From positions 124,001 to 188,000 of the forward strand of contig NZ_WBKA01000001.1 of assembly GCF_008831125.1 (NCBI RefSeq): 64,000 nt of DNA. The letters are read 5' to 3'. The first letter of the stretch is position 1; each line of letters begins with the position of its first letter. This DNA comes from Pseudoclavibacter caeni (GTDB lineage: Bacteria > Actinomycetota > Actinomycetes > Actinomycetales > Microbacteriaceae). Under the pieces are notes generated by a model. The model ran no database searches. It saw nothing but the letters and a program-made list of their open reading frames with translations, and was not told the DNA's origin. Positions 1 to 64,000 of the stretch are shown here, piece by piece. A program made the translations under genes and the position numbers.

Positions 1-212
1 AACTCGCGCAGGACGACCTCGTCCGGATCCTCGGGCTCGGCCTCCTCCGCCGCGCCCTCGGCCGGCTGCTCGCCGTCCTCCGGACGTGCCTCGAGGCTCT
101 CGGCCGCGGTGCGCTGCACCGTGTCGACGACCGCCTCCGGGGCGTCGGTCGCGGCCGCCTCGGCCGCCTCGGCCGGGGCGGTCTGCTCGAGCTGTGTCTC
201 TTCTTCTGCCAC
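1..212 (-). CDS. nusG: Transcription termination/antitermination factor NusG, N-terminal part
   Basis: Only the N-terminal ~70 residues are inside the window; the gene runs off the left edge. The start is GTG at 212 (reading VAEEETQLEQ), preceded by a GAGGAAC ribosome site. What is visible is an acidic Ala/Glu/Pro-rich extension, which is typical of actinobacterial NusG before the conserved NGN domain. The conserved core itself is not in view, so the name rests on this extension and on the position directly after secE and tRNA-Trp, the standard tRNA-Trp-secE-nusG order. NusG binds RNA polymerase and couples it to Rho and to the ribosome. Transcription is leftward, with a 47-nt gap after secE. 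Confidence 0.82.
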   Translation of the reverse strand, partial: MAEEETQLEQTAPAEAAEAAATDAPEAVVDTVQRTAAESLEARPEDGEQPAEGAAEEAEPEDPDEVVLRE

Positions 213-259
213 GATCGTTCCTCGAATTCCTGCTGTCTGGCGAGTGCGCCGGGGCGGCG

Positions 260-532
260 TCACGCGCCGCGGTCGAACACGAAGGTCACCCCGGTGCCGA
301 ACGCGAAGTCGAGCACCGTGATGACCCCCATCATGATCAGCACGAAGACGAGGACCACGAGCGTCTGCGTAGTCAGCTCCCGCCGGGTCGGCGTGATGAC
401 CTTCCGCAGCTCGCGGAACACCTGTCGGAAGAACAGGATCATCCGTCCGAGCGGGCCACGCGCCCGGGCGCGATCCGCCCTGGCGTTCTCGACCAGGTGC
501 GCGTTCAGCTCGTCGCCCGACGCTGCGGCCAT
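260..532 (-). CDS. secE: Preprotein translocase subunit SecE
   Basis: A 90-residue protein starting MAAASGDELNAHLVE. It has the single-membrane-span layout of actinobacterial SecE: an amphipathic segment (FFRQVFRELRKVITPTRRE, about residues 33-52) followed by one transmembrane helix (TLVVLVFVLIMMGVITVLDF). The RELRKVxxPTRxEL motif is the SecE hallmark. SecE clamps SecY in the translocon. The ATG at 532 is chosen because the open frame upstream runs into tRNA-Trp and has no family similarity. It lies 61 nt downstream of the tRNA and just upstream of nusG, so the three are probably co-transcribed leftward. Confidence 0.95.
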   Translation of the reverse strand: MAAASGDELNAHLVENARADRARARGPLGRMILFFRQVFRELRKVITPTRRELTTQTLVVLVFVLIMMGVITVLDFAFGTGVTFVFDRGA

Positions 533-593
533 CGTGGTCACCCTCTCCTCGCTGTGCCGGTGTGCTTGGGCATCCCGTTCACACGGAGATGTG

Positions 594-666
594 CAGGGCG
601 GACAGGACTCGAACCTGCAACCTGCGGTTTTGGAGACCGCTGCTCTACCAATTGAGCCACCGCCCT
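594..666 (-). tRNA. tRNA-Trp (anticodon CCA)
   Basis: The minus strand folds into a 73-nt cloverleaf: acceptor stem AGGGCGG/CCGCCCT, D-arm GCTC..GAGC, anticodon stem GCGGT/ACCGC around the loop CTCCAAA, T-arm GCAGG-TTCGAGT-CCTGT, and discriminator G. The anticodon is CCA. The 3' CCA is not encoded. Its place before secE-nusG is the conserved actinobacterial arrangement. Confidence 0.97.
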
Positions 667-930
667 TCACGCGTCGTCCCCGACGCGTGCACTCCCGCGG
701 CGCACCGACACGTGGCACCACCGCAGGGGCATAGTTCATCTTGGTGTCTGTCAACACCGCGTGCCAGTCTAGCGCCTCCCCGGGCCGGTGTCCACAGCGG
801 GGCGCCGCCACCCGCCGGCCCGGGCATCCATCGGCCACCCGGGAGATCCCCCGTCGCGCATCCGCCACGCCGGACAGCCACGCGACGCCACGGCCAGCGA
901 TCCGCCTCTGGCGCGCGGCACGCCCGACGG

Positions 931-943
931 TAGACTCGTCGCC
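931..943 (+). promoter_or_regulatory. Leaderless-type promoter -10 of the aminotransferase gene
   Basis: TAGACT (931-936) stands 7 nt before the GTG at 944. A -10 box normally places the transcript start 6-8 nt downstream, so the mRNA would begin at the start codon. The same geometry recurs before about twenty genes of the window. It supports GTG 944 over the upstream in-frame ATG at 788. Confidence 0.6.
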
Positions 944-2149
944 GTGAGCAGCGAACTTCCCCTCTCTCCGCGCATCCTGTCCATCCACGAGTCAGCCACG
1001 CTCAAAGTCGACGCCAAGGCGAAGGCCCTGAAGGCACAGGGCCGACCCATCATCAGCTACGGCGCCGGCGAGCCCGACTTCCCCACGCCGGCGAACATCG
1101 TCGACGCCGCCCGGCGCGCCCTCGGTGACCCGACCAACTTCCGCTACACCCCGGCCTCGGGCCTGCCCGAGCTCAAGCGGGCCGTCGCCGCGAAGACGCT
1201 GCGCGACAGTGGAGTCGAGGTCGACCCGGCGCAGGTCGTCATCACCAACGGCGGCAAGCAGGCCGTGTACGAGGCCTTCGCCACGCTCGTCGGCGAGGGC
1301 GACGAGGTCATCGTCCCGGGCCCGTACTGGACGACCTACCCCGAGGCCATCCGCCTCGCCGGCGGCCGCCCGGTGACGGTCTTCGCCGGCGCGGACCAGG
1401 GCTACCGGGTCACCGTCGACCAGCTGGAGGCCGCCCGCACCGACCACACCCGGCTGCTCGTGTTCGTCTCGCCCTCCAACCCCACCGGCGCCGTGTACTC
1501 CCCCGAGGAGACCGCGGCGATCGCCCGCTGGGCCGTCGAGCACGACATCTGGATCCTCGCCGATGAGATCTACCAGAACCTCACCTACGACGGCGTCGAG
1601 GCGCACAGCATCGCCTCGGCGATCCCGGAGGCGGCCGCGAACACGGTGCTCGTCAACGGCGTCGCGAAGACGTACGCGATGACCGGCTGGCGCGTCGGCT
1701 GGCTCGTCGGGCCGCGACGGGTGGCGAAGGCCGCGTCGAACATGCAGTCGCACCTGACCTCGAACGTGTCGAACATCTCGCAGCGCGCCGCGATCGAGGC
1801 CCTCACCGGCCCTCAGGACGCGGTGGCCGCCATGCGCGCCGCCTTCGACCGGCGACGGCGCACGATCGTCGCCGAGCTGTCGCGCATCGAGGGATTCACC
1901 GTGCCGACCCCGCAGGGGGCGTTCTACGCCTACCCCGATGTCACCGGCGTGCTCGGCCGCACCTGGCACGGCGTCACCCCGACCACCTCGCTCGAGCTGG
2001 CCGACCTGCTGCTCGAACGGGCAGACGTCGCGGTCGTGCCCGGCGAGGCCTTCGGCCGCAGCGGCTACCTGCGCCTGAGCTACGCGCTCGACGACGCGTC
2101 GCTGCTCGAGGGCGTGCAGCGTCTGCAGCACTTCTTCGCCGAGGGCTGA
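944..2149 (+). CDS. Pyridoxal-phosphate-dependent aminotransferase (aspartate aminotransferase type)
   Basis: A 401-residue fold-type I, class I/II aminotransferase. Visible motifs are the cofactor-loop region ([16 protein letters not shown]), the substrate/PLP segment [12 protein letters not shown], the Asp-containing [10 protein letters not shown], and the PLP lysine in [16 protein letters not shown], where Lys forms the Schiff base. A C-terminal Arg in GYLRLSYA binds the substrate carboxylate. It most resembles bacterial aspartate aminotransferases of the Igamma type, which transfer an amino group between aspartate and 2-oxoglutarate; some relatives also accept prephenate. The start is GTG 944, reading [11 protein letters not shown], set by the promoter spacing. 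The gene is monocistronic, and divergent from the tRNA-Trp unit. Confidence 0.9.
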
Positions 2150-2292
2150 GACCCTACCCGTCGTCTCACGCGCGGGTGAACAGTCGCGCGCGCACTCGAT
2201 AGACTGGGGATGAACCCCGCGGGGCCCGACCCCGGCGCGACGTCCGACGTCACGCGAGTCCGCACCCGCATCCCTCAGGAAGGCGAGGCAAC

Positions 2293-2679
2293 ATGACGGA
2301 TCGACGTCCGCTCACGACGCTCGTCGGCGACATCTCGTCCGACGTCCAGGAGCTGGTGCACGAGGAGATCGCGCTCGCGAAGGCGGAGGTGCGACAGTCG
2401 GCCCGCAACGCCGCCGTGGGCGGCGGCCTGTTCATCGCGGCCGGGCTCACCGCGGTGCTCGCCCTGTTCTTCCTCGCGCTCGCCGCCTGGTGGGGCCTCG
2501 GGCTGCTGATCGGCAACGCGCTGTCCGGCCTGGTGCTGGCCGTCGTGCTGCTCGTCATCGCGGGGATCGCCGTCGGCGTCGGCGTGCGACGGGTCCGGCG
2601 TGTCAAGGGCGCGCCACGCACGGTGGAGTCCGTGCGCGGTCTCGCCCGGTCATTCACCCCTGAGAGGAGCCGGCGATGA
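2293..2679 (+). CDS. Phage-holin-superfamily III (DUF1469-like) membrane protein
   Basis: A 128-residue protein with an N-terminal amphipathic helix (VGDISSDVQELVHEEIALAKAEVRQSA) and two adjacent transmembrane helices (residues ~43-63 and ~70-97), then a basic tail. This matches the actinobacterial putative actinobacteriophage holin III family, which in chromosomes is a housekeeping membrane protein of unknown role rather than a phage lysis gene; there is no other phage gene nearby. An AGGAAGG ribosome site precedes the ATG, and a TAGACT box at 2200-2205 is the likely -10. It overlaps the next gene by 4 nt (ATGA), so the two are translationally coupled. Confidence 0.75.
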   Translation: MTDRRPLTTLVGDISSDVQELVHEEIALAKAEVRQSARNAAVGGGLFIAAGLTAVLALFFLALAAWWGLGLLIGNALSGLVLAVVLLVIAGIAVGVGVRRVRRVKGAPRTVESVRGLARSFTPERSRR

Positions 2680-3038
2680 GCGCCAGCGTGTACAGCGACC
2701 CCACGGACCGTCCCGCGGATCTGCGCGATCCGAACGCGGTACCGCCGCACCCCAAGCACTCTGAGACCGCCGATGCCCGCCCGGCGGCCGCCCCGCGGCA
2801 TCCCCTGCTCGACGACCCCGAGGCGCTGCTGCCCGCGAACGCTTCGGAGGCAGACCACATCGTCGCGCGCATCGAGCGCGCCCAGCGGTCGCTCTCCGCG
2901 AACGTCACGGAGCTCGTCGACCGGGTCGACCCGGTGGCCCGGGTGCAGCAGGTGAAGCGCATCGCGAAGCGGGCCGCGATCGGGGCGGCGGTGGCCGTCA
3001 CGACGCTGCTCGTCATCCGCCGGCTGCGCCGCCGCTGA
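2676..3038 (+). CDS. DUF3618 domain membrane protein
   Basis: A 120-residue protein. The first half is polar and Pro-rich. The second half carries the DUF3618 pattern: IVARIERAQRSLSANVTEL, then VDRVDPVARVQQVKR, then one short transmembrane helix (AAIGAAVAVTTLLVIRRL) and a basic end. DUF3618 proteins commonly sit directly after the holin-III-like protein in actinobacteria, as here. The pair may act together at the membrane, but no function is known. Starts at the ATGA overlap. Confidence 0.75.
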   Translation: MSASVYSDPTDRPADLRDPNAVPPHPKHSETADARPAAAPRHPLLDDPEALLPANASEADHIVARIERAQRSLSANVTELVDRVDPVARVQQVKRIAKRAAIGAAVAVTTLLVIRRLRRR

Positions 3039-3131
3039 TCTCGCGCCTCGCGGAGCCCCGGCCGCAGCTGGGGCGCCGACCGTCGCCGCGAGGCCGGCGG
3101 GCGGGTGCCCGCCGGTCTGACGCTGCGCCGA

Positions 3132-4298
3132 CTAGTTCTCGACGAAACCGAGCAGCAGCGGCTCGGGCTGCAGCGCGATGCCGAACTCGCCGGCCACCCG
3201 GGTCTGCACGAAGGTGGCCAGCTCGATGACCTGCCGCGCCGTCGCCCCGCCCCGGTTCGTGATGGCGAGCGTGTGCCGCGAGCTGATCGCCGCGTGCGAG
3301 CCCGGCAACGCGAGGCCGCGGCGCACCCCGGCATGCTCGATAAGCCAGGCGGCGCTGAGTTTCACCATCCGCGGCGGGCGCCGCGTGCCGTCGGGCTGCA
3401 GCTCGTCGCCGCGGTAACGCTCGAGCGGGATCGCCGTGGGCACCGGCTCAGGGCCCGCCGCCACCGGCCAGCGCGGGGCCTCGCGCGGCAGGTCCGCGGC
3501 GAACGACGCGTGCACGATCGGGTTCGTGAAGAACGAGCCGCAGCCGTGCGTGTCCGGATCGGCCGGGTCGTAGACCATGCCCTTCGCCCGACGCAGGGCC
3601 AGCACCGCCTCGCGCACCCGGTCGACCGGGGCCCGGGTGCCGACCGGCACCCCGAGCGCATCAGCGAGCTGGGCGTAGGCGACGGGCGCCGACCGGCCAT
3701 CCCGGTGCAGGCGCACGGTGATGCCGATCACCACCCCCTCCAGCTCCTCGCGCTTGAGCGCGCTCGTGCGGTAGCCGAGGCCGAGCGCGGCGGCGGGGAC
3801 GGTACGCAGCGTCCCGGTGTCGGCGTCCGCCAGCTCGATCGACACGAGCGCCTCGCCGACCTCGTGGCCGTAGGCGCCGATGTTCTGGACGACGGACGCG
3901 CCGGCCCGCCCCGGGATGCCGCTGAGCGACTCGATGCCGCCGAGACCGGCGGCCACGGTGCGGGCGACCGCCTCGTCCCAGATCTCGCCGGCCGCGATGT
4001 GCACGTCGACCGTGCCATCGCCGTTGTCGACCTGCTGGTGGCCGATGTTGCGCACGCGCAGCACCGCGCCGTCGTAGCCCTCGTCGGCGACCACGAGGTT
4101 CGAGCCCCCGCCGAGCACCACGTGCTCGTCCTGCGGGCCGTCCATCTCAGCGAGCGCGTCGAGCGCCTCCGCGGGGCTGGTGATGTCGAGCACCCGTTCG
4201 GCGCCCCCGCCGACGCCCATGGTCGTCTCGTCGGCGAAGCGGAAGCCCACGTGCCCGCTGTCGGTGCCGACCGCCCCGTCCGCCACCGCGGCGCTCAC
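3132..4298 (-). CDS. murB: UDP-N-acetylmuramate dehydrogenase MurB
   Basis: A 388-residue flavoenzyme that reduces UDP-N-acetylenolpyruvoylglucosamine to UDP-N-acetylmuramate with NADPH, in the cytoplasmic part of peptidoglycan synthesis. It shows the FAD-binding segments (VVLGGGSNLVVADEGYDG; LSGIPGRAGASVVQNIGAYG) and the catalytic-Ser region GCGSFFTNPIV. It lacks the Tyr-loop insert of type I enzymes as far as I can see. It follows the hydratase pair with a 4-nt overlap and is transcribed with it. The hadA-hadB-murB order is a familiar actinobacterial neighbourhood although the pathways differ. Confidence 0.95.
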   Translation of the reverse strand: MSAAVADGAVGTDSGHVGFRFADETTMGVGGGAERVLDITSPAEALDALAEMDGPQDEHVVLGGGSNLVVADEGYDGAVLRVRNIGHQQVDNGDGTVDVHIAAGEIWDEAVARTVAAGLGGIESLSGIPGRAGASVVQNIGAYGHEVGEALVSIELADADTGTLRTVPAAALGLGYRTSALKREELEGVVIGITVRLHRDGRSAPVAYAQLADALGVPVGTRAPVDRVREAVLALRRAKGMVYDPADPDTHGCGSFFTNPIVHASFAADLPREAPRWPVAAGPEPVPTAIPLERYRGDELQPDGTRRPPRMVKLSAAWLIEHAGVRRGLALPGSHAAISSRHTLAITNRGGATARQVIELATFVQTRVAGEFGIALQPEPLLLGFVEN

Positions 4299-4753
4299 AG
4301 CAGCACCCGGGCGATCGCCTTGCCGAGCACGGGATGCCCGTCGAACTGCGCCGTGATGCGCACGGTCGCCGCCCGGCGGCCGGCGTGCAGACCGTCGTCG
4401 ACCGGGTCGATCCCGGTGATCGCGACCGTCAGCTGCACGTCGGCGCCGGCCTCGGCGTCCACGAGCACCGGACGCGTGAACCGAGCCTGGTAGTCGACGA
4501 TCCGACCCGGGTCGCCGGCGGCGACCCAGTCGACGACCGGCTGGATGGCGATGCCCATGGTCAGCATGCCGTGGGCGAGCACACCCGGCATCCCCGCCGC
4601 CCGCGCCGCGTCGTCGCGGTAGTGGATCGGGTTGAAGTCGCCCGAGGCCCCCGCGTAGCGCACGAGCGTGTCCCGGGTCACGTGCACGGTGCGCGGCCCG
4701 AAGGTCGCGCCGATCTCGATGGCGGGCAGGTCCCGCGCGTCCTGTGCGCTCAT
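4295..4753 (-). CDS. MaoC-family (R)-hydratase, HadB-like
   Basis: A 152-residue hot-dog protein. The hydratase 2 catalytic motif is present: Asp and His in YAGASGDFNPIHY, followed by GMPGVLAHGMLTMG. In mycobacteria HadB is the catalytic subunit of the FAS-II 3-hydroxyacyl-ACP dehydratase. In Micrococcales, which lack mycolic acids, the same pair lies next to murB and its substrate is not established. The start ATG 4753 has a GGAGG site upstream and overlaps the hadA-like stop (TGATG), so the genes are coupled; a GTG one codon earlier is possible. Confidence 0.83.
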   Translation of the reverse strand: MSAQDARDLPAIEIGATFGPRTVHVTRDTLVRYAGASGDFNPIHYRDDAARAAGMPGVLAHGMLTMGIAIQPVVDWVAAGDPGRIVDYQARFTRPVLVDAEAGADVQLTVAITGIDPVDDGLHAGRRAATVRITAQFDGHPVLGKAIARVLL

Positions 4754-5223
4754 CACGCCTCCTCCTCGCCTTCGGCGGTCGGCTCCGGATCCTGCACGAC
4801 GAACGTGGAGATCGCCGTCGAAACCAGGGCGCGGTCGCGGTCGCGGATCTTCGTCACCGTGGTCACCACGGTGTTCGCGCCGAGCCGACGCACCGCGGTG
4901 ACGGTCAGCTGGGCAGTCAGCTCGTCGCCGGCGACAATCGGCCGCTCGTGGATGAAGCGCTCGTCGCCGTGCACGAGCCGGGTGAAGTCGATGCCCGCGT
5001 CGGGGTCGAACAGCAGCTGCTGCTCCGCTCGCTGCGAGATGATCACCGCGAAGGTCGGCGGGGCGACGACGCCGCTGTAGCCCGCCGCGAGCGCAGCGGC
5101 CGGATCGCGCGCGAGCAGGCTCGAGGACTGCACGGCGGCGGCGAACTCGCGAATCTTCTCGCGGCCCACCAGGTACGGTTGCGTGGCCGGATACGTCCTG
5201 CCGGCGATGTCATAGTTCACCAC
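4753..5223 (-). CDS. FAS1-type dehydratase, HadA-like MaoC N-terminal protein
   Basis: A 156-residue hot-dog protein beginning VVNYDIAGRTYPATQPY. It has the R-x-K-I-R-E-F pattern, the ARDP...VAPPTF segment and the HGDERF/IVAGDELTA segment of the FAS1-like dehydratase (MaoC_dehydrat_N) family. This is the non-catalytic partner that lengthens the acyl pocket of the HadB-like subunit. The start is GTG 5223, chosen because TAGACT (5236-5231 on the minus strand) ends 7 nt before it; the next codon is also GTG. Divergent from azlC, with only about 40 nt between. Confidence 0.8.
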   Translation of the reverse strand: MVNYDIAGRTYPATQPYLVGREKIREFAAAVQSSSLLARDPAAALAAGYSGVVAPPTFAVIISQRAEQQLLFDPDAGIDFTRLVHGDERFIHERPIVAGDELTAQLTVTAVRRLGANTVVTTVTKIRDRDRALVSTAISTFVVQDPEPTAEGEEEA

Positions 5224-5265
5224 ATCGGCCAGTCTACCGGCGCGGGCTGCCAGAATGACGGGGAC

Positions 5266-6090
5266 ATGTCCACCGATCCGCTCCCGCCCGCATCCGCCGC
5301 CGGTGATCCCCCGGCCGGTCCGGCCCCGACGGCATCCGGTTCCGTCGGGGGCGCCGGCGACGGGGCGATCCGTGCGGCCCGCCGGACGGCGCTCTCCGTC
5401 TCCATCGCCACCGCGCTGTACGGCATCAGCTTCGGCGCCCTCGCCGTCGCGGCCGGCTTCACCGTCTGGCAGACGACGCTCATGAGCATGCTGCTGTTCA
5501 CCGGAGGCTCGCAGTTCGCGATCGTGGGCGTCATCGGCGCTGTCGGGTTCACCCCGACGAGCGTGGCCGGCGCGATCGCCGCCTCCTCGCTGCTGGCCAG
5601 CCGACATGCCGTGTACGGCATGCAGCTCGCCCCGATCCTCGACGTGCACGGGCCCCGGCGGCTGCTCGCCGCCCAGCTGACCATCGACGAGACGGCCGCC
5701 GTCGCGCTCGCCCAGCCGACAACGCCCGCCCGCCGGGTTGGCTTCTGGACGACCGCCACGGGCGTATGGACGGGATGGGCCGCCCTGTCTCTCGTCGGCG
5801 CGCTGATCGGCGACCACATCCCCGACCCCGGCGTCTGGGGGCTGGACGCGGCCGCGAGCGCGGCGTTCCTCGGCCTGCTGTGGCCCCGGCTGCGCTCGGG
5901 GGAGCCGGTGGTCGTGGCCATCGCCGCGGGCGTCGTGGCCATCGCGCTCACGCCGGCTGCCCCGAGCGGGATGCCGGTGCTCGCGGCCGCGGGCGTCGGC
6001 GCGCTGATCGCGCTCGCCGGCCTCGCCCGTCGGGGGCGGCTGCGCCGCTCCGCGGCCACCGCGACAGCGGGATCGGAGGAGACCCGATGA
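5266..6090 (+). CDS. azlC: AzlC-type branched-chain amino acid exporter, large subunit
   Basis: A 274-residue polytopic protein. After a ~40-residue Pro/Ala/Gly-rich cytoplasmic leader it enters the AzlC fold at about residue 46 (SVSIATALYGISFGALAV). The conserved FTGGSQFAIVGVIGA and SRHAVYGMQLAP motifs identify the family. AzlCD pairs export branched-chain amino acids and analogues. The next gene is its small partner, overlapping by 4 nt (ATGA). ATG 5266 is the first start after the divergent hadA-like gene; a CAGAAT -10-like box lies 9 nt upstream. Confidence 0.9.
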   Translation: MSTDPLPPASAAGDPPAGPAPTASGSVGGAGDGAIRAARRTALSVSIATALYGISFGALAVAAGFTVWQTTLMSMLLFTGGSQFAIVGVIGAVGFTPTSVAGAIAASSLLASRHAVYGMQLAPILDVHGPRRLLAAQLTIDETAAVALAQPTTPARRVGFWTTATGVWTGWAALSLVGALIGDHIPDPGVWGLDAAASAAFLGLLWPRLRSGEPVVVAIAAGVVAIALTPAAPSGMPVLAAAGVGALIALAGLARRGRLRRSAATATAGSEETR

Positions 6091-6401
6091 GTCTCGCCTG
6101 GGTCGCGGTGCTCGCGTCAGCCACGATCGCCTTCCTCCTCAAACTCAGCGGTCACGCGCTGCCGCGTCGACTGCTCGACGACCGGCGGGTGCGTGAGGTG
6201 CTCGCCGCCGTGACGATCGCCCTGCTCGCCGCGCTCGTGGCCGTGCAGACCCTCACGACCGGGACATCCCTCGTCCTCGACGCGCGGACGGTCGCGCTCG
6301 TCGTCGCCGCGGTGCTGCTGTGGCGGCGGGCGCCGTTCATCGTGGTGGTGATCGCCGGCGCCGTCGTCGCCGCGGTGCTGCGCGCGCTCGGATGGGGGTG
6401 A
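6087..6401 (+). CDS. azlD: AzlD-type branched-chain amino acid exporter, small subunit
   Basis: A 104-residue protein with about four transmembrane helices, starting MSLAWVAVLASATIAF. The HALPRRLLDDRRVREVL segment is typical of AzlD (the L-P-R pattern). Starts inside the azlC stop codon (ATGA), so it is translationally coupled and should be made in step with AzlC to form the exporter. Confidence 0.9.
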   Translation: MSLAWVAVLASATIAFLLKLSGHALPRRLLDDRRVREVLAAVTIALLAALVAVQTLTTGTSLVLDARTVALVVAAVLLWRRAPFIVVVIAGAVVAAVLRALGWG

Positions 6402-6420
6402 CACCCGTACAATCGGGGGC

Positions 6421-8109
6421 GTGCGCTCGCTTCTCACCCGTTCCCCGGCGGATCTGCCGCGCACGCTCGGTGAGCTGCTTGCCCGCCGCTTCGACCTGTT
6501 CGGCCTGCTCGTGGGTCTCAACCTGTTCTGGGCCTCGCTGACCCCCTCGCTCATGCCGCGGGTGTGGTACTGGCAGGGGCTCATCAGCGGCATCCTCGTG
6601 ATCATCGGCTACGGAGCGGGAGTGCTTCTCGGGCGCATCCTGCGCGCGTTCGTGCGCTGGCGGCCGAGCCGTCGCACCGGCCACTGGATCGGCTGGACGC
6701 TGCTGACGGCCGTGCTCGCCGCGAACCTGTACTGGCTCGTCGTCCATGTCATCTGGCAGGCGAGCGTCTACCCGGTCAGCGGGTTCGCCGAGCCGGACGA
6801 CGGACTCGGCGCGGTCACGCTGCGCACGGTGCTGATGGTGTTCATGACCGTCGCCGTGGCGTGGACGATCCTCTCCCTCCTGCGCCTGCTCGCGCACGCG
6901 GTCGTCGTGCTGCACCGGTTCCTGCTCGATCGCCGAGTGATCCGCCGGCTGCCGCCGCTGGCCGCGCAGGTCGTGACCGTCACCGTGATCGCCCTGGTCG
7001 GCGTCCTGCTCGTCGACACCGGGGTGCGCCCGGTCGCGGCCGGTCTGATGGACGGCTTCTACACCGCGCAGAACGAGCGCGACTCCGGCTTCACCCAGCC
7101 CGACGACCCACTGCGCAGCGGATCGGACGCCTCGCTCGTCTCCTGGGACTCGCTCGGCTGGCCCGGGCAGACGTTCGTCTCCGGCGGCCCGGACATCGAC
7201 GAGATCCAGCGCTACAACCCCGGCCGGCCGGCGAAGGATCCGATCCGAGTGTATGTCGGCCGCCGGTTCTCGACGAACATCCCCGAGCAGGCGCGCATCG
7301 CGGTCAAGGAGCTCGAGCGCACGGACGCGTTCGATCGAGCCGCCCTGCAGGTCGTCGTCGTCACGGGCACCGGCTGGGTCGACACGAAGTCGGCCCGCCC
7401 GCTTGAGTACCTCTACGACGGCGACATCGCGACCGTGTCGATGCAGTACTCGTACCTGCCGAGCGCGCTGTCGTTCCTCTTCGACCGCGACCGCGTCGCC
7501 CAGACGGCCCGCGCCCTCGTGACCGCCGTGCACGACGCCGCGATCGCGCACGAGCAGGCCACCGGGCACCGCCCCCGGCTGTACCTCTACGCACAGAGCC
7601 TCGGCGCGTACGGCACCGAGCAGGCCTTCCCCGACCTCGACGAACTCACCGACCAGATGGACGCGGTGCTCTTCGCCGGCACCCCGGGCATCAGCCCGCT
7701 GCACACCGAGCTGACCGCGCGCCGCGAGCAGGAGCAGTGCCTCGTCGACGGCGGCCGCTCGGTGCTGTTCGTGGAGCGACCGGACGACGTGACCGGGTGC
7801 ACCGACACCCCGCGCCTCGTCTACCTGCAGAACCCCTCGGACCCAGTGGTGAAATGGCAGCGCTCGCTGCTGTGGCGCCAGCCGGACTGGATCGCCGCGG
7901 AGCAGGCCCGCGGCCTGCTGACGCCGTACTTCGCCTGGACGCCCGGGGTGACCTGGCTGCAGGTCACCCTCGACATGCTCATCTCGCAGTGGGCCCCGGC
8001 CACGTACGGGCACAACTATGGCTCGAGCGCGGTGCCCGTCTGGGAGCGGCTGACCGGCATCGACTGGGACAACGCGCGCACGCAGGAGCTCATGGACACC
8101 GTGGAATGA
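6421..8109 (+). CDS. Membrane-anchored alpha/beta-hydrolase (Abhydrolase_9 family)
   Basis: A 562-residue protein. The first ~210 residues contain about five transmembrane helices (Abhydrolase_9_N type, beginning FDLFGLLVGLNLFWASLTPSL). The rest is a hydrolase domain whose nucleophile region reads LYLYAQSLGAYGTEQAF, with further conserved blocks FAGTPG and VYLQNPSDPVV. The family is frequent in actinobacteria; substrates are unknown. The hydrolase domain probably faces outside, given the even spacing of helices, but I cannot fix the topology. The start is GTG 6421, 7 nt after a TACAAT -10 box (6408-6413), so it is probably leaderless and independent of azlCD. Confidence 0.82.
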   Translation: MRSLLTRSPADLPRTLGELLARRFDLFGLLVGLNLFWASLTPSLMPRVWYWQGLISGILVIIGYGAGVLLGRILRAFVRWRPSRRTGHWIGWTLLTAVLAANLYWLVVHVIWQASVYPVSGFAEPDDGLGAVTLRTVLMVFMTVAVAWTILSLLRLLAHAVVVLHRFLLDRRVIRRLPPLAAQVVTVTVIALVGVLLVDTGVRPVAAGLMDGFYTAQNERDSGFTQPDDPLRSGSDASLVSWDSLGWPGQTFVSGGPDIDEIQRYNPGRPAKDPIRVYVGRRFSTNIPEQARIAVKELERTDAFDRAALQVVVVTGTGWVDTKSARPLEYLYDGDIATVSMQYSYLPSALSFLFDRDRVAQTARALVTAVHDAAIAHEQATGHRPRLYLYAQSLGAYGTEQAFPDLDELTDQMDAVLFAGTPGISPLHTELTARREQEQCLVDGGRSVLFVERPDDVTGCTDTPRLVYLQNPSDPVVKWQRSLLWRQPDWIAAEQARGLLTPYFAWTPGVTWLQVTLDMLISQWAPATYGHNYGSSAVPVWERLTGIDWDNARTQELMDTVE

Positions 8110-8138
8110 CCGCAGGGTCCGGCGCGCCCGGAGACGAC

Positions 8139-8180
8139 AAAGGCCCCGCTCCCGCGCGAACACGGGGGAGCAGGGCCTTT
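8139..8180. terminator. Bidirectional intrinsic terminator
   Basis: AAAGGCCCCGCTCCC pairs, with one bulge, with GGGGGAGCAGGGCCTTT around a 10-nt loop. The A-run on one side and T-run on the other make it usable by the hydrolase gene (+) and by the tRNA-Met transcript (-), which converge here. Confidence 0.8.
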
Positions 8181-8186
8181 GAGGGA

Positions 8187-8263
8187 TGGTAGCTGGGGAG
8201 GGATTCGAACCCTCGACCTCACGATTATGAGTCGTGCGCTCTCACCAACTGAGCTACCCAGCC
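8187..8263 (-). tRNA. tRNA-Met (anticodon CAT)
   Basis: A 77-nt cloverleaf on the minus strand: acceptor GGCTGGG/CCCAGCT, anticodon stem CACGA/TCGTG around CTCATAA, T-arm GAGGG-TTCGAAT-CCCTC, discriminator A and encoded CCA. The paired first base and the lack of the three G-C pairs flanking the anticodon loop indicate an elongator rather than the initiator. A lysidine-modified tRNA-Ile2 cannot be fully excluded by eye. Confidence 0.9.
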
Positions 8264-8328
8264 ACAGCCGCGATGGGGAGGGGATCCGGCGGCCGCTCGA
8301 CCACCAGGCCGAACCGACCCGCACTGCG

Positions 8329-8400
<72 letters not shown>

Positions 8401-8480
8401 ATGCTCCGGACACCGGGCACCAGACGAGAGTACCACCTCGTCCGGCCGGCATCCGACCGCGAACGGCAATGCCGTCGCCG

Positions 8481-8562
8481 TGGCGGGTGCAGGATTCGAA
8501 CCTACGTAGGCAGAGCCAGCTGATTTACAGTCAGATCCCTTTGGCCGCTTGGGTAACCCGCC
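8481..8562 (-). tRNA. tRNA-Tyr (anticodon GTA)
   Basis: An 82-nt type II tRNA with a long variable arm: acceptor GGCGGGT/ACCCGCC, anticodon loop CTGTAAA, T-arm with TTCGAAT, discriminator A, CCA not encoded. First gene of the leftward Tyr-Thr-Met tRNA cluster. Confidence 0.95.
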
Positions 8563-8868
8563 GCGTCGCGCCTGACGGCGCAACCAGAACAGGATAGCAA
8601 ACTCCGCACCGATGTCGCCAGCCGACGTCCGTGCGGGCGGCGGACCGGCCGTCCGGGCCGGTCCGGGCTGGCGGGTCCGGACGACACCTCCCGCGCCCAC
8701 CTGCACCGGCCGTCCACTGACTCGCGCGCGCACAGCGCACCGCCAGCTCCCCGGCGCTATGATCAGGATCGGATGACGTGGCGCCGGGCGCATGCGCGCC
8801 CGGTCACGCGACCGGCATCGGCGCGAGACGACGCCCGCCTCGCCCATCACCCATCGCCCGAGGAGATC
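8563..8868. other. Divergent intergenic region between tRNA-Tyr and the TPR gene
   Basis: 306 bp without a convincing gene. It holds a TATGAT box at 8758-8763 that fits a -10 for the rightward TPR gene, giving a leader of roughly 100 nt. The tRNA promoter must also lie in the left part, but I see no clear -35/-10 pair for it. Confidence 0.4.
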
Positions 8869-9636
8869 ATGCACAGCGAGTCCACGGAACGGCTGTGGCG
8901 CCGCATCGCCGAGCAGGCGTGGAACGTCGCCAGCGATGCCTCCCCGGAGTCGACCGTGCGCCTGTTCGAGGAGCTCGTGCCCTTCATGGACACCTCCTCG
9001 CCCGACGACGTCTTCCAGCTCGCGAGCGCCTACTACTTCGCGAACAACCACTTCAAGGCGCAGATGTTCCTCGAGTTCGTCATCAAGAAGGGGCTGAGCG
9101 AGGAGAACCGGCCGCTGGCGATCCTGCAGATGGCCGACTGCCTGCGCTCGCTCGGCCGCGGCGAGGACGCCCTGCACTGGCTCGACTACGGGCTCACCGA
9201 GTACTCCGGGCAGGAGCAGGGCCGCTGGTTCGCCGCGCTCAAGGTGCGCACCCTCGCCGACCTCGGCCGGGTCGACGACGTGGTCGACATGGCGCTCGAA
9301 CTGCTCGGCATGCCGGCCGACGACGCGCATCCGCAGCCGGCGCCGTCGGACTCCGCCGCGCCGGTGATCGACCCGATCGACCAGGCGCACCCCGTGCTGC
9401 GCCGCCGAGATCTGCGCGCCCGGCGGGCTCCGGCCGACGACGCCGTCGACGAGACCGCGCCCGGGCCCACGGCCACCGTGCCGCCCCGGCACGCCCAGCC
9501 GCGCCCGGCGGGACGACGTGCCCAGCGCCGACAGCCGGGCGTCGGCGACACGACGAGGAGCGCCGGCGGGACGACCGGCCGCAGACGGGGTCGTCGCGGT
9601 CGCGACGAGCACCGCGAGGATGGGAGACAGCAGTGA
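8869..9636 (+). CDS. Tetratricopeptide-repeat protein
   Basis: A 255-residue protein. Residues ~1-150 form helical repeats of TPR type (STERLWRRIAEQAWNVA; DVFQLASAYYFANNHFKAQMFLEFV; PLAILQMADCLRSLGRGEDALHWLDYGL). The last ~100 residues are a disordered Pro/Ala/Arg-rich tail. It resembles the TPR_5-type tetratricopeptide proteins of actinobacteria; no function is established. The start ATG 8869 has a CGAGGAG site 6 nt upstream. An upstream in-frame ATG at 8773 lacks one and would add a non-conserved leader. It overlaps the next small gene by 4 nt. Confidence 0.75.
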   Translation: MHSESTERLWRRIAEQAWNVASDASPESTVRLFEELVPFMDTSSPDDVFQLASAYYFANNHFKAQMFLEFVIKKGLSEENRPLAILQMADCLRSLGRGEDALHWLDYGLTEYSGQEQGRWFAALKVRTLADLGRVDDVVDMALELLGMPADDAHPQPAPSDSAAPVIDPIDQAHPVLRRRDLRARRAPADDAVDETAPGPTATVPPRHAQPRPAGRRAQRRQPGVGDTTRSAGGTTGRRRGRRGRDEHREDGRQQ

Positions 9637-9869
9637 GGACACCGCGCACAGGACGCCCCGGCGACGATCGCCGTGACACCCCCGAGTACCGACGGGCGGT
9701 GCGCCGGCAGGTGATCGCCGGGATCGTCATCGGCGCGATCGTCGGCGTCTTCCTGTGGGTGTTCACCCAGGAGTGGCTCTACCTGCTGCCCTCGCTGGGC
9801 ATCGGCGCGGTCAGCGGCGTGGTGATCCGCCCCTCCGGGGTCGACGACCGCGACAGTCGCCGGCGCTGA
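9633..9869 (+). CDS. Small two-helix membrane protein
   Basis: A 78-residue protein starting VRTPRTGRPGDD at a GTG that overlaps the TPR stop codon. After a charged N-terminus it has two hydrophobic stretches (VIAGIVIGAIVGVFLWVF and WLYLLPSLGIGAVSGVVI) and a short charged end. No family recognised. Coupling to the TPR gene suggests they act together, for instance with the TPR part recruited to the membrane; that is inference. Confidence 0.65.
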   Translation: MRTPRTGRPGDDRRDTPEYRRAVRRQVIAGIVIGAIVGVFLWVFTQEWLYLLPSLGIGAVSGVVIRPSGVDDRDSRRR

Positions 9870-9938
9870 CCCACCCGGTCGCAGGACCGGCCTGATCCCC
9901 CGCCTCGACGGCGCCGGCCGGACGGGCCTCGCGCCCGG

Positions 9939-11009
9939 TCAGCCGAGCCGACGTCGGGCCCGCTCCACGGCCGCGTCGGCCTCGGGGTCACCCTCGGCCA
10001 CCGGCGCGGTGCGCCCGGCCCACGGGCGCAGGACGCTGAACACCGGCCGCCCGTCCGGGCCCGCCGGCAGCGGGGTCACCCCGTCCTCGGCGACCGGCCA
10101 CGGCAGCGGAGCCGACGCCGCACCGGCCGGGACACCCCCGTCGCCGGTGGCGGGCGAGGCTGAGGTCGCGGGCGGAGCCGGGATGACCGATGCGACCGGG
10201 CCCGGGGCCCCTGCTGCTCTCACGGGCCCGGCGACGCGCGCCCGGGCGGGCGCGGCCCGCGCCGCCCGACGGCGGTCGCGCCCCGTCCACCAGGTCAGCA
10301 GCACGTCGATCGACGCCGCGAGGAACGCGAGCATCGCGACGATCACGATCAGACGCCCGAACCAGTCGCCGACCTCCACGCGGAACGACCGCCCCAGCAG
10401 GAGGGGCAGGAACAGCACGACCGCGAGCGCGCCGAGCAGCCCGGCTGAGACCCAGGTGAGGGCGCGCAGCGTCCGGTCGGTGCCCGCGGGGCGCAGGAAG
10501 AGCCAGACGGCCACCACCGGCAGCTTGGCCACGACGAGCAGCGGGACGAGCATCAGCAGGGCGATCCCGGCGTTGTCGCCGCCACGGGCGAGCCGGTCGC
10601 CCGCCGCCACCGGCTCGAGCCAGGTCAGCAGCGTGCACCAGGCGAGGACGTACACGCTGGTGACCACGCCGAACGCCACCGGGTACCCCCGGTCGCGGTC
10701 GGCGATCGCGAGCTCGCCGATGGTCACCCCGACGAACATCCCGAAGAGGATGATCGTGACGATGACTTTCGTCCCCCGGGCCGGCACATCGCCGAGGAAC
10801 AGCGACACGATGACGAGCAGCGTGATCGCGACGAGCGCGCCGATCGCGATCCAGAGGCCCGGGGGCAGGCGCCGCCGGGCGGGCGCGGACGCCGCCGGCA
10901 CAGCGGTGCCCGGGGCGGACGGTACCGGCGGGGCGCCCGTCGCCGGTGCGTCAGCCTCCGGCGCGGATCTGGATGCGGGCTGGGTGCTGGGGACTTCTGG
11001 GGCGTCCAT
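9939..11009 (-). CDS. Six-helix membrane protein of unknown function
   Basis: A 356-residue protein with a Pro/Ala-rich cytoplasmic N-terminus (about 45 residues), six clear transmembrane helices between residues ~50 and ~250 (first: LWIAIGALVAITLLVIVSLFLG), and a long Ala/Pro-rich tail ending ERARRRLG. No family recognised. ATG 11009 is chosen: a TAAGGT box (11022-11017, minus strand) lies exactly 7 nt upstream. The transposon boundary falls at the outer edge of that box, and the duplicated TTA restores it. An alternative start inside the IS (GTG 11072) would add 21 residues in frame. Expression may have changed, because the original -35 has been replaced by IS sequence. Confidence 0.7.
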   Translation of the reverse strand: MDAPEVPSTQPASRSAPEADAPATGAPPVPSAPGTAVPAASAPARRRLPPGLWIAIGALVAITLLVIVSLFLGDVPARGTKVIVTIILFGMFVGVTIGELAIADRDRGYPVAFGVVTSVYVLAWCTLLTWLEPVAAGDRLARGGDNAGIALLMLVPLLVVAKLPVVAVWLFLRPAGTDRTLRALTWVSAGLLGALAVVLFLPLLLGRSFRVEVGDWFGRLIVIVAMLAFLAASIDVLLTWWTGRDRRRAARAAPARARVAGPVRAAGAPGPVASVIPAPPATSASPATGDGGVPAGAASAPLPWPVAEDGVTPLPAGPDGRPVFSVLRPWAGRTAPVAEGDPEADAAVERARRRLG

Positions 11010-11022
11010 GCCTCTCACCTTA

Positions 11023-11976
11023 GAGTTTGCGCCGTTTGGTGACTTGCCGATGGGTTGAGGTGGGGTGGGCACGGGGTCTGTTAATCACGATTGTGTGAAG
11101 AATACGTGTATCAACAGGATTCCCCGTGCCCGCGGTTCCATCATCGGTCATTGAGCCTATCTGGTGCCAGTTCGAGGCCCTCATCCCTGCCGTGGCCGAT
11201 AAGCACCCGCTGGGATGTCACCGCCCCAGAGTGCCGGATCGGGTGGTCTTCGACAAACTCATCCAGGTGCTGGTCTTCGGTGTCGCTTACCGGAAGATCG
11301 AGGATGCGTCGTGTTCGGCCACGACGATCCGGCGCCGCCGAGACGAATGGATCGCCGCCGGGATGTTCACCCGACTCGAGCAGATCTGTCTGGACGGCTA
11401 CGACAAGATGATCGGCCTGGAACTCGAGAACGTGGTCGTCGACGGATGCATCGTGAAAGCCCCCTGCGGTGGCCAGGCCGCCGGCCCATCACCGGTGGAT
11501 CGGGGCAAACAGGGCACGAAACGCTCCCTGATGGTCGACGGCCAGGGCATCCCGATCGGCTGTGTGACGGCAGGAGCCAACCGCAACGACTCACCCCTGC
11601 TCGAGGCGACTCTGGACAAACTCGCCAGGTTCGGCTTCGACCTGCCCGAACAGATCACCGTCCACCTCGACGCCGGATACGACTCGCACAAGACCCGTGA
11701 CCTCCTGGACACGCTCGGCTGCGATCACCAGATCAGCACCAAGGGCGAACCCCTCCAAGCCGGTGCCCGCTGGGTGGTCGAACGCACGAATTCCTGGCAC
11801 ACCAGGGGATTCCGCAAACTCCAGATCTGCACCGAAGTCCGCACCCGAGTCATCGACGCGTTCATCGCCTTCGCAAACGCCATCATCATCACCCGAAGAC
11901 TCATCGCCCAAGCCTGGACCAGATACCGCTGGAACAACAGACCACACAAACAACCATGACCAAACGGCGCAACCTC
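11023..11976 (+). mobile_element. Insertion sequence, IS5 family type, copy 1
   Basis: 954 bp, from GAGTTTGCGCC to GGCGCAACCTC. The terminal inverted repeat is about 18 bp with one mismatch (left GAGTTTGCGCCGTTTGGT; right end reversed GAGGTTGCGCCGTTTGGT). One transposase gene fills it. Reading it against copy 2 I see one substitution (C 11935 versus T 16755, synonymous). Confidence 0.93.
11126..11959 (+). CDS. IS5-family DDE transposase, copy 1
   Basis: A 277-residue transposase starting at GTG 11126 (VPAVPSSVIEPIW). It has an N-terminal helix-turn-helix region (residues ~25-85, with DUF4096-like VFDKLIQVLVFGVAYRKIED) and the DDE catalytic triad: first Asp in NVVVDGCIVKAP, second in VHLDAGYDSHKT, Glu in WVVERTNSWHTRGFRKL. 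The YREK-like signature is represented by ERTNSWHTRGFRKL. It appears intact, so the element may still be active. A single unbroken frame is present, without the frameshift seen in some IS5 relatives. Confidence 0.93.
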   Translation: MPAVPSSVIEPIWCQFEALIPAVADKHPLGCHRPRVPDRVVFDKLIQVLVFGVAYRKIEDASCSATTIRRRRDEWIAAGMFTRLEQICLDGYDKMIGLELENVVVDGCIVKAPCGGQAAGPSPVDRGKQGTKRSLMVDGQGIPIGCVTAGANRNDSPLLEATLDKLARFGFDLPEQITVHLDAGYDSHKTRDLLDTLGCDHQISTKGEPLQAGARWVVERTNSWHTRGFRKLQICTEVRTRVIDAFIAFANAIIITRRLIAQAWTRYRWNNRPHKQP

Positions 11977-11986
11977 TAAGCGCTGG

Positions 11987-13216
11987 GTGACACCACCGAC
12001 GGACCGATCAGATCGACCGGTGGCGGTCGTGGTCGCTGACAGTCTGCTGGCGCAGAGGGAAGGTCTCGCACTGGCGCTCACCGAATGGGGGCCGGACGTC
12101 GTCATCTGGGACGAAGCGCACCGGGGAAAGACCTACGGCTCCCGACGCAGCGAAGCGGTCCTCCAGCTGACCCACGACTGCAGGGCGCAGGGCATCGCCG
12201 TGACCGGTACGCCAATGCTGAAGTCGCCGGCGGAGCTCGCACCGCTGATGGAGTTCACCGGTCAGGACGTCTCTGTGTTCGGCGGGCTCCGGCAACTGCT
12301 CGACCACACCTGCACACTCGACCGGTACGGGCGTCTGCGGCCCTCCCGCAAAGGGGAGGACTGGCTGCAACAGAAGCTGTCAGGTGAGGTGATGATCCGC
12401 CGCACCAAAGCGCAGGTGAGCCCCCAGCTGCCGCCGAAGCACCGGTACCCGATCTACATCGACGCACCGATGGCGGAGTTCAACCGGGCTCACAAGGAGA
12501 TCAACCAGAAGATCGACACGTGGCTGAAGGAGTGGCGCAAGCAGCACGGGGCCCTCCCCGACCACGAGGCGATCCTCGACTACGCGAACGGCAACCTCGG
12601 GTACATCTCACAGCTGCGACGCGCTGCCGGTGTCTGCAAAGTTCCCGTTGCCGAGGTGATGATCGCGCAGCACATCGCTCAGACACGGTCTGATGACGGC
12701 ACCTTCAGTGACCCGCTGATCGTCTGGACTCACCACAAGGAGGTCACTGAGGTGCTGGCGACGAAAGTGCCTGACATCGACGGTGCGGCGATGATCATCG
12801 GCGGCATGAACCGGCAGCATCGCGATCATCTGATCGACGAGTTCCAAGCCGGTCGTGTCGGGGCACTCGTCTGCTCCACACATGCGGCCGGTGTGGCGAT
12901 CACACTCACCCGGTGCCACAGCATGCTGTTCGTGGAGACCGACTGGACCCCTGGGATCGTCGTCCAGGCGGAAGACCGGGCCCACCGCACCGGCCAGACT
13001 GCAGACCAGGTGTCCATCGGCACCTTGGTCTGTCAGGGGACGCTCGACCCTATCGTGCAGGCGACGCTGCATCGGAAGGCGCAGTTCCTAGACGCGACCA
13101 TCGGCGGCGACAACAGCGTCTACGTCGACGAGGACGACGATCTCACAGCTACGGACGTGCTCGTGAACCTGATTCAGGCTCGGGTTGATCAGATGACGTC
13201 ACATGTCAGACGCTGA
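11987..13216 (+). pseudogene. SNF2/DEAH-type helicase, N-terminally truncated by the IS
   Basis: 409 codons remain. The fragment starts just 5' of motif II (VVIWDEAHRGKTYGS, residues ~36-50), then motif III (GIAVTGTPML) and the C-terminal RecA lobe with motif V (LVCSTHAAGVAITLT) and motif VI (QAEDRAHRTGQTADQ). This is the SWI2/SNF2 helicase layout, closest in feel to SMARCAL1-like and phage or plasmid helicases. Motif I (Walker A) and the first ~100 or more residues are missing. The frame is closed off inside IS copy 1, where an in-frame stop lies upstream. Without the Walker A it should not hydrolyse ATP. GTG 11987 can initiate, but probably only marks where the fragment begins. Confidence 0.82.
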
Positions 13217-13321
13217 TCTCCGGCCCAAGCTGGGGCTTCTGCGCGTACCGACCGTCTGAGGTGCGGGCTGCATAGATGGGTGCCGTGGATAGCAGCCAAT
13301 GGACAAAACCCGTTCATTCTC

Positions 13322-13349
13322 TTCGACTATGCGTGACGCATGATACGGT
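13322..13349 (+). promoter_or_regulatory. Promoter with palindromic operator for the bacteriocin-like gene
   Basis: TTCGAC (13322-13327) and TACGGT (13344-13349) are 16 bp apart and fit a -35/-10 pair. The spacer contains the perfect inverted repeat ATGCGT-G-ACGCAT (13329-13341), a plausible repressor site. The gene starts 30 nt further on behind an AGAGAGG ribosome site. Assigned by eye. Confidence 0.4.
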
Positions 13350-13379
13350 ACGCCTGTAACCAAAAGAGAGGAAACCTGC

Positions 13380-13874
13380 ATGACACTCACAGGGACAAAT
13401 CTCGTCAAAGCGCTGATCGCAATGGTCTGCGCAGCACTCGTTGGTCTCGGTATGGTCAGCCCGGCCACCGCCGCAGAGAATGATCAAAGCACAACCAAGG
13501 TACAGCTGCTGACGTCATCCGGAGCGCTCCAGGAGGCTGCAGTGCACGCTGGAGTCTCGACGGAGTTCCTGGCCGCGAACCTCGTTGATGTCGTAGACCT
13601 GCAGCAAGCTCGGGAGATCTCTACTCAGGAGCATGCAAAGGTGCTGCCGGATTCAACGCCTTCACTGAGCTGCCAGCCATCTGAAGGTCAGGTCACAACT
13701 TACGGTTGGGGTATCCACTGTGCACGTGCCTGGGCCGGGTATGGGCTGTACACCATCTGGGGCACAGCAATCTGCGGACTGGCCGCAGCTGGCTCCGTTG
13801 GAGCACTGGGCATCCCCTGCGAACTGCTGTTAGCGGCTGGCAGCGGAGCCATCGACTGGAACTCGGTCTGCTGA
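13380..13874 (+). CDS. Secreted Cys/Gly-rich bacteriocin-like precursor
   Basis: A 164-residue preproprotein. Residues 1-32 are a Sec signal peptide (Lys10, hydrophobic core LIAMVCAALVGLGMV, AxA-type site at TAA-EN). Residues 33-~95 form a polar helical pro-region. Residues ~98-164 are a Gly/Ala/Trp-rich hydrophobic module with five cysteines (C98, C114, C132, C147 and the final residue C164), for example WGTAICGLAAAGSVGALGIP. This layout recalls halocin C8-like and other Cys-rich class II bacteriocin precursors, but no signature settles it. Directly downstream, 7 nt away, is a small two-helix membrane protein, a typical place for an immunity protein. AT-richer than the host genes. An exported cell-surface peptide of other function remains possible. 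Confidence 0.6.
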   Translation: MTLTGTNLVKALIAMVCAALVGLGMVSPATAAENDQSTTKVQLLTSSGALQEAAVHAGVSTEFLAANLVDVVDLQQAREISTQEHAKVLPDSTPSLSCQPSEGQVTTYGWGIHCARAWAGYGLYTIWGTAICGLAAAGSVGALGIPCELLLAAGSGAIDWNSVC

Positions 13875-13881
13875 GGCCACT

Positions 13882-14067
13882 ATGAAGAAGCGCATTCTGT
13901 GGGCGGTTGCGGTGCTTGCGCTCTCCTCGTATGTCGCTCTATTCGTTGGATGTCTGATCGGTGGCGGTGGTGCACAGCAGTTCATCAACATGCTCCTGCC
14001 ACACACCTTCGTCATGGTTCCATGCGCCGCAGCTGTGGGGTGGTGGAGCATCCATCGAAATCGATAG
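13882..14067 (+). CDS. Small two-TM membrane protein, possible immunity protein
   Basis: A 61-residue protein starting MKKRILWAVAVLALSS. It has two transmembrane helices (about residues 5-27 and 40-56) joined by a Gly-rich loop (IGGGGAQQF), and a basic C-terminus (HRNR). A GAGG site stands 6 nt upstream of the ATG. It begins 7 nt after the bacteriocin-like gene and so is probably in the same transcript. Small cationic membrane proteins in this position often give producer self-protection; there is no sequence family to confirm that here. Confidence 0.6.
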   Translation: MKKRILWAVAVLALSSYVALFVGCLIGGGGAQQFINMLLPHTFVMVPCAAAVGWWSIHRNR

Positions 14068-14070
14068 GCA

Positions 14071-14129
14071 CAGAGCCCCGGAGCCCTGCTGACAGCAAGA
14101 TGGCGAGTCAGAGAAGGCCCGGGGCTCTG
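14071..14129. repeat. Inverted repeat, possible terminator
   Basis: CAGAGCCCCGG (14071-14081) is exactly complementary to CCGGGGCTCTG (14119-14129), separated by 37 nt. It lies 3 nt after the small membrane gene, so it may end that transcript. The loop is long and no T-run follows, so it is a weak terminator call. Confidence 0.4.
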
Positions 14130-14284
14130 AGTCCCTACTGGCGCCAGTATCGGTGGCGCATCTTGCAGGTCGCTGGATGCAGCTGCGCGTCGACGTCCAC
14201 CGTGAGTGATGAACCTGCACGGGGATACCGTGACAGCACCCTCGTCTTGGTGCGGTGGATTCACTCAGTCCTCGGCTGTCACGT

Positions 14285-14296
14285 TAGGCTCAAGCC
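14285..14296 (+). promoter_or_regulatory. Leaderless-type -10 of the SRAP gene
   Basis: TAGGCT at 14285-14290 ends 6 nt before ATG 14297. This matters because the SRAP catalytic cysteine must be residue 2. Confidence 0.55.
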
Positions 14297-14968
14297 ATGT
14301 GTGGACGAATCGTGCAGGCGAAGACCAGTGACTACGTCGCTCTGTTCGACGTCGCCCAAGTCGAAAGTTCCGGTTTTGAGCCGTCGTGGAATCTGAAGCC
14401 GACGCAGGATGCGCTGATCGTGCTCGACGGCGACAAGGACGGGGTTCGCCGTCTCGCGCCGGCGCGCTGGTTACTGGTGCCGACGTGGTCGAAGACCCTG
14501 AAGCTGAAGTTCCCGACATTCAACGCTCGCATCGAGACCGCGGGCCAGAAGCCGACGTTCCACGCCTCGATGACACGGAGACGCTGCATCTTCCCCATCG
14601 ACGGATACTACGAGTGGCAGACCGCCGGCAAGTCGAAGACCCCCTTCTACGTGCATCGCGACGAGCCGTTCGGACTCGCAGGCCTGTACAGCTGGTGGCA
14701 TGACCCTGCAGCCAGTGCCGACGACGGCTGGGCGCTGACTGCGACAGTCCTCACCCAGGACGCCGCTGCCCCGCTCGCGTGGTTGCATGACCGCATGCCG
14801 GTGACCATTGAGCGCACCCTCGTCGACGCGTGGCTGGACCCCGAGGTCGACGGCAACGCCTTGACCGGGGAGCTGACCCGCTCGAGCATCGAGACCGCTG
14901 GATCGCTCGCCTGGCATGAGGTCGCACCGCTGAAAGGAAACGGCCCGGAGCTCACTGCGGCACTCTGA
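14297..14968 (+). CDS. SOS response-associated peptidase family (SRAP/HMCES/YedK)
   Basis: A 223-residue SRAP protein. It begins Met-Cys-Gly-Arg, so Cys2 becomes the N-terminal residue after Met removal and can form the thiazolidine crosslink with an abasic site in single-stranded DNA. Other family residues are visible: Asn32 in PSWNLKP, Glu in DGYYEWQ, and His in WLHDRMPVTI. It shields abasic sites from strand breakage at forks. Such genes are common as cargo on plasmids, phages and transposons. Its TAGGCT promoter makes it an independent unit of the cargo, and it seems intact. Confidence 0.92.
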   Translation: MCGRIVQAKTSDYVALFDVAQVESSGFEPSWNLKPTQDALIVLDGDKDGVRRLAPARWLLVPTWSKTLKLKFPTFNARIETAGQKPTFHASMTRRRCIFPIDGYYEWQTAGKSKTPFYVHRDEPFGLAGLYSWWHDPAASADDGWALTATVLTQDAAAPLAWLHDRMPVTIERTLVDAWLDPEVDGNALTGELTRSSIETAGSLAWHEVAPLKGNGPELTAAL

Positions 14969-14974
14969 AAGCGG

Positions 14975-15842
14975 TCACTGCCGCCAGTAGCGGTCTTTCA
15001 TCTCAAACGTCACCGGGCGCAGCTGCACATCGGCGGAGCAGGAGATACGGTCGCCGAAACTGATCTTGGTCTTCGGCACGGTCATTTCGTTGCCGTCTCC
15101 GACGCCGTCGGTGAGCGTGGGGTCGGCGCGGTCGTTTCTCGTGCACGTCCAGTTGTACTTGTACCAGGCCGGTGAGGAGCCTGCGACATCGACCCGGTAC
15201 TTCAGGTCCGATCCGCTGAGGAACACTCGGCTGTCGGTGCTCTGCGTCTCCCCCGGTGCTGCGTCGACCGAAGCGGAGTTCGACCCTGAGCTCACCGAGG
15301 CCGTGAACTTCGGGTCATCACCGCGTGCATCGGATGGTGCTTTCACTGTGGCGCTGGCCTTCGTCACCAGGAACCCGAAGATGGCACCGTTCGGGGTGTC
15401 CGCGCGAATTTCCTGATCGATGTACCCGGGCGCGTAGCTGTAGTAGAGGATGTTCCCGGACTTCTGCACGTCGTACTGCATGAACGGCCAGAACGGCCCG
15501 TTGACCGGGTGCAGGGTGCCGCCGGCAGGGCCGGTGTAGGTGACGAGCAGCCCGGTGGTCTGCGTGCGGGTGTCGTCGCAGCCTCGACCTGTCCCTCCCT
15601 GCAGCGATGCGAGCTTCGTCAAGGTCTTATCGGACCGGAACATGACAGTCTCGCCGGCCTCCGTGGACTCCGAGTCACCGGTCACGAAAGCGTAGTCCGG
15701 AACGGGAGCGCCAGTCGGGTCGGTGACCGTAATCGAATCGATCCTCATGGAGACGCCGGAGCCCTGCTGACCGTGGAACAGCAGGGCAGGCTGGCCAGCG
15801 ATCGATTCGAAGCCGGTGTTGCCGAGACCTGCGGCGTAGTAA
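14975..15842 (-). pseudogene. Exported or surface protein, C-terminal fragment cut by IS copy 2
   Basis: About 289 codons remain, reading leftward from the IS boundary (YYAAGLGNTGFESI...) to the stop at 14975. The composition is that of an extracellular beta-rich protein: Thr/Ser/Gly-rich, with segments such as RIDSITVTDPTGAPV and several cysteines (GRGCDD, WTCTRN, RISCSAD). It has no LPXTG or membrane anchor at the C-terminus. I do not recognise the family. Its N-terminal part, including any signal peptide, was removed. A GTG at 15892 inside the IS gives an in-frame 16-residue IS-derived leader (MPTPPQPIGKSPNGAN), so a hybrid product is conceivable, but without a signal peptide it would stay inside. 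Confidence 0.7.
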
Positions 15843-16796
15843 GAGTTTGCGCCGTTTGGTGACTTGCCGATGGGTTGAGGTGGGGTGGGCACGGGGTCTG
15901 TTAATCACGATTGTGTGAAGAATACGTGTATCAACAGGATTCCCCGTGCCCGCGGTTCCATCATCGGTCATTGAGCCTATCTGGTGCCAGTTCGAGGCCC
16001 TCATCCCTGCCGTGGCCGATAAGCACCCGCTGGGATGTCACCGCCCCAGAGTGCCGGATCGGGTGGTCTTCGACAAACTCATCCAGGTGCTGGTCTTCGG
16101 TGTCGCTTACCGGAAGATCGAGGATGCGTCGTGTTCGGCCACGACGATCCGGCGCCGCCGAGACGAATGGATCGCCGCCGGGATGTTCACCCGACTCGAG
16201 CAGATCTGTCTGGACGGCTACGACAAGATGATCGGCCTGGAACTCGAGAACGTGGTCGTCGACGGATGCATCGTGAAAGCCCCCTGCGGTGGCCAGGCCG
16301 CCGGCCCATCACCGGTGGATCGGGGCAAACAGGGCACGAAACGCTCCCTGATGGTCGACGGCCAGGGCATCCCGATCGGCTGTGTGACGGCAGGAGCCAA
16401 CCGCAACGACTCACCCCTGCTCGAGGCGACTCTGGACAAACTCGCCAGGTTCGGCTTCGACCTGCCCGAACAGATCACCGTCCACCTCGACGCCGGATAC
16501 GACTCGCACAAGACCCGTGACCTCCTGGACACGCTCGGCTGCGATCACCAGATCAGCACCAAGGGCGAACCCCTCCAAGCCGGTGCCCGCTGGGTGGTCG
16601 AACGCACGAATTCCTGGCACACCAGGGGATTCCGCAAACTCCAGATCTGCACCGAAGTCCGCACCCGAGTCATCGACGCGTTCATCGCCTTCGCAAACGC
16701 CATCATCATCACCCGAAGACTCATCGCCCAAGCCTGGACCAGATACCGCTGGAATAACAGACCACACAAACAACCATGACCAAACGGCGCAACCTC
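15843..16796 (+). mobile_element. Insertion sequence, IS5 family type, copy 2
   Basis: 954 bp in the same orientation as copy 1 at an exact offset of 4820 bp, with the same ends. Flanks are TAA on the left (15840-15842) and TTA on the right (16797-16799). The mismatch between its own two flanks shows that it is not a simple independent insertion in its present context. Confidence 0.93.
15946..16779 (+). CDS. IS5-family DDE transposase, copy 2
   Basis: 277 residues, identical in protein sequence to copy 1 as far as I can read, with the same Asp (VVVDGC), Asp (LDAGYDS) and Glu (VVERTNSW) residues. The only base difference noted is the synonymous AAC/AAT change near the end. Two intact transposase genes mean that either copy could drive movement of the whole unit. 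Confidence 0.93.
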   Translation: MPAVPSSVIEPIWCQFEALIPAVADKHPLGCHRPRVPDRVVFDKLIQVLVFGVAYRKIEDASCSATTIRRRRDEWIAAGMFTRLEQICLDGYDKMIGLELENVVVDGCIVKAPCGGQAAGPSPVDRGKQGTKRSLMVDGQGIPIGCVTAGANRNDSPLLEATLDKLARFGFDLPEQITVHLDAGYDSHKTRDLLDTLGCDHQISTKGEPLQAGARWVVERTNSWHTRGFRKLQICTEVRTRVIDAFIAFANAIIITRRLIAQAWTRYRWNNRPHKQP

Positions 16797-16821
16797 TTAG
16801 GCCCGGGCATTGACAGCCCGC

Positions 16822-17361
16822 TAGGCTTGAGCCCCCCCGCAGCACCGCGGGAGCCCAGGAGGAGTCACGATGACCACGCCCCCCATCTGATGACCGCACC
16901 CCGCCGTCCTACACCACCCCGCGGGGGCGTGCCGGGCGCCGGAGCCCCCATCGGGCCAGTCAGTGGTCACCCCAGCAGACGCCCTGGCCGCAGCAGACCG
17001 GCCCCTGGCAGCAGCCGGTCGCCCAGCGCGCGCCAACACGATGGCGATCCTCTCACTCGTGATGGCCTTCGTCTTCTGGCCGCTGGCGATCGTGTTCGGG
17101 CACATCGGCCTCGCGCAGATCCGCCGGACCGGCGAGGAGGGGCGTGGCCTGGCGGTCGCGGGCCTCGTGATCGGATACACCGCCCTCGGCCTGCTCGTGC
17201 TGTGGCTGCTGTTCTTCCTGATCGCGGTCGGCGCGTCGACCTCGACGACGGGCTGCGCCGCCCGAGGACGCCCGGGCCGCGAGCTCGACCGCCAGCTCAG
17301 TCCTCCGCCGGTGCACCCTCACGGCTCGCGTCGAGCATCCCGCGCCGCGAGACGATCTTGA
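16822..17361 (+). pseudogene. DUF4190 membrane protein gene, frameshifted
   Basis: A TAGGCT box (16822-16827), a strong AGGAGGAG site and ATG 16870 open the frame MTTPPI, which stops at codon 7. Dropping one C from the run after ACG restores a Pro/Gln/Trp-rich leader that includes QWSPQQTPWPQQTGPWQQP. A second slip in the CGCGCGCC stretch near 17032 is then needed to reach the conserved DUF4190 body, TMAILSLVMAFVFWPLAIVF, then GHIGLAQIRRTGEEGRGLAVAG and the second helix. Both ends are thus in one frame and the middle is not. The rest may still be made from an internal ATG at 17041, but the leader is destroyed. The 3' end overlaps fprA antisense by about 65 nt. It lies directly beside the transposon. 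Confidence 0.65.
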
Positions 17362-18679
17362 TCCGTTCGCGGCGCTCGGCCTCGCCGAGCGCCCGCTCGG
17401 CGGCGTCCAGCCGGTGCCAGCCGTCCAGCGTGGTGAACTCAATGCCGCGCTCGCGCAGCAGCGCGGGGATCGCCTGCGGGTCTGGCTCGGCCGGGTGCCA
17501 GACGGCGCCGGCGTCCACGTCCGCGACGAGGTTCGTGACCGTCTCGAGCGCGTCCGACTTGGTCGAGCCGATCAGCCCGACCGGGCCACGCTTGACCCAG
17601 CCGGTGGCGTACTCGCCGACGACGGGCTGACCGTCATCGACGACCCGGCCGCCCTCGTTCGGGATCACGCCGTGCACCTCGTCGAAGGGCACCAGGTCGA
17701 GCGGCGAGGAGAAGTAGCCGACCGCGCGGTACAGCTGCCCGAGCGGCACGTCGCGCGTCTCGCCGGTGTCGACGAGCGCGCCCGTCTCATCGAGACGCGT
17801 GCGCGCGATCCGCAGCCCGGTCACCCGGTCGTCGCCGAGCACGGCGACCGGACGCGACCAGAAGTGCAGGTGGATGCGCCGGGAGGCGTGGCCGGGCTCC
17901 CGCTTCAGCCAGCCGTCGAAGATGCGCCGGATGACCTTCTTCTGGTTGTTCCGCGCGACGGCGGCCTCGGCGTCGCCCGTGTCGAAGTCCGCCGGGTCGA
18001 GCACGATGTCGACGTCGGGCACCTCGCCCAGCTCGCGCAGCTCGAGCGGGGTGAACTTGACGTCCATAGGGCCGCGCCGGCCGAACACGTGCACGTCGGT
18101 GATCGCCGAGGCCTTCAGCCCCTTGTACACGTTCGCGGGGATCTCCGTGCTCAGCAGGTCGTCGGCGTGCTTGGCGAGCATGCGGCTGACGTCCAGGGCG
18201 ACGTTGCCGTTGCCGATGACGCCGACGACCGGCTGGTCGAGCGTCCACCCGGTCGGGAAGTCCGGGTGCCCGTCGTACCAGTTGACAAACCGGGCGGCGC
18301 CGAACGAGCCGGGCAGGTCGATGCCCGGGATGTCCAGGGGGGCGTCCTCGATCGCGCCGGTGGCGAAGATGACCGCGTGATAGTGCCGCTGCAGGTCGTC
18401 GAGGGTGAGGTCTCGCCCGAAGTCGACGTTGTCGAAGATGCGGATGTCGCCGCGGTCGAGCGTCTCGCGCAGCGCCCGGATGATCCCCTTGATGCGGGGG
18501 TGGTCCGGGGCGACGCCGTAGCGGACGAGCCCGTACGGAGCGGGCAGCCGCTCGAAGAGGTCGATCGAGACGGGGAAGTCCCGCTCCGCGCGGAGCAGGA
18601 TGTCGGAGGCGTACACGCCCGCCGGCCCCGCCCCGATAACCGCGATCCGGATGCCCTCGTTCGACTGCTGTTCGCCCAT
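17297..18679 (-). CDS. fprA: Ferredoxin/adrenodoxin-type NADP+ reductase FprA
   Basis: A 460-residue flavoprotein with the N-terminal FAD site AVIGAGPAGVYASDIL, then FERLPAPYGLVRYGVAPDHP, the hallmark of the adrenodoxin-reductase/FprA class, and the NADP site VVGVIGNGNVALDVSRML. It moves electrons between NADPH and ferredoxin. Start ATG 18679 (MGEQQSNEGIRIAV) is the nearest start before the fold; the longer open frame upstream runs antisense and is not conserved. It is read leftward, 94 nt after the polyprenyl synthase stop, possibly in the same transcript. Confidence 0.93.
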   Translation of the reverse strand: MGEQQSNEGIRIAVIGAGPAGVYASDILLRAERDFPVSIDLFERLPAPYGLVRYGVAPDHPRIKGIIRALRETLDRGDIRIFDNVDFGRDLTLDDLQRHYHAVIFATGAIEDAPLDIPGIDLPGSFGAARFVNWYDGHPDFPTGWTLDQPVVGVIGNGNVALDVSRMLAKHADDLLSTEIPANVYKGLKASAITDVHVFGRRGPMDVKFTPLELRELGEVPDVDIVLDPADFDTGDAEAAVARNNQKKVIRRIFDGWLKREPGHASRRIHLHFWSRPVAVLGDDRVTGLRIARTRLDETGALVDTGETRDVPLGQLYRAVGYFSSPLDLVPFDEVHGVIPNEGGRVVDDGQPVVGEYATGWVKRGPVGLIGSTKSDALETVTNLVADVDAGAVWHPAEPDPQAIPALLRERGIEFTTLDGWHRLDAAERALGEAERRERIKIVSRRGMLDASREGAPAED

Positions 18680-18773
18680 GTGCGACCATCCCTCCTCGAT
18701 GTGCCGGGGACGACGCCCCGTGCTGCGGCGGCACCGGGCGTCACGCGCTGCGGTGCCGTTCGGCGCCGGACGA

Positions 18774-19835
18774 TCAGTGCCGGCGGTTGACGATGTACTC
18801 GGCGAGCCGGCCGAACAGGTCGCGCACGTGCCCCGCGGGCAGCGCGTCCAGCGCGGCGACCGCCCGATCCGCCCAGGCGCGGGCCTGTGCGAGGGCCTCG
18901 TCGGTGACCGGGTGCGCGGCGAGCAGGGCGAGGGCCTCGTCCATCGTCGCGTCATCGGCGAGCAGCTCGGTGATCCGGTCGCGCGTGCGCGCCGCCTCGG
19001 GGTCGGTGCGCGCCTGCCGCTGCAGCAGCAGCCAGGGCAGCGTGGGCACGCCCTCGCGCAGGTCGGTGCCGGGCGTCTTGCCGAGCTCCTCACTCGAGCT
19101 GCGCAGGTCGATCACATCGTCGACGAGCTGGAAGGCCACGCCGATGCACTCGCCGAACTCCCGGATGGGCGCCCGGTACGACTCCGGCGCGCCGCCGAGC
19201 ACGACGCCGAGCTCGCCGGCCTCGGCGATGAGCGAGCCGGTCTTGTCGCCGAGCACGCGCAGGTAGTGGTCGACCGGGTCGTCGGCCTCCTGCGGCCCGA
19301 GCGTCTCGTGCAGCTGGCCGAGGCACAGCCGGTGGAACGTCTCGGCCTGCAGCCGGATCGCCTCGGAGCCGAGGCCGCTGGCGATCAGCGAGGCCTGGGC
19401 GAAGAGGATGTCGCCGGCGAGGATCGCCGCGTTGTTGCCCCAGACGCGGTGGGCGCTCGTCACCGACCGCCGGGTCTCCGCCTCGTCCATGACGTCGTCG
19501 TGGTACAGGCTCGCGACGTGGGTGAGCTCCACGGTCACCGCCCCGTCGACGACCCGGTCGCCGATGCCGTCGCCGAGCTCCGCGGCGAGCAGCGCCAGCA
19601 GGGGACGCACCCGCTTGCCGCCGGCGTCGACGAGATAGCGCGTGCACGCGTCGGCGACGGTGTCGGCGCTGTTCGCCGCGGCGAGCAGCCGGCGCTCGAC
19701 CTCCGCGAGGCCGTCCTCCATCTCGCTGACCAGGCGACGGTCCTCCGAGGGGAGGAAGAAGCGACGGGCCCCGGTGACGAGGCGGCGTCGGCCGCGCGCC
19801 TCGACCGCGCCGGACGACTGGGGTTCGGGGGTCAT
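18774..19835 (-). CDS. Polyprenyl diphosphate synthase (menaquinone side chain)
   Basis: A 353-residue all-trans prenyltransferase. The first Asp-rich motif is in [15 protein letters not shown], the second in [25 protein letters not shown], and [17 protein letters not shown] is the IPP-binding region. It makes the long isoprenoid tail that MenA attaches. Its place next to menG and the men genes supports a role like HepT/IspB. ATG 19835 overlaps the menG stop (ATGA), so menG and this gene are coupled. Confidence 0.92.
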
Positions 19836-20545
19836 CGCTCCTCTTCTCTCGCGAGCGGCTTCCACGCGCGGTGCAGTGCGACGATGCCGCCGGTCAGGTT
19901 GCGCCACTGCACACGCTCGAACCCGGCGTCGGCGAGCCGGCGCGCGAGCGCGCGCTGGTCCGGCCAGGCGAGGATCGACTCGGCGAGGTACGGGTACGCG
20001 TCGTTGTTCGTGCTCACCAGCCGGGCGCCGGCGGGCAGCACGGTGCGCAGGTAGAAGTCGTAGAGCCGGGCGAACGGCGGCCAGGTCGGGGTGGAGAACT
20101 CGCAGATGACGTACCGGCCGCCGGGTCGCAGCACGCGCAGCACCTCGGCGAGCGCACGGTCGACGTCGACGACGTTGCGCAGCCCGAACGAGATGGTCAC
20201 CGCGTCGAACTCGCCGTCCTCGAACGGCAGGTCGGTCGCGTCAGCCCACTCGAAGTGCAGGAACGGGTAGCGGTGACGCCCCTCGGCGATCATGCCCCGG
20301 GAGAAGTCGGCGGCGACCACGTCGGCACCGGCCTGCTGGAACGGGACGCTCGACGTCCCCGTGCCCGCGGCGAGATCGAGCACGCGCTCCCCCGGCCGCG
20401 GCGCCACCGCGCGCGTCGTCGCCCGGCGCCATCGGGGGGTCTGCCCGAGGCTCAGCACATCGTTCGTGCGGTCGTACCCCGGGGCGACCTGGTCGAACAT
20501 CGCCGAGACGTCCTCCGGTCGCTTGCTCAGATCTGCGCTCGTCAC
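19832..20545 (-). CDS. menG: Demethylmenaquinone methyltransferase MenG/UbiE
   Basis: A 237-residue class I SAM methyltransferase. UbiE motifs are present: [20 protein letters not shown] at the N-terminus, SAM motif [35 protein letters not shown], and the [16 protein letters not shown] segment. It methylates demethylmenaquinone in the last pathway step. The start is GTG 20545, 8 nt after TACACT (20559-20554). This promoter is back-to-back with that of menF: the two start codons are 81 bp apart. Confidence 0.93.
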
Positions 20546-20613
20546 AACGCCCCAGTGTACTGACTTTCCGGTGAGCGGGCACGAGCACCGGCCAGCCCCG
20601 CCGCGTGACCGGC

Positions 20614-20626
20614 TAGGCTCTTGGGC
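20614..20626 (+). promoter_or_regulatory. Leaderless-type -10 of menF
   Basis: TAGGCT at 20614-20619 with 7 nt to GTG 20627. It selects that GTG rather than the in-frame TTG at 20621 or an ATG further in. It is paired with the divergent menG box (TACACT, 20559-20554). Confidence 0.55.
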
Positions 20627-21940
20627 GTGCTCGAACTGCTCACGCGTACGACCCCCGTCGAGGACATCCCCGATCCCCTCCCCCTGCTCGACCCCGCCGA
20701 CCCGCTGCTGTGGTGGCGCGACGGCGAGGGGATGCTCGGCCTCGGCCGCGCGGTCACCCTCACATTCTCCGGCCCGGAACGCTTCACCCAGGCCCGCCGG
20801 GTGTGGGCGGCCTTGCTCGGCGCGGCCGAGCGGCACGGCGCGACCCCGGCCGTCGGCGGCGGGCTGGCGGCGCTCGGCACCTTCGCCTTCGACGACGCCA
20901 TGTCACGGCCCAGCGTGCTCATCGTCCCGAGCCTGCTCATCACCCGCCGGGGCGGGCGCACCTGGGCGACCCGCATCGTCGACCGGGCCCGCGTCACCCC
21001 GCCGGACGACCCCGGGCTGACCGGGCGCATCCCACTGCCCGACCCGGACCAGGCCCGCGCCGAGCTCGACCGACTCGAGGCCGACCGCATCCGCGCCGAC
21101 GTCGCCCGGCTCGTCGCCGAGGCCGCCCCGCTGCCCGACCAGCCGGGCGTGCCGCTCGTGGCCGACGACGGCGCTCGCCACGCCGCCGCGGTGACCCGGG
21201 CGCTCGAGCGCATCGACGCCGGCACGGCGCGCAAGATCGTGCTCGCCCGCCCGGCACACGCGACCCTGCCCGCCGGCCACGACCTGCGCGTCACCCTCGC
21301 CCGGCTCGCCGCCGCCTACCCCGACTGCTGGACATTCGCCGTCGACGGGTTCATCGGCGCGAGCCCCGAGACCCTGGTCGCCGTGCGCGGCGGACACGTG
21401 CGCGCCCGGGTGCTCGCCGGCACCCGGCCGGTCGGCGCGACGGACGACCCCGGCCGCCCCGACCTGCTCGACGACCCGAAGGAACGCGCCGAGCACGACC
21501 TCGCCGCCCGCAGCGTCATCGACGCGCTCGCCCCACACGTGCGCGACCTGCGCGCCGACGGCCCACACGTGATCACGCTGCCGAACGTGCGCCATCTGGC
21601 CACGGACGTCACCGCCGAGCTCGCAGAGCGTCTCGACTCGCTGGGGCTCGCCGCGGCCCTGCACCCCACCGCAGCGGTCGCCGGTGTGCCCCGCGAGGCC
21701 GCCCTGATCGCGATCCACGAGCTCGAGCCGGAGGATCGCGGCCGCTACGCCGGCCCCGTCGGCTGGATCGACGCCCTCGGCGACGGCGAGTGGGCGATCG
21801 GGCTGCGCAGCGCCCAGCGGATCGGCGACACGCTCACGGCCTGGGCCGGCGGGGGCATCGTCGCCGGGTCCGACCCCGCCCGCGAGGTGGCCGAGACGGA
21901 TGCGAAGCTGCGGCCCGTCCGCGACGCACTGGCCGACTGA
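20627..21940 (+). CDS. menF: Isochorismate synthase MenF
   Basis: A 437-residue chorismate-binding enzyme. The C-terminal half has the family blocks: [71 protein letters not shown] and [12 protein letters not shown] with the metal-binding glutamates. It converts chorismate to isochorismate, the first committed step of menaquinone synthesis. The menaquinone genes around it favour MenF over a siderophore (EntC/DhbC) role. Leaderless start. Confidence 0.92.
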
Positions 21941-22028
21941 CCGGCTCGGACGTCGGCCTCGGCCCCGGCCGGGCCGCACACGACCGGTGACGACGGAGCC
22001 GTCACGCAACGCAGGCGGCGTCCCCGGC

Positions 22029-22847
22029 TCAGCCCGCCAGCCGCCGGCGCGCGACGCGCAGATCCTCCGGCCGCGTCACCTTCGTGTTCGCGGGGTCGCC
22101 GAGCACCACGGCGACCGGGACGTCCGGCAGCGCGCGGCGCACGACGGAGCCGTCGTCGGTCGGGGTGAAGGCGACGTCCCGTGCGATGATCCGGTGCGCG
22201 GCCACGATCGTGTCGAGCCGGAACGCCTGCGGGGTCTGCACGAGCCACATCCGCTCCCGGGGCGGCACGCCGACGAGGCGGCGCCCGGGCTCCTGACCGG
22301 CGGGGGCGGCGTCCGTGTCGACCGTGCCGGCGGCGATGCGCCGGCCATCCCCCGCACCAGCCTCGCCGGCGCTCGGACCGGCCCCGCTCCCGCCGCCCGC
22401 CGGAGCCGCCTCGACCTCGATGACGGTGTCGACGCTCGGCACCGCGGTGACCGCCGCGTCCGCCCGGTCGAGCGCCGCGTCGGCCCGGGCGAGCACCGCG
22501 GGAGTGACGTAGGGGCGGGCCGCGTCGTGCAGGAGCACGCGGGTGCGGCCGGGCAGCCGGGCGGCGAGGTGCTCGACAGCGAGTCGAGAGGAGTCCGCCC
22601 GCTCCGCCCCGCCGGGGATCACCGCGGTCACGCGCGAGTGCCGGGCGGCGATGCAGCGGGCAGCGTCGAGGTGCGCGGCCTCCATGACCACGAGGATCTC
22701 GTCGAGAGCGGCCCATCGCTCGACGGCCGCGATGGTGTGCTCGAGCAGCGTGTGCCCGCCGACGGTCACCAGCTGCTTGGGCCCGCCGGCGCCCGCCCGC
22801 CGGCCGACGCCTCCGGCGAGCAGCACCACGACGCGACGGTCGCTCAT
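22029..22847 (-). CDS. ispD: 2-C-methyl-D-erythritol 4-phosphate cytidylyltransferase IspD
   Basis: A 272-residue nucleotidyltransferase with the IspD signature LLAGGVGRRAGAGGPKQLV, VLLHDAARPYVTPAV and the closing VTRPEDLRVA. It couples CTP to MEP in non-mevalonate isoprenoid synthesis, the source of the menaquinone tail. Unusual is a low-complexity Gly/Ala-rich insert of about 50 residues (around residues 145-195) between core strands. A TarI-type ribitol-phosphate cytidylyltransferase has the same fold and is the main alternative. It overlaps the menD stop by 4 nt, and ispF is not adjacent. Confidence 0.8.
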   Translation of the reverse strand: MSDRRVVVLLAGGVGRRAGAGGPKQLVTVGGHTLLEHTIAAVERWAALDEILVVMEAAHLDAARCIAARHSRVTAVIPGGAERADSSRLAVEHLAARLPGRTRVLLHDAARPYVTPAVLARADAALDRADAAVTAVPSVDTVIEVEAAPAGGGSGAGPSAGEAGAGDGRRIAAGTVDTDAAPAGQEPGRRLVGVPPRERMWLVQTPQAFRLDTIVAAHRIIARDVAFTPTDDGSVVRRALPDVPVAVVLGDPANTKVTRPEDLRVARRRLAG

Positions 22848-24568
22848 GCCCAGCCTCCGACGTCGTCCACGCGCACCTCGACGATCAGCGGCCGGCGGGT
22901 CGCCAGCGCGGCAGCGAGCTCCGCCGGGTCGTGCGCGCGCACGTGCCCCCAGCCGTAGGCGCGGGCGAGGGCCGTGAGCTCGTACCGCTGGGGGGTGCGC
23001 ACGACCCGGTCATAGAGCGCCGGGTCAGCCTGCGCGACCTCGAGACCGGCGAAGATCGACCCGCCCCGGTCATCGACCACGACGATCTGCAGCGGCGGCC
23101 GCGCCTCGACCGGGGGCACGAGCAGCCCGCCGACGTCATGAGCGAGGGCGAGGTCGCCGATCACGAGTCGGGTGACCGCGTCCGGATGCCGTGCGACCCG
23201 GGCGAGCGCCACGCCGGACGCCGCGGAGACCGTCCCGTCGATGCCCGCGAGCCCGCGGTGGGCGAGCACGGGCACGCCGCCCCGGCCCGGGTCGACGCGC
23301 TCGTCCGCCACCCGCACCATGGTCGACGAGGCGAGATAGACGGCGTCGGCGGGCCCGCTCGCGGCCCACACCGCGTCGACGACCGCGCCGCGGGCGTCCG
23401 CGGGCGGCATGCACGACGTGGGTGCCGTGGGCCGGGGCGCAGACGGAGCCGTCGCGTCCGCGGTGTCAGCGGGGTCGTCCGGATGTATGGGGGCCCCGGC
23501 CGCGCTCGCCGGCGCGTCCTCGGCTCGCCCGCCCGGCGTCCACGGCCCCCGCCCGGTGATGCGCACCTCGGCAACCCGTTCAGTGCGGTGCCCCGGGTCG
23601 AAGCACTCGCCGGGCAGCGGGGCCCGGGTGACCAGCCGCAGATCCGGCCGCAACGCGACCTGGCGGGCCTGTCGTGACAGCGTCGGCAGCCCGGTGGCCA
23701 CGACGGTGCGGACGCCGGGGGCGCCGGCGTCGAGCCAGGCGCGGTACCCGCCCGGCAGCTCGCTCTGCCAGCGGCGCAGCCCCGAGGTGATCTCGGCGAT
23801 CACCGCACAGCCCCGCTCGGCCGCCCGGCGCACGAGATCGGCATCGGCGCCCTGGCCGGCGAGCACGAGCGTCGACGCCGCGTCGACCGTGACCGGCCCG
23901 CCCAGCACGGCGGCCGGCGGCGCGACGTCCAGTGGCGCCCGGCCCGCGGCGAGGGCCCGGCGCACCCGGGGCAGCAGCGCCTCGATCGGGGTGTGCGGGC
24001 CGCTGAGCGGCTCGGTGAACTGCAGGTCAATCTGCGCCGGGCCCCGCCGCAGCGCGCGGGCCTCGAGGGCGACCGGCAGGGCCTCGAGGGCGACGGCCGC
24101 GGCGGCGGCGACCGCGGCGTCCGCGTCTGTCACCGGGGCGACATCGAGGTTCAGCACGGCGCGGTCGCCGAGCAGCCCCGCCTGGTCGGTCGTCTGGTTC
24201 GCCCCCGTGCCGCGCAGCCAGCTCGGCCGGTCGGCGGTGAGCAGCAGCATGGGCGTGCGGTCGCGGGCCGCCTCGAGGGCCGCCGGCATGAGGTTCGCCA
24301 CTGCACTACCCGAGGTCGTGACCACCGGGGCCGGGCGACCGGTGGCGAGGCCCATGCCGAGCGCGAGGAACCCCGCGTCGCGCTCGTCGACGCGCACGTG
24401 CAGACGGATGCGGCCGGCCCGCTCGAGCTCGGCGGCCGCCAGCGCCAGCGCCTGCGATCGCGATCCCGGGCTGACGACGAGGTCGGTGACCCCGCGCTCG
24501 ACCAGGGCGAGCAGCAGGGCCAGCGCGAACTCGCTGGCGGGGGCGCGCCGATCGTCGCCGGCGGTCAC
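22844..24568 (-). CDS. menD: SEPHCHC synthase MenD
   Basis: A 574-residue thiamine-diphosphate enzyme that joins isochorismate and 2-oxoglutarate. N-terminal Pyr domain motifs are VTDLVVSPGSRSQALALAAAELE, RLHVRVDERDAGFLALGMGLATGRP (with the catalytic Glu region) and TTSGSAVANLMPAALEA. The C-terminal PP domain has LAHRGLAGIDGTVSAASGVALA and the metal-binding LVIGDLALAHDVGGLL. A Pro/Ala-rich stretch near residues 330-390 is an insertion. Overlaps both ispD (downstream) and the PLDc_N gene (upstream) by 4 nt, giving one translationally coupled operon. Confidence 0.95.
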   Translation of the reverse strand: MTAGDDRRAPASEFALALLLALVERGVTDLVVSPGSRSQALALAAAELERAGRIRLHVRVDERDAGFLALGMGLATGRPAPVVTTSGSAVANLMPAALEAARDRTPMLLLTADRPSWLRGTGANQTTDQAGLLGDRAVLNLDVAPVTDADAAVAAAAAVALEALPVALEARALRRGPAQIDLQFTEPLSGPHTPIEALLPRVRRALAAGRAPLDVAPPAAVLGGPVTVDAASTLVLAGQGADADLVRRAAERGCAVIAEITSGLRRWQSELPGGYRAWLDAGAPGVRTVVATGLPTLSRQARQVALRPDLRLVTRAPLPGECFDPGHRTERVAEVRITGRGPWTPGGRAEDAPASAAGAPIHPDDPADTADATAPSAPRPTAPTSCMPPADARGAVVDAVWAASGPADAVYLASSTMVRVADERVDPGRGGVPVLAHRGLAGIDGTVSAASGVALARVARHPDAVTRLVIGDLALAHDVGGLLVPPVEARPPLQIVVVDDRGGSIFAGLEVAQADPALYDRVVRTPQRYELTALARAYGWGHVRAHDPAELAAALATRRPLIVEVRVDDVGGWA

Positions 24569-25167
24569 CGGTCGGCCCCGGGGCGCGGGTCCCGGCGCTC
24601 GTCATCGTGGTGGGGCCGGGGTGCGGCGGACGCGTCCGCCGGCCGCTGCGTCTCCCGCGTCGTGGCGTCCGAGCCCGGGGCGTCAGCGTGCGATCCCGCA
24701 GAGCCGGGGTGCGATCCAGGCCCGCCGAACGCGTCCCGCGGCGGCTCGCGCGTCGCCTGCTCACTCGCCGCCGTGTCCTCGTGCGCCGCCTCGAGGTCCG
24801 CGAGCGCGTCCTCGTCCTCGAGATCGGCCAGCTCGCGCTCGAGCCAGGCGATCCGCTCGTCCGGGCTCATCGTCTCGAGTCGCACGTCATCGGCCGCACG
24901 CGGGTCGCCCGGACATCGATCGGGTCGGCCTGCCCGCTCGGGGACGACATCCCGCGGTGGCACGGTCTCGGCCCCCGTGCGCGCCCGGGGCCGACCCGCG
25001 TACCACCACAGCACGGGCCCGACCAGCGGCAGCACCACGACGAGCACGAGCCACGCCCACCTGGGCAGCACACCCGTCTCGCCGCGTGGGGTGAGCGCCG
25101 CGTCCACGAACGCGACGACCGCCATGCCGAGGAGCACGGCGGCGAGCACGAGCAGGATGCGGACCAT
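24565..25167 (-). CDS. PLDc_N-type small membrane protein
   Basis: A 200-residue protein. Two transmembrane helices (residues ~4-24 and ~39-61, with the PLDc_N pattern LPLVGPVLWWYAGRPRAR) are followed by a long acidic, disordered tail with a possible coiled-coil (DERIAWLERELADLEDEDALADLEAAHE). The function of PLDc_N proteins is unknown. Start ATG 25167 is set by TACCAT (25180-25175), exactly 7 nt upstream; the ATG at 25176 lies within that box. Divergent from the DUF4229 gene. Confidence 0.7.
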   Translation of the reverse strand: MVRILLVLAAVLLGMAVVAFVDAALTPRGETGVLPRWAWLVLVVVLPLVGPVLWWYAGRPRARTGAETVPPRDVVPERAGRPDRCPGDPRAADDVRLETMSPDERIAWLERELADLEDEDALADLEAAHEDTAASEQATREPPRDAFGGPGSHPGSAGSHADAPGSDATTRETQRPADASAAPRPHHDDERRDPRPGADR

Positions 25168-25230
25168 GCCCACCATGGTACGGCAGCGAGCGCGGAGTGA
25201 GCAGGGCGGGCGACACGTAGACTCGGAGGT

Positions 25231-25659
25231 GTGAAGAAGCTTCCCGCCTGGCTGACCTACACGCTGCTGCGCGTGGGCCTCGTGATCGTCCTGCTCGTCA
25301 TCCTGATCCTGCTCGGGGTCAACCCATTCCTCGCGACCGCGCTGGCCGTGATCCTCGCGTTGCCGATCTCGTATCTCGCGCTCGACCGACAGCGCCGCGC
25401 GTTCTCGCAGGAGATCGCCGAGCGGCGCGCCCACCCGGAGCGGGCGCGCACCCGTCGTCGCGGCGGACACGAGGACGAGGACGTCGAGGACGCGGTCGTC
25501 GCGGCGGACGCGGAGACGGACCTCGTGCTCGACGACGAGCGGGAGGCGGATGCGGCGGATGCCACGCGGACCCAGGTGCACGCCGACCGGGCCGGCGCCC
25601 GAGAGGCCGGTGCCGGCGACGCCGCCGACGCGAAGGGTCACCCGGTCGACCGCGACTGA
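25231..25659 (+). CDS. DUF4229 membrane protein
   Basis: A 142-residue protein with two N-terminal transmembrane helices (YTLLRVGLVIVLLVILILLG and FLATALAVILALPISYLAL), then a long basic-to-acidic tail. DUF4229 is widespread in actinobacteria, usually inside or beside menaquinone genes, as here. No activity is known. Start GTG 25231, 7 nt after TAGACT (25218-25223). Confidence 0.78.
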   Translation: MKKLPAWLTYTLLRVGLVIVLLVILILLGVNPFLATALAVILALPISYLALDRQRRAFSQEIAERRAHPERARTRRRGGHEDEDVEDAVVAADAETDLVLDDEREADAADATRTQVHADRAGAREAGAGDAADAKGHPVDRD

Positions 25660-25699
25660 CCGGAGGCGCGGAAAAGGCCCCGTGCCCCGGCCGCCGACC

Positions 25700-26656
25700 T
25701 CAGGCGGGCAGCTGCAGCCCGATGGCGAGCAGCACCGCGAACGCGAGCGCACCGAGGCTCGTGAGCTTCAGCGCGAGAATCTGGTCGCGGGGCGTGCGCG
25801 GATGCAGCCCGCGGAAGACCGCCACCGCCAGCGGGATCGCGGCGAGGAGACTGAGCCATCCCCACCGGCCATCCGGGTGCAGCGCGAACGCGGCGATCAC
25901 GAATGGCAGCACCACCATCGCGAGGTAGGCGGCGTGCGCACGGGACCGGCCGAGGCGGACGGCGAGCGTGTGCTTGCCACTAACCGCGTCCGTGTCGATA
26001 TCGCGGATGTTGTTGATCATGAGCACCGCGCATGAGAACAGCCCCATGGCGACCGCGGCCCAGACCCCCGTCCAGCTGGCCCCGCCGGTCTGCACGGCCT
26101 CCGTGCCCATCGTGGCGACGAGGCCGAAGAACACGAACACCGACACCTCGCCGAGCCCCACGTACCCGTACGGGTGGCTGCCGCCGGTGTAGTACCACGC
26201 GGCGATGATCGCCACGAGCCCGATGAGCGGGAACCACCACAGCCCCGAGGCGAACGACAGCCACAGACCGAGCACTGCGGCGGCCCCGAAGCAGGCGAAC
26301 GCGACGCCGCGCACGGTCTGCGGGCGGGCGAGCCGGCCGCCGGTCAGCCGGGCGGGCCCCACCCGGTGCTCATCGGTGCCGCGGATGCCGTCGGAGTAGT
26401 CGTTGGCGTAGTTCACCCCGATCTGCAGCAACAGGGCCACGCCGAGGGCGAGCAGGGCGAAGCCGAGGTGGAAGCGCCCCTGGGCGGCGGCGACCCCCGA
26501 TCCGGCGACCACCGGCGCGATCGCCAGCGGCAGCGTCCGCAGCCGGGCCCCCTCGATCCAGTCGCCGACGGTCGCCGACCGGGCCAGGGATCCAGAGGGG
26601 TCGTGCACCCCGGCGGTTCCGGGGACGGTCGTCTCAGCGGGCTCATGCGCGCTCAT
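25700..26656 (-). CDS. menA: 1,4-dihydroxy-2-naphthoate polyprenyltransferase MenA
   Basis: A 318-residue UbiA-superfamily enzyme with about nine transmembrane helices. Both Asp-rich motifs are present: NYANDYSDGIRGTDEHR and NNIRDIDTDAVSGKHTLA. It attaches the polyprenyl tail to DHNA in the membrane. The start ATG 26656 (MSAHEPAETT) has a GAGAGAAGG site 10 nt upstream; the longer open frame is rejected. Convergent with the DUF4229 gene. Confidence 0.94.
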   Translation of the reverse strand: MSAHEPAETTVPGTAGVHDPSGSLARSATVGDWIEGARLRTLPLAIAPVVAGSGVAAAQGRFHLGFALLALGVALLLQIGVNYANDYSDGIRGTDEHRVGPARLTGGRLARPQTVRGVAFACFGAAAVLGLWLSFASGLWWFPLIGLVAIIAAWYYTGGSHPYGYVGLGEVSVFVFFGLVATMGTEAVQTGGASWTGVWAAVAMGLFSCAVLMINNIRDIDTDAVSGKHTLAVRLGRSRAHAAYLAMVVLPFVIAAFALHPDGRWGWLSLLAAIPLAVAVFRGLHPRTPRDQILALKLTSLGALAFAVLLAIGLQLPA

Positions 26657-26808
26657 GCAGCAGGTACCTTCTCTCTCATCCGCTCCCCCTGGATTCCGCC
26701 CGATCGACCGGGCGAGGGCGCCCGCACGATCCCCGCGGACGCTCGGCGACGCCGGCCCGGCATCGCCCGTCGCAAGCTCCGGGCCGCGGGCGGCCGCCCG
26801 GCCGCGGC

Positions 26809-28149
26809 TCACACCGCGTCGCGCGGCGGCCGGTCACGCTGCACGGCGAGCGCGGTGCCCGCCAGCTTCTCGGCCGTCTCGTACAGCGAGGAGAGATCGA
26901 CCTTGCCGCTGGGCAGCCTTGGCAGCCCGAAGCTGAAGTAGGTAATCGCGGCGGCGCCCGCGTGGCGGCCGAGGCGGGCGCGCAGCACGGCGTTGAGCTC
27001 GTCGCGAGTCAGTCTGGGGATCGTCCGGTCACGCCCGTCGGCATAGACGGCGAAGCGAGTGCCCCACTTCTCGTCGTCGAATGGCACGGCCACGGCGTCG
27101 GCGAGTCCGGGCAGCTCGTGCAGCACCCGGGTCACCTCGTTCAGGTCGAGCTTGAGGCCGCCGGTGATGATGATCTGATCGTCTCGTCCGGTCACAGTCA
27201 GCACTCCCTCGTTCAGGTCGCCGAGATCGCCGGTGACCAGCCACCGGGTTCCGGCACGCTCGACGAACGCCTGTGCAGTCCGGGCGGGGTCGCCGAGATA
27301 GCCGGTGGCGAGCGTCGATCCCGCGATCAGGATGCTGCGATCGATGACCGCCAGTCTAGTGTCGGCGACAAGCCGCTGCGTGCCGTCCGGCAGCCCGTAC
27401 ACGACGCCGCCGCTCGTCTCGCTGCCGCCGTACGTGGTCACCACGGCGACGCGGCGCGCGCGGGCGAGGTCGAGCAGCCCCGGATCGGTGCGCTGCCCGC
27501 CGACGAGCACCGTCCGGTACGCGCGCAGCGCGGCGAGGGTCTCGGCATGCTCCCGGGCGTCGGCGAGCAGCGTGTGCAGCTGTGCGGGCACGAGCGCCGT
27601 CAGCAGGGGCGCGTCGGGTGACTCGGCGCGCAGCCGGGCGGTCGCCCGGGTGAACGCCTCGGCGGTGAAGTGCCCCGTCGCCCGCCCGGCCCCGCCGGCG
27701 AGACTCGGCAGCACGACCGGGACGGTGCCCGCGACGAGCGAGCGGACGAGCACCTGCAGCCCCGCGATGTAGTGCACCGGCAGGGCGAGCAGCCAGCGGC
27801 CCGCGCCGAGGATGGCGTTCGTGCTCCGGGCGCTCGCCAGCAGCGCCCGCCCGGAGAGCTCGACGCGCTTCGGATGCCCGGTCGACCCGGAGGTGCGCAC
27901 GACCACCGCGGTGGACGCCGCCACGGCGGCCCTGGCCCCGGCGAGCCCGCCGGCCTGCTCGACGAACGCGGTCTCCTCGGCCTCGGTCTCGGGCGAGACG
28001 GGCAGCAGCGCGGGGCCCTGCCCGGCCAGTGCGTCCGGGAGGGCGGCGAGGAGTGTCTCGGCGTCCGCCGGCACGACGACCAGCGGGCGGGCGTCGGCGG
28101 CCGGGGCTCCCGGCGCGGCGGCCGTGCCGGGGCCGTTCAGAACTGCCAC
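26809..28149 (-). CDS. menE: o-Succinylbenzoate-CoA ligase MenE
   Basis: A 446-residue ANL-superfamily ligase. The ATP loop is VVRTSGSTGHPKRVELS, followed by LALPVHYIAGLQVL, TTYGGSETSGGVVYG, WLVTGDLGDLNEGVLTVTGRDDQIIITGG (hinge region) and the catalytic Lys in LPSGKVDLSSL. It activates o-succinylbenzoate to its CoA ester before MenB. The N-terminal domain is compact, as in other actinobacterial MenE. GTG 28149 overlaps the menB stop by 13 nt, so it is translated from the menB mRNA. Confidence 0.93.
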   Translation of the reverse strand: MAVLNGPGTAAAPGAPAADARPLVVVPADAETLLAALPDALAGQGPALLPVSPETEAEETAFVEQAGGLAGARAAVAASTAVVVRTSGSTGHPKRVELSGRALLASARSTNAILGAGRWLLALPVHYIAGLQVLVRSLVAGTVPVVLPSLAGGAGRATGHFTAEAFTRATARLRAESPDAPLLTALVPAQLHTLLADAREHAETLAALRAYRTVLVGGQRTDPGLLDLARARRVAVVTTYGGSETSGGVVYGLPDGTQRLVADTRLAVIDRSILIAGSTLATGYLGDPARTAQAFVERAGTRWLVTGDLGDLNEGVLTVTGRDDQIIITGGLKLDLNEVTRVLHELPGLADAVAVPFDDEKWGTRFAVYADGRDRTIPRLTRDELNAVLRARLGRHAGAAAITYFSFGLPRLPSGKVDLSSLYETAEKLAGTALAVQRDRPPRDAV

Positions 28150-29126
28150 GGGAAGGGGCTCCAGTCCGGGTCGCGCTTCTCGAGGAAGGCGTCACGGCCC
28201 TCCACCGCCTCGTCGGTGCCGTAGGCGAGCCGGGTCGCCTCGCCGGCGAACAGCTGCTGGCCGACCATGCCGTCGTCGGCCGCGTTGAAGGCGAACTTGA
28301 GCATGCGGATGGCCGTCGGCGACTTGGTGAGGATCACCCGCGCCTGCCGCAGCGCCTCGACCTCGATCTGGTCGTGGTCGACGACGGTGTTGATCGCGCC
28401 CATCTCCAGCGCCTGCTGCGCGTCGTACGGCTCGGCGAGGAAGAAGATCTCCCGCGCGCGCTTCTGGCCGACCTGCCGGGCGAGCAGCGCCGAGCCGTAG
28501 CCGGCGTCGAACGAGCCGACGTTCGCGTCCGTCTGCTTGAACATGGCGTGCTGCCGGCTCGCGATCGTCAGGTCGCACACCACGTGCAGTGAGTGGCCGC
28601 CGCCGGCCGCCCACCCGGGCACCACGGCGATGACGACCTTGGGCATGAACCGGATCAGCCGCTGCACCTCGAGGATGTGCAGCCGCCCGGAACGCGCCTG
28701 GTCGGCCGGGTCGACGCGGGCCTCTTCGGTGGAGTACTTGTAGCCGTCGCGACCGCGGATGCGCTGGTCGCCGCCGGAGCTGAACGCCCAGCCGCCGTCG
28801 CGGGGGCTCGGCCCGTTGCCGGTGAGCAGCACCACGCCGATGCGCGGGTTCGTCCGCGCGTCATCGAGGGTGCGGTACAGCTCGTCGACCGTGCGAGGGC
28901 GGAACGCGTTGCGCACCTCCGGGCGGTCGATGGCGACCCGGGCGATGCGGCCGCTGACGTCGTGGTGGTAGGTGACGTCGGTCAGGTCGGCGAAGCCGGG
29001 CACCTCGCGCCACTCGGCCGGGTCGAAGACCTCGGAGACGTGGCGCGGCGCGGCGGACGCGGCGGACGGCTCCGCCCGCTCGTCGCCCTGCTGCGGATTC
29101 GGGATCGATGCACTCGTGTCGCTCAC
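28137..29126 (-). CDS. menB: 1,4-dihydroxy-2-naphthoyl-CoA synthase MenB
   Basis: A 329-residue crotonase-fold enzyme that cyclises OSB-CoA. Motifs include RPEVRNAFRPRTVDEL, GGWAFSSGGDQRIRGRDGY and the oxyanion-hole and active-site region VVPGWAAGGGHSLHVVCDLTIAS, followed by TDANVGSFDAGYGS, with the MenB-specific C-terminal DGMVGQQLFAGEATRLAY. About 30 extra polar residues precede the core. The start is GTG 29126, 6 nt after TAGACT (29138-29133). Its promoter is back-to-back with that of menC. Confidence 0.96.
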   Translation of the reverse strand: MSDTSASIPNPQQGDERAEPSAASAAPRHVSEVFDPAEWREVPGFADLTDVTYHHDVSGRIARVAIDRPEVRNAFRPRTVDELYRTLDDARTNPRIGVVLLTGNGPSPRDGGWAFSSGGDQRIRGRDGYKYSTEEARVDPADQARSGRLHILEVQRLIRFMPKVVIAVVPGWAAGGGHSLHVVCDLTIASRQHAMFKQTDANVGSFDAGYGSALLARQVGQKRAREIFFLAEPYDAQQALEMGAINTVVDHDQIEVEALRQARVILTKSPTAIRMLKFAFNAADDGMVGQQLFAGEATRLAYGTDEAVEGRDAFLEKRDPDWSPFPWQF

Positions 29127-29217
29127 GCGGCAAGTCTAGTGAGCCGGGCGGGCGCGGCAGGCGGCGACCGGCCGCAGCGGCCGCCGCAGCGCGCACGCGG
29201 ACGCGTACGCTGGCCCC

Positions 29218-30282
29218 ATGAGACCGCTTCGCACCGAGGAACCCGCCCCGCTGCCGTCGCTTGACGAGCTGCTGGAGCCCATGCGGGTCGTGTCGCTGCC
29301 GATGCACACGCGGTTCCGGGGCATCACCCGCCGCGAGGCCGCCCTGCTGCACGGCCCGAACGGCTGGGTCGAGTTCTCCCCGTTCCTCGAGTACGACACC
29401 GCGGAGGCGGCGGCCTGGCTGGCCGGCGCGATCGACGCCGGCTGGACGCCGCAGCCTGCCCCGGTGCGCGACCGGGTGTCCGTCAACGCGACCCTGCCCG
29501 CGGTTCCCGCTGGCGAGGTGCCCGCCGTGATGGCACACTACGGCGACCTGTCCGCCCTGCACACCGTGAAGGTGAAGGTCGCCGGTGAGGGCGACGCGCT
29601 CGAGGACGACCGGGCCCGGCTGCGAGCACTGCGCGAGCTGGTCGGCGACGACGTGCGCGTGCGCATCGACGTCAACGGACGCTGGGGGCTCGACGAGGCG
29701 TTCGCGGCGCTGGCACAGCTGGCCCGCTTCGGCCTCGAGTACGCCGAGCAGCCCGTCGCCGACGTGGAGGATCTCGCCCGTCTGCGCGAGCAGCTGGCCG
29801 CGCACGACGTGCCCGTGCCCATCGCCGCCGACGAGAGCGTGCGGAAGGCCGAGGACCCGCTGCGGGTGGCCGAGCTCGGCGCGGCCGACCTCATCATCGT
29901 CAAGGCGCAGCCCCTCGGCGGCGCGCACCGGGTGCTCGACGTCGTCGCACGCAGCGGCCTGCCCGCGGTGGTCTCCTCCGCACTGGACACGGCCGTCGGC
30001 ATCGCCGCCGGGGCCCGGCTGGCGGCCGCGCTGCCCGCACTCGACCACGCCTGCGGGCTGGCCACCGGCGCCCTGTTCACGGACGACGTGGCCGGCCGGG
30101 ACGCGCACGGCGCACGCACGGCCGAGGACGCGGCCGGGTTCGTGCACGACTTCGCGATCACGCCGGGCTGGGTCGAGCCCGACGAAGACGCGCTCGACCG
30201 GCTGGACGCGGGGGTGGCCCGCACCGGCTGGTGGCGGGAGCGGATCGCCGCCTGCCACGCGGCGCTGGCCGAGCGCGGCTGA
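29218..30282 (+). CDS. menC: o-Succinylbenzoate synthase MenC
   Basis: A 354-residue enolase-superfamily enzyme. The catalytic Lys pair is in TVKVKVAG, metal ligands in VRIDVNGRW, LEYAEQPV and AADESVRK, and the second Lys in IIVKAQPLGG. It dehydrates SHCHC to o-succinylbenzoate. Leaderless start: ATG 29218, 6 nt after TACGCT (29206-29211). It is divergent from menB, so the pathway is driven by several separate promoters. Confidence 0.94.
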   Translation: MRPLRTEEPAPLPSLDELLEPMRVVSLPMHTRFRGITRREAALLHGPNGWVEFSPFLEYDTAEAAAWLAGAIDAGWTPQPAPVRDRVSVNATLPAVPAGEVPAVMAHYGDLSALHTVKVKVAGEGDALEDDRARLRALRELVGDDVRVRIDVNGRWGLDEAFAALAQLARFGLEYAEQPVADVEDLARLREQLAAHDVPVPIAADESVRKAEDPLRVAELGAADLIIVKAQPLGGAHRVLDVVARSGLPAVVSSALDTAVGIAAGARLAAALPALDHACGLATGALFTDDVAGRDAHGARTAEDAAGFVHDFAITPGWVEPDEDALDRLDAGVARTGWWRERIAACHAALAERG

Positions 30283-30458
30283 GCCCGACGACCGGGCCCG
30301 ATCGAGGTCACAGCCGGGAACGCGCCAGTCGCACAGCCGACAGCCACTGCTGCGCCACAGGATGGCGCACCTCTGGCGATCGACCCGCCGCGTGTCGCGC
30401 TACTGGTCGGCGTGCCCGCGCAGAGGGCTGAGCGGGCCGGCCAGCCACCCCGCCCGGG

Positions 30459-31346
30459 CTAGCTCAGCCCCGAGTAGGCGTGCAGGCCCTTGAACAGCGT
30501 GTTGACCACGCCGAAGTTGAACAGCACCGCCGCGAACCCGATCAGCGAGAGCACCGCGGCCCGTGTGCCCCGCCACCCGCGGGTCGCCCGCGCGTGCAGG
30601 TACCCCGCGTAGATCACCCAGATGATCAGCGTCCAGGTCTCCTTGACGTCCCAGCCCCAGTAGCGCCCCCACGCCTTCTGCGCCCAGATCGCCCCGAAGA
30701 TCAGCGTGAACGTCCACAGCACGAACCCCACGATGATCACCGTGAACGCCAGCTGCTCCAGCCGACCCGAGTCCGGCAGCGCCTCCATGAACACGTTGCG
30801 CCGCCGCTCGCCGGCCGGACGCCGCTCCCGGCCCGCCTGCACCAGCTGCAGCACCGACACCGCCGCGCCCACCGCGAAGAAGCCCGTCGCGAGGATCGCC
30901 ACGAGCACGTGGATCACGATCCACGCCGACTGCAGCGCCGGCATGAGCGGCTTGACCGCCGTGTACCAGATCGTCGTCGCCAGCAGCAGCACGATCACCA
31001 GGAACCCGGTGATGAACATGCCCGTGAACCGCACGTCACGCCACAGGTTCACGAACAGGTACACGCCGGAGATGATCGCCACCGCCGTGATCGAGAACTC
31101 GTGCATGTTCGACCACGGCACGCGTCCCGCCGACAGCCCTCGCAGCACGGCTCCCGCCGTGATGACCAGGAATCCCAGCCAGGTCAGCGCCGTGCCGATG
31201 TTCACGGCCTTGTGCGTGCGCGCCGACTGCCGCCCCGACCAGCGCACGGCGAAGTCGTACGCGTAGAACACGAACGCCAGGCCGAAGATCACCCCCGCTG
31301 TGACGACCGCGGTCAGCGACCACTCCTCAAGCTGCGCGACATCCAT
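30459..31346 (-). CDS. ccsB: Cytochrome c biogenesis protein CcsB/CcsA (System II heme transporter)
   Basis: A 295-residue membrane protein with about eight helices and the tryptophan-rich heme motif WGRYWGWDVKETW, plus external histidines such as in NMHEF and VIHVL. With ResB it exports heme and attaches it to apocytochrome c. It is last of the leftward resA-ccdA-resB-ccsB series; resB ends 12 nt upstream. An extra TAGGAT box (31360-31355) 8 nt before ATG 31346 suggests an internal promoter. Confidence 0.93.
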   Translation of the reverse strand: MDVAQLEEWSLTAVVTAGVIFGLAFVFYAYDFAVRWSGRQSARTHKAVNIGTALTWLGFLVITAGAVLRGLSAGRVPWSNMHEFSITAVAIISGVYLFVNLWRDVRFTGMFITGFLVIVLLLATTIWYTAVKPLMPALQSAWIVIHVLVAILATGFFAVGAAVSVLQLVQAGRERRPAGERRRNVFMEALPDSGRLEQLAFTVIIVGFVLWTFTLIFGAIWAQKAWGRYWGWDVKETWTLIIWVIYAGYLHARATRGWRGTRAAVLSLIGFAAVLFNFGVVNTLFKGLHAYSGLS

Positions 31347-31357
31347 GGTGCTCCATC

Positions 31358-33307
31358 CTATGCTCTCTCGTCATCGCGGTCACCTGCGGCGGCCGCGTCC
31401 TCGTCATCCCGACCCGCGGACGCCGCGCCGGCCGGGTCGGTCCCGGCCTCCGTGCCCTCGCACCCGGCGTCGCCTGCAGCGGCTCCGTCCGTCTCCGCGC
31501 CGTCCGCGCGGGCGAACCCGGCGGCGACCTCGTCCGCGACATCGTCCGCGGCCCCGCCCACATCATGCCGGATGCCGGCCGCGAGCGCGTCGACCGCCCC
31601 GGCGAGCGTCTGGTCGTCGCCGCGGGCGAGCCCGCCGATCTCGAAGACGCAGCGGTCGGCAGGCGCCGCCCCGTCAGCCGGGTCCAGCGGCGCGGCGGCC
31701 ACGGGCTCGTTCCAGGCCCGCACCCACACGCGGCGGCGGGGCACGAACAGTGACGCGACGAGGCCGAGGACGGCGACCAGCGCGAACGACAGCACCCACA
31801 CCTGAGTGGGGTCATGGCGCAGCTCGAGGCTCACGTACGGCAGCACCTCGTCGAGGGTGACCGTGCCACGGCCGCCGGGCAGGTCGACGGTCTCGCCCGG
31901 CCTGAGCTGCAGCGCCTTCGTGTCGACCTGCGCGCCGGCGATCTGGGTGAGCGAGTCGGGGTCGAGCGTGTACACCGAGGTGGGCACGCCATGGTCGACG
32001 CCGAGGTCGCCGACGTAGACGTTGAGGCTCAGCAGGGGGTTGTCGAGGGCCGGGTACACCGATGTGTAGATGCCGTCATGCGCCTCGGTCGCCGTGGGAT
32101 AGAAGTAGCCGAGCATGCCGACCTGCTCCGGCTCGATGTCGGTGACCTTGACCACGCCCATCGAGGTGTTGTTCTGATCCTGCGAGATGAACGGCACGGG
32201 GTCGGAGAAGACGACCTGCCCCTGCGCGTCGCGCACGGTGATCCGGGGCGCGTAGCCGTTGCCGAGCAGGTACACGTCGGTGCCGTCGACGTTCAGCGGC
32301 TGGTTGACCTTGATCGTACCGTCGGTGTCGCGGCCGTCGGCGTGGTGCACGGTGACGTCGGCGGTGTAGTCGGTCGGCTGCCCGTAGGCGCCGCTGCGGA
32401 TGTCGTCGATCGTGTCGGCGTACTCGGTCTCGAACCCGTCGAGGGTGATCGAGAAGGGCGCGAGCCGACCGGCGTCGAACCACTGCCCCGGGGTGAACGA
32501 GTCGTAGCTGCTCAGCGTGTTCGGGAAGGTGTCGCCCTGCACGATGACCCGCTGGCCGTGGTACGACAGGCCGCCGCCGACGCCGACGGCGACGAGCACG
32601 CCGACCAGGGCGACGTGGAAGACGAGATTGCCGGTCTCGCGCAGGTAGCCGCGCTCGGCGCTGACGCTCAGCGCGGCGGGGCGCCGGCTCGTCGCGGCCG
32701 TGTCGAACCGGGCCCGGCGATAGTGCCGGCGGGCGAGCCGGCGGTCGGCGGCCTCGATCACGTCGACGGGAGTCGCGGCGACCGTGAGCCGCTCGTGGCC
32801 GACCATCCGGTCGAGGCGCGACGGGGTGCGCGGCGGCCGCGAGACGAGCGCCCGCGCATGCACGCGGATGCGCGGCAGGATGCAGCCGATCAGCGAGACG
32901 AACAGCAGCAGGTAGACGGCCGAGTACCACGGCGACGAGTACACGTCGAAGAGGCTGAACCGGTCGAGCCAGGGGGCGAGGTCGGGATGCTCGTCGAAGT
33001 ACTGGGTCACGCCGTTCGGGTCGGCGCCGCGCTGCGGCACGAGCGACCCGGGCACGGACGCGACGGCGAGCAGCAGCAGCAGGATGAGCGCCACGCGCAT
33101 GCTCGTCAGCTGCCGCCAGAAGAACCGCAGCCAGCCGACCGGGCCGAGGCGGGTGGCGCCGCCGGGCAGCTCCTCGGCCTGGCGGGCGGACGAGAGAGCC
33201 TCCTCCGCCGCGACGGCGCGGTCCGCGCGCGCCCGGGGCGACTCCGCCGCCTCCGGTCGGGCGGCGTGCTCCTCCGGGGTCAGGGGGGAGTCAGATGAGC
33301 GTGACAT
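31358..33307 (-). CDS. resB: Cytochrome c biogenesis protein ResB
   Basis: A 649-residue protein with the ResB layout: an acidic N-terminal tail, then helix [35 protein letters not shown], a second and third helix, a large extracytoplasmic domain (residues ~245-500) and a last helix ([20 protein letters not shown]). About 110 Ala/Asp-rich residues at the C-terminus are non-conserved. It partners CcsB in heme delivery. ATG 33307 ([13 protein letters not shown]) overlaps the ccdA stop by 17 nt. Confidence 0.92.
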
Positions 33308-34124
33308 AGGCACCGATCCATCCTTGCAGAGTGTTGATCCACGACGTCCACAGCCCGGTCGCCAGCGCGGCGCCGAGCAGCACGAGCAGCACGCCGCCGA
33401 CGATGTTGATCGCCCGCACGTGCCGCCGGGCCCAGCCGAGCGTGCGGCCCGCCCAGCTCCAGCCGGCGGCGATGAGCAGGAACGGCACGCCGAGCCCGAG
33501 GGCGAAGCAGAGGCTGAGGACCGCCCCGATCGAGGCCGAGCCGCTGGTGAGGCTCAGCGACTGGATCGCGGCGAGCACCGGGCCCATGCAGGGCGTCCAG
33601 CCCAGCCCGAAGACGACGCCGAGCAGTGGGGCGCCGACGAGGCCGACGCGCGGCTGCCAGCCCGGCCGCAGCGTCCGCTGCAGCGCGCCGAACCGGCCGA
33701 CGAAGACGAGGCCCAGCAGCATCACCACCACGCCGAGCACGCGGGTGACGACCTCCTCGTGCGTGACGAGGAACCGGCCGAGCCCGCCGACCACGCCGCC
33801 GACGACGACGAACACGGCCGCGAAACCGAGCACGAACAGGGCGACGCCGACCACGGTGCGCGACCGGCCGGGGGCGTGCACGCCGGAGCCCGCCGGGGCG
33901 CCCGCCGGCCCGTCGGCCGCCGCACCGCCCGCCGCCGCGCGGCCGGCCCCTGACGCGCGACCGGCCGTGGCGTCGGGCGTGATCGCGCCGACGTACGCGA
34001 GATAGCCGGGCACGAGCGGCAGCACGCACGGTGACAGGAAGCTCGCCAGTCCGGCGAGCAGCGCGATCGGCACGCCCGCCCACAGCGACCCGGAGAGCAC
34101 GATCCGGGCAAGTTCTCCGCCCAC
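33291..34124 (-). CDS. ccdA: Thiol-disulfide transporter CcdA
   Basis: A 277-residue DsbD-family membrane protein with six helices. The two redox cysteines are in [21 protein letters not shown] and [15 protein letters not shown], as in CcdA. It passes electrons from cytoplasmic thioredoxin to ResA outside, keeping the apocytochrome heme-site cysteines reduced. A Gly/Ala-rich loop (residues ~55-90) joins helices 1 and 2. GTG 34124 starts 3 nt after the resA stop. Confidence 0.94.
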
Positions 34125-34127
34125 CGG

Positions 34128-34766
34128 TCAGCTCGCCGTGGACTCGTCGAGCGCCGTGCGGATCAGCGAGCGCAGCGTGCTCGCGTCGAGCTGCCCGAGG
34201 ATGGTGGCGGTGGCCCGGCCGTCGCGGCCGAGGACGACGGTGGTCGGCACCGACTTCGGCGGCACGCCCGCCGCGGAGAACGCGGTCTGCACCGAGTCGC
34301 CGCCGGCGTCCGCGTCGAGCACGGATGGATACGCGATGCCGTGGGTGCGCTCGAACGCCTGGGCGGTCTCGGCGCCGTCGCGCACGTTGACGCCGAGGAA
34401 GCGCACGTCGTCGGCGGCGAACTCATCGCTGATCGCCTTCAGGTCGTCGGCCTCGGCCCGGCAGGGCGGGCAGGCCGCGTACCAGAAGTTCACCACGGTG
34501 ACTGAGCCGAGGTAGTCGGCGTCCGAGACGGTCGTGCCGGCGTCGGTCCGCCCGGTGAAGCTCACCGGGTCGGGGCGCTCGTCGGCGGCGTACTCGCGCA
34601 CCGCACCGTTGCCGGAGACGTACCCCTGGTCGGTGGTGTCGCCGGTCTGCTGGCCGGCCAGGTCGTCGCCGCCGAAGCAGGCGGCGAGGCCGACGGCGCT
34701 GGCGGACGCGAGGGCGAGGGCCGTCGCGACGCGGGCCGCGCGGCGGGCGGATGCGGGCATCCTCAT
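34128..34766 (-). CDS. TlpA/ResA-type thioredoxin-fold lipoprotein
   Basis: A 212-residue exported thiol reductase. The signal peptide ends in a lipobox (VGLAAC, Cys30), so it is a lipoprotein on the outer face of the membrane. The redox motif is WYAACPPCRAE, and the cis-Pro region is KSVPTTVVL. It reduces the heme-binding Cys pair of apocytochrome c, fed by CcdA from the next gene. Overlaps the phosphatase gene upstream by 4 nt. Confidence 0.92.
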   Translation of the reverse strand: MRMPASARRAARVATALALASASAVGLAACFGGDDLAGQQTGDTTDQGYVSGNGAVREYAADERPDPVSFTGRTDAGTTVSDADYLGSVTVVNFWYAACPPCRAEADDLKAISDEFAADDVRFLGVNVRDGAETAQAFERTHGIAYPSVLDADAGGDSVQTAFSAAGVPPKSVPTTVVLGRDGRATATILGQLDASTLRSLIRTALDESTAS

Positions 34767-35437
34767 ACTGCTCCTTGATCGATGACGCCGGCCACGCCGG
34801 CCGCTGGCTCGCGGTAGTCCACCTCGGTGAACCGCCTCGAGCCGGGATCGTACTCGAAGCTCGTCACGCTCGAGAGCGCGCAGCGGCGGTGGGCGGGGTT
34901 GTGGAAGAGGGGCTCGCCGGCGACGCTGCGGTGGGCGAGCCAGATCGGCGACTGGTGGGTGACCATGACGATGTCGCCGCCCGGCGCGTCCGTGGTCTGC
35001 TCGCGGCTCGCCTCGGCCCGCCAGGCCGCGGCCATCGCGGCGAGCATCCGCGCGGCGATGTCGCGGTACGGCTCACCCCAGCTCGGCCGGAAGGGGTTGG
35101 CGATGTGCCGCCACTCGGAGGGGTGCGCGAGCAGGTGGGGGCCGGGGGTGCGTCGGGTGCCCTCGTAAACGTTGCCGGCCTCCACGAGCCGGTCGTCGAC
35201 GATCAGCGGCAGCCCGGTCAGCTCGACCAGTGGCGCGGCCGACTCCTGCGCACGTTGCAGGGGGGACGCGTACAGCGCCGCGATGGGCCGGCCGTCGGCG
35301 ACAAGCGCCCGCGCGGTGGTGCGGGCCATCGTCCGTCCGCGGTCGGAGAGCCGGAATCCGGGCAGGCGCCCGTACAGGATGCCATCGGGATTGTGGACCT
35401 CGCCGTGACGGACCAGATGGATGCGTCCGGGTGCCAT
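34763..35437 (-). CDS. Histidine phosphatase family protein
   Basis: A 224-residue protein with the phosphoglycerate-mutase-like motif HLVRHGEVHNP (catalytic His8), YASPLQRAQESA and the second His in DIVMVTHQSPIW. Substrate unknown. It heads the cytochrome c maturation operon, a common actinobacterial arrangement without a known reason. ATG 35437 is chosen from TAGACT (35450-35445) 7 nt upstream; the longer frame to 35677 is not conserved-looking. Confidence 0.88.
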   Translation of the reverse strand: MAPGRIHLVRHGEVHNPDGILYGRLPGFRLSDRGRTMARTTARALVADGRPIAALYASPLQRAQESAAPLVELTGLPLIVDDRLVEAGNVYEGTRRTPGPHLLAHPSEWRHIANPFRPSWGEPYRDIAARMLAAMAAAWRAEASREQTTDAPGGDIVMVTHQSPIWLAHRSVAGEPLFHNPAHRRCALSSVTSFEYDPGSRRFTEVDYREPAAGVAGVIDQGAV

Positions 35438-35679
35438 GCCGTCCAGTCTACGTTGGCGCGGGCCGCCGGGGCCGCGGGCGGCGCGGATCCACAGGTGGGC
35501 GGGATGCGGGCGTCGCCGCTCCCGAGCCCCGCGGACGCCGTCCGCCGCCCGCCCCGCCCGCCCGGGAGCACGGCGTCCCGCCCGCCCGTGACGGCGTCGT
35601 CCCGGGCGCCGGCGCGCCCCCATCGGGCGCGCCCCCGCACTAGAATCGACCCGATACCGCTCTCTTCGGAAGGACATCT

Positions 35680-37497
<1,818 letters not shown>

Positions 37498-37646
37498 CCC
37501 GCCCCGGGGTGCGGGCGGCGGCCTGCACCCCGGTTCCACGCTCAGGTTCCGCTCACAGGGCGCCTGAGCCGTGCGCGCCGTGACACGGAGCCGGCGCCCC
37601 GACGGCCGCGGAGCCGGACGCCGCCACCCCGCACCACCCCGGGCGC

Positions 37647-37693
37647 ACGAGAGCGCGCTCCGATCGGATCGACCGATCGGAGCGCGCTCTCGT
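37647..37693. terminator. Perfect 21-bp hairpin after aspS
   Basis: The arms 37647-37667 and 37673-37693 are fully complementary (core GAGAGCGCGCTCCGATCGG) around the loop ATCGA. It lies 150 nt beyond the aspS stop and 80 nt before the end of the convergent small ORF. There is no T-run, so it is a likely Rho-independent-like or mRNA-stabilising structure usable from both sides. Confidence 0.65.
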
Positions 37694-37773
37694 CATGCCG
37701 GGCCGGGCCGGCGCCGGACGGGTCGCCGCCGGGCAGGCGGCCGCCCGTCGCCGCCCCGGCCCGGGACGCCCGC

Positions 37774-37920
37774 TCACTCCCGCTTGCCGAGCAGGAACAT
37801 CCGCAGGCCCAGCGTCACGAAGCGACGGAACTGATAGCACAGGCTCTGCCGGCGCCGCAGCTCGCTCTTCGTGGGCATGAGCGCCTCCGTGGCGACTCGC
37901 TGCCTGGTGTCGTTCAGCAT
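37774..37920 (-). CDS. Small basic protein following the SQR-like gene (48 aa)
   Basis: A 48-residue ORF, start ATG 37920 behind GAGAGGAG, stop at 37774. It is Arg-rich (MPTKSELRRRQSL, then CYQFRRFVTLGLRMFLLGKRE) with one hydrophobic-amphipathic stretch, so it could lie on the membrane surface. It begins 43 nt after the SQR-like gene and is probably co-transcribed. No family name is known to me; the conserved pairing with the flavoprotein suggests an accessory role. Confidence 0.6.
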   Translation of the reverse strand: MLNDTRQRVATEALMPTKSELRRRQSLCYQFRRFVTLGLRMFLLGKRE

Positions 37921-37963
37921 GGCGACTCCTCTCGTGCTCGCACCGACCTATGACTCACCCGGA

Positions 37964-39424
37964 TCACTCGGGGATCACCCACCAGAACGGGCGCGCCTTC
38001 ATCTTGTACATGAACGCGGTGTGCAGCAGACGCTTCAGCCAGTGCCCGGCGAGGCCGATCTCACCGCTGGTCTCCTTCAGATTCCGCCCGCTCGGGAACA
38101 CCTGCGTGTCGGGCACGATCGGCGACATGACCATCGACACCGCCTGACCGCTCTTGAAACCGGTTCCACCGGAGGCGATGCACGAGGCCGCCAGGTGCGC
38201 CATCGACGCCTCGTGAGTCGGGTGGTCGGCGCGCCCCTCGACCATATCGGCGATCGACAGGGCCACGGCCTTCGCCGTCGCACCCGAGGGCTGCCCGGTG
38301 CGGGGCGGGGCGGGGGCGATCGCGACCCCGCCCGGGGACTTCCGCGGCTTCGATATGGGGTGCGGCGGGGCGAACGCGATGCCCGCGGCGAACAGGTTGG
38401 GGTACGTCGGGTTCTGGTAGGTCTTCGGCCAGTCCTCGCCCCGCCATTCGTCATAGGACTTCCGGCCGTAGTTCGCGTCGACCTTCATGAACCCGCTGGG
38501 GGCGAAGACCCGGCCGGTGATGTCCTCACCCGCGCGGTCGACCGCGTCGATGCGAGCGCCCTTGAACGGGGGCAGCAGCATCGCGAAGTCATAGTGCTGC
38601 TCCTTGACCCCCTCGCTGTCGACCTGCTCGTAGCGGATGGTGTCCTCGGTGATCTCGGTCGCCCCGGCGGCCATGATCGGCACGATGTCGCGCTCGCGCA
38701 GCAGCGACTCGGTGAGCACCTCGCCGCGCATCCGGTAGCCGTTGCGCTCGATGGTCAGCCCGCCGACGCCGAAGTCGCCGAGCTCGTGCTCATTGGTGAA
38801 GAAGTACACCGTGGCGTTGTCGCGCACGCCGGCACGGCGCAGCTCGTGGTCGACATTGAGCACGTACTCGAACGCCGCCCCCTCGCAGGTGCAGGTGCCG
38901 TTGCCCATGCCGATGACCAGGTCGAGGTGCTCGCCGCCGCGCAGCCGTTCGATGGCCTGACGCAGCTGACGCTCGGCGTCCACCGCGTGGTCGGCGGTGC
39001 ACACCGAGGCGGTGTGCCCGCCGTTCGGCCCGAGGCCCGGTGTCGCCTCGAAGTCGAGCCGGGGACCGGTGGCGTCGATCAGCCAGTCGTACCGCAGCCG
39101 CTCGGTGTGGCCTTTGTCGGCGCCGGCGGTGTAGGTGATGTCCACCGCCGGACGTGCGTCCTGCTCATCGCCCTCCGGGTGCAGCCTGGTGGCGAGCGCC
39201 TGGCGGAAGTCGATGTGCTTGCGCCGGTAGATCGGCTCAAGCGGGAAGATCACCTGGCTCTTGGTCATCCGGCCGACCCCGACCCAGATGTTCGAGGGGA
39301 TCCAGTTCCAGTTGCTGTTCGGGCTGACGACCACCACCTCATGCCGGTTCTTCAGTCTGCGCTTCAGGAACAGTGCCGCCGTATGACCGGCGACCCCCGC
39401 TCCGAGCACCACGATGCGCGCCAT
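37964..39424 (-). CDS. Sulfide:quinone oxidoreductase-like FAD protein
   Basis: A 486-residue FAD-dependent oxidoreductase. The N-terminal Rossmann motif is RIVVLGAGVAGHTAALFL, and the second domain includes LVIGMGNGTCTCEGAAFEYV, with paired cysteines. NPTYPNLFAAGIAFAPP is the C-terminal FAD-contact region, and the C-terminal MYKMKARPFW fits membrane association. SQRs oxidise sulfide to polysulfide or persulfide and reduce quinone, here menaquinone. Close relatives include type II NADH dehydrogenases, so the substrate is inferred. Support comes from the CstR-type operator in its promoter. Start ATG 39424; the preceding GTG is unlikely. Confidence 0.78.
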   Translation of the reverse strand: MARIVVLGAGVAGHTAALFLKRRLKNRHEVVVVSPNSNWNWIPSNIWVGVGRMTKSQVIFPLEPIYRRKHIDFRQALATRLHPEGDEQDARPAVDITYTAGADKGHTERLRYDWLIDATGPRLDFEATPGLGPNGGHTASVCTADHAVDAERQLRQAIERLRGGEHLDLVIGMGNGTCTCEGAAFEYVLNVDHELRRAGVRDNATVYFFTNEHELGDFGVGGLTIERNGYRMRGEVLTESLLRERDIVPIMAAGATEITEDTIRYEQVDSEGVKEQHYDFAMLLPPFKGARIDAVDRAGEDITGRVFAPSGFMKVDANYGRKSYDEWRGEDWPKTYQNPTYPNLFAAGIAFAPPHPISKPRKSPGGVAIAPAPPRTGQPSGATAKAVALSIADMVEGRADHPTHEASMAHLAASCIASGGTGFKSGQAVSMVMSPIVPDTQVFPSGRNLKETSGEIGLAGHWLKRLLHTAFMYKMKARPFWWVIPE

Positions 39425-39502
39425 CACGTTCTCCCATCTGTGCGTGCGAGCTGTGCGGACGACCGGCCTCGCGGACGCGTGATCCCGCCGTCTCCGCTCA
39501 CT

Positions 39503-39518
39503 ATACCCCCAGAGGTAT
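39503..39518. promoter_or_regulatory. CstR/CsoR-type operator in the SQR-like gene promoter
   Basis: ATACCCCCAGAGGTAT is an inverted repeat (ATACC...GGTAT, six bases between). On the minus strand it overlaps a TATAGT -10 candidate (39505-39500), 76 nt before the SQR-like start codon. It shares the TATACCCCC core with the site at the trxA promoter (50742-50759). CsoR/CstR repressors bind such A/T-flanked G-C tracts. Confidence 0.65.
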
Positions 39519-39747
39519 CAATTCATCGGACGTCAGATGTATTCGCCAGCAAAACGGCGGCCCGATCACCCACCGCTCCGCCCGCGTCACGCCGCACGGC
39601 GCGGCGGATCACGAGAAGCCGCCGCGGCGCTCGTAGAATCTGCCCTGCCCGCCCGGACGCGCAGCCGCCCGCACGTCGCGCCCCCCTCTCTCCACACTTG
39701 GAACCAAGGAGCCTGATCTGTCCCCCACCTCCCCCACTCCGTCCCCC

Positions 39748-41316
39748 GTGCCCGACCCGCACAGCCCGGCACTCACCTTTCGCCAGGTCGCCCGAGTCCT
39801 CGTCGGCCTGCTCCTGGCGACGTTCACCGCGATGCTCAGCACCACGATCGTCGCCAATGCGCTGCCGGAGATCATCAGCGACCTGCACGGCACGCAGTCG
39901 CAGTACTCGTGGGTGATCACCACCGCGCTGCTCGCCAACGCCGCGTCCACCCCGCTGTGGGGCAAACTCGCCGATCTGTTCAACAAGAAGCTGCTCGTGC
40001 AGATCGCGATCACCATCTTCACCGTCGCGTCGGTCACCGCCGGCTTCGCCACCTCCACCGGCTGGCTGATCGCCTCCCGCGCCCTGCAGGGCATCGGCAT
40101 GGGCGGGCTCATGTCGCTGTCGATGGCCGTGATCGCCACGATCACCCCGCCCAGCGAGCGCGGGCGATACTCCGGCCTCGTGGGCGCGGTCATCGCGGTC
40201 GCGCAGAGCTCCGGGCCGATCGTCGGCGGCCTCATCGTCGACAGCCCGCTCGGCTGGCGCTGGACGTTCTTCGTGTGCGTGCCCCTCGCGGTCATCTCAC
40301 TCGTCATGCTGCAGCTGACCCTGCACGTGCCGACGATCCGTCGCGACGAGGTGCATGTCGACTGGCTCGGCGCCACACTGCTGACCGGTGGGGTGAGCAC
40401 GCTGCTGATCTGGGTCTCCCTCGCCGGCCCGAACGGCGACTTCGCCTGGGGCTCCCCGACATCGGTGCTGCTGGCCGCGGGCGGGACGGTGCTGCTCGCG
40501 CTGACGCTGCTGGTCGAGCGGCATGTGCCGGAGCCGATTCTCCCGCTGCGCATTCTGCGCCGCCGCACCGTCGCGATGGCCGTCCTCGCCTCGATTCCGG
40601 TGGGGGTGGCCATGTTCGGCACCTCGACGTACCTCGGCGAGTACTTCCAGGTGTCACTCGGCCAGACGCCCACCGCAGCCGGACTGCTGCAGTTGCCGAT
40701 GATCATCGCGATCATGATCGCCAGCACGGTCTCGGGCTCGGTCATCTCGCGCACGGGACGCTGGAAGCGCTGGCTCATCGCCGGGGCCCTGCTGCTCACC
40801 ACGGGCCTCGCCGCCCTCGCACTCACCACGCACGAGACCCCGCTCTGGGAGACGGGCGTGCGGATCGCGATCATGGGGCTCGGCTCGGGGATGCTCATGC
40901 AGAACCTCGTGCTCGTCGTGCAGAACCAGGTGAGCGTCCGGGACGTGGGTGCCGCCGGCAGCCTGGTCGCCTTCATCCGCACGTTCGCCGGGGCGAGCGG
41001 CGTGGCCGTTCTGGGCACCGTGCTCTCCGGGCGCGTCAGCGGGCTGGTGCGCGACGGGCTGGCCGCGACGGGCGCGCCGACCGGCGACGTCCCGAGCGGC
41101 ACCAGTCTCGACCTGGCCGGGCTGCCGGAGGGGGTGCGGACGCTGGTCATGGCCGCCTACGGTGACGCGACCGGGCGCATCTTCCTCATCGCCGCCGTCC
41201 TGTCGCTGGGCACAGTCGTCGCTGTCACGCTCCTCCCGAACCTCCCGCTGCGCACGACGCTCGATCTGCAGCCGACGGGCGGCGACGAGCCACCCTCACG
41301 GTCCGTGGAGCGATGA
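39748..41316 (+). CDS. MFS multidrug exporter, DHA2 (EmrB/QacA) family
   Basis: A 522-residue transporter with 14 predicted helices. Motif A is in PLWGKLADLFNKK, motif C in AVAQSSGPIVGGLIVD, and the N-terminal helix 1 motif in LDxTIV form is STTIVANALPEI. It likely exports drugs or other hydrophobic compounds by proton antiport. The start is unsettled: GTG 39748 has only C-rich sequence before it, while an AAGGAG site (39706-39711) sits 6 nt before an in-frame CTG at 39718, which would add ten Ser/Thr/Pro residues. Confidence 0.88.
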   Translation: MPDPHSPALTFRQVARVLVGLLLATFTAMLSTTIVANALPEIISDLHGTQSQYSWVITTALLANAASTPLWGKLADLFNKKLLVQIAITIFTVASVTAGFATSTGWLIASRALQGIGMGGLMSLSMAVIATITPPSERGRYSGLVGAVIAVAQSSGPIVGGLIVDSPLGWRWTFFVCVPLAVISLVMLQLTLHVPTIRRDEVHVDWLGATLLTGGVSTLLIWVSLAGPNGDFAWGSPTSVLLAAGGTVLLALTLLVERHVPEPILPLRILRRRTVAMAVLASIPVGVAMFGTSTYLGEYFQVSLGQTPTAAGLLQLPMIIAIMIASTVSGSVISRTGRWKRWLIAGALLLTTGLAALALTTHETPLWETGVRIAIMGLGSGMLMQNLVLVVQNQVSVRDVGAAGSLVAFIRTFAGASGVAVLGTVLSGRVSGLVRDGLAATGAPTGDVPSGTSLDLAGLPEGVRTLVMAAYGDATGRIFLIAAVLSLGTVVAVTLLPNLPLRTTLDLQPTGGDEPPSRSVER

Positions 41317-41317
41317 C

Positions 41318-41581
41318 TCACCGTCCGGCGACGCGGTCGATCGCCCGGCGCAACCGGTCGGCGTCGGCCCACCACTGACACACCGGGTCGCCCTCGACGG
41401 CGATCACCGGGACGAGCTCGCCGTAGCGGTCGCGCAGCGCGGCGTCTTGATCGATGTCGACCTCGCGAACGGTCACGGCGGTGCCAGCCGCGCGCGCCTC
41501 GGCGACCACCGCGGTCAGGACCCCTCGGGCGTCGTCGCACAGATGACAGCCGGGACGCTGGTACATCACCACGTCGATCAT
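41318..41581 (-). CDS. Glutaredoxin-like protein (DUF836 type)
   Basis: An 87-residue thioredoxin-fold protein with the N-terminal redox motif QRPGCHLCDDA and the cis-Pro in ELVPVIAV. Such proteins are small thiol-disulfide oxidoreductases of unknown partner. ATG 41581 is 6 nt after TAGAAT (41593-41588), so leaderless. It converges with the MFS gene with one base between the stops. Confidence 0.86.
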   Translation of the reverse strand: MIDVVMYQRPGCHLCDDARGVLTAVVAEARAAGTAVTVREVDIDQDAALRDRYGELVPVIAVEGDPVCQWWADADRLRRAIDRVAGR

Positions 41582-41691
41582 GAGCGCATTCTATGGCCGC
41601 GGCCCCGCGGAGGGGGCGCACCCGCCCGGCGACGCGCGCCGTCCGCCGCACACGAGGCACGCCGTCCGCACGCCCGGGTAGGATGAGGGCG

Positions 41692-42381
41692 ATGCCCGCC
41701 ACCCGCCCCTCCCGCGCGATCGCCGTGCTCGATCTCGACAACACGATCGTGCGCGGGTCCGCCGTGTTCCATTTCGGCCGCGGCGCGGTCAGCCGCGGAC
41801 TGATCGCGGCCCGCGACGTGTGGTCGTTCGCGTGGCAGCAGTTCCGCTTCGCCCATCACGGCGAGAACACCGGCAAACTGCGCGACATCCAGGATCGCGC
41901 GCTCGGCATCGCGGCCGGCCGCCGCCTCGACGAGATCACCGCGCTGATGCCCGACATCTACGACCGCTGGATCGCGCCATGCGTGTGGCCGCACATCCCC
42001 GACATCATCGCGATGCACCGGGAGGCCGGCCGCGAGGTGTGGATCGCGACCGCCTCGCCGCGCGTCATCGCCGCATACATCGCCGAGCGGCTGAGGTGCA
42101 CTGGAGCGATCGCCTCAGACCTCGAGCTGACCCCGGACGGCCGGCTGACCGGACGCTTCAGCGGCCCCGTGCGCCACGGACAGAGCAAGGCGGATGCGGT
42201 GGCCGCCCTGGCCCGGGAGCGCGACCTCGATCTGGCCGCCTCCTTCGCATACACCGACTCCATCAACGACGAGGCCCTGCTGCGGCTCGTCGGCAACCCC
42301 GTGGCGGTGAACCCGGACACCCGGCTGCGGCGGCTGGCCGGGCACGAGGGATGGCCCGTGCTGCGCTTGCGGCGGCGCTGA
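41692..42381 (+). CDS. HAD-superfamily IB hydrolase (SerB-like)
   Basis: A 229-residue HAD phosphatase: motif I VLDLDNTIVRGSA, motif II IATASPRVIA, motif III Lys in GQSKADAVAAL, and motif IV AYTDSINDEALL. The subclass IB cap resembles phosphoserine phosphatase and PlsC-associated phosphatases; substrate unknown. ATG 41692 is preferred to the ATG at 41683, because TAGGAT (41679-41684) ends 7 nt before it. Confidence 0.87.
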   Translation: MPATRPSRAIAVLDLDNTIVRGSAVFHFGRGAVSRGLIAARDVWSFAWQQFRFAHHGENTGKLRDIQDRALGIAAGRRLDEITALMPDIYDRWIAPCVWPHIPDIIAMHREAGREVWIATASPRVIAAYIAERLRCTGAIASDLELTPDGRLTGRFSGPVRHGQSKADAVAALARERDLDLAASFAYTDSINDEALLRLVGNPVAVNPDTRLRRLAGHEGWPVLRLRRR

Positions 42382-42392
42382 CAACGCGAACG

Positions 42393-42421
42393 GGGCGCCG
42401 ACCTGCAGGCCGACGCCCCGT
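42393..42421. terminator. Bidirectional terminator between HAD and bS22-like genes
   Basis: GGGGCGCCG and CCGACGCCCC pair imperfectly around ACCTGCAGG in the 57-bp gap between two convergent genes. Confidence 0.5.
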
Positions 42422-42438
42422 CGCTCAGGCGAGAACGC

Positions 42439-42537
42439 TCACTTCTTGTTGCGGCGCTGATGCCGCGTCTTGCGAAGCAGCTTGCGATGCTTCTTCTTCG
42501 CCATGCGCTTGCGGCGCTTCTTGATCACTGAACCCAT
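42439..42537 (-). CDS. AURKAIP1/COX24-type ribosomal protein (bS22-like, 32 aa)
   Basis: A 32-residue, extremely basic peptide: MGSVIKKRRKRMAKKKHRK, then LLRKTRHQRRNKK. This is the AURKAIP1/COX24 domain, known from mycobacterial ribosome structures as bS22, bound to the small subunit near the decoding region. A GAGG site is upstream of ATG 42537. Such genes are often missed because of their size. It lies between the HAD hydrolase and the ArsR regulator. Confidence 0.92.
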   Translation of the reverse strand: MGSVIKKRRKRMAKKKHRKLLRKTRHQRRNKK

Positions 42538-42730
42538 AGGGAAACCTCACAGATCTGCGGCCGGCAGCCGACCTTTTCGTCAACCCCGTCATCTTACCAG
42601 CCGCATGGTGGGGACACCACTCGGCCGCGGCCCGGACACCGCACGGCACCGTCACATCCCTCGACGGCCCGCCCGGCGCAGACCATGCGCGCCGCAGGAC
42701 GCCTCGCGCCCGCCATCCACCACGCCGCCA

Positions 42731-43222
42731 TCACCCGCGATGCCGGCGCGCCCGGAGCCACCGTGTCGCACGCCGGAACGGCAGCGCGACGACGGCGGCC
42801 GCGCGACCCACGACACGGGCCACCTCGCCGCTGATGTGAGGCTCGGTGGTGCCGAGGCGCCCCCAGACGTGATCAGAGGGCGTGCGCTCGGCGGGGCGGA
42901 CGCTCTCGGCCTGCTCGGCGAGCGCCTCCTGCGCCAGCACCACCGGGGAGGTCGGCGTGAGCTCCGGCAGGAACGACGCCGCCCAGTCCCGGACCGGCCG
43001 CAGCCGCTCCGCGCTGACGCGGTACAGCCTCCGCTGCCCCTCCTCGCGCACCTCGACGAGGCCGTGCTCGCGCAGCACGCGCAGGTGCTTCGACACCGTC
43101 GGCTGGCTCACGCCGAGCGCGTCGACCAGCGCGGAGACGCTCACCTCGCCGTGCGCGTCACGCAGCGCCTCTAGGATCCTCCGCCGGGTGCGATCGCTCA
43201 GCGCCTCGAAAACAGAGCTCAT
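42731..43222 (-). CDS. ArsR-family winged-helix regulator
   Basis: A 163-residue protein. Residues 1-80 are an ArsR-type winged helix (FEALSDRTRRRILEAL; recognition helix VSQPTVSKHLRVLREHGLV; wing VREEGQRRLYRV). There is no metal-binding Cys pair in the recognition helix (the ELCVCDL motif is absent), so it is not a classical metal sensor. The C-terminal ~80 residues are unassigned and end in a basic segment. ATG 43222 is 7 nt after TAGCCT (43235-43230). Confidence 0.85.
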   Translation of the reverse strand: MSSVFEALSDRTRRRILEALRDAHGEVSVSALVDALGVSQPTVSKHLRVLREHGLVEVREEGQRRLYRVSAERLRPVRDWAASFLPELTPTSPVVLAQEALAEQAESVRPAERTPSDHVWGRLGTTEPHISGEVARVVGRAAAVVALPFRRATRWLRARRHRG

Positions 43223-43424
43223 GCGGTCTAGGCTACCAATCCGGACGACCGACGCCGCATGCGGATGCGATCGACCGGCACGGACCCGACCGGGTCACCG
43301 GGGCCGCCGCCGTCCCGTGGCGCGAGACCTCCCCGCGCGCCCGCACGCCCCTCGCGGGCGCGATACGCTGGGGAGACGCCCGGCTGAGGCGGCCGGCGGT
43401 GGAGACTCGGGAGCGGGAGCACGC

Positions 43425-44876
43425 ATGGCCGCAGATGCCGATTCGGGCGTGGCACGCACCGCGCTCCGCGTGCTCAAGGAGCATGCGGAGACGTTCGCCG
43501 GCCACTCGCCCTCGCGGTTCGCGATCCTCGCATTCACCACGATCATCGCGCTGACCACGCTCGTGCTCGCGACACCCTGGGCGAGCGCGACCGGACGCTG
43601 GACCGACCTGCCATCCGCGCTGTTCACCGCCACGAGCACCGTGTGCGTGACCGGCCTGACGGTCGTGGACATGTCGACGCACTGGTCGCCGTTCGGCAAC
43701 GCCGTCATCCTGATCGGCGCGCAGATCGGCGGCATCGGCGTGCTCACCATGGCCTCGATGATGGGCATGGTCGTCACCCGTCGGCTCAGCCTGCGCCAGC
43801 GGCTCATCGCCGCGAGCGACACGAACCCGCTGCGCACCCACGCCGGGCCGGTCAGCGAGGGGCAGGCGATCCGCCTCGGTGAGGTCGGCGGCCTGCTGGC
43901 CACGGTGCTGTACAGCTCGCTGACCGTGGAGGCACTGCTGTTCGTCAGCATCCTGCCCCACCTGCTCTGGCGCGGCACCGACCTTCCGGTGGCGCTCTAC
44001 GACGCCCTGTACCTCTCCGTGAGCGCGTTCAACAACGTCGGCTACACCCCCTTCGACGACGGGCTGGCCTCGTACGCGGGCGACGGGTACCTGATGGCCG
44101 TGCTCGTGATCGGGGTGTTCGCCGGTTCGCTCGGCTACCCGGTCGTGTACGCGGCGATCGGCAATCTGCGCGCCGTCATCACGGGAGCGACTCGGCATCC
44201 GCACTGGAGCCTGCACGTGCGACTGACGGTGGTGACCACGCTCGTGCTCGCGGCGTTCGGCACACTCATGTTCACGCTGACCGAGTGGTCGAACCCGGGC
44301 ACGATCGGCATGGGCGCGGAGTGGACGCGCCCCTGGCAGGCGCTGTTCTATGCGACGATGACCCGCTCCGGGGGATTCTCGCTGTTCGACCCGAGCCAGC
44401 TGAGCGACTCGGGGCTGCTGGTCAGCCAGCTGATGATGTTCATCGGCGGCGGGTCGGCGTCCACCGCCGGTGGCATCAAGGTGACCACGATCGCCGTGCT
44501 GTTCCTGGCCGCGCTCGCCGAGGCCCGCGGCCAGACCGAGATCCAGGCGTTTGACCGGCGCATCCCGCACGACGTGCTGCGCGTCGCGGTGAGCATCGTG
44601 CTGTGGGGCGTGTCGATCGTGCTGACCGCCACGCTCGTCATCCTGCCGTTCACCGATCAGCCCGTCGACGACGTGCTGTTCGACGTGATCAGCGCGTTCG
44701 CCACCTGCGGCCTGTCCACCGGGGTGACCGCCGAGCTGCCCACCGTCGGGATGCTCGTGCTCTCGGCGACGATGTGGGCCGGACGCGTTGGTACAGTGAC
44801 GTTGGCGGCCGCGATCGCGTCATCGCCGAACCGCCAGCTGTTCAAGCATCCGGAAGAGAGGCCGATCGTTGGTTGA
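43425..44876 (+). CDS. Potassium uptake channel subunit TrkH/KtrB
   Basis: A 483-residue membrane protein of the SKT family. Four P-loop filters are visible: STVCVTGLTVVD, SAFNNVGYTPF, MTRSGGFSLFD and SAFATCGLSTGV. The second and fourth keep the central Gly; the P-loop Gly stands in each. The gating-loop region GGGSASTAGGIKVTT is typical. It imports K+ with the NAD/ATP-binding partner encoded next. ATG 43425 has a GGGAGC site. Confidence 0.92.
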   Translation: MAADADSGVARTALRVLKEHAETFAGHSPSRFAILAFTTIIALTTLVLATPWASATGRWTDLPSALFTATSTVCVTGLTVVDMSTHWSPFGNAVILIGAQIGGIGVLTMASMMGMVVTRRLSLRQRLIAASDTNPLRTHAGPVSEGQAIRLGEVGGLLATVLYSSLTVEALLFVSILPHLLWRGTDLPVALYDALYLSVSAFNNVGYTPFDDGLASYAGDGYLMAVLVIGVFAGSLGYPVVYAAIGNLRAVITGATRHPHWSLHVRLTVVTTLVLAAFGTLMFTLTEWSNPGTIGMGAEWTRPWQALFYATMTRSGGFSLFDPSQLSDSGLLVSQLMMFIGGGSASTAGGIKVTTIAVLFLAALAEARGQTEIQAFDRRIPHDVLRVAVSIVLWGVSIVLTATLVILPFTDQPVDDVLFDVISAFATCGLSTGVTAELPTVGMLVLSATMWAGRVGTVTLAAAIASSPNRQLFKHPEERPIVG

Positions 44877-45537
44877 GAGGATCCCCGTCGACGCCCCGGT
44901 GGCGGTCATCGGGCTCGGGCGCTTCGGCGCCGCCACCGCCGGGCAGCTGAACCGGCTGGACCGCGAGGTGCTCGCCGTCGACACGAACCCGGCGCTCGTG
45001 CAGAAGTGGGCTGACCGGGTCACCCACACGATCGAGGCTGACGCCCGCAACCCCGAGGCGCTGCGCCAGATCGGCATCGGCGAGTTCCAGATCGTCGTTG
45101 TCGCGGTGGGCAACCTCGAGGCGAGCGTGCTCATCACCGCGAACCTCGTCGATCTCAAGGTGCCGCAGATCTGGGCGAAGGCGTCGACGCAATCACACGG
45201 CAAGATCCTCGCCCGCATCGGCGCCAACCACGTCGTCTACCCGGAGGCGCAGGCGGGCACCCGCGTGGCGCACCTGGTCAGCGGGCGGCTGCTCGACTTC
45301 ATCCAGTTCGACGACGACTACGCGATCGCGAAGCTCTACCCGCCGAAGGTGATCCGCGACAAGCCGCTGGGGCGCTCGGTCGTGCGCACCAAGTACCGGG
45401 TGACCGTGGTCGGTGTGAAGTCGCCGGGCAAGGAGTTCACCTACGCCACCGAGGAGACCGTGATCACGAACCACGACCTGGTCATCGTCTCCGGCCACGT
45501 CGGCGACATCGAGCGGTTCGCGAGCCTCGACCGGTAG
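44869..45537 (+). CDS. Potassium uptake regulatory subunit TrkA/KtrA
   Basis: A 222-residue RCK protein. The N-terminal Rossmann site is AVIGLGRFGAATAGQLN with the acidic residue in VLAVDTNP, and the TrkA-C domain covers residues ~140-220. It forms the cytosolic gating ring that binds nucleotide and opens TrkH. The start is TTG 44869 behind AGAGAGG, overlapping the trkH stop by 8 nt, so a non-standard but well-supported start. Confidence 0.92.
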   Translation: MVERIPVDAPVAVIGLGRFGAATAGQLNRLDREVLAVDTNPALVQKWADRVTHTIEADARNPEALRQIGIGEFQIVVVAVGNLEASVLITANLVDLKVPQIWAKASTQSHGKILARIGANHVVYPEAQAGTRVAHLVSGRLLDFIQFDDDYAIAKLYPPKVIRDKPLGRSVVRTKYRVTVVGVKSPGKEFTYATEETVITNHDLVIVSGHVGDIERFASLDR

Positions 45538-45645
45538 CGGGCCCCTCCGCGTCGGCCTGCCCGCGGGGCGCGGACCCGCCAGCAGACGGCAGACCCGTGT
45601 CAGACGGCCCGGTTCCGGCAGACCCGTGCCAGGCCCCGCGCCGGC

Positions 45646-46539
45646 TCAGGCGTTCTCGCGCGCCATCTCGTGGGCGCGGTCGACGGCCGCCTGCAGCGCC
45701 TCGGTCATGTTCTCGACGCGTCCACCGCGGGCGAGCACGGCGAGCGCCTCCTGCGTGGTGCCGCCGGGGCTCGTCACCGCGGTGCGCAGTTCCTCGGCCG
45801 TCCGCCCGCTCTCGGCGAGCAGCCGCGCCGCACCGATGACCGTCTGGTCGGCGAGCACCCGCGCGTCCTCGGCGCTGAACCCGATGCGCTGTGCGGCCTG
45901 CTCGAGCTCCTCGACGAACGCGAACAGATACGCCGGCCCCGATCCCGACACCGCCGAGAGCTCGTCGATGCGCGCCTCGTCGAGTTCGACGACGACCCCC
46001 ACCGTGTCGAACAGCGCGTGCACGAGCGCCCGCTGCGCGCCGGTGACGCCCGGACCTGCGGCGAGCCCGGTGACCCCGGCGCCGACGCTGGCGGGTGTGT
46101 TCGGCATCACGCGCAGCACGGCCGTCCCCTCCGGCAGCGCGGCGGCGATGGACGCGATGGTCACGCCCGACGCGATACTCACCACGATCGTCCCCGGGGC
46201 GAGCACGTCACGGACCTGTGCGAGCACGTCCGCCACCTGGTACGGCTTGACGCCGAGCAGGACGATCCCGGCACCCGCCACCGCGTGCCGGTTCGCCTCG
46301 GGGTCGCGCTCGCCCGCCAGCGCCCGCACGCCGGGATGCCGGGCCGCGATCGCGTCGGCCCGCGCCGCAGAGCGGTTCGTCGTGCGGATGCCACCCTCGG
46401 CCCCGTCCGCGACCGGCAGCCCGGAGGCGATGACCCCGTCGAGGATCGCGCCGTTCATCGACCCGACGCCGAGGAAGGCGAGGGCGGGCAGGCCGGTGAT
46501 CGGGGTGGTGGATGCGGATGCGGTGGTGGCGTCGGTCAT
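45646..46539 (-). CDS. proC: Pyrroline-5-carboxylate reductase
   Basis: A 297-residue NAD(P)H enzyme for the last step of proline synthesis. Motifs: ALAFLGVGSMNGAIL (dinucleotide site; the usual second Gly-x-x-G form is GVGSMN), VLLGVKPYQVADVL, VLRVMPNTPASVGAG, SAVSGSGPAYLFAFVE and TSPGGTTQEAL. ATG 46539 is 7 nt after TAGACT (46552-46547). Divergent from the CDF gene. Confidence 0.95.
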   Translation of the reverse strand: MTDATTASASTTPITGLPALAFLGVGSMNGAILDGVIASGLPVADGAEGGIRTTNRSAARADAIAARHPGVRALAGERDPEANRHAVAGAGIVLLGVKPYQVADVLAQVRDVLAPGTIVVSIASGVTIASIAAALPEGTAVLRVMPNTPASVGAGVTGLAAGPGVTGAQRALVHALFDTVGVVVELDEARIDELSAVSGSGPAYLFAFVEELEQAAQRIGFSAEDARVLADQTVIGAARLLAESGRTAEELRTAVTSPGGTTQEALAVLARGGRVENMTEALQAAVDRAHEMARENA

Positions 46540-46605
46540 GACCAGCAGTCTACAATCGGGGCGCCGCCGGGCGGGGCGGCCCGCGGTGGGCCATAGGATG
46601 AGCTG

Positions 46606-47655
46606 GTGAGCACCTCAGCAGACGCACCCGAACCGTCCCGACGCGCGAGCGACGCGTCCCCGTGCCCGGCCGAGGCGCCGTCCACCGAGGCGCCGGCCGC
46701 GACCGCCGCGCCGTCCGGCGAGCACGGCCACTCCGGCACCACGGCGATCATCGCGGCGATGCTCGCGAACCTGGGCATCGCGGTGACGAAATTCATCGCC
46801 TACCTGCTCTCGCAGTCGACGTCGATGCTCGCCGAGTCGGTGCACTCGCTGGCCGACACCGGCAACCAGATCCTGCTGCTCATCGGCGGCCGCGGCGCCA
46901 GACGCGCCCCCACACCCGAGCATCCGTTCGGCTTCGGCCGCGAGCGGTACGTGTCGGCCTTCGTCGTGTCGATCGTGCTGTTCAGCCTCGGCGGCCTGTT
47001 CGCCGTGTACGAGGGCATCGGCAAGATCGCGAAGCCCCATCCGATGGAGAGCTGGTGGCTGCCGGTCGCGGTGCTGCTCGTCTCGATGGTGATGGAGGCG
47101 CTGTCACTGCGCACCGCACTGAAGGAGTCGCGCCCCGCCCGCGGCGGCGCCGGCATCATCGCGTTCGTGCGCCGAGCGAAGGCCCCCGAGCTGCCGGTGG
47201 TGCTGCTCGAGGACACCGCGGCGCTGTGCGGGCTCGCCTTCGCCCTGCTCGGCGTGGTGCTGACCGTGGTCACCGGCAACGGGGTCTGGGACGGCCTCGG
47301 CACCGTCGCCATCGGCGTGCTGCTCATCGCGGTCGCCCTGCTGCTCGGGGCCGAGACCCGCAGCCTGCTCATCGGCGAGGGCGCCTCCACCGCCGGGCTG
47401 GAGCGCATCCGTCAGGCCGCGCTCGACGGGGAGGGCGTGGATCGCATCATCCACATGCGCACGCTGTACCTGGGGCCGGACGAGCTGCTCGTCGCCATGA
47501 AGATCGCCGTGGCCCCGCAGCGAACGGCCTGCGACGTGGCGGGGATCATCGACGCCCTCGAGCAGCGGGTGCGCGAGGCCGCGCCGATCGTGACGCTCAT
47601 GTTCGTCGAGCCGGACATCGATCGGGCGGCGGAGGACGAATCCGCGGCCCACTGA
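46606..47655 (+). CDS. Cation diffusion facilitator transporter
   Basis: A 349-residue CDF protein with six helices from residue ~46 on. The conserved helix 2 region is ESVHSLADTGNQILLLIG, and the FGFGRERYVSAF block follows. The C-terminal cytosolic domain (residues ~245-330) has a ferredoxin-like pattern. It should export a divalent metal such as Zn or Mn by proton antiport. Start GTG 46606, 6 nt after TAGGAT (46594-46599). Confidence 0.9.
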   Translation: MSTSADAPEPSRRASDASPCPAEAPSTEAPAATAAPSGEHGHSGTTAIIAAMLANLGIAVTKFIAYLLSQSTSMLAESVHSLADTGNQILLLIGGRGARRAPTPEHPFGFGRERYVSAFVVSIVLFSLGGLFAVYEGIGKIAKPHPMESWWLPVAVLLVSMVMEALSLRTALKESRPARGGAGIIAFVRRAKAPELPVVLLEDTAALCGLAFALLGVVLTVVTGNGVWDGLGTVAIGVLLIAVALLLGAETRSLLIGEGASTAGLERIRQAALDGEGVDRIIHMRTLYLGPDELLVAMKIAVAPQRTACDVAGIIDALEQRVREAAPIVTLMFVEPDIDRAAEDESAAH

Positions 47656-47849
47656 GCACGCATCGGACGACCGAGCGGTGCGGCTCGGCCCCGAGCCCGA
47701 CACGGCACGACCACGTCTGCGCCAGCCCGACACACACAGCCACTGGAGCGCCGCGTCGTGGCGCATCGGTGGCTGGGCCATGGCTCCCTGGCGCGATCAT
47801 GGTCGACCCTCACGCACACGCACAGCTCACGCACGCTCACGCGCACACG

Positions 47850-47879
47850 ACGAGGGCCGGGCATACGCCCGGCCCTCGT
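47850..47879. terminator. Bidirectional terminator after the CDF gene
   Basis: ACGAGGGCCGGGC / GCCCGGCCCTCGT form a perfect 13-bp stem around ATAC, followed on the plus strand by TTCCCCC. It separates the CDF gene from the convergent sulfur operon. The preceding ~40 bp is a run of CTCACGCAC-type repeats. Confidence 0.75.
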
Positions 47880-47932
47880 GTTCCCCCAGACTGGTGCGAT
47901 CCGCCCCCACGGAGCCGCGCCAGTGGTCTGTG

Positions 47933-48109
47933 TCAGCGCCCGAAGAGCTTCGAGAAGAGGCCGCTCTCGGCACTGGTGCCCTTCGGCGCGTTCTCCTCGC
48001 AGGTGCAGCGCTGTGCCGGCGGCACGTTGCGCATCACCTGGTCGACATGCTGGCCGCACCCGGCCCACGTCGTCTTGCCGCACTTCGGGCAGGTCACTGC
48101 ATAGCACAT
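47933..48109 (-). CDS. Small zinc-ribbon-like protein (58 aa)
   Basis: A 58-residue protein from ATG 48109 (GGGAGA site upstream) to 47933. It reads MCYAVTCPKCGKTTWAGCGQ, then HVDQVMRNVPPAQRCTCEE, with cysteines at positions 2, 7, 10, 18, 35 and 37 that could bind zinc in a ribbon. Proteins of this shape are widespread, and I know no experimental role. It is 90 nt after the CstR-like gene on the same strand, so it is probably the last member of the sulfur operon. Confidence 0.75.
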   Translation of the reverse strand: MCYAVTCPKCGKTTWAGCGQHVDQVMRNVPPAQRCTCEENAPKGTSAESGLFSKLFGR

Positions 48110-48199
48110 GGTCGTTCTCCCATTTCCTCAGTCGACGGCCGGGTCACCGGCCGTCCCTCCAACCGGAGCCGTGCCTCCCGCGGCCCCGCATCCATGAGC

Positions 48200-48526
48200 T
48201 CAGGCGAGCATCATGAACAGCTTCTCCAGCTCCTCGGCGGTCAGCTCGTCCTCACCGAGCCGCAGCCCGCTCGAGGAGCGCACGCCCTCGCCCTCCTCGG
48301 CCGACCCCTCCCGGTCGGTCGAGCTAACGAGGCAGTCCTTCATCGCGCTAGCGATGATGGCGTAGCCGGCGCGATCGAGGGCGCTGGACACCGCGGCGAG
48401 CTGCGTGACGACGTCACGGCACGACCCGCCCCGCTCCACGGCGGCGACCACCGCGTCGAGCTGGCCGCGCGCGCGGCGCAGCCGGTTGAGGATGTGGCGC
48501 TGCGGGTTCTGGGGACTCTTCGTCAT
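48200..48526 (-). CDS. CsoR/CstR-family repressor, CstR-like
   Basis: A 108-residue four-helix DUF156 regulator. The N-terminal helix reads RHILNRLRRARGQLDAVVAAV. Cys36 (GGSCRDVV) and Cys65 (MKDCLV) are kept, but residue 61, His in copper-binding CsoR, is Ala here. A Cys pair without the His is what is found in CstR, which senses persulfides and sulfane sulfur by interprotomer di-, tri- or tetrasulfide bonds. The ~40-residue acidic C-terminal tail is extra. It lies in the trxA - CoA-disulfide reductase operon and probably acts on the palindromes at 50742 and 39503. ATG 48526 has a GAGGAG site. Confidence 0.85.
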   Translation of the reverse strand: MTKSPQNPQRHILNRLRRARGQLDAVVAAVERGGSCRDVVTQLAAVSSALDRAGYAIIASAMKDCLVSSTDREGSAEEGEGVRSSSGLRLGEDELTAEELEKLFMMLA

Positions 48527-48557
48527 GTCCTTGACTCCTCTCGATCGACGGGGTGGT

Positions 48558-50267
48558 TCAGGCCACCGGCTGGGATGCGCGCTCGCCGGCGTCCGCGCCG
48601 GTGACCAGCAGGTCGTCGGCGCGCTCGCCGAGCACGAGCCGCAGAGTGATCATCCCACCCGACAGGCTCGCCGAGTCGAATCCGGCCTGGTCGAGCACGC
48701 GATGGGCGATGTACGAGCGCACCCCTGACTCGCACAGCACGCGAACCGGACGCCCCGCCGCCGCGGCGCGCACCTCGTCGAGGCGTCCGCGCAGCTCGGT
48801 GTGCGGGATGTGCAGCGCACCGGGCACGTGCCCGGTGACCCACTCGTCCTCGCGGCGCACGTCGAGCACGAGCGCCTCGGCCAGCACCCGGTCGAGATCC
48901 TGCGCGTACCAGAGGCGCAGCGTGCCGTCGAGCACGTTCTCGCCCATCATGCCGGCCATCGTGATCGGATCCTTCGCCGCACCGAACGGCGGGGCGTAGG
49001 CGAGGTCGAGATCGATCAGGTCGGCGATGCCGAGTCCCGCACGGATCGCGGTCGCGAGCACGTCGACGCGCTTGTCGGCGCCGTCGCGGCCGACCGCCTG
49101 CGCGCCGAGGATGCGGCCGTCGTCCTGCGCGAAGTGCACGATGAGGTGCACCTCCTCCGCACCCGGGAACCAGCTGACGTGCGACGACGGATGCAGGTGG
49201 ATCGTGTGGTACGCGATGCCAGCGGCGTCCAGCGCCCGCCGGTTCGCCCCGGTCATCCCGGCCGCCTGCGAGCCGACCCGCACGATCGCCGTGCCGACGG
49301 CGGTCGGGATGGGCCGGGCACGCTCCGGCGCGAGGATGTCGTCGGCGACGGCGCGGCCGGCGCGGCTGGCCGGCCCGGCCAGGGCCACGGGCCGCCGGGC
49401 GCCGGTGACCGCGTCGGTCGACAGCACGGCGTCACCGACCGCCCACACGTCGGGCAGGTTCGTGCGCCCGTGCTCGTCGGTGACGATCGCACCGCGCTCG
49501 CACGTCACCCCGGCGGCCTCGAACACCGCGGTGTCGGGGCGCACGCCGACCGAGAGCACGATTAGGTCGGCGTCGATGGTCGTGCCGTCGGCGAGCACGA
49601 CCACGTCGTGGTCCGCGCCCGGCTCGACGCGCTCGGCGGCGACGCCCTCGTGGATGTGCACGCCGGCCCGGCGCAGCTCGTCGGCGATGATCGCCGCGCT
49701 CTCCTGCTCGAGCGGCGAGAGGATGTGCGGGGCGAGCTCGACGACGCTGACCTCCAGACCGCGCACGGCGAGCGACTCGGCCGCCTCGAGGCCGATGAAC
49801 CCGCCGCCGAGGACGACCGCGCGCCGGGCGCCTTGGTCGACCATGGCCCGCAGGGCGACCGCGTCGTCCACCGTGCGCAGCGTGTGCGCGCGGGGCGAGT
49901 CGATGCCCGGCATGGGCGGCACGAACGCCTTCGCCCCGGGCGAGAGCACGAGCCGGTCGTACGCGATGCGCTCCTCGCCCTCGGGGGTGCGGACGGTGAC
50001 CGTCCGCCCCGCGGCGTCGAGGCCGATGACGTCATGCCGCACGCGCACGTCCAGGTCGAGCGACTCGCGCAGCGTCTTCGGCGTCTGCACGAGCAGCGAC
50101 GCGGAGCGCGGCACCTCGCCGCCGACGTGATACGGCAGGCCGCAATTGGCGAACGAGACGTACTCGCCCCGCTCGAGGACGATGATCTCGGCCTGCTCGT
50201 CCAGGCGACGGGCGCGAGCCGCGCAGCTCATCCCTCCGGCGACTCCGCCGACGACGACGATCCTCAT
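48558..50267 (-). CDS. CoA-disulfide reductase/rhodanese fusion (persulfide reductase type)
   Basis: A 569-residue protein. Residues 1-~450 are a CoA-disulfide-reductase-type flavoprotein: FAD site RIVVVGGVAGGMSCAARARRL, single active-site Cys42 in SFANCGLPYH, NAD site VVLGGGFIGLEAAESL. Residues ~460-550 are a rhodanese domain with catalytic Cys in VRVLCESGVRSYIA (CxxGVR loop). Such fusions reduce CoA- or protein-persulfides and polysulfides with NAD(P)H and release sulfide. A GGGGAGA site precedes ATG 50267, 62 nt after trxA. This is the central enzyme of the sulfur locus. Confidence 0.9.
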   Translation of the reverse strand: MRIVVVGGVAGGMSCAARARRLDEQAEIIVLERGEYVSFANCGLPYHVGGEVPRSASLLVQTPKTLRESLDLDVRVRHDVIGLDAAGRTVTVRTPEGEERIAYDRLVLSPGAKAFVPPMPGIDSPRAHTLRTVDDAVALRAMVDQGARRAVVLGGGFIGLEAAESLAVRGLEVSVVELAPHILSPLEQESAAIIADELRRAGVHIHEGVAAERVEPGADHDVVVLADGTTIDADLIVLSVGVRPDTAVFEAAGVTCERGAIVTDEHGRTNLPDVWAVGDAVLSTDAVTGARRPVALAGPASRAGRAVADDILAPERARPIPTAVGTAIVRVGSQAAGMTGANRRALDAAGIAYHTIHLHPSSHVSWFPGAEEVHLIVHFAQDDGRILGAQAVGRDGADKRVDVLATAIRAGLGIADLIDLDLAYAPPFGAAKDPITMAGMMGENVLDGTLRLWYAQDLDRVLAEALVLDVRREDEWVTGHVPGALHIPHTELRGRLDEVRAAAAGRPVRVLCESGVRSYIAHRVLDQAGFDSASLSGGMITLRLVLGERADDLLVTGADAGERASQPVA

Positions 50268-50329
50268 GTGGGTCTCCCCTTCTCTCTGTCTGTGCTCGGT
50301 GTCCGTGGTTCCGGTCAGCGGTGCCGGGA

Positions 50330-50731
50330 TCAGGCCTGTGCCTCGGCGCCCTCGGCCTTCGCCGCCTGCTCGGCGCGGTGCTGCTCGATGTCGGCCCGCA
50401 CCTCGTCCATGTCGAGCGCCTGCACGGCGGTGATCAGCTGTTCGAGCTGCTCGCCGACGAGCGCGCCGGGCTGGCCGAAGACGGGGATGCCCTCGCGGAA
50501 GACGATCAGCGTGGGAATCGAGGAGACCTGGAACATCGCCGCGAGTTGCTGCTCGGTCTCGGTGTCGACCTTGCCGAAGACGATGTCCGGGTGCTGCTCG
50601 GAGGCGGCCTCGAACACCGGGCCGAACATCCGGCAGGGCATGCACCAGGCGGCCCAGAAATCCAGCAGGACGATGTCGTTGCCGGTGACGACCTCCTCGA
50701 GGTTCGCCAGGGTGATCTGTCGTGTGCTCAT
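50330..50731 (-). CDS. Thioredoxin with WCMPC active site
   Basis: A 133-residue thioredoxin. The active site is DFWAAWCMPCRMFGP (Cys30, Cys33), with Met in place of the usual Gly between the cysteines, and the cis-Pro is in SSIPTLIVFREG. An Ala/Glu-rich helix of ~25 residues extends the C-terminus. It heads the operon and could pass electrons to persulfidated proteins. ATG 50731 lies 6 nt after TATCAT, so the mRNA is probably leaderless and starts next to the operator. Confidence 0.9.
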   Translation of the reverse strand: MSTRQITLANLEEVVTGNDIVLLDFWAAWCMPCRMFGPVFEAASEQHPDIVFGKVDTETEQQLAAMFQVSSIPTLIVFREGIPVFGQPGALVGEQLEQLITAVQALDMDEVRADIEQHRAEQAAKAEGAEAQA

Positions 50732-50737
50732 GCCCCG

Positions 50738-50766
50738 ATGATATACCCCCGGGGGTTTACTGTCCA
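50738..50766 (-). promoter_or_regulatory. trxA promoter with CstR-type operator in its spacer
   Basis: On the minus strand, -35 TGGACA (50766-50761), a 17-bp spacer and -10 TATCAT (50743-50738) stand 6 nt before the start codon. The near-perfect palindrome TATACCCCCGGGGGTTTA (50742-50759 plus strand) fills the spacer, so a bound repressor would block polymerase. The core matches the SQR-like promoter site. Confidence 0.7.
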
Positions 50767-51047
50767 GCGTCGTCGCCCGCCGGCGCCCCTCGCAGTGGAG
50801 GGGCGAGCATCACGGCGGCGCCCCGCCACCACGGCCCGGCCCGCATCCGGCGGAGCGCTCCGCTCGCACCGCGGCGCGCGTTCAGCCCGCCTATCCCTCA
50901 CATGCGGACAGCACGCGGCCAAGCGAGCCCTGCGCGCCGTGGCAGCGCGCTCGAGACGCCGCGAGGCCGTCGGCGGGATCGCACGACGGCCTCACAGCGG
51001 TCAGGCGGACGCGTTGCGGCGTCCGTCAGGAGAGGGCTGGCTCCGGC
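50767..51047. other. Intergenic region with usp terminator
   Basis: About 280 bp without a gene. At 51006-51025, CGGACGC/GCGTCCG pair around GTTGCG, 22 nt after the universal stress gene stop and read leftward, a likely terminator. A second stem, GAGGCCGTCG/CGACGGCCTC (50963-50972 and 50984-50993), stands further on. Confidence 0.5.
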
Positions 51048-51911
51048 TCAGAGCCCGGCCTGCTCGTCGGCGCGGATGATGATCACCGGCGCCGGGATGT
51101 TGTTGAGCACGCCATGGCTGACCGAGCCGAGGAACAGCCGGGTCAGACCCTTGCGGCCACGGTTGCCGACCACGAGCAGCGCGGCGTCCTTCGCCGCCTC
51201 GACGATGCCGCGCACGGGCTCGGCCTCGACCAGCTGGGTCTCGATCTCGATGCCCGGCTCGGTTTTGGCCGCGAGCTCCTTGGCGCCCTGCAACACGGCG
51301 CGCGTCTCGTTGCGCACCTCCTCGATGATCTGGGCGCTCCAGGCGACGTCGGTCGCCGGCAGGGCCGGGATCGTCCACGCGGCGACGATGCGCAGCCTCT
51401 CGCCGAGCAGCGCGGCCGCGCGCGCCGCGTAGTCGAGCGCCTTGTTGGCCGTCTCGCTGCCGTCGACGGCGACCACGACGTCATGCCGCTCGCCGAGATC
51501 ATAGGTCGGCACGACGGCCACCGGGGAGTGTGCGGATGCGGCAAGGCGGATCGGCTTCGACCCGAAGATGACGTTCGGCAGCTTGCTGCCCTTGTGGGTG
51601 CCGACGACGACGAGCTCGGCGCCCTTCGACTCGTCCTCGAACACGGCGGTCGGGGTGCCGGGGGCGAGGTTGGTGGTGAACGTGACGCCCGGGGCGATGC
51701 TCTTCGCGTACGCGAGCTCCTGGTCGAGCATCTTCTGCCCCTCCGCGAGCGCCTCGCTCTCGAACACGGGGGTGTCGCTGAACGGCGTCAGGTCGATCAC
51801 GTAGAACAGCTCGACGTCGGACTTCGTCCGCTCGGCGAAGCCCACACCCCAGCGCAGTGCTGCGCGGGCTGGCTCGGATCCGTCGACACCGATCACGATC
51901 TTCTTGGTCAT
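51048..51911 (-). CDS. Tandem universal stress protein
   Basis: A 287-residue protein of two UspA domains (residues ~1-145 and ~150-285). Each starts with the VxVDGS strand (IVIGVDGSEPARAALRW; VVVAVDGSETANKALDY) and each ends in the ATP-binding G-x2-G-x9-G-S/T pattern (VGTHKGSKLPNVIFGSKPIRL; VGNRGRKGLTRLFLGSVSHGV). It likely binds ATP and acts in stress or dormancy signalling. ATG 51911 has a GAGGCAGG site; the ATG at 51941 is less likely. Confidence 0.9.
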   Translation of the reverse strand: MTKKIVIGVDGSEPARAALRWGVGFAERTKSDVELFYVIDLTPFSDTPVFESEALAEGQKMLDQELAYAKSIAPGVTFTTNLAPGTPTAVFEDESKGAELVVVGTHKGSKLPNVIFGSKPIRLAASAHSPVAVVPTYDLGERHDVVVAVDGSETANKALDYAARAAALLGERLRIVAAWTIPALPATDVAWSAQIIEEVRNETRAVLQGAKELAAKTEPGIEIETQLVEAEPVRGIVEAAKDAALLVVGNRGRKGLTRLFLGSVSHGVLNNIPAPVIIIRADEQAGL

Positions 51912-52143
51912 TCTGGCCTGCCTCCTCGAACGAACGGTCATGCGGGGCCTGGCATGCCTCCGCCACCATTCAGGCTACCCGTTCCGCGCATCCGGCGGGC
52001 GTCCGGGCGTCGATTCCCGTCACGGGCGAGTGCAGCCCATCAGGGCAATCGCGGGCGACCGGGCGGCGATGGCCGACCGCGGGGGACCGGCCGGGCCGTC
52101 CCCGCCCCCGGCGACGAACTGGATGGACGGGGCTCCCGTCAGG

Positions 52144-52611
52144 TCAGCGCCGCTCGGCGAAGAAGCGCTGCAGCGGCTCGGCGCACGCCTCGGCGAGCAC
52201 GCCGCCGACCACCTCGACCTGGTGGTTCATCCGGCGGTCGCGCAGCAGATCGTGCACCGACCCGACCGCGCCGGCCTTCTCGTCCCACGCGCCGAAGATC
52301 ACCCGCGGGATGCGCGCGGCGAGGATCGCCCCGGCGCACATCGCGCAGGGCTCCAGGGTGACCACGAGCGTCGTGTTCGGCAGCTGCCAGCTGTGCCAGG
52401 CCCTCGCGGCACGGCGGATGGCGAGCAGCTCGGCGTGCGCCGTGGGATCCTGCCGGGCCTCGCGCTCGTTGCACGCGGCCGAGACGACGTTGCCCAGCGC
52501 GTCGAGCACGAGCGCGCCGACGGGCACGTCGCCGGTCGCGTCAGCCCGATGGGCCTCGGTGATCGCCGCGCGCATCCACTCCTCGAAGACGGGAGACACT
52601 GGCAGGCTCAC
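52144..52611 (-). CDS. tadA: tRNA adenosine(34) deaminase TadA
   Basis: A 155-residue zinc deaminase: His and Glu in DPTAHAELLAI, and Cys-x2-Cys in LEPCAMCAGAIL. It makes inosine at the wobble base of tRNA-Arg(ACG), and the substrate tRNA gene is in this window at 58343. GTG 52611 (VSLPVSPVFEEW) has a GAGAGGG site. A GTG at 52647, 8 nt after TACGAT (52661-52656), would be a leaderless alternative that adds 12 residues. Confidence 0.9.
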   Translation of the reverse strand: MSLPVSPVFEEWMRAAITEAHRADATGDVPVGALVLDALGNVVSAACNEREARQDPTAHAELLAIRRAARAWHSWQLPNTTLVVTLEPCAMCAGAILAARIPRVIFGAWDEKAGAVGSVHDLLRDRRMNHQVEVVGGVLAEACAEPLQRFFAERR

Positions 52612-52838
52612 GGTTCCCTCTCGTTCCCGGCGCGCGGACCGCGCCACGGTCATGCATCGTACCGCAGGGAGACGCGCGGGCGCGGCCCGCACGAGCCCGC
52701 CCGCCTCGGCGTCCGGTCGCCCCGCCTCGACGCCCCGGTCGCGGCGGCCGACCCGCCGCGACCCCCGTCGTGATCACCCCGGGACAGGGCCCCGGCGCCC
52801 CGCGAGGCCGCCATGCCGAGCGGCCCGCGAGGACGTGC

Positions 52839-52874
52839 TTGACGCGCGCGGCGTGATCGGGCACAATCTCCCAC
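52839..52874 (+). promoter_or_regulatory. Strong promoter of the leaderless cysteine-cluster ORF
   Basis: TTGACG (52839-52844), exactly 17 bp, CACAAT (52862-52867), then 7 nt to ATG 52875. This is one of the best sigma-A-type matches in the window, and it places the transcript start at or next to the ATG. Confidence 0.65.
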
Positions 52875-52976
52875 ATGATCACTCGTACCCACGCAGCTCT
52901 GACATCACTCGAGGTGACCCCGGCGGTCGCCTCGATGATGTGCTGCGCGGGTGGAGCGTGCCGAATGTGCCGCTGA
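52875..52976 (+). CDS. Leaderless cysteine-cluster small ORF (33 aa), putative leader peptide
   Basis: 33 codons, MITRTHAALTSLEVTPAV, then ASMMCCAGGACRMCR, with four Cys codons (23, 24, 29, 32) packed before the stop. It has no ribosome site but sits behind the promoter described above. In mycobacteria, leaderless small ORFs with cysteine clusters act as cysteine-responsive attenuators of the downstream genes: scarce Cys-tRNA stalls the ribosome and changes mRNA folding. The next gene, 168 nt on, is the winged-helix regulator. Function here is inferred from that architecture. Confidence 0.6.
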   Translation: MITRTHAALTSLEVTPAVASMMCCAGGACRMCR

Positions 52977-53047
52977 CCGCCTTCGTCCCCGATCCCCGGC
53001 GGATCACCGCACGACGAATGCCCGGCCTCCTCTTCCATCAGATCCAT

Positions 53048-53060
53048 CAGGTCACCGTGA
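53048..53060. repeat. Palindrome between the leader ORF and the regulator gene
   Basis: GGTCAC-C-GTGACC is a perfect 6-bp inverted repeat, 85 nt before the regulator start. It could be a short hairpin in the leader RNA or an autoregulatory binding site; nothing decides between them. Confidence 0.35.
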
Positions 53061-53144
53061 CCTCGCGCACCCCTGCGCCCGTCACGCGGATGCCGGAGCG
53101 ACTCGTGCGCCATCGCAGCAGCACAGTCCTAGGAGAGCACGCTC

Positions 53145-53801
53145 ATGACCACCATCACCACCACTCGCATCGCCCGCACCGCCCGTCCCGCCCACAGCCG
53201 GATCCGTCCCGTGGATACTGAGTCCGTCGCCACCCACGACGACCGTGTCGAGGCGCGCGGGTTCGCCCTGTACGTCGGCCTCGACGAGGTCGGCGCCGCG
53301 CAGGCCGGCGTCAGCCTGCAGCAGCTCGTCGCCGCCCTGAGGCGCACCGCCGAGGAGCTCGTCCCCGGCATCCGCACCCACGCCACGCTCGCCATCGCCC
53401 CGCGCGGCGCCGGCGGCCGCGACCTCGACGTGACCCGCGTGGCGCTGCACGACCCCGCCGTGCAGCGCATCGCCTCCCCCCGACAGGCCCGCCACGGCGT
53501 GGTGATCGATTTCGGCCGCCAGCACGTGCTCGTCGACGGCGAGGAGGTTTCGCTCACCTACAAGGAGTTCCGCCTGCTCGGCCACCTCGTCGAGCACGCG
53601 GGCGAGACCGTGCACCGGCACGACCTGCTCGCCGAGCTGTGGGACCCAGACCAGGAGGGCACCCCCGGCGAGCGCACCATCGACGTGCACGTGCGCCGCC
53701 TGCGCGCGAAGCTCGGCGACTTCCAGGACATCATCCGCACCGTCCGCGGCATCGGCTACCGGTTCGACCGCCGCACCGACGTCATCGTCCGCACGGCCTG
53801 A
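53145..53801 (+). CDS. Winged-helix regulator with OmpR/PhoB DNA-binding domain, no receiver
   Basis: A 218-residue protein. The N-terminal ~110 residues have no receiver signature and are unassigned. Residues ~118-212 are a Trans_reg_C domain: VVIDFGRQHVLVDGEEVSLTYKEFRLLGHLVEH, then the recognition-helix region ERTIDVHVRRLRAKLGD and the wing IRTVRGIGYRF. A stand-alone DNA-binding regulator of the atypical-OmpR kind. An AGGAG site precedes ATG 53145. If the upstream leader ORF is an attenuator, this gene would respond to cysteine supply, making it a candidate sulfur regulator. Confidence 0.83.
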   Translation: MTTITTTRIARTARPAHSRIRPVDTESVATHDDRVEARGFALYVGLDEVGAAQAGVSLQQLVAALRRTAEELVPGIRTHATLAIAPRGAGGRDLDVTRVALHDPAVQRIASPRQARHGVVIDFGRQHVLVDGEEVSLTYKEFRLLGHLVEHAGETVHRHDLLAELWDPDQEGTPGERTIDVHVRRLRAKLGDFQDIIRTVRGIGYRFDRRTDVIVRTA

Positions 53802-53817
53802 CCCGCGGGCCGGCGCC

Positions 53818-53958
53818 TTGCCGGCCCGCGACGCCGACGCGTATCGTTGTGGTCGCCCGGTGCCTCTGCGGCACCGGGACGTGCGGAGACGCACGTCGCC
53901 TGCTGTGGCGCAGCACTCCTCGGAGTGCGGGCCGGCCGCCCTCTTCCCCTGGGGCGGC
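53818..53958 (+). ncRNA. Candidate structured RNA: promoter followed by four hairpins
   Basis: TTGCCG (53818-53823), 18 bp and TATCGT (53842-53847) form a possible promoter. Starting at the expected transcript start are CCCGGTGCC-TCTGC-GGCACCGGG (53856-53878), GACGTGCG-GAGA-CGCACGTC (53878-53897), GCACTCC-TC-GGAGTGC (53913-53928) and GCCGCCC...GGGCGGC (53935-53958). The chain is too dense for chance in ordinary spacer, but GC-rich DNA forms stems easily. It could be a small RNA, the leader of downstream genes, or tandem terminators of the regulator gene. Confidence 0.35.
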
Positions 53959-54046
53959 TGGCTCAGGCCACGGCCGGCGACCACTCCTCCTGAGACCCGA
54001 CGATGCGCCCCTCTTCCCCTGCATCACTCCTCGAGGAACCATCCGC

Positions 54047-54313
54047 ATGTCTCCCGCACCCACGCACACCATCTCCCCCGGCAGGTCGCCCGCTGGGACG
54101 CGATCACCGTCGGCCGCCTCCGCGCCGCAGGAGGCCGATGCTGGGGCCAGCATCCCGACGCCCCGGGGCTGTTCATCGCCGAGTCCGGCCTCGGCACCGC
54201 CCCGGCCGATCCTCGTCGAGGCCGCACGCCGCATCGCCCGGGCCGTCCGCGAGCACGGGCGGGTCGCCCGCCCGGCCGCCACGTGCACGGCCTCCGCTAG
54301 CATGGCCGCATGA
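54047..54313 (+). pseudogene. Small ORF broken by two compensating frameshifts
   Basis: ATG 54047 (GAGGAA upstream) opens MSPAPTHTIS. The strongest codon pattern then moves to the other frame (VARWDAITVGRLRAAGGRCW, then GQHPDAPGLFIAESGLG) and returns to the first for PRPILVEAARRIARAVREHG. Third-position G/C is high in the middle only in the shifted frame. The first frame is open throughout and ends at ATGA, overlapping the nitroreductase start. Either a decayed gene of ~88 codons, or sequencing indels. No family recognised. Confidence 0.4.
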
Positions 54314-55164
54314 CCGACGCGATCCCTCCCGCACCACCCCAGCCGACCCGCGACGAGCTCGTCGCCGCGCTGCGCACCCGCTACGGCACAGACGACGTCA
54401 CCCCGTTCGACGCCGTGACCCCGACCATCCTGCATCAGCTGCGCCACCGCTCGGTGCGTCGCTTCAGCGACCGCCCCGTGACCGAAGACGAGCTGCGCGC
54501 GATCCTCACCGCCGCGCAGGCGGCGTCCACGAGCTCGAACCAGACGTCGTGGAGCGTCATCGTGGTGCGCGACCAGGCCCACAAGGAGGAGCTCAAGCCG
54601 CTCATCGGCGACCAGACCTTCATCGACAAGGCCCCCGTCCTGCTGTTCTGGGTCGTCGACCTGCACCGCTTCCACCTGCTCGCCGATCGCGCCGGCGTGC
54701 CCGCCGCGGCCACGGAGCTGCTGGAGGCCACGCTCGTCGGCTTCGTCGACGCCGCGCTCGCCGCGCAGAACGCCGCCGTGGCCGCCGAGTCGCTGGGCCT
54801 CGGCATCACCTACATCGGCGGTGCCCGCAACCACCCCGAGGAGACCGCCGCCTCGCTCGGCCTGCCGCCGAACGCGGCCGTCGCGTTCGGGATGACCCTC
54901 GGCTGGCCGAGCCCCACGGACCGGGCGAGGATCCGCCCGCGGCCCGCCCCGGCGATGGTCGTGCATCACGAGCGGTACGACGATGCGCGGATGCTGCCCG
55001 AGCTCGACGCGTTCGCCACACGGACGAACGCCTTCTTCGCCGCCTACGGCCGCGACTTCGACTGGGTGGCCTACATCACCGACCACTTCCGCGACTACCA
55101 CGACCTGCACGGCCGCGAGCGGCTGCGCGAGGCGCTGACGGCGCTGGGCCTGCCCTCCCGCTGA
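54310..55164 (+). CDS. Nitroreductase-family flavoprotein
   Basis: A 284-residue FMN oxidoreductase: HRSVRRFSDRPVTEDELRAIL at the N-terminus contacts FMN phosphate, TSSNQTSWSVIVV forms the isoalloxazine site, and GLGITYIGGARNHPEETAASL is the NfsA-like helix region. The C-terminal extension resembles NfsA/CrS-type enzymes, which reduce nitro compounds, flavins or quinones with NADPH. TAGCAT (54298-54303) ends 6 nt before ATG 54310. Confidence 0.87.
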   Translation: MTDAIPPAPPQPTRDELVAALRTRYGTDDVTPFDAVTPTILHQLRHRSVRRFSDRPVTEDELRAILTAAQAASTSSNQTSWSVIVVRDQAHKEELKPLIGDQTFIDKAPVLLFWVVDLHRFHLLADRAGVPAAATELLEATLVGFVDAALAAQNAAVAAESLGLGITYIGGARNHPEETAASLGLPPNAAVAFGMTLGWPSPTDRARIRPRPAPAMVVHHERYDDARMLPELDAFATRTNAFFAAYGRDFDWVAYITDHFRDYHDLHGRERLREALTALGLPSR

Positions 55165-55258
55165 CGACGCCGGGCCCGCCCTCGCGCCGATCTGCCGGGA
55201 CGGCCCGCGCGACTCGACTAGGATCGAGGAATCATGCCGGGGCGGAACGAGGGGGAGC

Positions 55259-57670
55259 ATGGATCCGGACGTCATCACGGTGACCTGCGCGGGGCGCACG
55301 GTGCGGCTCTCCCCCGGCGCCTGGCTCGTCCTCGGGCGGGGCGGCGAGGCCGGGCTCGTCGTCCGCGGGCCGCTCGTCTCACGCCGCCACCTGCTCGTCT
55401 CGCACCGCGACGGCTGGTACGTCGAGGATCTCGCCTCGAGCAACGGCTCCTTCGTCGACGGCCGGCGCATCTCCCACCTGCCCGTCACCCATGACACCGT
55501 GATCCGGCTGGGCGACCCCGACCAAGGCGTGCCCGTCGAGCTGCGCGTGACGCGCTCGGCGGCCACGCCCGGCGGGCTGCCACCCGTGCCGGCAGCGGCG
55601 CACGGCACGTCCGCCCCCGCCGGCGCCCCGCGGATGCCGGCGCCGGCGGCCATGGCGCGCCCACCCCGACCGGCGGCCCAGCAACGCCGTCCCGGGCCGC
55701 CGCCACGCCCGGCCGCGCCCGCCGCGACGTGCGCGGATCTGCTCATCGGGCGCAGCCCGGCCTGCCAGGTGCAGGTGCCCGACCTGTTCACCTCGCTGAC
55801 CCACGCACGCGTCCACGTCGGCGCCGGCACCGCACCGGAGGTACAGCGCCTCGGCGGCGACCCGGTGTACCTCAACGGCATCCCGGTCGACCGCGCGCCC
55901 CTGCATCAGGGGGATCTGCTGACCGTCGGCACGAGCGACTTCACGGTCAGCAGCGAGCGGATGATCCCGGCGAGCGAGATGTACCCGGGCCGCCCCGGAC
56001 TCGAGGTCGAGCACATCGGCTTCACCATCCGCGGCGGCCGCCGGCTGCTCGATGACGTGGACTTCTCCGCGCCCCGCGGCTCCCTCACCGCCGTGATCGG
56101 CCCCTCCGGCGCGGGCAAGTCCACGCTGGCCCGCGCCCTGTCCGGGCTGACCCGGGTTTCTGCGGGGCGCGTCTCCTTCGACGGCTTCGACGTCCACCGC
56201 CAGTACGCGATCGCCAAGCGACGCATCGGGCTCGTCCCGCAGGACGACGTGATCCACCGTCGGCTCCGCCTGCGCCAGGCGCTCGCCTATGCGGCCCGGC
56301 TGCGACTGGACGGCGACGTCACCGCCGAGGAGCGCCAGCGGCAGATCGACCGCGCCGTCGACCAGCTGGACCTCCGCGCGCATCTGGACACCCGCATCGA
56401 CCGGCTCTCCGGCGGACAGCGCAAGCGGGCGTCCGTGGCCATGGAGCTGCTCACCGAGCCCTCGCTGCTGATCCTCGACGAGCCCACCTCGGGGCTCGAC
56501 CCGGCGCTCGACCGGCAGCTGATGCAGGAGTTCCGCGAGCTGGCCGACGGCGGCCGCACGGTGCTCGTGATCACCCACTCCGTGGCCTGTCTGGACATGT
56601 GCGACCAGATCGTCGTGCTGGTGCCGGGCGGAGCGCCCGCGTTCATCGGCTCACCGGCGCAGGCGGCGCGCTTCTTCGACACCGCCGACTGGTCCCGGAT
56701 CTTCGACCGGCTCAAGGACCATCCGGAGGAGTGCCGCGAGCGCTGGCGGCGGCACGCGCCCGCGCTGCGGCACGGCAGCCCGCCCGCGACGGAGACCCGC
56801 GAGCCGCGCGCCCACGGGCGCGGGCTGCGGCAGACGCTCACGCTGATCCGCCGGCAGGTCGCCCTGCTGCGCGCCGACCGCGGGTACAGCCTGTTCCTGC
56901 TCGCCGTGCCGTTCCTCGTGGGGCTGCTGCCGATCGTGGTGCCCGGGGACGTCGGGCTCACCCAGGTGCAGGGTGCGAAGAACGCGACCGAGCCCCAGCT
57001 CGTGCTCACCCTGCTCGTCATCGGCGCGTCGTTCCTCGGCATCGCCATGACGATCCGCGATCTGGTCAGCGAGCGCACGATCTTCCTGCGCGAGCGCGCC
57101 GTGAGCCTCTCCACCACGGCGTACCTGGCCTCGAAGGTCGTCGTCTACGGGGTGCTCGGCTGGCTGGGCGCGATCGTCATCGTGCTCATGGCGGGCGTGG
57201 TGAAGCCGCCGCCGACCGGCCCGGGCGTCCTCGGGCTCGGCGAGCGCGTCGAGCTCGTCATCGCCCTGGGCGTCACGATCACGGTGAGCCTCATGCTCGG
57301 GCTGCTGCTCTCCGCGCTGGTGGGCTCGCAGAGCCAGGTGATGCCCGTGATCATCGTGGTCTTCCTCGTCCAGCTGGTGATGAACGGCGGGCTCGTCCCG
57401 CTCGCCGACAGCGCCGCGCTCGACGCGGTCTCCCGTGCGGTGCCGACCCGGTGGACGATGGCCATGGGCGCGATCAGCATCGATCTGCCCCAGCTGCTCA
57501 CCATCGCCGACGAGCAGGAGCGGGCCGCGGTCGCGGCGAGCCTGCCGGAGACGGATCCGCTGTGGGAGCAGGACCTGCAGCGGTGGTGGCAGAGCCTCGG
57601 CATCGCGACGGGGATGGGCGTGGCCTCGCTGGTGTGGGCGTGGGCGCGTCTGCGTCGCCAGCACGTCTGA
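55259..57670 (+). CDS. ABC-2 transporter fusion with two FHA domains
   Basis: An 803-residue single-chain half transporter. FHA 1 is at residues ~8-98 (LVLGRGGEAG, SRRHL, SSNGSFVDG). A Pro/Ala linker follows to ~155, then a degenerate FHA 2 at ~157-232 (LLIGRSPACQ, YLNG). The ABC domain (~245-490) has Walker A GPSGAGKST (281-289), signature LSGGQRKRA and Walker B LLILDEPTSGLDP, as in the ABCG type. Six membrane helices fill ~525-800. FHA domains bind phosphothreonine, so a Ser/Thr kinase should control it. Substrate unknown. A GAGGGGG site precedes the ATG; TAGGAT at about 55218 is the likely -10. Confidence 0.9.
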   Translation: MDPDVITVTCAGRTVRLSPGAWLVLGRGGEAGLVVRGPLVSRRHLLVSHRDGWYVEDLASSNGSFVDGRRISHLPVTHDTVIRLGDPDQGVPVELRVTRSAATPGGLPPVPAAAHGTSAPAGAPRMPAPAAMARPPRPAAQQRRPGPPPRPAAPAATCADLLIGRSPACQVQVPDLFTSLTHARVHVGAGTAPEVQRLGGDPVYLNGIPVDRAPLHQGDLLTVGTSDFTVSSERMIPASEMYPGRPGLEVEHIGFTIRGGRRLLDDVDFSAPRGSLTAVIGPSGAGKSTLARALSGLTRVSAGRVSFDGFDVHRQYAIAKRRIGLVPQDDVIHRRLRLRQALAYAARLRLDGDVTAEERQRQIDRAVDQLDLRAHLDTRIDRLSGGQRKRASVAMELLTEPSLLILDEPTSGLDPALDRQLMQEFRELADGGRTVLVITHSVACLDMCDQIVVLVPGGAPAFIGSPAQAARFFDTADWSRIFDRLKDHPEECRERWRRHAPALRHGSPPATETREPRAHGRGLRQTLTLIRRQVALLRADRGYSLFLLAVPFLVGLLPIVVPGDVGLTQVQGAKNATEPQLVLTLLVIGASFLGIAMTIRDLVSERTIFLRERAVSLSTTAYLASKVVVYGVLGWLGAIVIVLMAGVVKPPPTGPGVLGLGERVELVIALGVTITVSLMLGLLLSALVGSQSQVMPVIIVVFLVQLVMNGGLVPLADSAALDAVSRAVPTRWTMAMGAISIDLPQLLTIADEQERAAVAASLPETDPLWEQDLQRWWQSLGIATGMGVASLVWAWARLRRQHV

Positions 57671-57691
57671 GCGGGAGCGGTGGCCGCGACG

Positions 57692-58249
57692 TCAGGCGAA
57701 GGGGTCGATGCGCAGGGCCGTCTGCTCGACGAGATAGCCCTCGAGCGGCCGCAGGGCGGTGCCCGCGTCTCGGGGGTCCCAGCGGATCATGAGCTCCCCG
57801 TCGACGACGCAGAAGGGGTTCGCCTCGGTCTCCCCGTGCCCGGGGCGCAGCGGGACGGGCACCGCGTCGAAGTCGACGACGTCACCGCGCGGGAAGGGGC
57901 CCTGCCAGGCGAGCTCCTGCATCCGCCGCCGCCGCTCGATGGCCACCGCGGTGTTGCGGGGTCGAGGCGGTTCCACGACGCGCACGGCGTCGCCGACGAG
58001 CCAGGCGTTCCCCGCGGCGTCGGCCAGCAGGGCCCCGACGCGCCAGACCCGGGTCACCGGGACGAGGCGCGGGCCTCGGCGGAGCATCCAACGGCGGCGC
58101 TCCGGCTCGTACCGGGCCAGGGCTTCGTCCGGCACGCCGGCCTCGCGCAGCCGGCGGACGGCGGCCTGCAGCAGCGTGACGATGCGGGCGATGTCATCCG
58201 GGGTGAGCGGGCAGGCGGGATGCGCCGCGTCGTCCGTCGTCCCGGTCAT
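57692..58249 (-). CDS. Conserved protein of unknown function
   Basis: A 185-residue soluble protein, starting MTGTTDDAAHPACPLTPDD. It has a helical N-terminal part (DIARIVTLLQAAVRRLREAG), then a beta-rich region with RVWRVGALLADAAGNAWLVGDAVRVV and a C-terminal part with FCVVDGELMIRWDP. No family recognised and no catalytic motif evident. It converges with the ABC gene, 21 nt from its stop, and is read leftward from its own start near tRNA-Arg. Confidence 0.68.
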   Translation of the reverse strand: MTGTTDDAAHPACPLTPDDIARIVTLLQAAVRRLREAGVPDEALARYEPERRRWMLRRGPRLVPVTRVWRVGALLADAAGNAWLVGDAVRVVEPPRPRNTAVAIERRRRMQELAWQGPFPRGDVVDFDAVPVPLRPGHGETEANPFCVVDGELMIRWDPRDAGTALRPLEGYLVEQTALRIDPFA

Positions 58250-58298
58250 GCCCGCACGCTCCTCACGCCGACGCCCTGCCTCGCAGCCCCCTGCAGAC

Positions 58299-58335
58299 GC
58301 GAGAGGCCCCGGCTGCAGCAGCCGGGGCCTCTCGC
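58299..58335. terminator. Terminator of tRNA-Arg
   Basis: GCGAGAGGCCCCGGCTGC and GCAGCCGGGGCCTCTCGC are perfect inverted repeats of 18 bp around one A, 8 nt beyond the 3' end of tRNA-Arg on the minus strand. The terminal loop must open to CTGCAGCAG or similar. Confidence 0.8.
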
Positions 58336-58342
58336 TCTATCG

Positions 58343-58416
<74 letters not shown>

Positions 58417-58522
58417 ATGTCTCAAAGACAGAAGATGACTATACGCCGCATCCGCATTCCGCGCAAATCACGCCGCCGAACCGCACGGAGCCACCGGGTC
58501 ATGGAGAGCCGGCGGCCCCGTA

Positions 58523-59554
58523 TCAGCGGTCGACCTCCAGGGTCAGCCGGTACAGCCCGAGCGCGAACGGCCCATCGATCGGCGTGGCCACGTTGGGTGA
58601 GATCTCTGCCTCGGAGCTCGCCTCGCCGAGGGTGACGCCGTTCGTCGACTCCAGATCGGTGATCATCCAGGTGCTCGCCTCGGCGTCCCATTCCAGCCGC
58701 GCGTGCGTCTTCGAGATCGTCTTCTGCGCATCGGGGATGCGCACTACCTGGGTGCCGCGCGCCTGCACCCCCCGGGGGTTGCGGCCGAGCACGGCGGCAT
58801 CCTCGGTCAGCTCGACGCTGTCACCGGACTCGAGACGCAGCCGGGTGACCGGCCGGTGCCCCCAGCGCACGAGCACGGTCTTCTCGGCGTCGTCCTCGTT
58901 CTCCACCGGCACGTTGAGCACCGTCCGGTCGTCATCAGCGTCGGCGGGAGCGGGTGCCGGCACGACCTCCGCGGGCGCGGGTCCGGGGGTCGGATCACTG
59001 AACCCCGGGACCGACGAGATCAGCTGCGACGCCTGCTCCGCAGGTGCGGGCTGGGCATACCCCTGCTGCGCGTACGGATCCTGCACCGACTGTCCCCTGC
59101 CCTGCTGGCCATACCCCGCCTGCGGGTAGCCCTGCTGCGCGTACGGATCCTGCACCGACTGCCCCCAGCCCTGCTGGCCATACCCCGCCTGCGGGTAGCC
59201 CTGCTGCGCGTACGGATCCTGCACCGACTGCCCCCAGCCCTGCTGGCCATACCCCGCCTGCTGGCCATACCCCGGCTGAGCAGCATACGGATCCTGCGCC
59301 GCCTGCGCTGAGGCGCCCTGCCCCTGAGACGTCTGCGCGTACTGCTGCAGCGCGCTCTGGAACCCGGGGCTCAGCAGCCACTCGCGCAGCGGCTCGTCGA
59401 TCCTGGGATTGGCCAGCAGGGTCGAGGTGACCAGAGGGTCGATCTGGACGAGCTCACGCATCCGCTCCGGCGTGGTGCTCGGATCCGCCGCCTCCTCGGC
59501 GGGCGTGCGTCCCTGGCCGCCGGCGGACCAGCCGCCCTGGGGTGAATAGGTCAT
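58523..59554 (-). CDS. FHA-domain protein with Gln/Gly/Tyr-rich tandem repeats
   Basis: A 343-residue protein. Residues ~15-75 are a variant-leucine-rich-repeat-like helical region ([29 protein letters not shown]). Residues ~88-165 are low complexity, with three copies of a 23-residue unit containing [20 protein letters not shown]. Residues ~235-340 are an FHA domain ([29 protein letters not shown]). Thr in DDRTVLNVP and EKTVLVRW are possible kinase sites, as in GarA/FhaA-type proteins. It overlaps the transglutaminase-like gene by 4 nt and is the last gene of the moxR operon. Confidence 0.88.
59055..59261. repeat. 69-bp tandem repeat, three units
   Basis: Three in-frame copies of a 69-bp unit (with core ctgctgcgcgtacggatcct) encode the 23-residue repeats of the FHA protein. 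The copies differ by a few bases, the leftmost being the most diverged. Such repeats change copy number by slippage. Confidence 0.85.
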
Positions 59555-62022
59555 CGTGTTCTTCCTCTTCCCGACCCCAGGCGGAACCGCCGGGGAATCT
59601 GCGCACGCTCGCGCATGCGTCTAACATAACCTGTTGCAGATCGCAGCGACAGCCGCGCCCGCCAGCGCTGTGCCCGGGTGCGCCCCTCGAACAGCCGCCG
59701 CCGCTCGGCGTCCACGAGCCCCCAGTACTCCCTGGTCTGGGCCTCGCCGATCTCCACCCCGGCGAACGCGGCCCAGTCGGCGAGCTGCGCGAGACGGGTG
59801 GCCCCGGCACCGAGCGGCGCGGCGACCTCCAGCCGCGTCCGTGTCCGCCCGACGTCGCCGCCGGCGTCGACGACCCGGTCGACGTACTCCATCCAGCCGG
59901 CGAGCAGTCGCTCGTCCGGCGTGCCGTGACGACACCGCCGACGCCAGCGCAGGGCCTTGTACAGCAGCACGCCCCAAACCGGCAGGGTGACCAGCGCGAT
60001 CCAGAAGACCGTGCGACCGACCACGCCGGCGACGTGCAGCACGGTCGCCCAGACCCGGTTCGCGTCGTCCGTCTCACCGCCGCCGACCCCTCCGGAGGGG
60101 TCCTTGTCCGGCGGCGGCACCTGCTGCGCGTTCTGCTGCGCCGTCGTCGGACTGTAGCGCTTGTAGGCGTTCTGATCCGGGTTCTCGACGAAGCGGTTGT
60201 CGGTGCGCGGCTCCGTGTCGATGGCCACCCAGGTGCCGTCCGACGTGAGGATCTCGGCCCAGGCCGTCATGTCCCCGCCGGTGACCGTGCCGTCGTCGCC
60301 CACCCGGGCACCGTAGACGGCTCGGGAGGGGAAGCCGACGACGCGCGCCATCAGCGCCGTCGCGGTCGCATACTGCTCCTGGTCGCCGACCGTCGCCGCG
60401 CACTGTGTCACCGTGTCGGAGCAGTCGAGGTAGCGGTTATCGAGCATGCTGCCGAACAGTCCGTCGATGCGGCCGCGGCCGTGGCCGGCGTCGCTGGCGC
60501 GGAACTGGTAGCCCTTCGGCAGCCACGAGTCATCGCCGGTGCCCGGGTCGTCCTTGCTGTGCCCCAGGTAGCTGCGCTGGATGATGAGCCGGGCCAGCCG
60601 GCGCACCTCGCCGACGGTCGCCCCGCCCTGCCGCTGCTGGGTGACCCACTGATTGAGCTCGGGCATGCTCTCCGCGTCCACGCCGTCGAGCGAGCCGGTG
60701 CCCGGCCCTGCGTCGTCGGAGACCTCCGCCTCGGCATCGACCCAGGTGACCGTGTACGCGTCGCCTGCGGCGAGTCCCTGCGCGTCGCCGCGGGCGGCGA
60801 GCTCCACCCCCGCCTGCAGATCCGTGTTCAGATAGAGCCCCTGGGCGAGCGCACGACGGTCGCCGCCCTGGAAGTCGACCTCGCTGACCTGCTCGGCCAG
60901 CGGCAGCCAGGCACCGCTGTACCCGTCGACGGTGACGGTCATCGTGTGCGTCGTGCCGCCCGCGGTCGGCGCCCGATAGGGCACCCGGGCGAACGCGGTC
61001 GAGGTGTCATCGGGGCGCTCCGGGTCGGCGGTGCGGAAAGCCTCGCCGTCATACTGGCCCAGCGCCGCGAGGCGCAGCCGCTGCGGGGCGTCGCCGCTGA
61101 CCGTGAGCAGTGTGCGGTGCAGCTCGTCCGCGGTGAAGTTCCGTCGGAACGAGGACAGCGGGCTGGTCAGCGGCGGCGTGCGCGTCTCCGGCTGCACGAC
61201 GGTGCGCCCGACGACGCGCTGCCGGTCGCCGACGAGCGGGGCCGTGGCGAGCCCCGCGACGACGACCGCGAGGACGACCATGGCCGCCGCGAGCCCCAGC
61301 CGGCGGGTGCGCGTGGCCAGGGCGCGACCGCGGTCGGTGGGCACGGCCGTCTCGGTCGCCGTGATGCGCGCGGCGACGCGGCGGGACCGGGACCGGGAGA
61401 CGGTCCAGCCGATCAGCAGGGCCAGCTGCACGAGCCCCGCGACCACCGGCAGCGGCGCCGGCAGCGTCATCCCCAGCACCCGTGGGCCGTCGGAGACCGT
61501 GCGGGGGCCGAACACGGTGGGGAACAGCGCCGCGAGCGCGAGCACGGCGGGCGCCAGGCCCCACAGGCGGGGCGTCCGCAGCGCGAACACAAGCGCGAGC
61601 AGGGTGCTCGTGTACACGACGATGAACACCGGCAGCTGCACGCCCTGCCCGTCGCCGGCGGGCAGGGTGAGGGTGAGCAGGTCCTTCCACCCGGTGACAG
61701 GCGCGACCACGACGTCCAGCATGCCGCCGAGCAGGGAGCCGGGCAGCGCCGTCCACGCGTCGGGCACAGCGGCGAGCAGGCCGACGACCAGGTAACCGGC
61801 GAGGGCGAGCCCCACGGCGGGCAGGGCACGCAGGCGGGCGCGCACGATCGTCATCCCAGCGAGCAGCCCGGTCACCAGCGCGGCGCCGCCGGCGAGCAGG
61901 ACGCCGGGGCGGGCGTGGACGGGCCAGGCGCCAAGGACGGTCACGGCCCCGACCAGCGCGACCACGACGATCGTCGTCACGGTGCGCCGGAGGCCGGCGA
62001 GGGGTTCAGCGCCGCGGGTCAT
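59551..62022 (-). CDS. TgpA/DUF3488-type transglutaminase-like membrane protein, catalytic residues apparently lost
   Basis: An 823-residue protein. Six or so N-terminal helices (residues ~15-270), an extracellular transglutaminase-like domain (~340-640), one helix (~665-690) and a cytoplasmic tail. In the transglutaminase core, the position of the catalytic Cys (usual GxCEQYA) reads [16 protein letters not shown], and the usual His (GHAWVE) reads [11 protein letters not shown]; the Asp is kept in WVAIDTEP. It is therefore probably not an active protease or transglutaminase and may bind peptide or cell-wall ligands. ATG 62022 overlaps the DUF58 stop. Confidence 0.85.
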
Positions 62023-63392
62023 GCCTGCACCACCCGAGACATCAGATGGCGCAGGTCGTCGATCGCGCCGAGGGTGAGCACGAGCACGTCGTCGACGCGC
62101 CGCACGCCGGGGCGGGCGGTCGGATCGGCGCACACCACGACGACCGTCGTGCCGGGGTCGAGCCGCCGGGTGGCCTCGCGCAGATCGCGCAGGGTCGGCA
62201 CCGATCCGCAGACGACGAACACGAGCGATAGGTCGGGCAGCTGGCGCGCGGTCAGCGCGGTGATCTCAGCGAGACCCATCATCAGCGGGGTGCGGTCGAC
62301 GCCGCTGAAGTCGTCGAGCAGCAGCACGGGTGTCGCCGTGGCGAGACGGCGGACCGCGCGGACCACCCGTCGGGCACCCTCGGGCACCTCGCCGCTGACG
62401 ACGACCTGCGGCTCTCGGCGGTCGCGCACGAGCCGCACGCCGATCGAGGCGGCGGCGCTCACGGCGAGCTCGAACTCGTCGTCCTCCGCGTACTCCTCGG
62501 CGGCGAGGCTCAGCAGCACGCCCACCCGCGAGCGCCGGGTCTCCTCGTACTGGCGCACCATGAGCGCACCGGTCTTCGCCGTCGACTTCCAGTGGATGTT
62601 GCGCGGCGAATCGCCGGGCACGTACTCGCGGATCGCGTGGAAGGAGATGTCGTCGTCGACGAGCACCCTCGAGGGGATGCCCTCGAGATCGCGGGTGAGA
62701 CCGGTGGCCGTCGTGGGCAGCCCCACGGTGCGCGGGTGCACGTAGAGGGTGTGCCGCTTCGCCCAGATGATGTCGCGGTGCAGCAGGCCGATGGGGTCCT
62801 CCCGCACCGAGCGGACCGGGCCGACGTCGATGATGCCACGCCGCTGCGCCGGGATGAGCAGGCGCTCCCGGTGCACGGCCCCCGGGGCGAGCAAGGGCAC
62901 CAGGGTGTCGGCGACCGCGGCCCCGATCGGGATCTCGAGCCGGCCGGGCAACACCGGGTGGCGGGAGGCGTTGCGCACCGTGATGTCCCCGGCGACCTCC
63001 TCACCGGCGACCACATGGTCCGCCAGGACGCCGAGGTCCACTTCGTAGGCGTTGCCACCGAGCAGGAAGAGCCCGCCGATCAGCAGCAGCACGAACGCGG
63101 CGAGGCCGACGGCGAGCCACTCGACGATCGCGAGCGAGAGGCCGAGCACGACGCCGAGCAGCGCGGCGGCCACGGCGATCCAGCCGGCGGGGGTGACCGT
63201 CTCGCCCAGCCACCCGCGCATCCGCCGGGCGCGCCGACGCAGCCTGCGCCAGGTGCGCGAGCCGATGATCGCGAGGCGGGCCCCGGCGCGCCGGGTAGCG
63301 CCGCCGTGGGTGAAGCTCGTGATCGTCTCGGTGCGCGTGGCGGTGCCGGTCGACGCGCTCGTCGACGTGCGGGTGGTGGGGTCGACGGGCAT
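62019..63392 (-). CDS. DUF58 family protein
   Basis: A 457-residue protein with a basic N-terminus, two transmembrane helices (~68-118) and the DUF58 hallmark [29 protein letters not shown] vWA-like fold follows ([18 protein letters not shown]). DUF58 proteins go with MoxR ATPases and transglutaminase-like proteins, and probably form a chaperone or assembly system at the cell envelope. ATG 63392 overlaps the moxR stop by one base (TGATG). Confidence 0.92.
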
Positions 63393-64000
63393 CAGGCCAC
63401 GGCCCCCTGGGTGGGCGGGGCGGTGTCGAGCAGGATCTGCCCGATCACGGACTCCGGGGTGACGCCGTCGAACTCGGCCTCGGGGTCGAGGATGAGCCGG
63501 TGGGCGAGCACCGGGACGGCCATGGCCTTCACATCATCCGGGATGACATAGGGGCGCCCGTGCGCGATCGCCCAGGTGCGCGAGATGTTCGCGAGCGCGA
63601 TCGCGCCGCGCACGGAGGCGCCGAGCCTGGTCTGGGCCGCGTCGCGGGTGGCCTCGACGAGCCGGGTGATGTAGTCGACGATGGCCGGCTCGATGGTGAC
63701 CAGGCGGGCGAGGGCGATCATCTCGCCGACGGCCTGGGGCAGGATGAGCTCGGCGATCGCCTCGGTGCCGACCGCCTGGCCCTCGAGGATGCGGCGGGTC
63801 GATGCCGCGTCCGGGTAGCCGAGCGACATCTTGACGAGGAAGCGGTCGAGCTGCGCCTCGGGCAGGCGGTAGGTGCCGGCCTGCTCGACGGGGTTCTGCG
63901 TGGCGATGACCATGAACGGGCTCGGCATGCGATGGGTGACGCCGTCGACGGTCACCTGCTGCTCCTCCATGACCTCCAGCAGCGCCGACTGGGTCTTCGG
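63392..64000 (-). CDS. MoxR-family AAA+ ATPase, C-terminal part
   Basis: About 202 C-terminal residues are in the window; the gene continues past 64000. Visible are [13 protein letters not shown] (Walker B downstream region), sensor 1 [24 protein letters not shown] with the arginine finger, and the lid with sensor 2 ([14 protein letters not shown]). MoxR ATPases remodel or activate partner proteins, here presumably the DUF58 and transglutaminase-like products of the same operon. Walker A lies outside the window. Confidence 0.93.

Follow-up and report, generated by a model that had tools for sequence, protein, structure and literature searches.

The present analysis suggests that a composite transposon of the IS5 family in the actinomycete Pseudoclavibacter caeni carries a two-gene cassette whose first product may be a Sec-exported pro-bacteriocin, with a C-terminal module freed outside the cell, and whose second, a protein of 61 residues, would confer immunity. 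We put the chances of this functional reading at about even. The pair lies in a 64,000-nucleotide stretch of contig NZ_WBKA01000001.1 (assembly GCF_008831125.1, positions 124,001 to 188,000), hereafter the window, whose numbering is used throughout. An earlier note, made from the letters of this stretch, had proposed a mobile bacteriocin and immunity pair. The transposon-borne two-gene cassette stands, and an antimicrobial role is the best reading of its anatomy, whereas homology lends that role no support. Judged by this anatomy, an antimicrobial function of the pair is plausible.

The precursor gene (13380-13874, plus strand) encodes 164 residues, and the motif AGAGAGG lies eight bases 5′ of its start codon. 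By simple scripted rules, applied in place of a dedicated predictor, residues 1-32 or thereabouts have the makeup of a standard Sec signal peptide, with Lys-10, a hydrophobic stretch at residues 8-26 (mean hydropathy 2.38), and the motifs ATA and TAA ahead of the predicted 31/32 cleavage point. There follows an acidic linker (residues 33-96, charge −6), in which no dibasic or double-Gly site was seen by eye, and then a hydrophobic C-terminal module (residues 97-164) that contains 12 Gly, 11 Ala, 4 Trp, and 5 Cys. The cysteines are residues 98, 114, 132, 147, and 164, so that the Gly/Ala/Trp-rich module with five cysteines, the last of them the final residue of the protein, is indeed as the earlier note described it. 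That note passed over the acidity of the module (pI 4.65, charge −2.5). A predicted structure of the module, built without an alignment, was poor (pLDDT 64.3), and a structure search with this low-confidence model returned zero PDB matches.

The candidate immunity gene (13882-14067, plus strand) starts seven bases past the precursor stop, and both the positions of the two reading frames and the gap between them are as first claimed. Likewise borne out is the description of its product as a basic protein of 61 residues with two hydrophobic stretches: the pI is 10.3 and positive residues stand at both ends. The protein is predicted to be a two-helix membrane protein, the hydrophobic stretches being modelled by AlphaFold2 (without an alignment) as helices at residues 2-26 and 31-60, with a mean pLDDT of 78.7. 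The best match apart from itself (42% identity over 56 residues, E 0.0014) came from one of 388 family genomes; it aligns 13882-14064 with 1501-1674 of the matched segment, which is the N-terminal part, the first membrane hairpin, of a 278-residue protein. Downstream of the aligned part that protein carries the motif EELFFRG, which by eye we take to mark a CPBP-type intramembrane protease-like protein. Bacteriocin immunity proteins are known among the CPBP proteins. Since 388 genomes were searched, an E value of 0.0014 may well arise by chance, and the likeness is probably fortuitous.

A strong hairpin, probably a transcription terminator, lies directly behind the pair (14067-14133, plus strand; −43.2 kcal/mol, z −5.29), and none of 200 shuffled sequences was as stable. 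It was absent from the earlier note; because it has a long loop and no T-tract, it was not called by the terminator scan. The seven-base spacing, together with this single hairpin behind both genes, suggests that the two are read as one transcript. A search of 11000-17000 against Rfam gave no matches at gathering scores. Upstream of the precursor gene, a palindromic operator had been placed between −35 and −10 boxes. The perfect palindrome ATGCGTgACGCAT is present at 13329-13341, but the boxes around it are a reading by eye: a σ70 consensus scan of 12900-14500 found 0 promoter-like sites, with 0.3 expected. Palindromes of the same kind (6-nt arms, loop of no more than 3) occur in 53 of 3555 tiles of 18 nt in the window and in 130 of 392 tiles of 163 nt. 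In the 2.06-Mb genome the extended palindrome has one exact match, its own site, and one more with 2 mismatches. The palindrome is thus best described as a weak signal and a possible operator.

That the pair is cargo of an IS5-family composite transposon, as the earlier note held, is well supported by the paired insertion sequences, by the matching triplets outside them, and by the empty site in congeners. The left copy (11023-11976, plus strand; transposase frame 11126-11959; ends GAG...CTC) and the right copy (15843-16796, plus strand; transposase frame 15946-16779) differ within the element by one base, at 11935, and are the only two matches to their transposase in the genome. The right-copy transposase matches NF033580 (transpos_IS5_3, E 5.2e-48), and the left-copy protein is identical to it. 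The triplet TTA stands outside both copies (11020-11022 and 16797-16799) and TAA inside both. The outer pair, probably a target duplication, is what a move of the whole element would be expected to leave; TTA and TAA are reverse complements, however, and the triplet match alone is therefore weak evidence. Stronger evidence comes from relatives. The right flank of the element has matches in 4/4 searched genomes of the genus, own included. In two of the three congeners an orthologue of the left-flank gene (50% identity) lies ~0.5 kb from the right-flank DUF4190 gene, and in the third a TPR gene from further left and an oxidoreductase gene from the right are ~0.25 kb apart. By blastn at E 0.001 against a 16-kb stretch of each congener, the element is absent from the site in 3/3.

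The rest of the 3.9-kb cargo (11977-15842) bears on where the pair came from. Next to the left insertion sequence, which probably truncated it at its 5′ end, lies an SNF2-type helicase gene (11987-13216, plus strand; PF00176 and PF00271), whose PF00176 match begins at profile position 127 of 290, the first SNF2 part being missing. Beyond the pair are a gene for an SRAP protein (SOS response-associated peptidase; 14297-14968, plus strand; PF02586, E 1.4e-55, profile positions 1-208 of 214) and a gene fragment (14975-15842, minus strand; 287 residues read), whose 5′ end was probably cut, because its frame continues into the right insertion sequence. The fragment has no Pfam or NCBIfam family and no plasmid relatives at E 0.001. 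Among the cargo genes, one of them this fragment without a family, no exported protease, transporter, or regulator is recognizable.

The eight best plasmid matches of the helicase (36-43% identity) are to Micrococcales plasmids of 375-608 kb from Curtobacterium, Arthrobacter, Pseudarthrobacter, and Paenarthrobacter, and on at least three Arthrobacter or Pseudarthrobacter megaplasmids the helicase relatives sit in a common block of genes. Cargo-like DNA was found in 18 plasmid records, 14 of them through the SRAP gene (two from Microbacteriaceae) and 4 through the helicase. Among phages, 663 records match the helicase, with 25-33% identity among the matches listed. One of 99 genomes of the order besides its own matches at E 1e-20, and 3 loci of Halobacterium, at 22% identity, were all that the scan of the genome collection returned. 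Because relatives of both the helicase and the SRAP gene occur on actinobacterial plasmids, such a plasmid is the probable source of the cargo, which may represent a section of some actinobacterial megaplasmid with an SNF2 helicase beside a full-length SRAP gene; a phage source is also possible. The pair itself stands apart in base composition: its GC3 is 63-64%, compared with 79% for the transposase, 81-83% for the other cargo genes, and a mean of 89% for the 32 long reading frames of the window. The pair therefore seems to have its own history and to have entered the source replicon separately. Eight helicase- or SRAP-relative neighbourhoods, fetched from among the many listed, contain no pair of this arrangement.

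The earlier note had added that the sequences matched nothing it could name, and our searches likewise found no relative of either protein. Pfam gave no match for the precursor, the module, or the 61-residue protein at a reporting limit of E 10, and NCBIfam at the same limit gave only rows far below cut-off (for the precursor, best E 0.13; for the 61-residue protein, E 0.015, with 14.6 bits against a cut-off of 437), HMMER's filters discarding most matches above E ~0.1 whatever the reporting limit. PDB sequences returned for the module a single row, an antibody chain at E 0.13. In tblastn searches of plasmids, the whole precursor and the module recovered only 6 records, from unrelated proteobacteria at E 6-9, and searches of phages found no relative of the whole precursor (E up to 10) or of the module (E up to 1). 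Scans for close relatives, which require an exact stretch of peptide, found none of the precursor in the genome collection (84,980 species) or in viral contigs; the 61-residue protein has none in plasmids or viral contigs.

Whole genomes were searched in samples that overlap, and each count includes the own genome. The precursor matched 52 of 398 genomes of the family and 2 of the 4 of the genus, both at E 0.1; residues 78-164 matched 10 of 396 genomes of the order at E 0.01, and residues 25-164 matched 3 of 394 of the class at E 0.003; the best E value apart from its own gene was 8.5e-4, in one genome. For the 61-residue protein, 5 of 388 family genomes matched at E 0.003, again counting its own. 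Among 44 of these weak hits, from both proteins, that came with a locus and a readable frame, none proved to be a short exported precursor with a Cys-rich module ending in Cys; one frame of 126 residues ending in Cys was rejected, since it has only 3 Cys and, by eye, no signal peptide. Our literature searches brought up nothing that we recognized as the pair, although it may be in print nonetheless. Since no relatives were found, conservation of the gene pairing could not be demonstrated. Bacteriocins lacking close relatives are frequently encountered, so an orphan peptide with a plausible partner is not surprising by itself.

In layout, the pair resembles halocin C8, whose active C-terminal fragment is described as freed by cleavage of a longer precursor (PMC12893001): a Cys-rich module forms the C-terminal end of a precursor predicted to be exported, and its release would be analogous. 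The earlier note had likened the cassette in layout and size to those of halocin C8-like and Cys-rich class II bacteriocins; on comparison, membership of the halocin C8-like and of the pediocin-like family was rejected. Unlike a halocin C8-like protein, neither precursor nor module matches TIGR04449: the comparison of the module with family models that the note had suggested gave no Pfam match, and TIGR04449 was missing from the NCBIfam rows of both precursor and module up to E 10. The same model at E 0.001 matched 0 of 296 phylum genomes, own included, and one of 14 control genomes, that of Haloferax volcanii. As for class II, class IIa bacteriocins have a second Cys soon after the first. The segment YGWGIHC (residues 108-114) of the module recalls the YGNGV box attributed to these peptides (PMC3546714), with Trp for Asn and Ile for Val. 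Unlike a pediocin-like peptide, however, it continues as ARAWAGYGLY, with no second Cys nearby, and belongs to a protein that has a Sec signal peptide and no Pfam match.

Actinobacterial systems offer further parallels. PAMP of Propionibacterium jensenii, compared here by its description rather than its sequence, is reported as a 198-residue proprotein with a 27-residue signal peptide, the C-terminal end of which is freed by outside proteolysis (PMC5756557); the precursor studied here, of 164 rather than 198 residues, is likewise actinobacterial and has a signal peptide, and an analogous C-terminal release may be proposed for its module. Propionicin T1/thoenicin 447, also actinobacterial, is described as Sec-exported, with a positively charged mature form of 65 residues, and for propionicin T1 the mature part is placed right behind a 31-residue leader and an ABC-type protein downstream (PMC5756557). 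The pair shares with it the actinobacterial host, the Sec signal peptide, and a C-terminal part of similar size (~65 residues), and differs in having an acidic module set behind a linker and a 61-residue hairpin downstream instead of an ABC-type protein. In circular bacteriocin clusters, a small, cationic, hydrophobic immunity protein is given as a basic feature, an ABC transporter, a membrane protein, and the immunity protein accompany the precursor, and the peptides of group ii are characterized as hydrophobic with a net charge lower than that of group i (PMC6131525). The pair resembles group ii in its hydrophobic module of low net charge and its small cationic hydrophobic partner. Unlike circular bacteriocins, it has five Cys and a Sec signal peptide, and the cargo, made up of a helicase fragment, the pair, the SRAP gene, and one fragment without a family, holds no ABC transporter or recognizable cluster gene; membership of that class was accordingly rejected.

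If the pair is a bacteriocin cassette, it would have been picked up as cargo of the IS5-family composite transposon. The precursor would be exported by the Sec pathway and its signal peptide removed near residues 31/32, and an extracellular protease of the host or of a neighbour might then cut the Ser/Pro-containing linker at about residues 87-97, freeing a hydrophobic module of ~67 residues. The module could fold as helices with two disulfides and one Cys left over, the fold being a low-confidence prediction, and by analogy would insert into the membranes of competing Gram-positive bacteria and permeabilize them, while the co-transcribed 61-residue hairpin in the producer's membrane would block insertion there. 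We favour this reading because the precursor combines a signal peptide, a linker, and a Cys-rich module ending in Cys; because a small basic partner with two hydrophobic stretches begins seven bases on and a hairpin closes the unit; because the setting is mobile, GC3 is distinct, and the arrangement did not recur in 3000 modelled sequences; and because there are actinobacterial Sec-exported precedents and, in circular clusters, cationic immunity proteins.

Several features weigh against it. Many Gram-positive bacteriocins are cationic. Tabulated examples carry charges of +3 to +8 (PMC6131525), and the module is acidic. Its number of Cys is odd, its model is poor and without a PDB match, and the linker offers no dibasic or double-Gly site; no consensus promoter was found, the palindrome is weak, the codon score is low, no antimicrobial homology was found, and the cargo supplies no recognizable protease, transporter, or regulator. 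That the pair represents a new actinobacterial bacteriocin family, a transposon-borne cassette of an acidic, Cys-terminated helical peptide with five Cys, cut from the C-terminus of a Sec-exported proprotein, and a 61-residue two-helix immunity protein, we consider a tentative proposal, with chances somewhat short of even.

The acidic module, so unlike cationic peptides, also counts for the strongest competing explanation. In this view the Cys-rich precursor belongs to a mobile element and is exported for some purpose other than killing, such as surface change or exclusion of plasmid or phage entry, and the 61-residue protein serves it as chaperone or partner in the membrane. The neighbouring helicase and SRAP genes, which point to a plasmid- or phage-like source, fit this, and plasmid entry-exclusion pairs often consist of an exported or lipid-anchored protein and a membrane protein. 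Neither protein, however, matched PHROGs or PADLOC at E up to 1, and the arrangement occurs in 0 of 5 helicase-bearing plasmid segments of ~25 kb each. We regard this explanation as unlikely, yet as one to be taken seriously beside the bacteriocin.

The form of a basic two-helix hairpin is shared by small membrane toxins and holins. The 61-residue protein might thus be a holin-like or type I toxin-like product that merely neighbours the exported protein, with no joint function; Foldseek comparison of its model with the PDB gave 27 matches, the best at E 5.6 and none telling, which leaves room for this view. The seven-base spacing and the one hairpin behind both genes, suggesting a single transcript, argue against it, and we judge it improbable.

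The chance of an accidental arrangement was gauged by scanning for frames that encode a signal peptide and carry four or more Cys among their last 70 residues, with one within the last 3, and for, starting near the precursor stop, a partner of 40-110 residues with two hydrophobic stretches. The criteria were chosen after the pair was known, and the partner threshold was loosened once, its first setting having missed the true partner; the scan is therefore a descriptive control that yields no p-value. In 487,566 bases, from which 10 own-genome loci (mostly copies of the pair's place) had been left out, it found the full arrangement in the window's pair alone, plus one frame without a partner. 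Both reading frames of the pair have the best codon score of the six frames, and the score is low beside local genes (−0.07 per codon, against 0.34 for the helicase and 0.29 for the SRAP gene, which themselves belong to the training set). That the pair is a non-functional or decaying remnant or a chance couple of frames hitchhiking between truncated genes is the least probable explanation: two cargo genes do look truncated, the coding score is low, no relatives were found, and a first-order Markov model of the cargo yielded a precursor-like frame without a partner in 50 of 3000 sequences, but it yielded the full arrangement in 0 of 3000, and the pair has its signal peptide, ribosome site, tandem layout, and hairpin in order.

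Should the bacteriocin reading prove true, the pair would stand for an antimicrobial peptide family invisible to the sequence libraries searched here, and it would be easy to express, since it has no recognizable export machinery of its own. It would further imply that competition genes can enter small actinobacterial genomes as simple composite-transposon cargo. Even if it lacks killing activity, the pair remains a clear example of exported orphans carried by a mobile element.

Two minor observations concern exported proteins elsewhere and the insertion site. A plasmid of Gryllotalpicola protaetiae gave an architecture hit that was rejected as an arginine-rich frame without a partner. The segment of this plasmid that was read encodes, at its positions 1866-3795, two adjoining exported proteins whose signal peptides and linkers are identical nearly to the letter and whose C-terminal parts differ, as if modules had been swapped behind a common export region. 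Of two exported proteins of the plasmid with a loose likeness to the precursor, one was compared with it and is not a relative (E 0.079, a single comparison). At its left end, the transposon inserted ~13 bases 5′ of the start codon (11009, minus strand; span 11009-11023) of a membrane-protein gene, which two of the three congeners have at the corresponding position; with the insertion so close to the start codon, this gene has probably had its promoter replaced.
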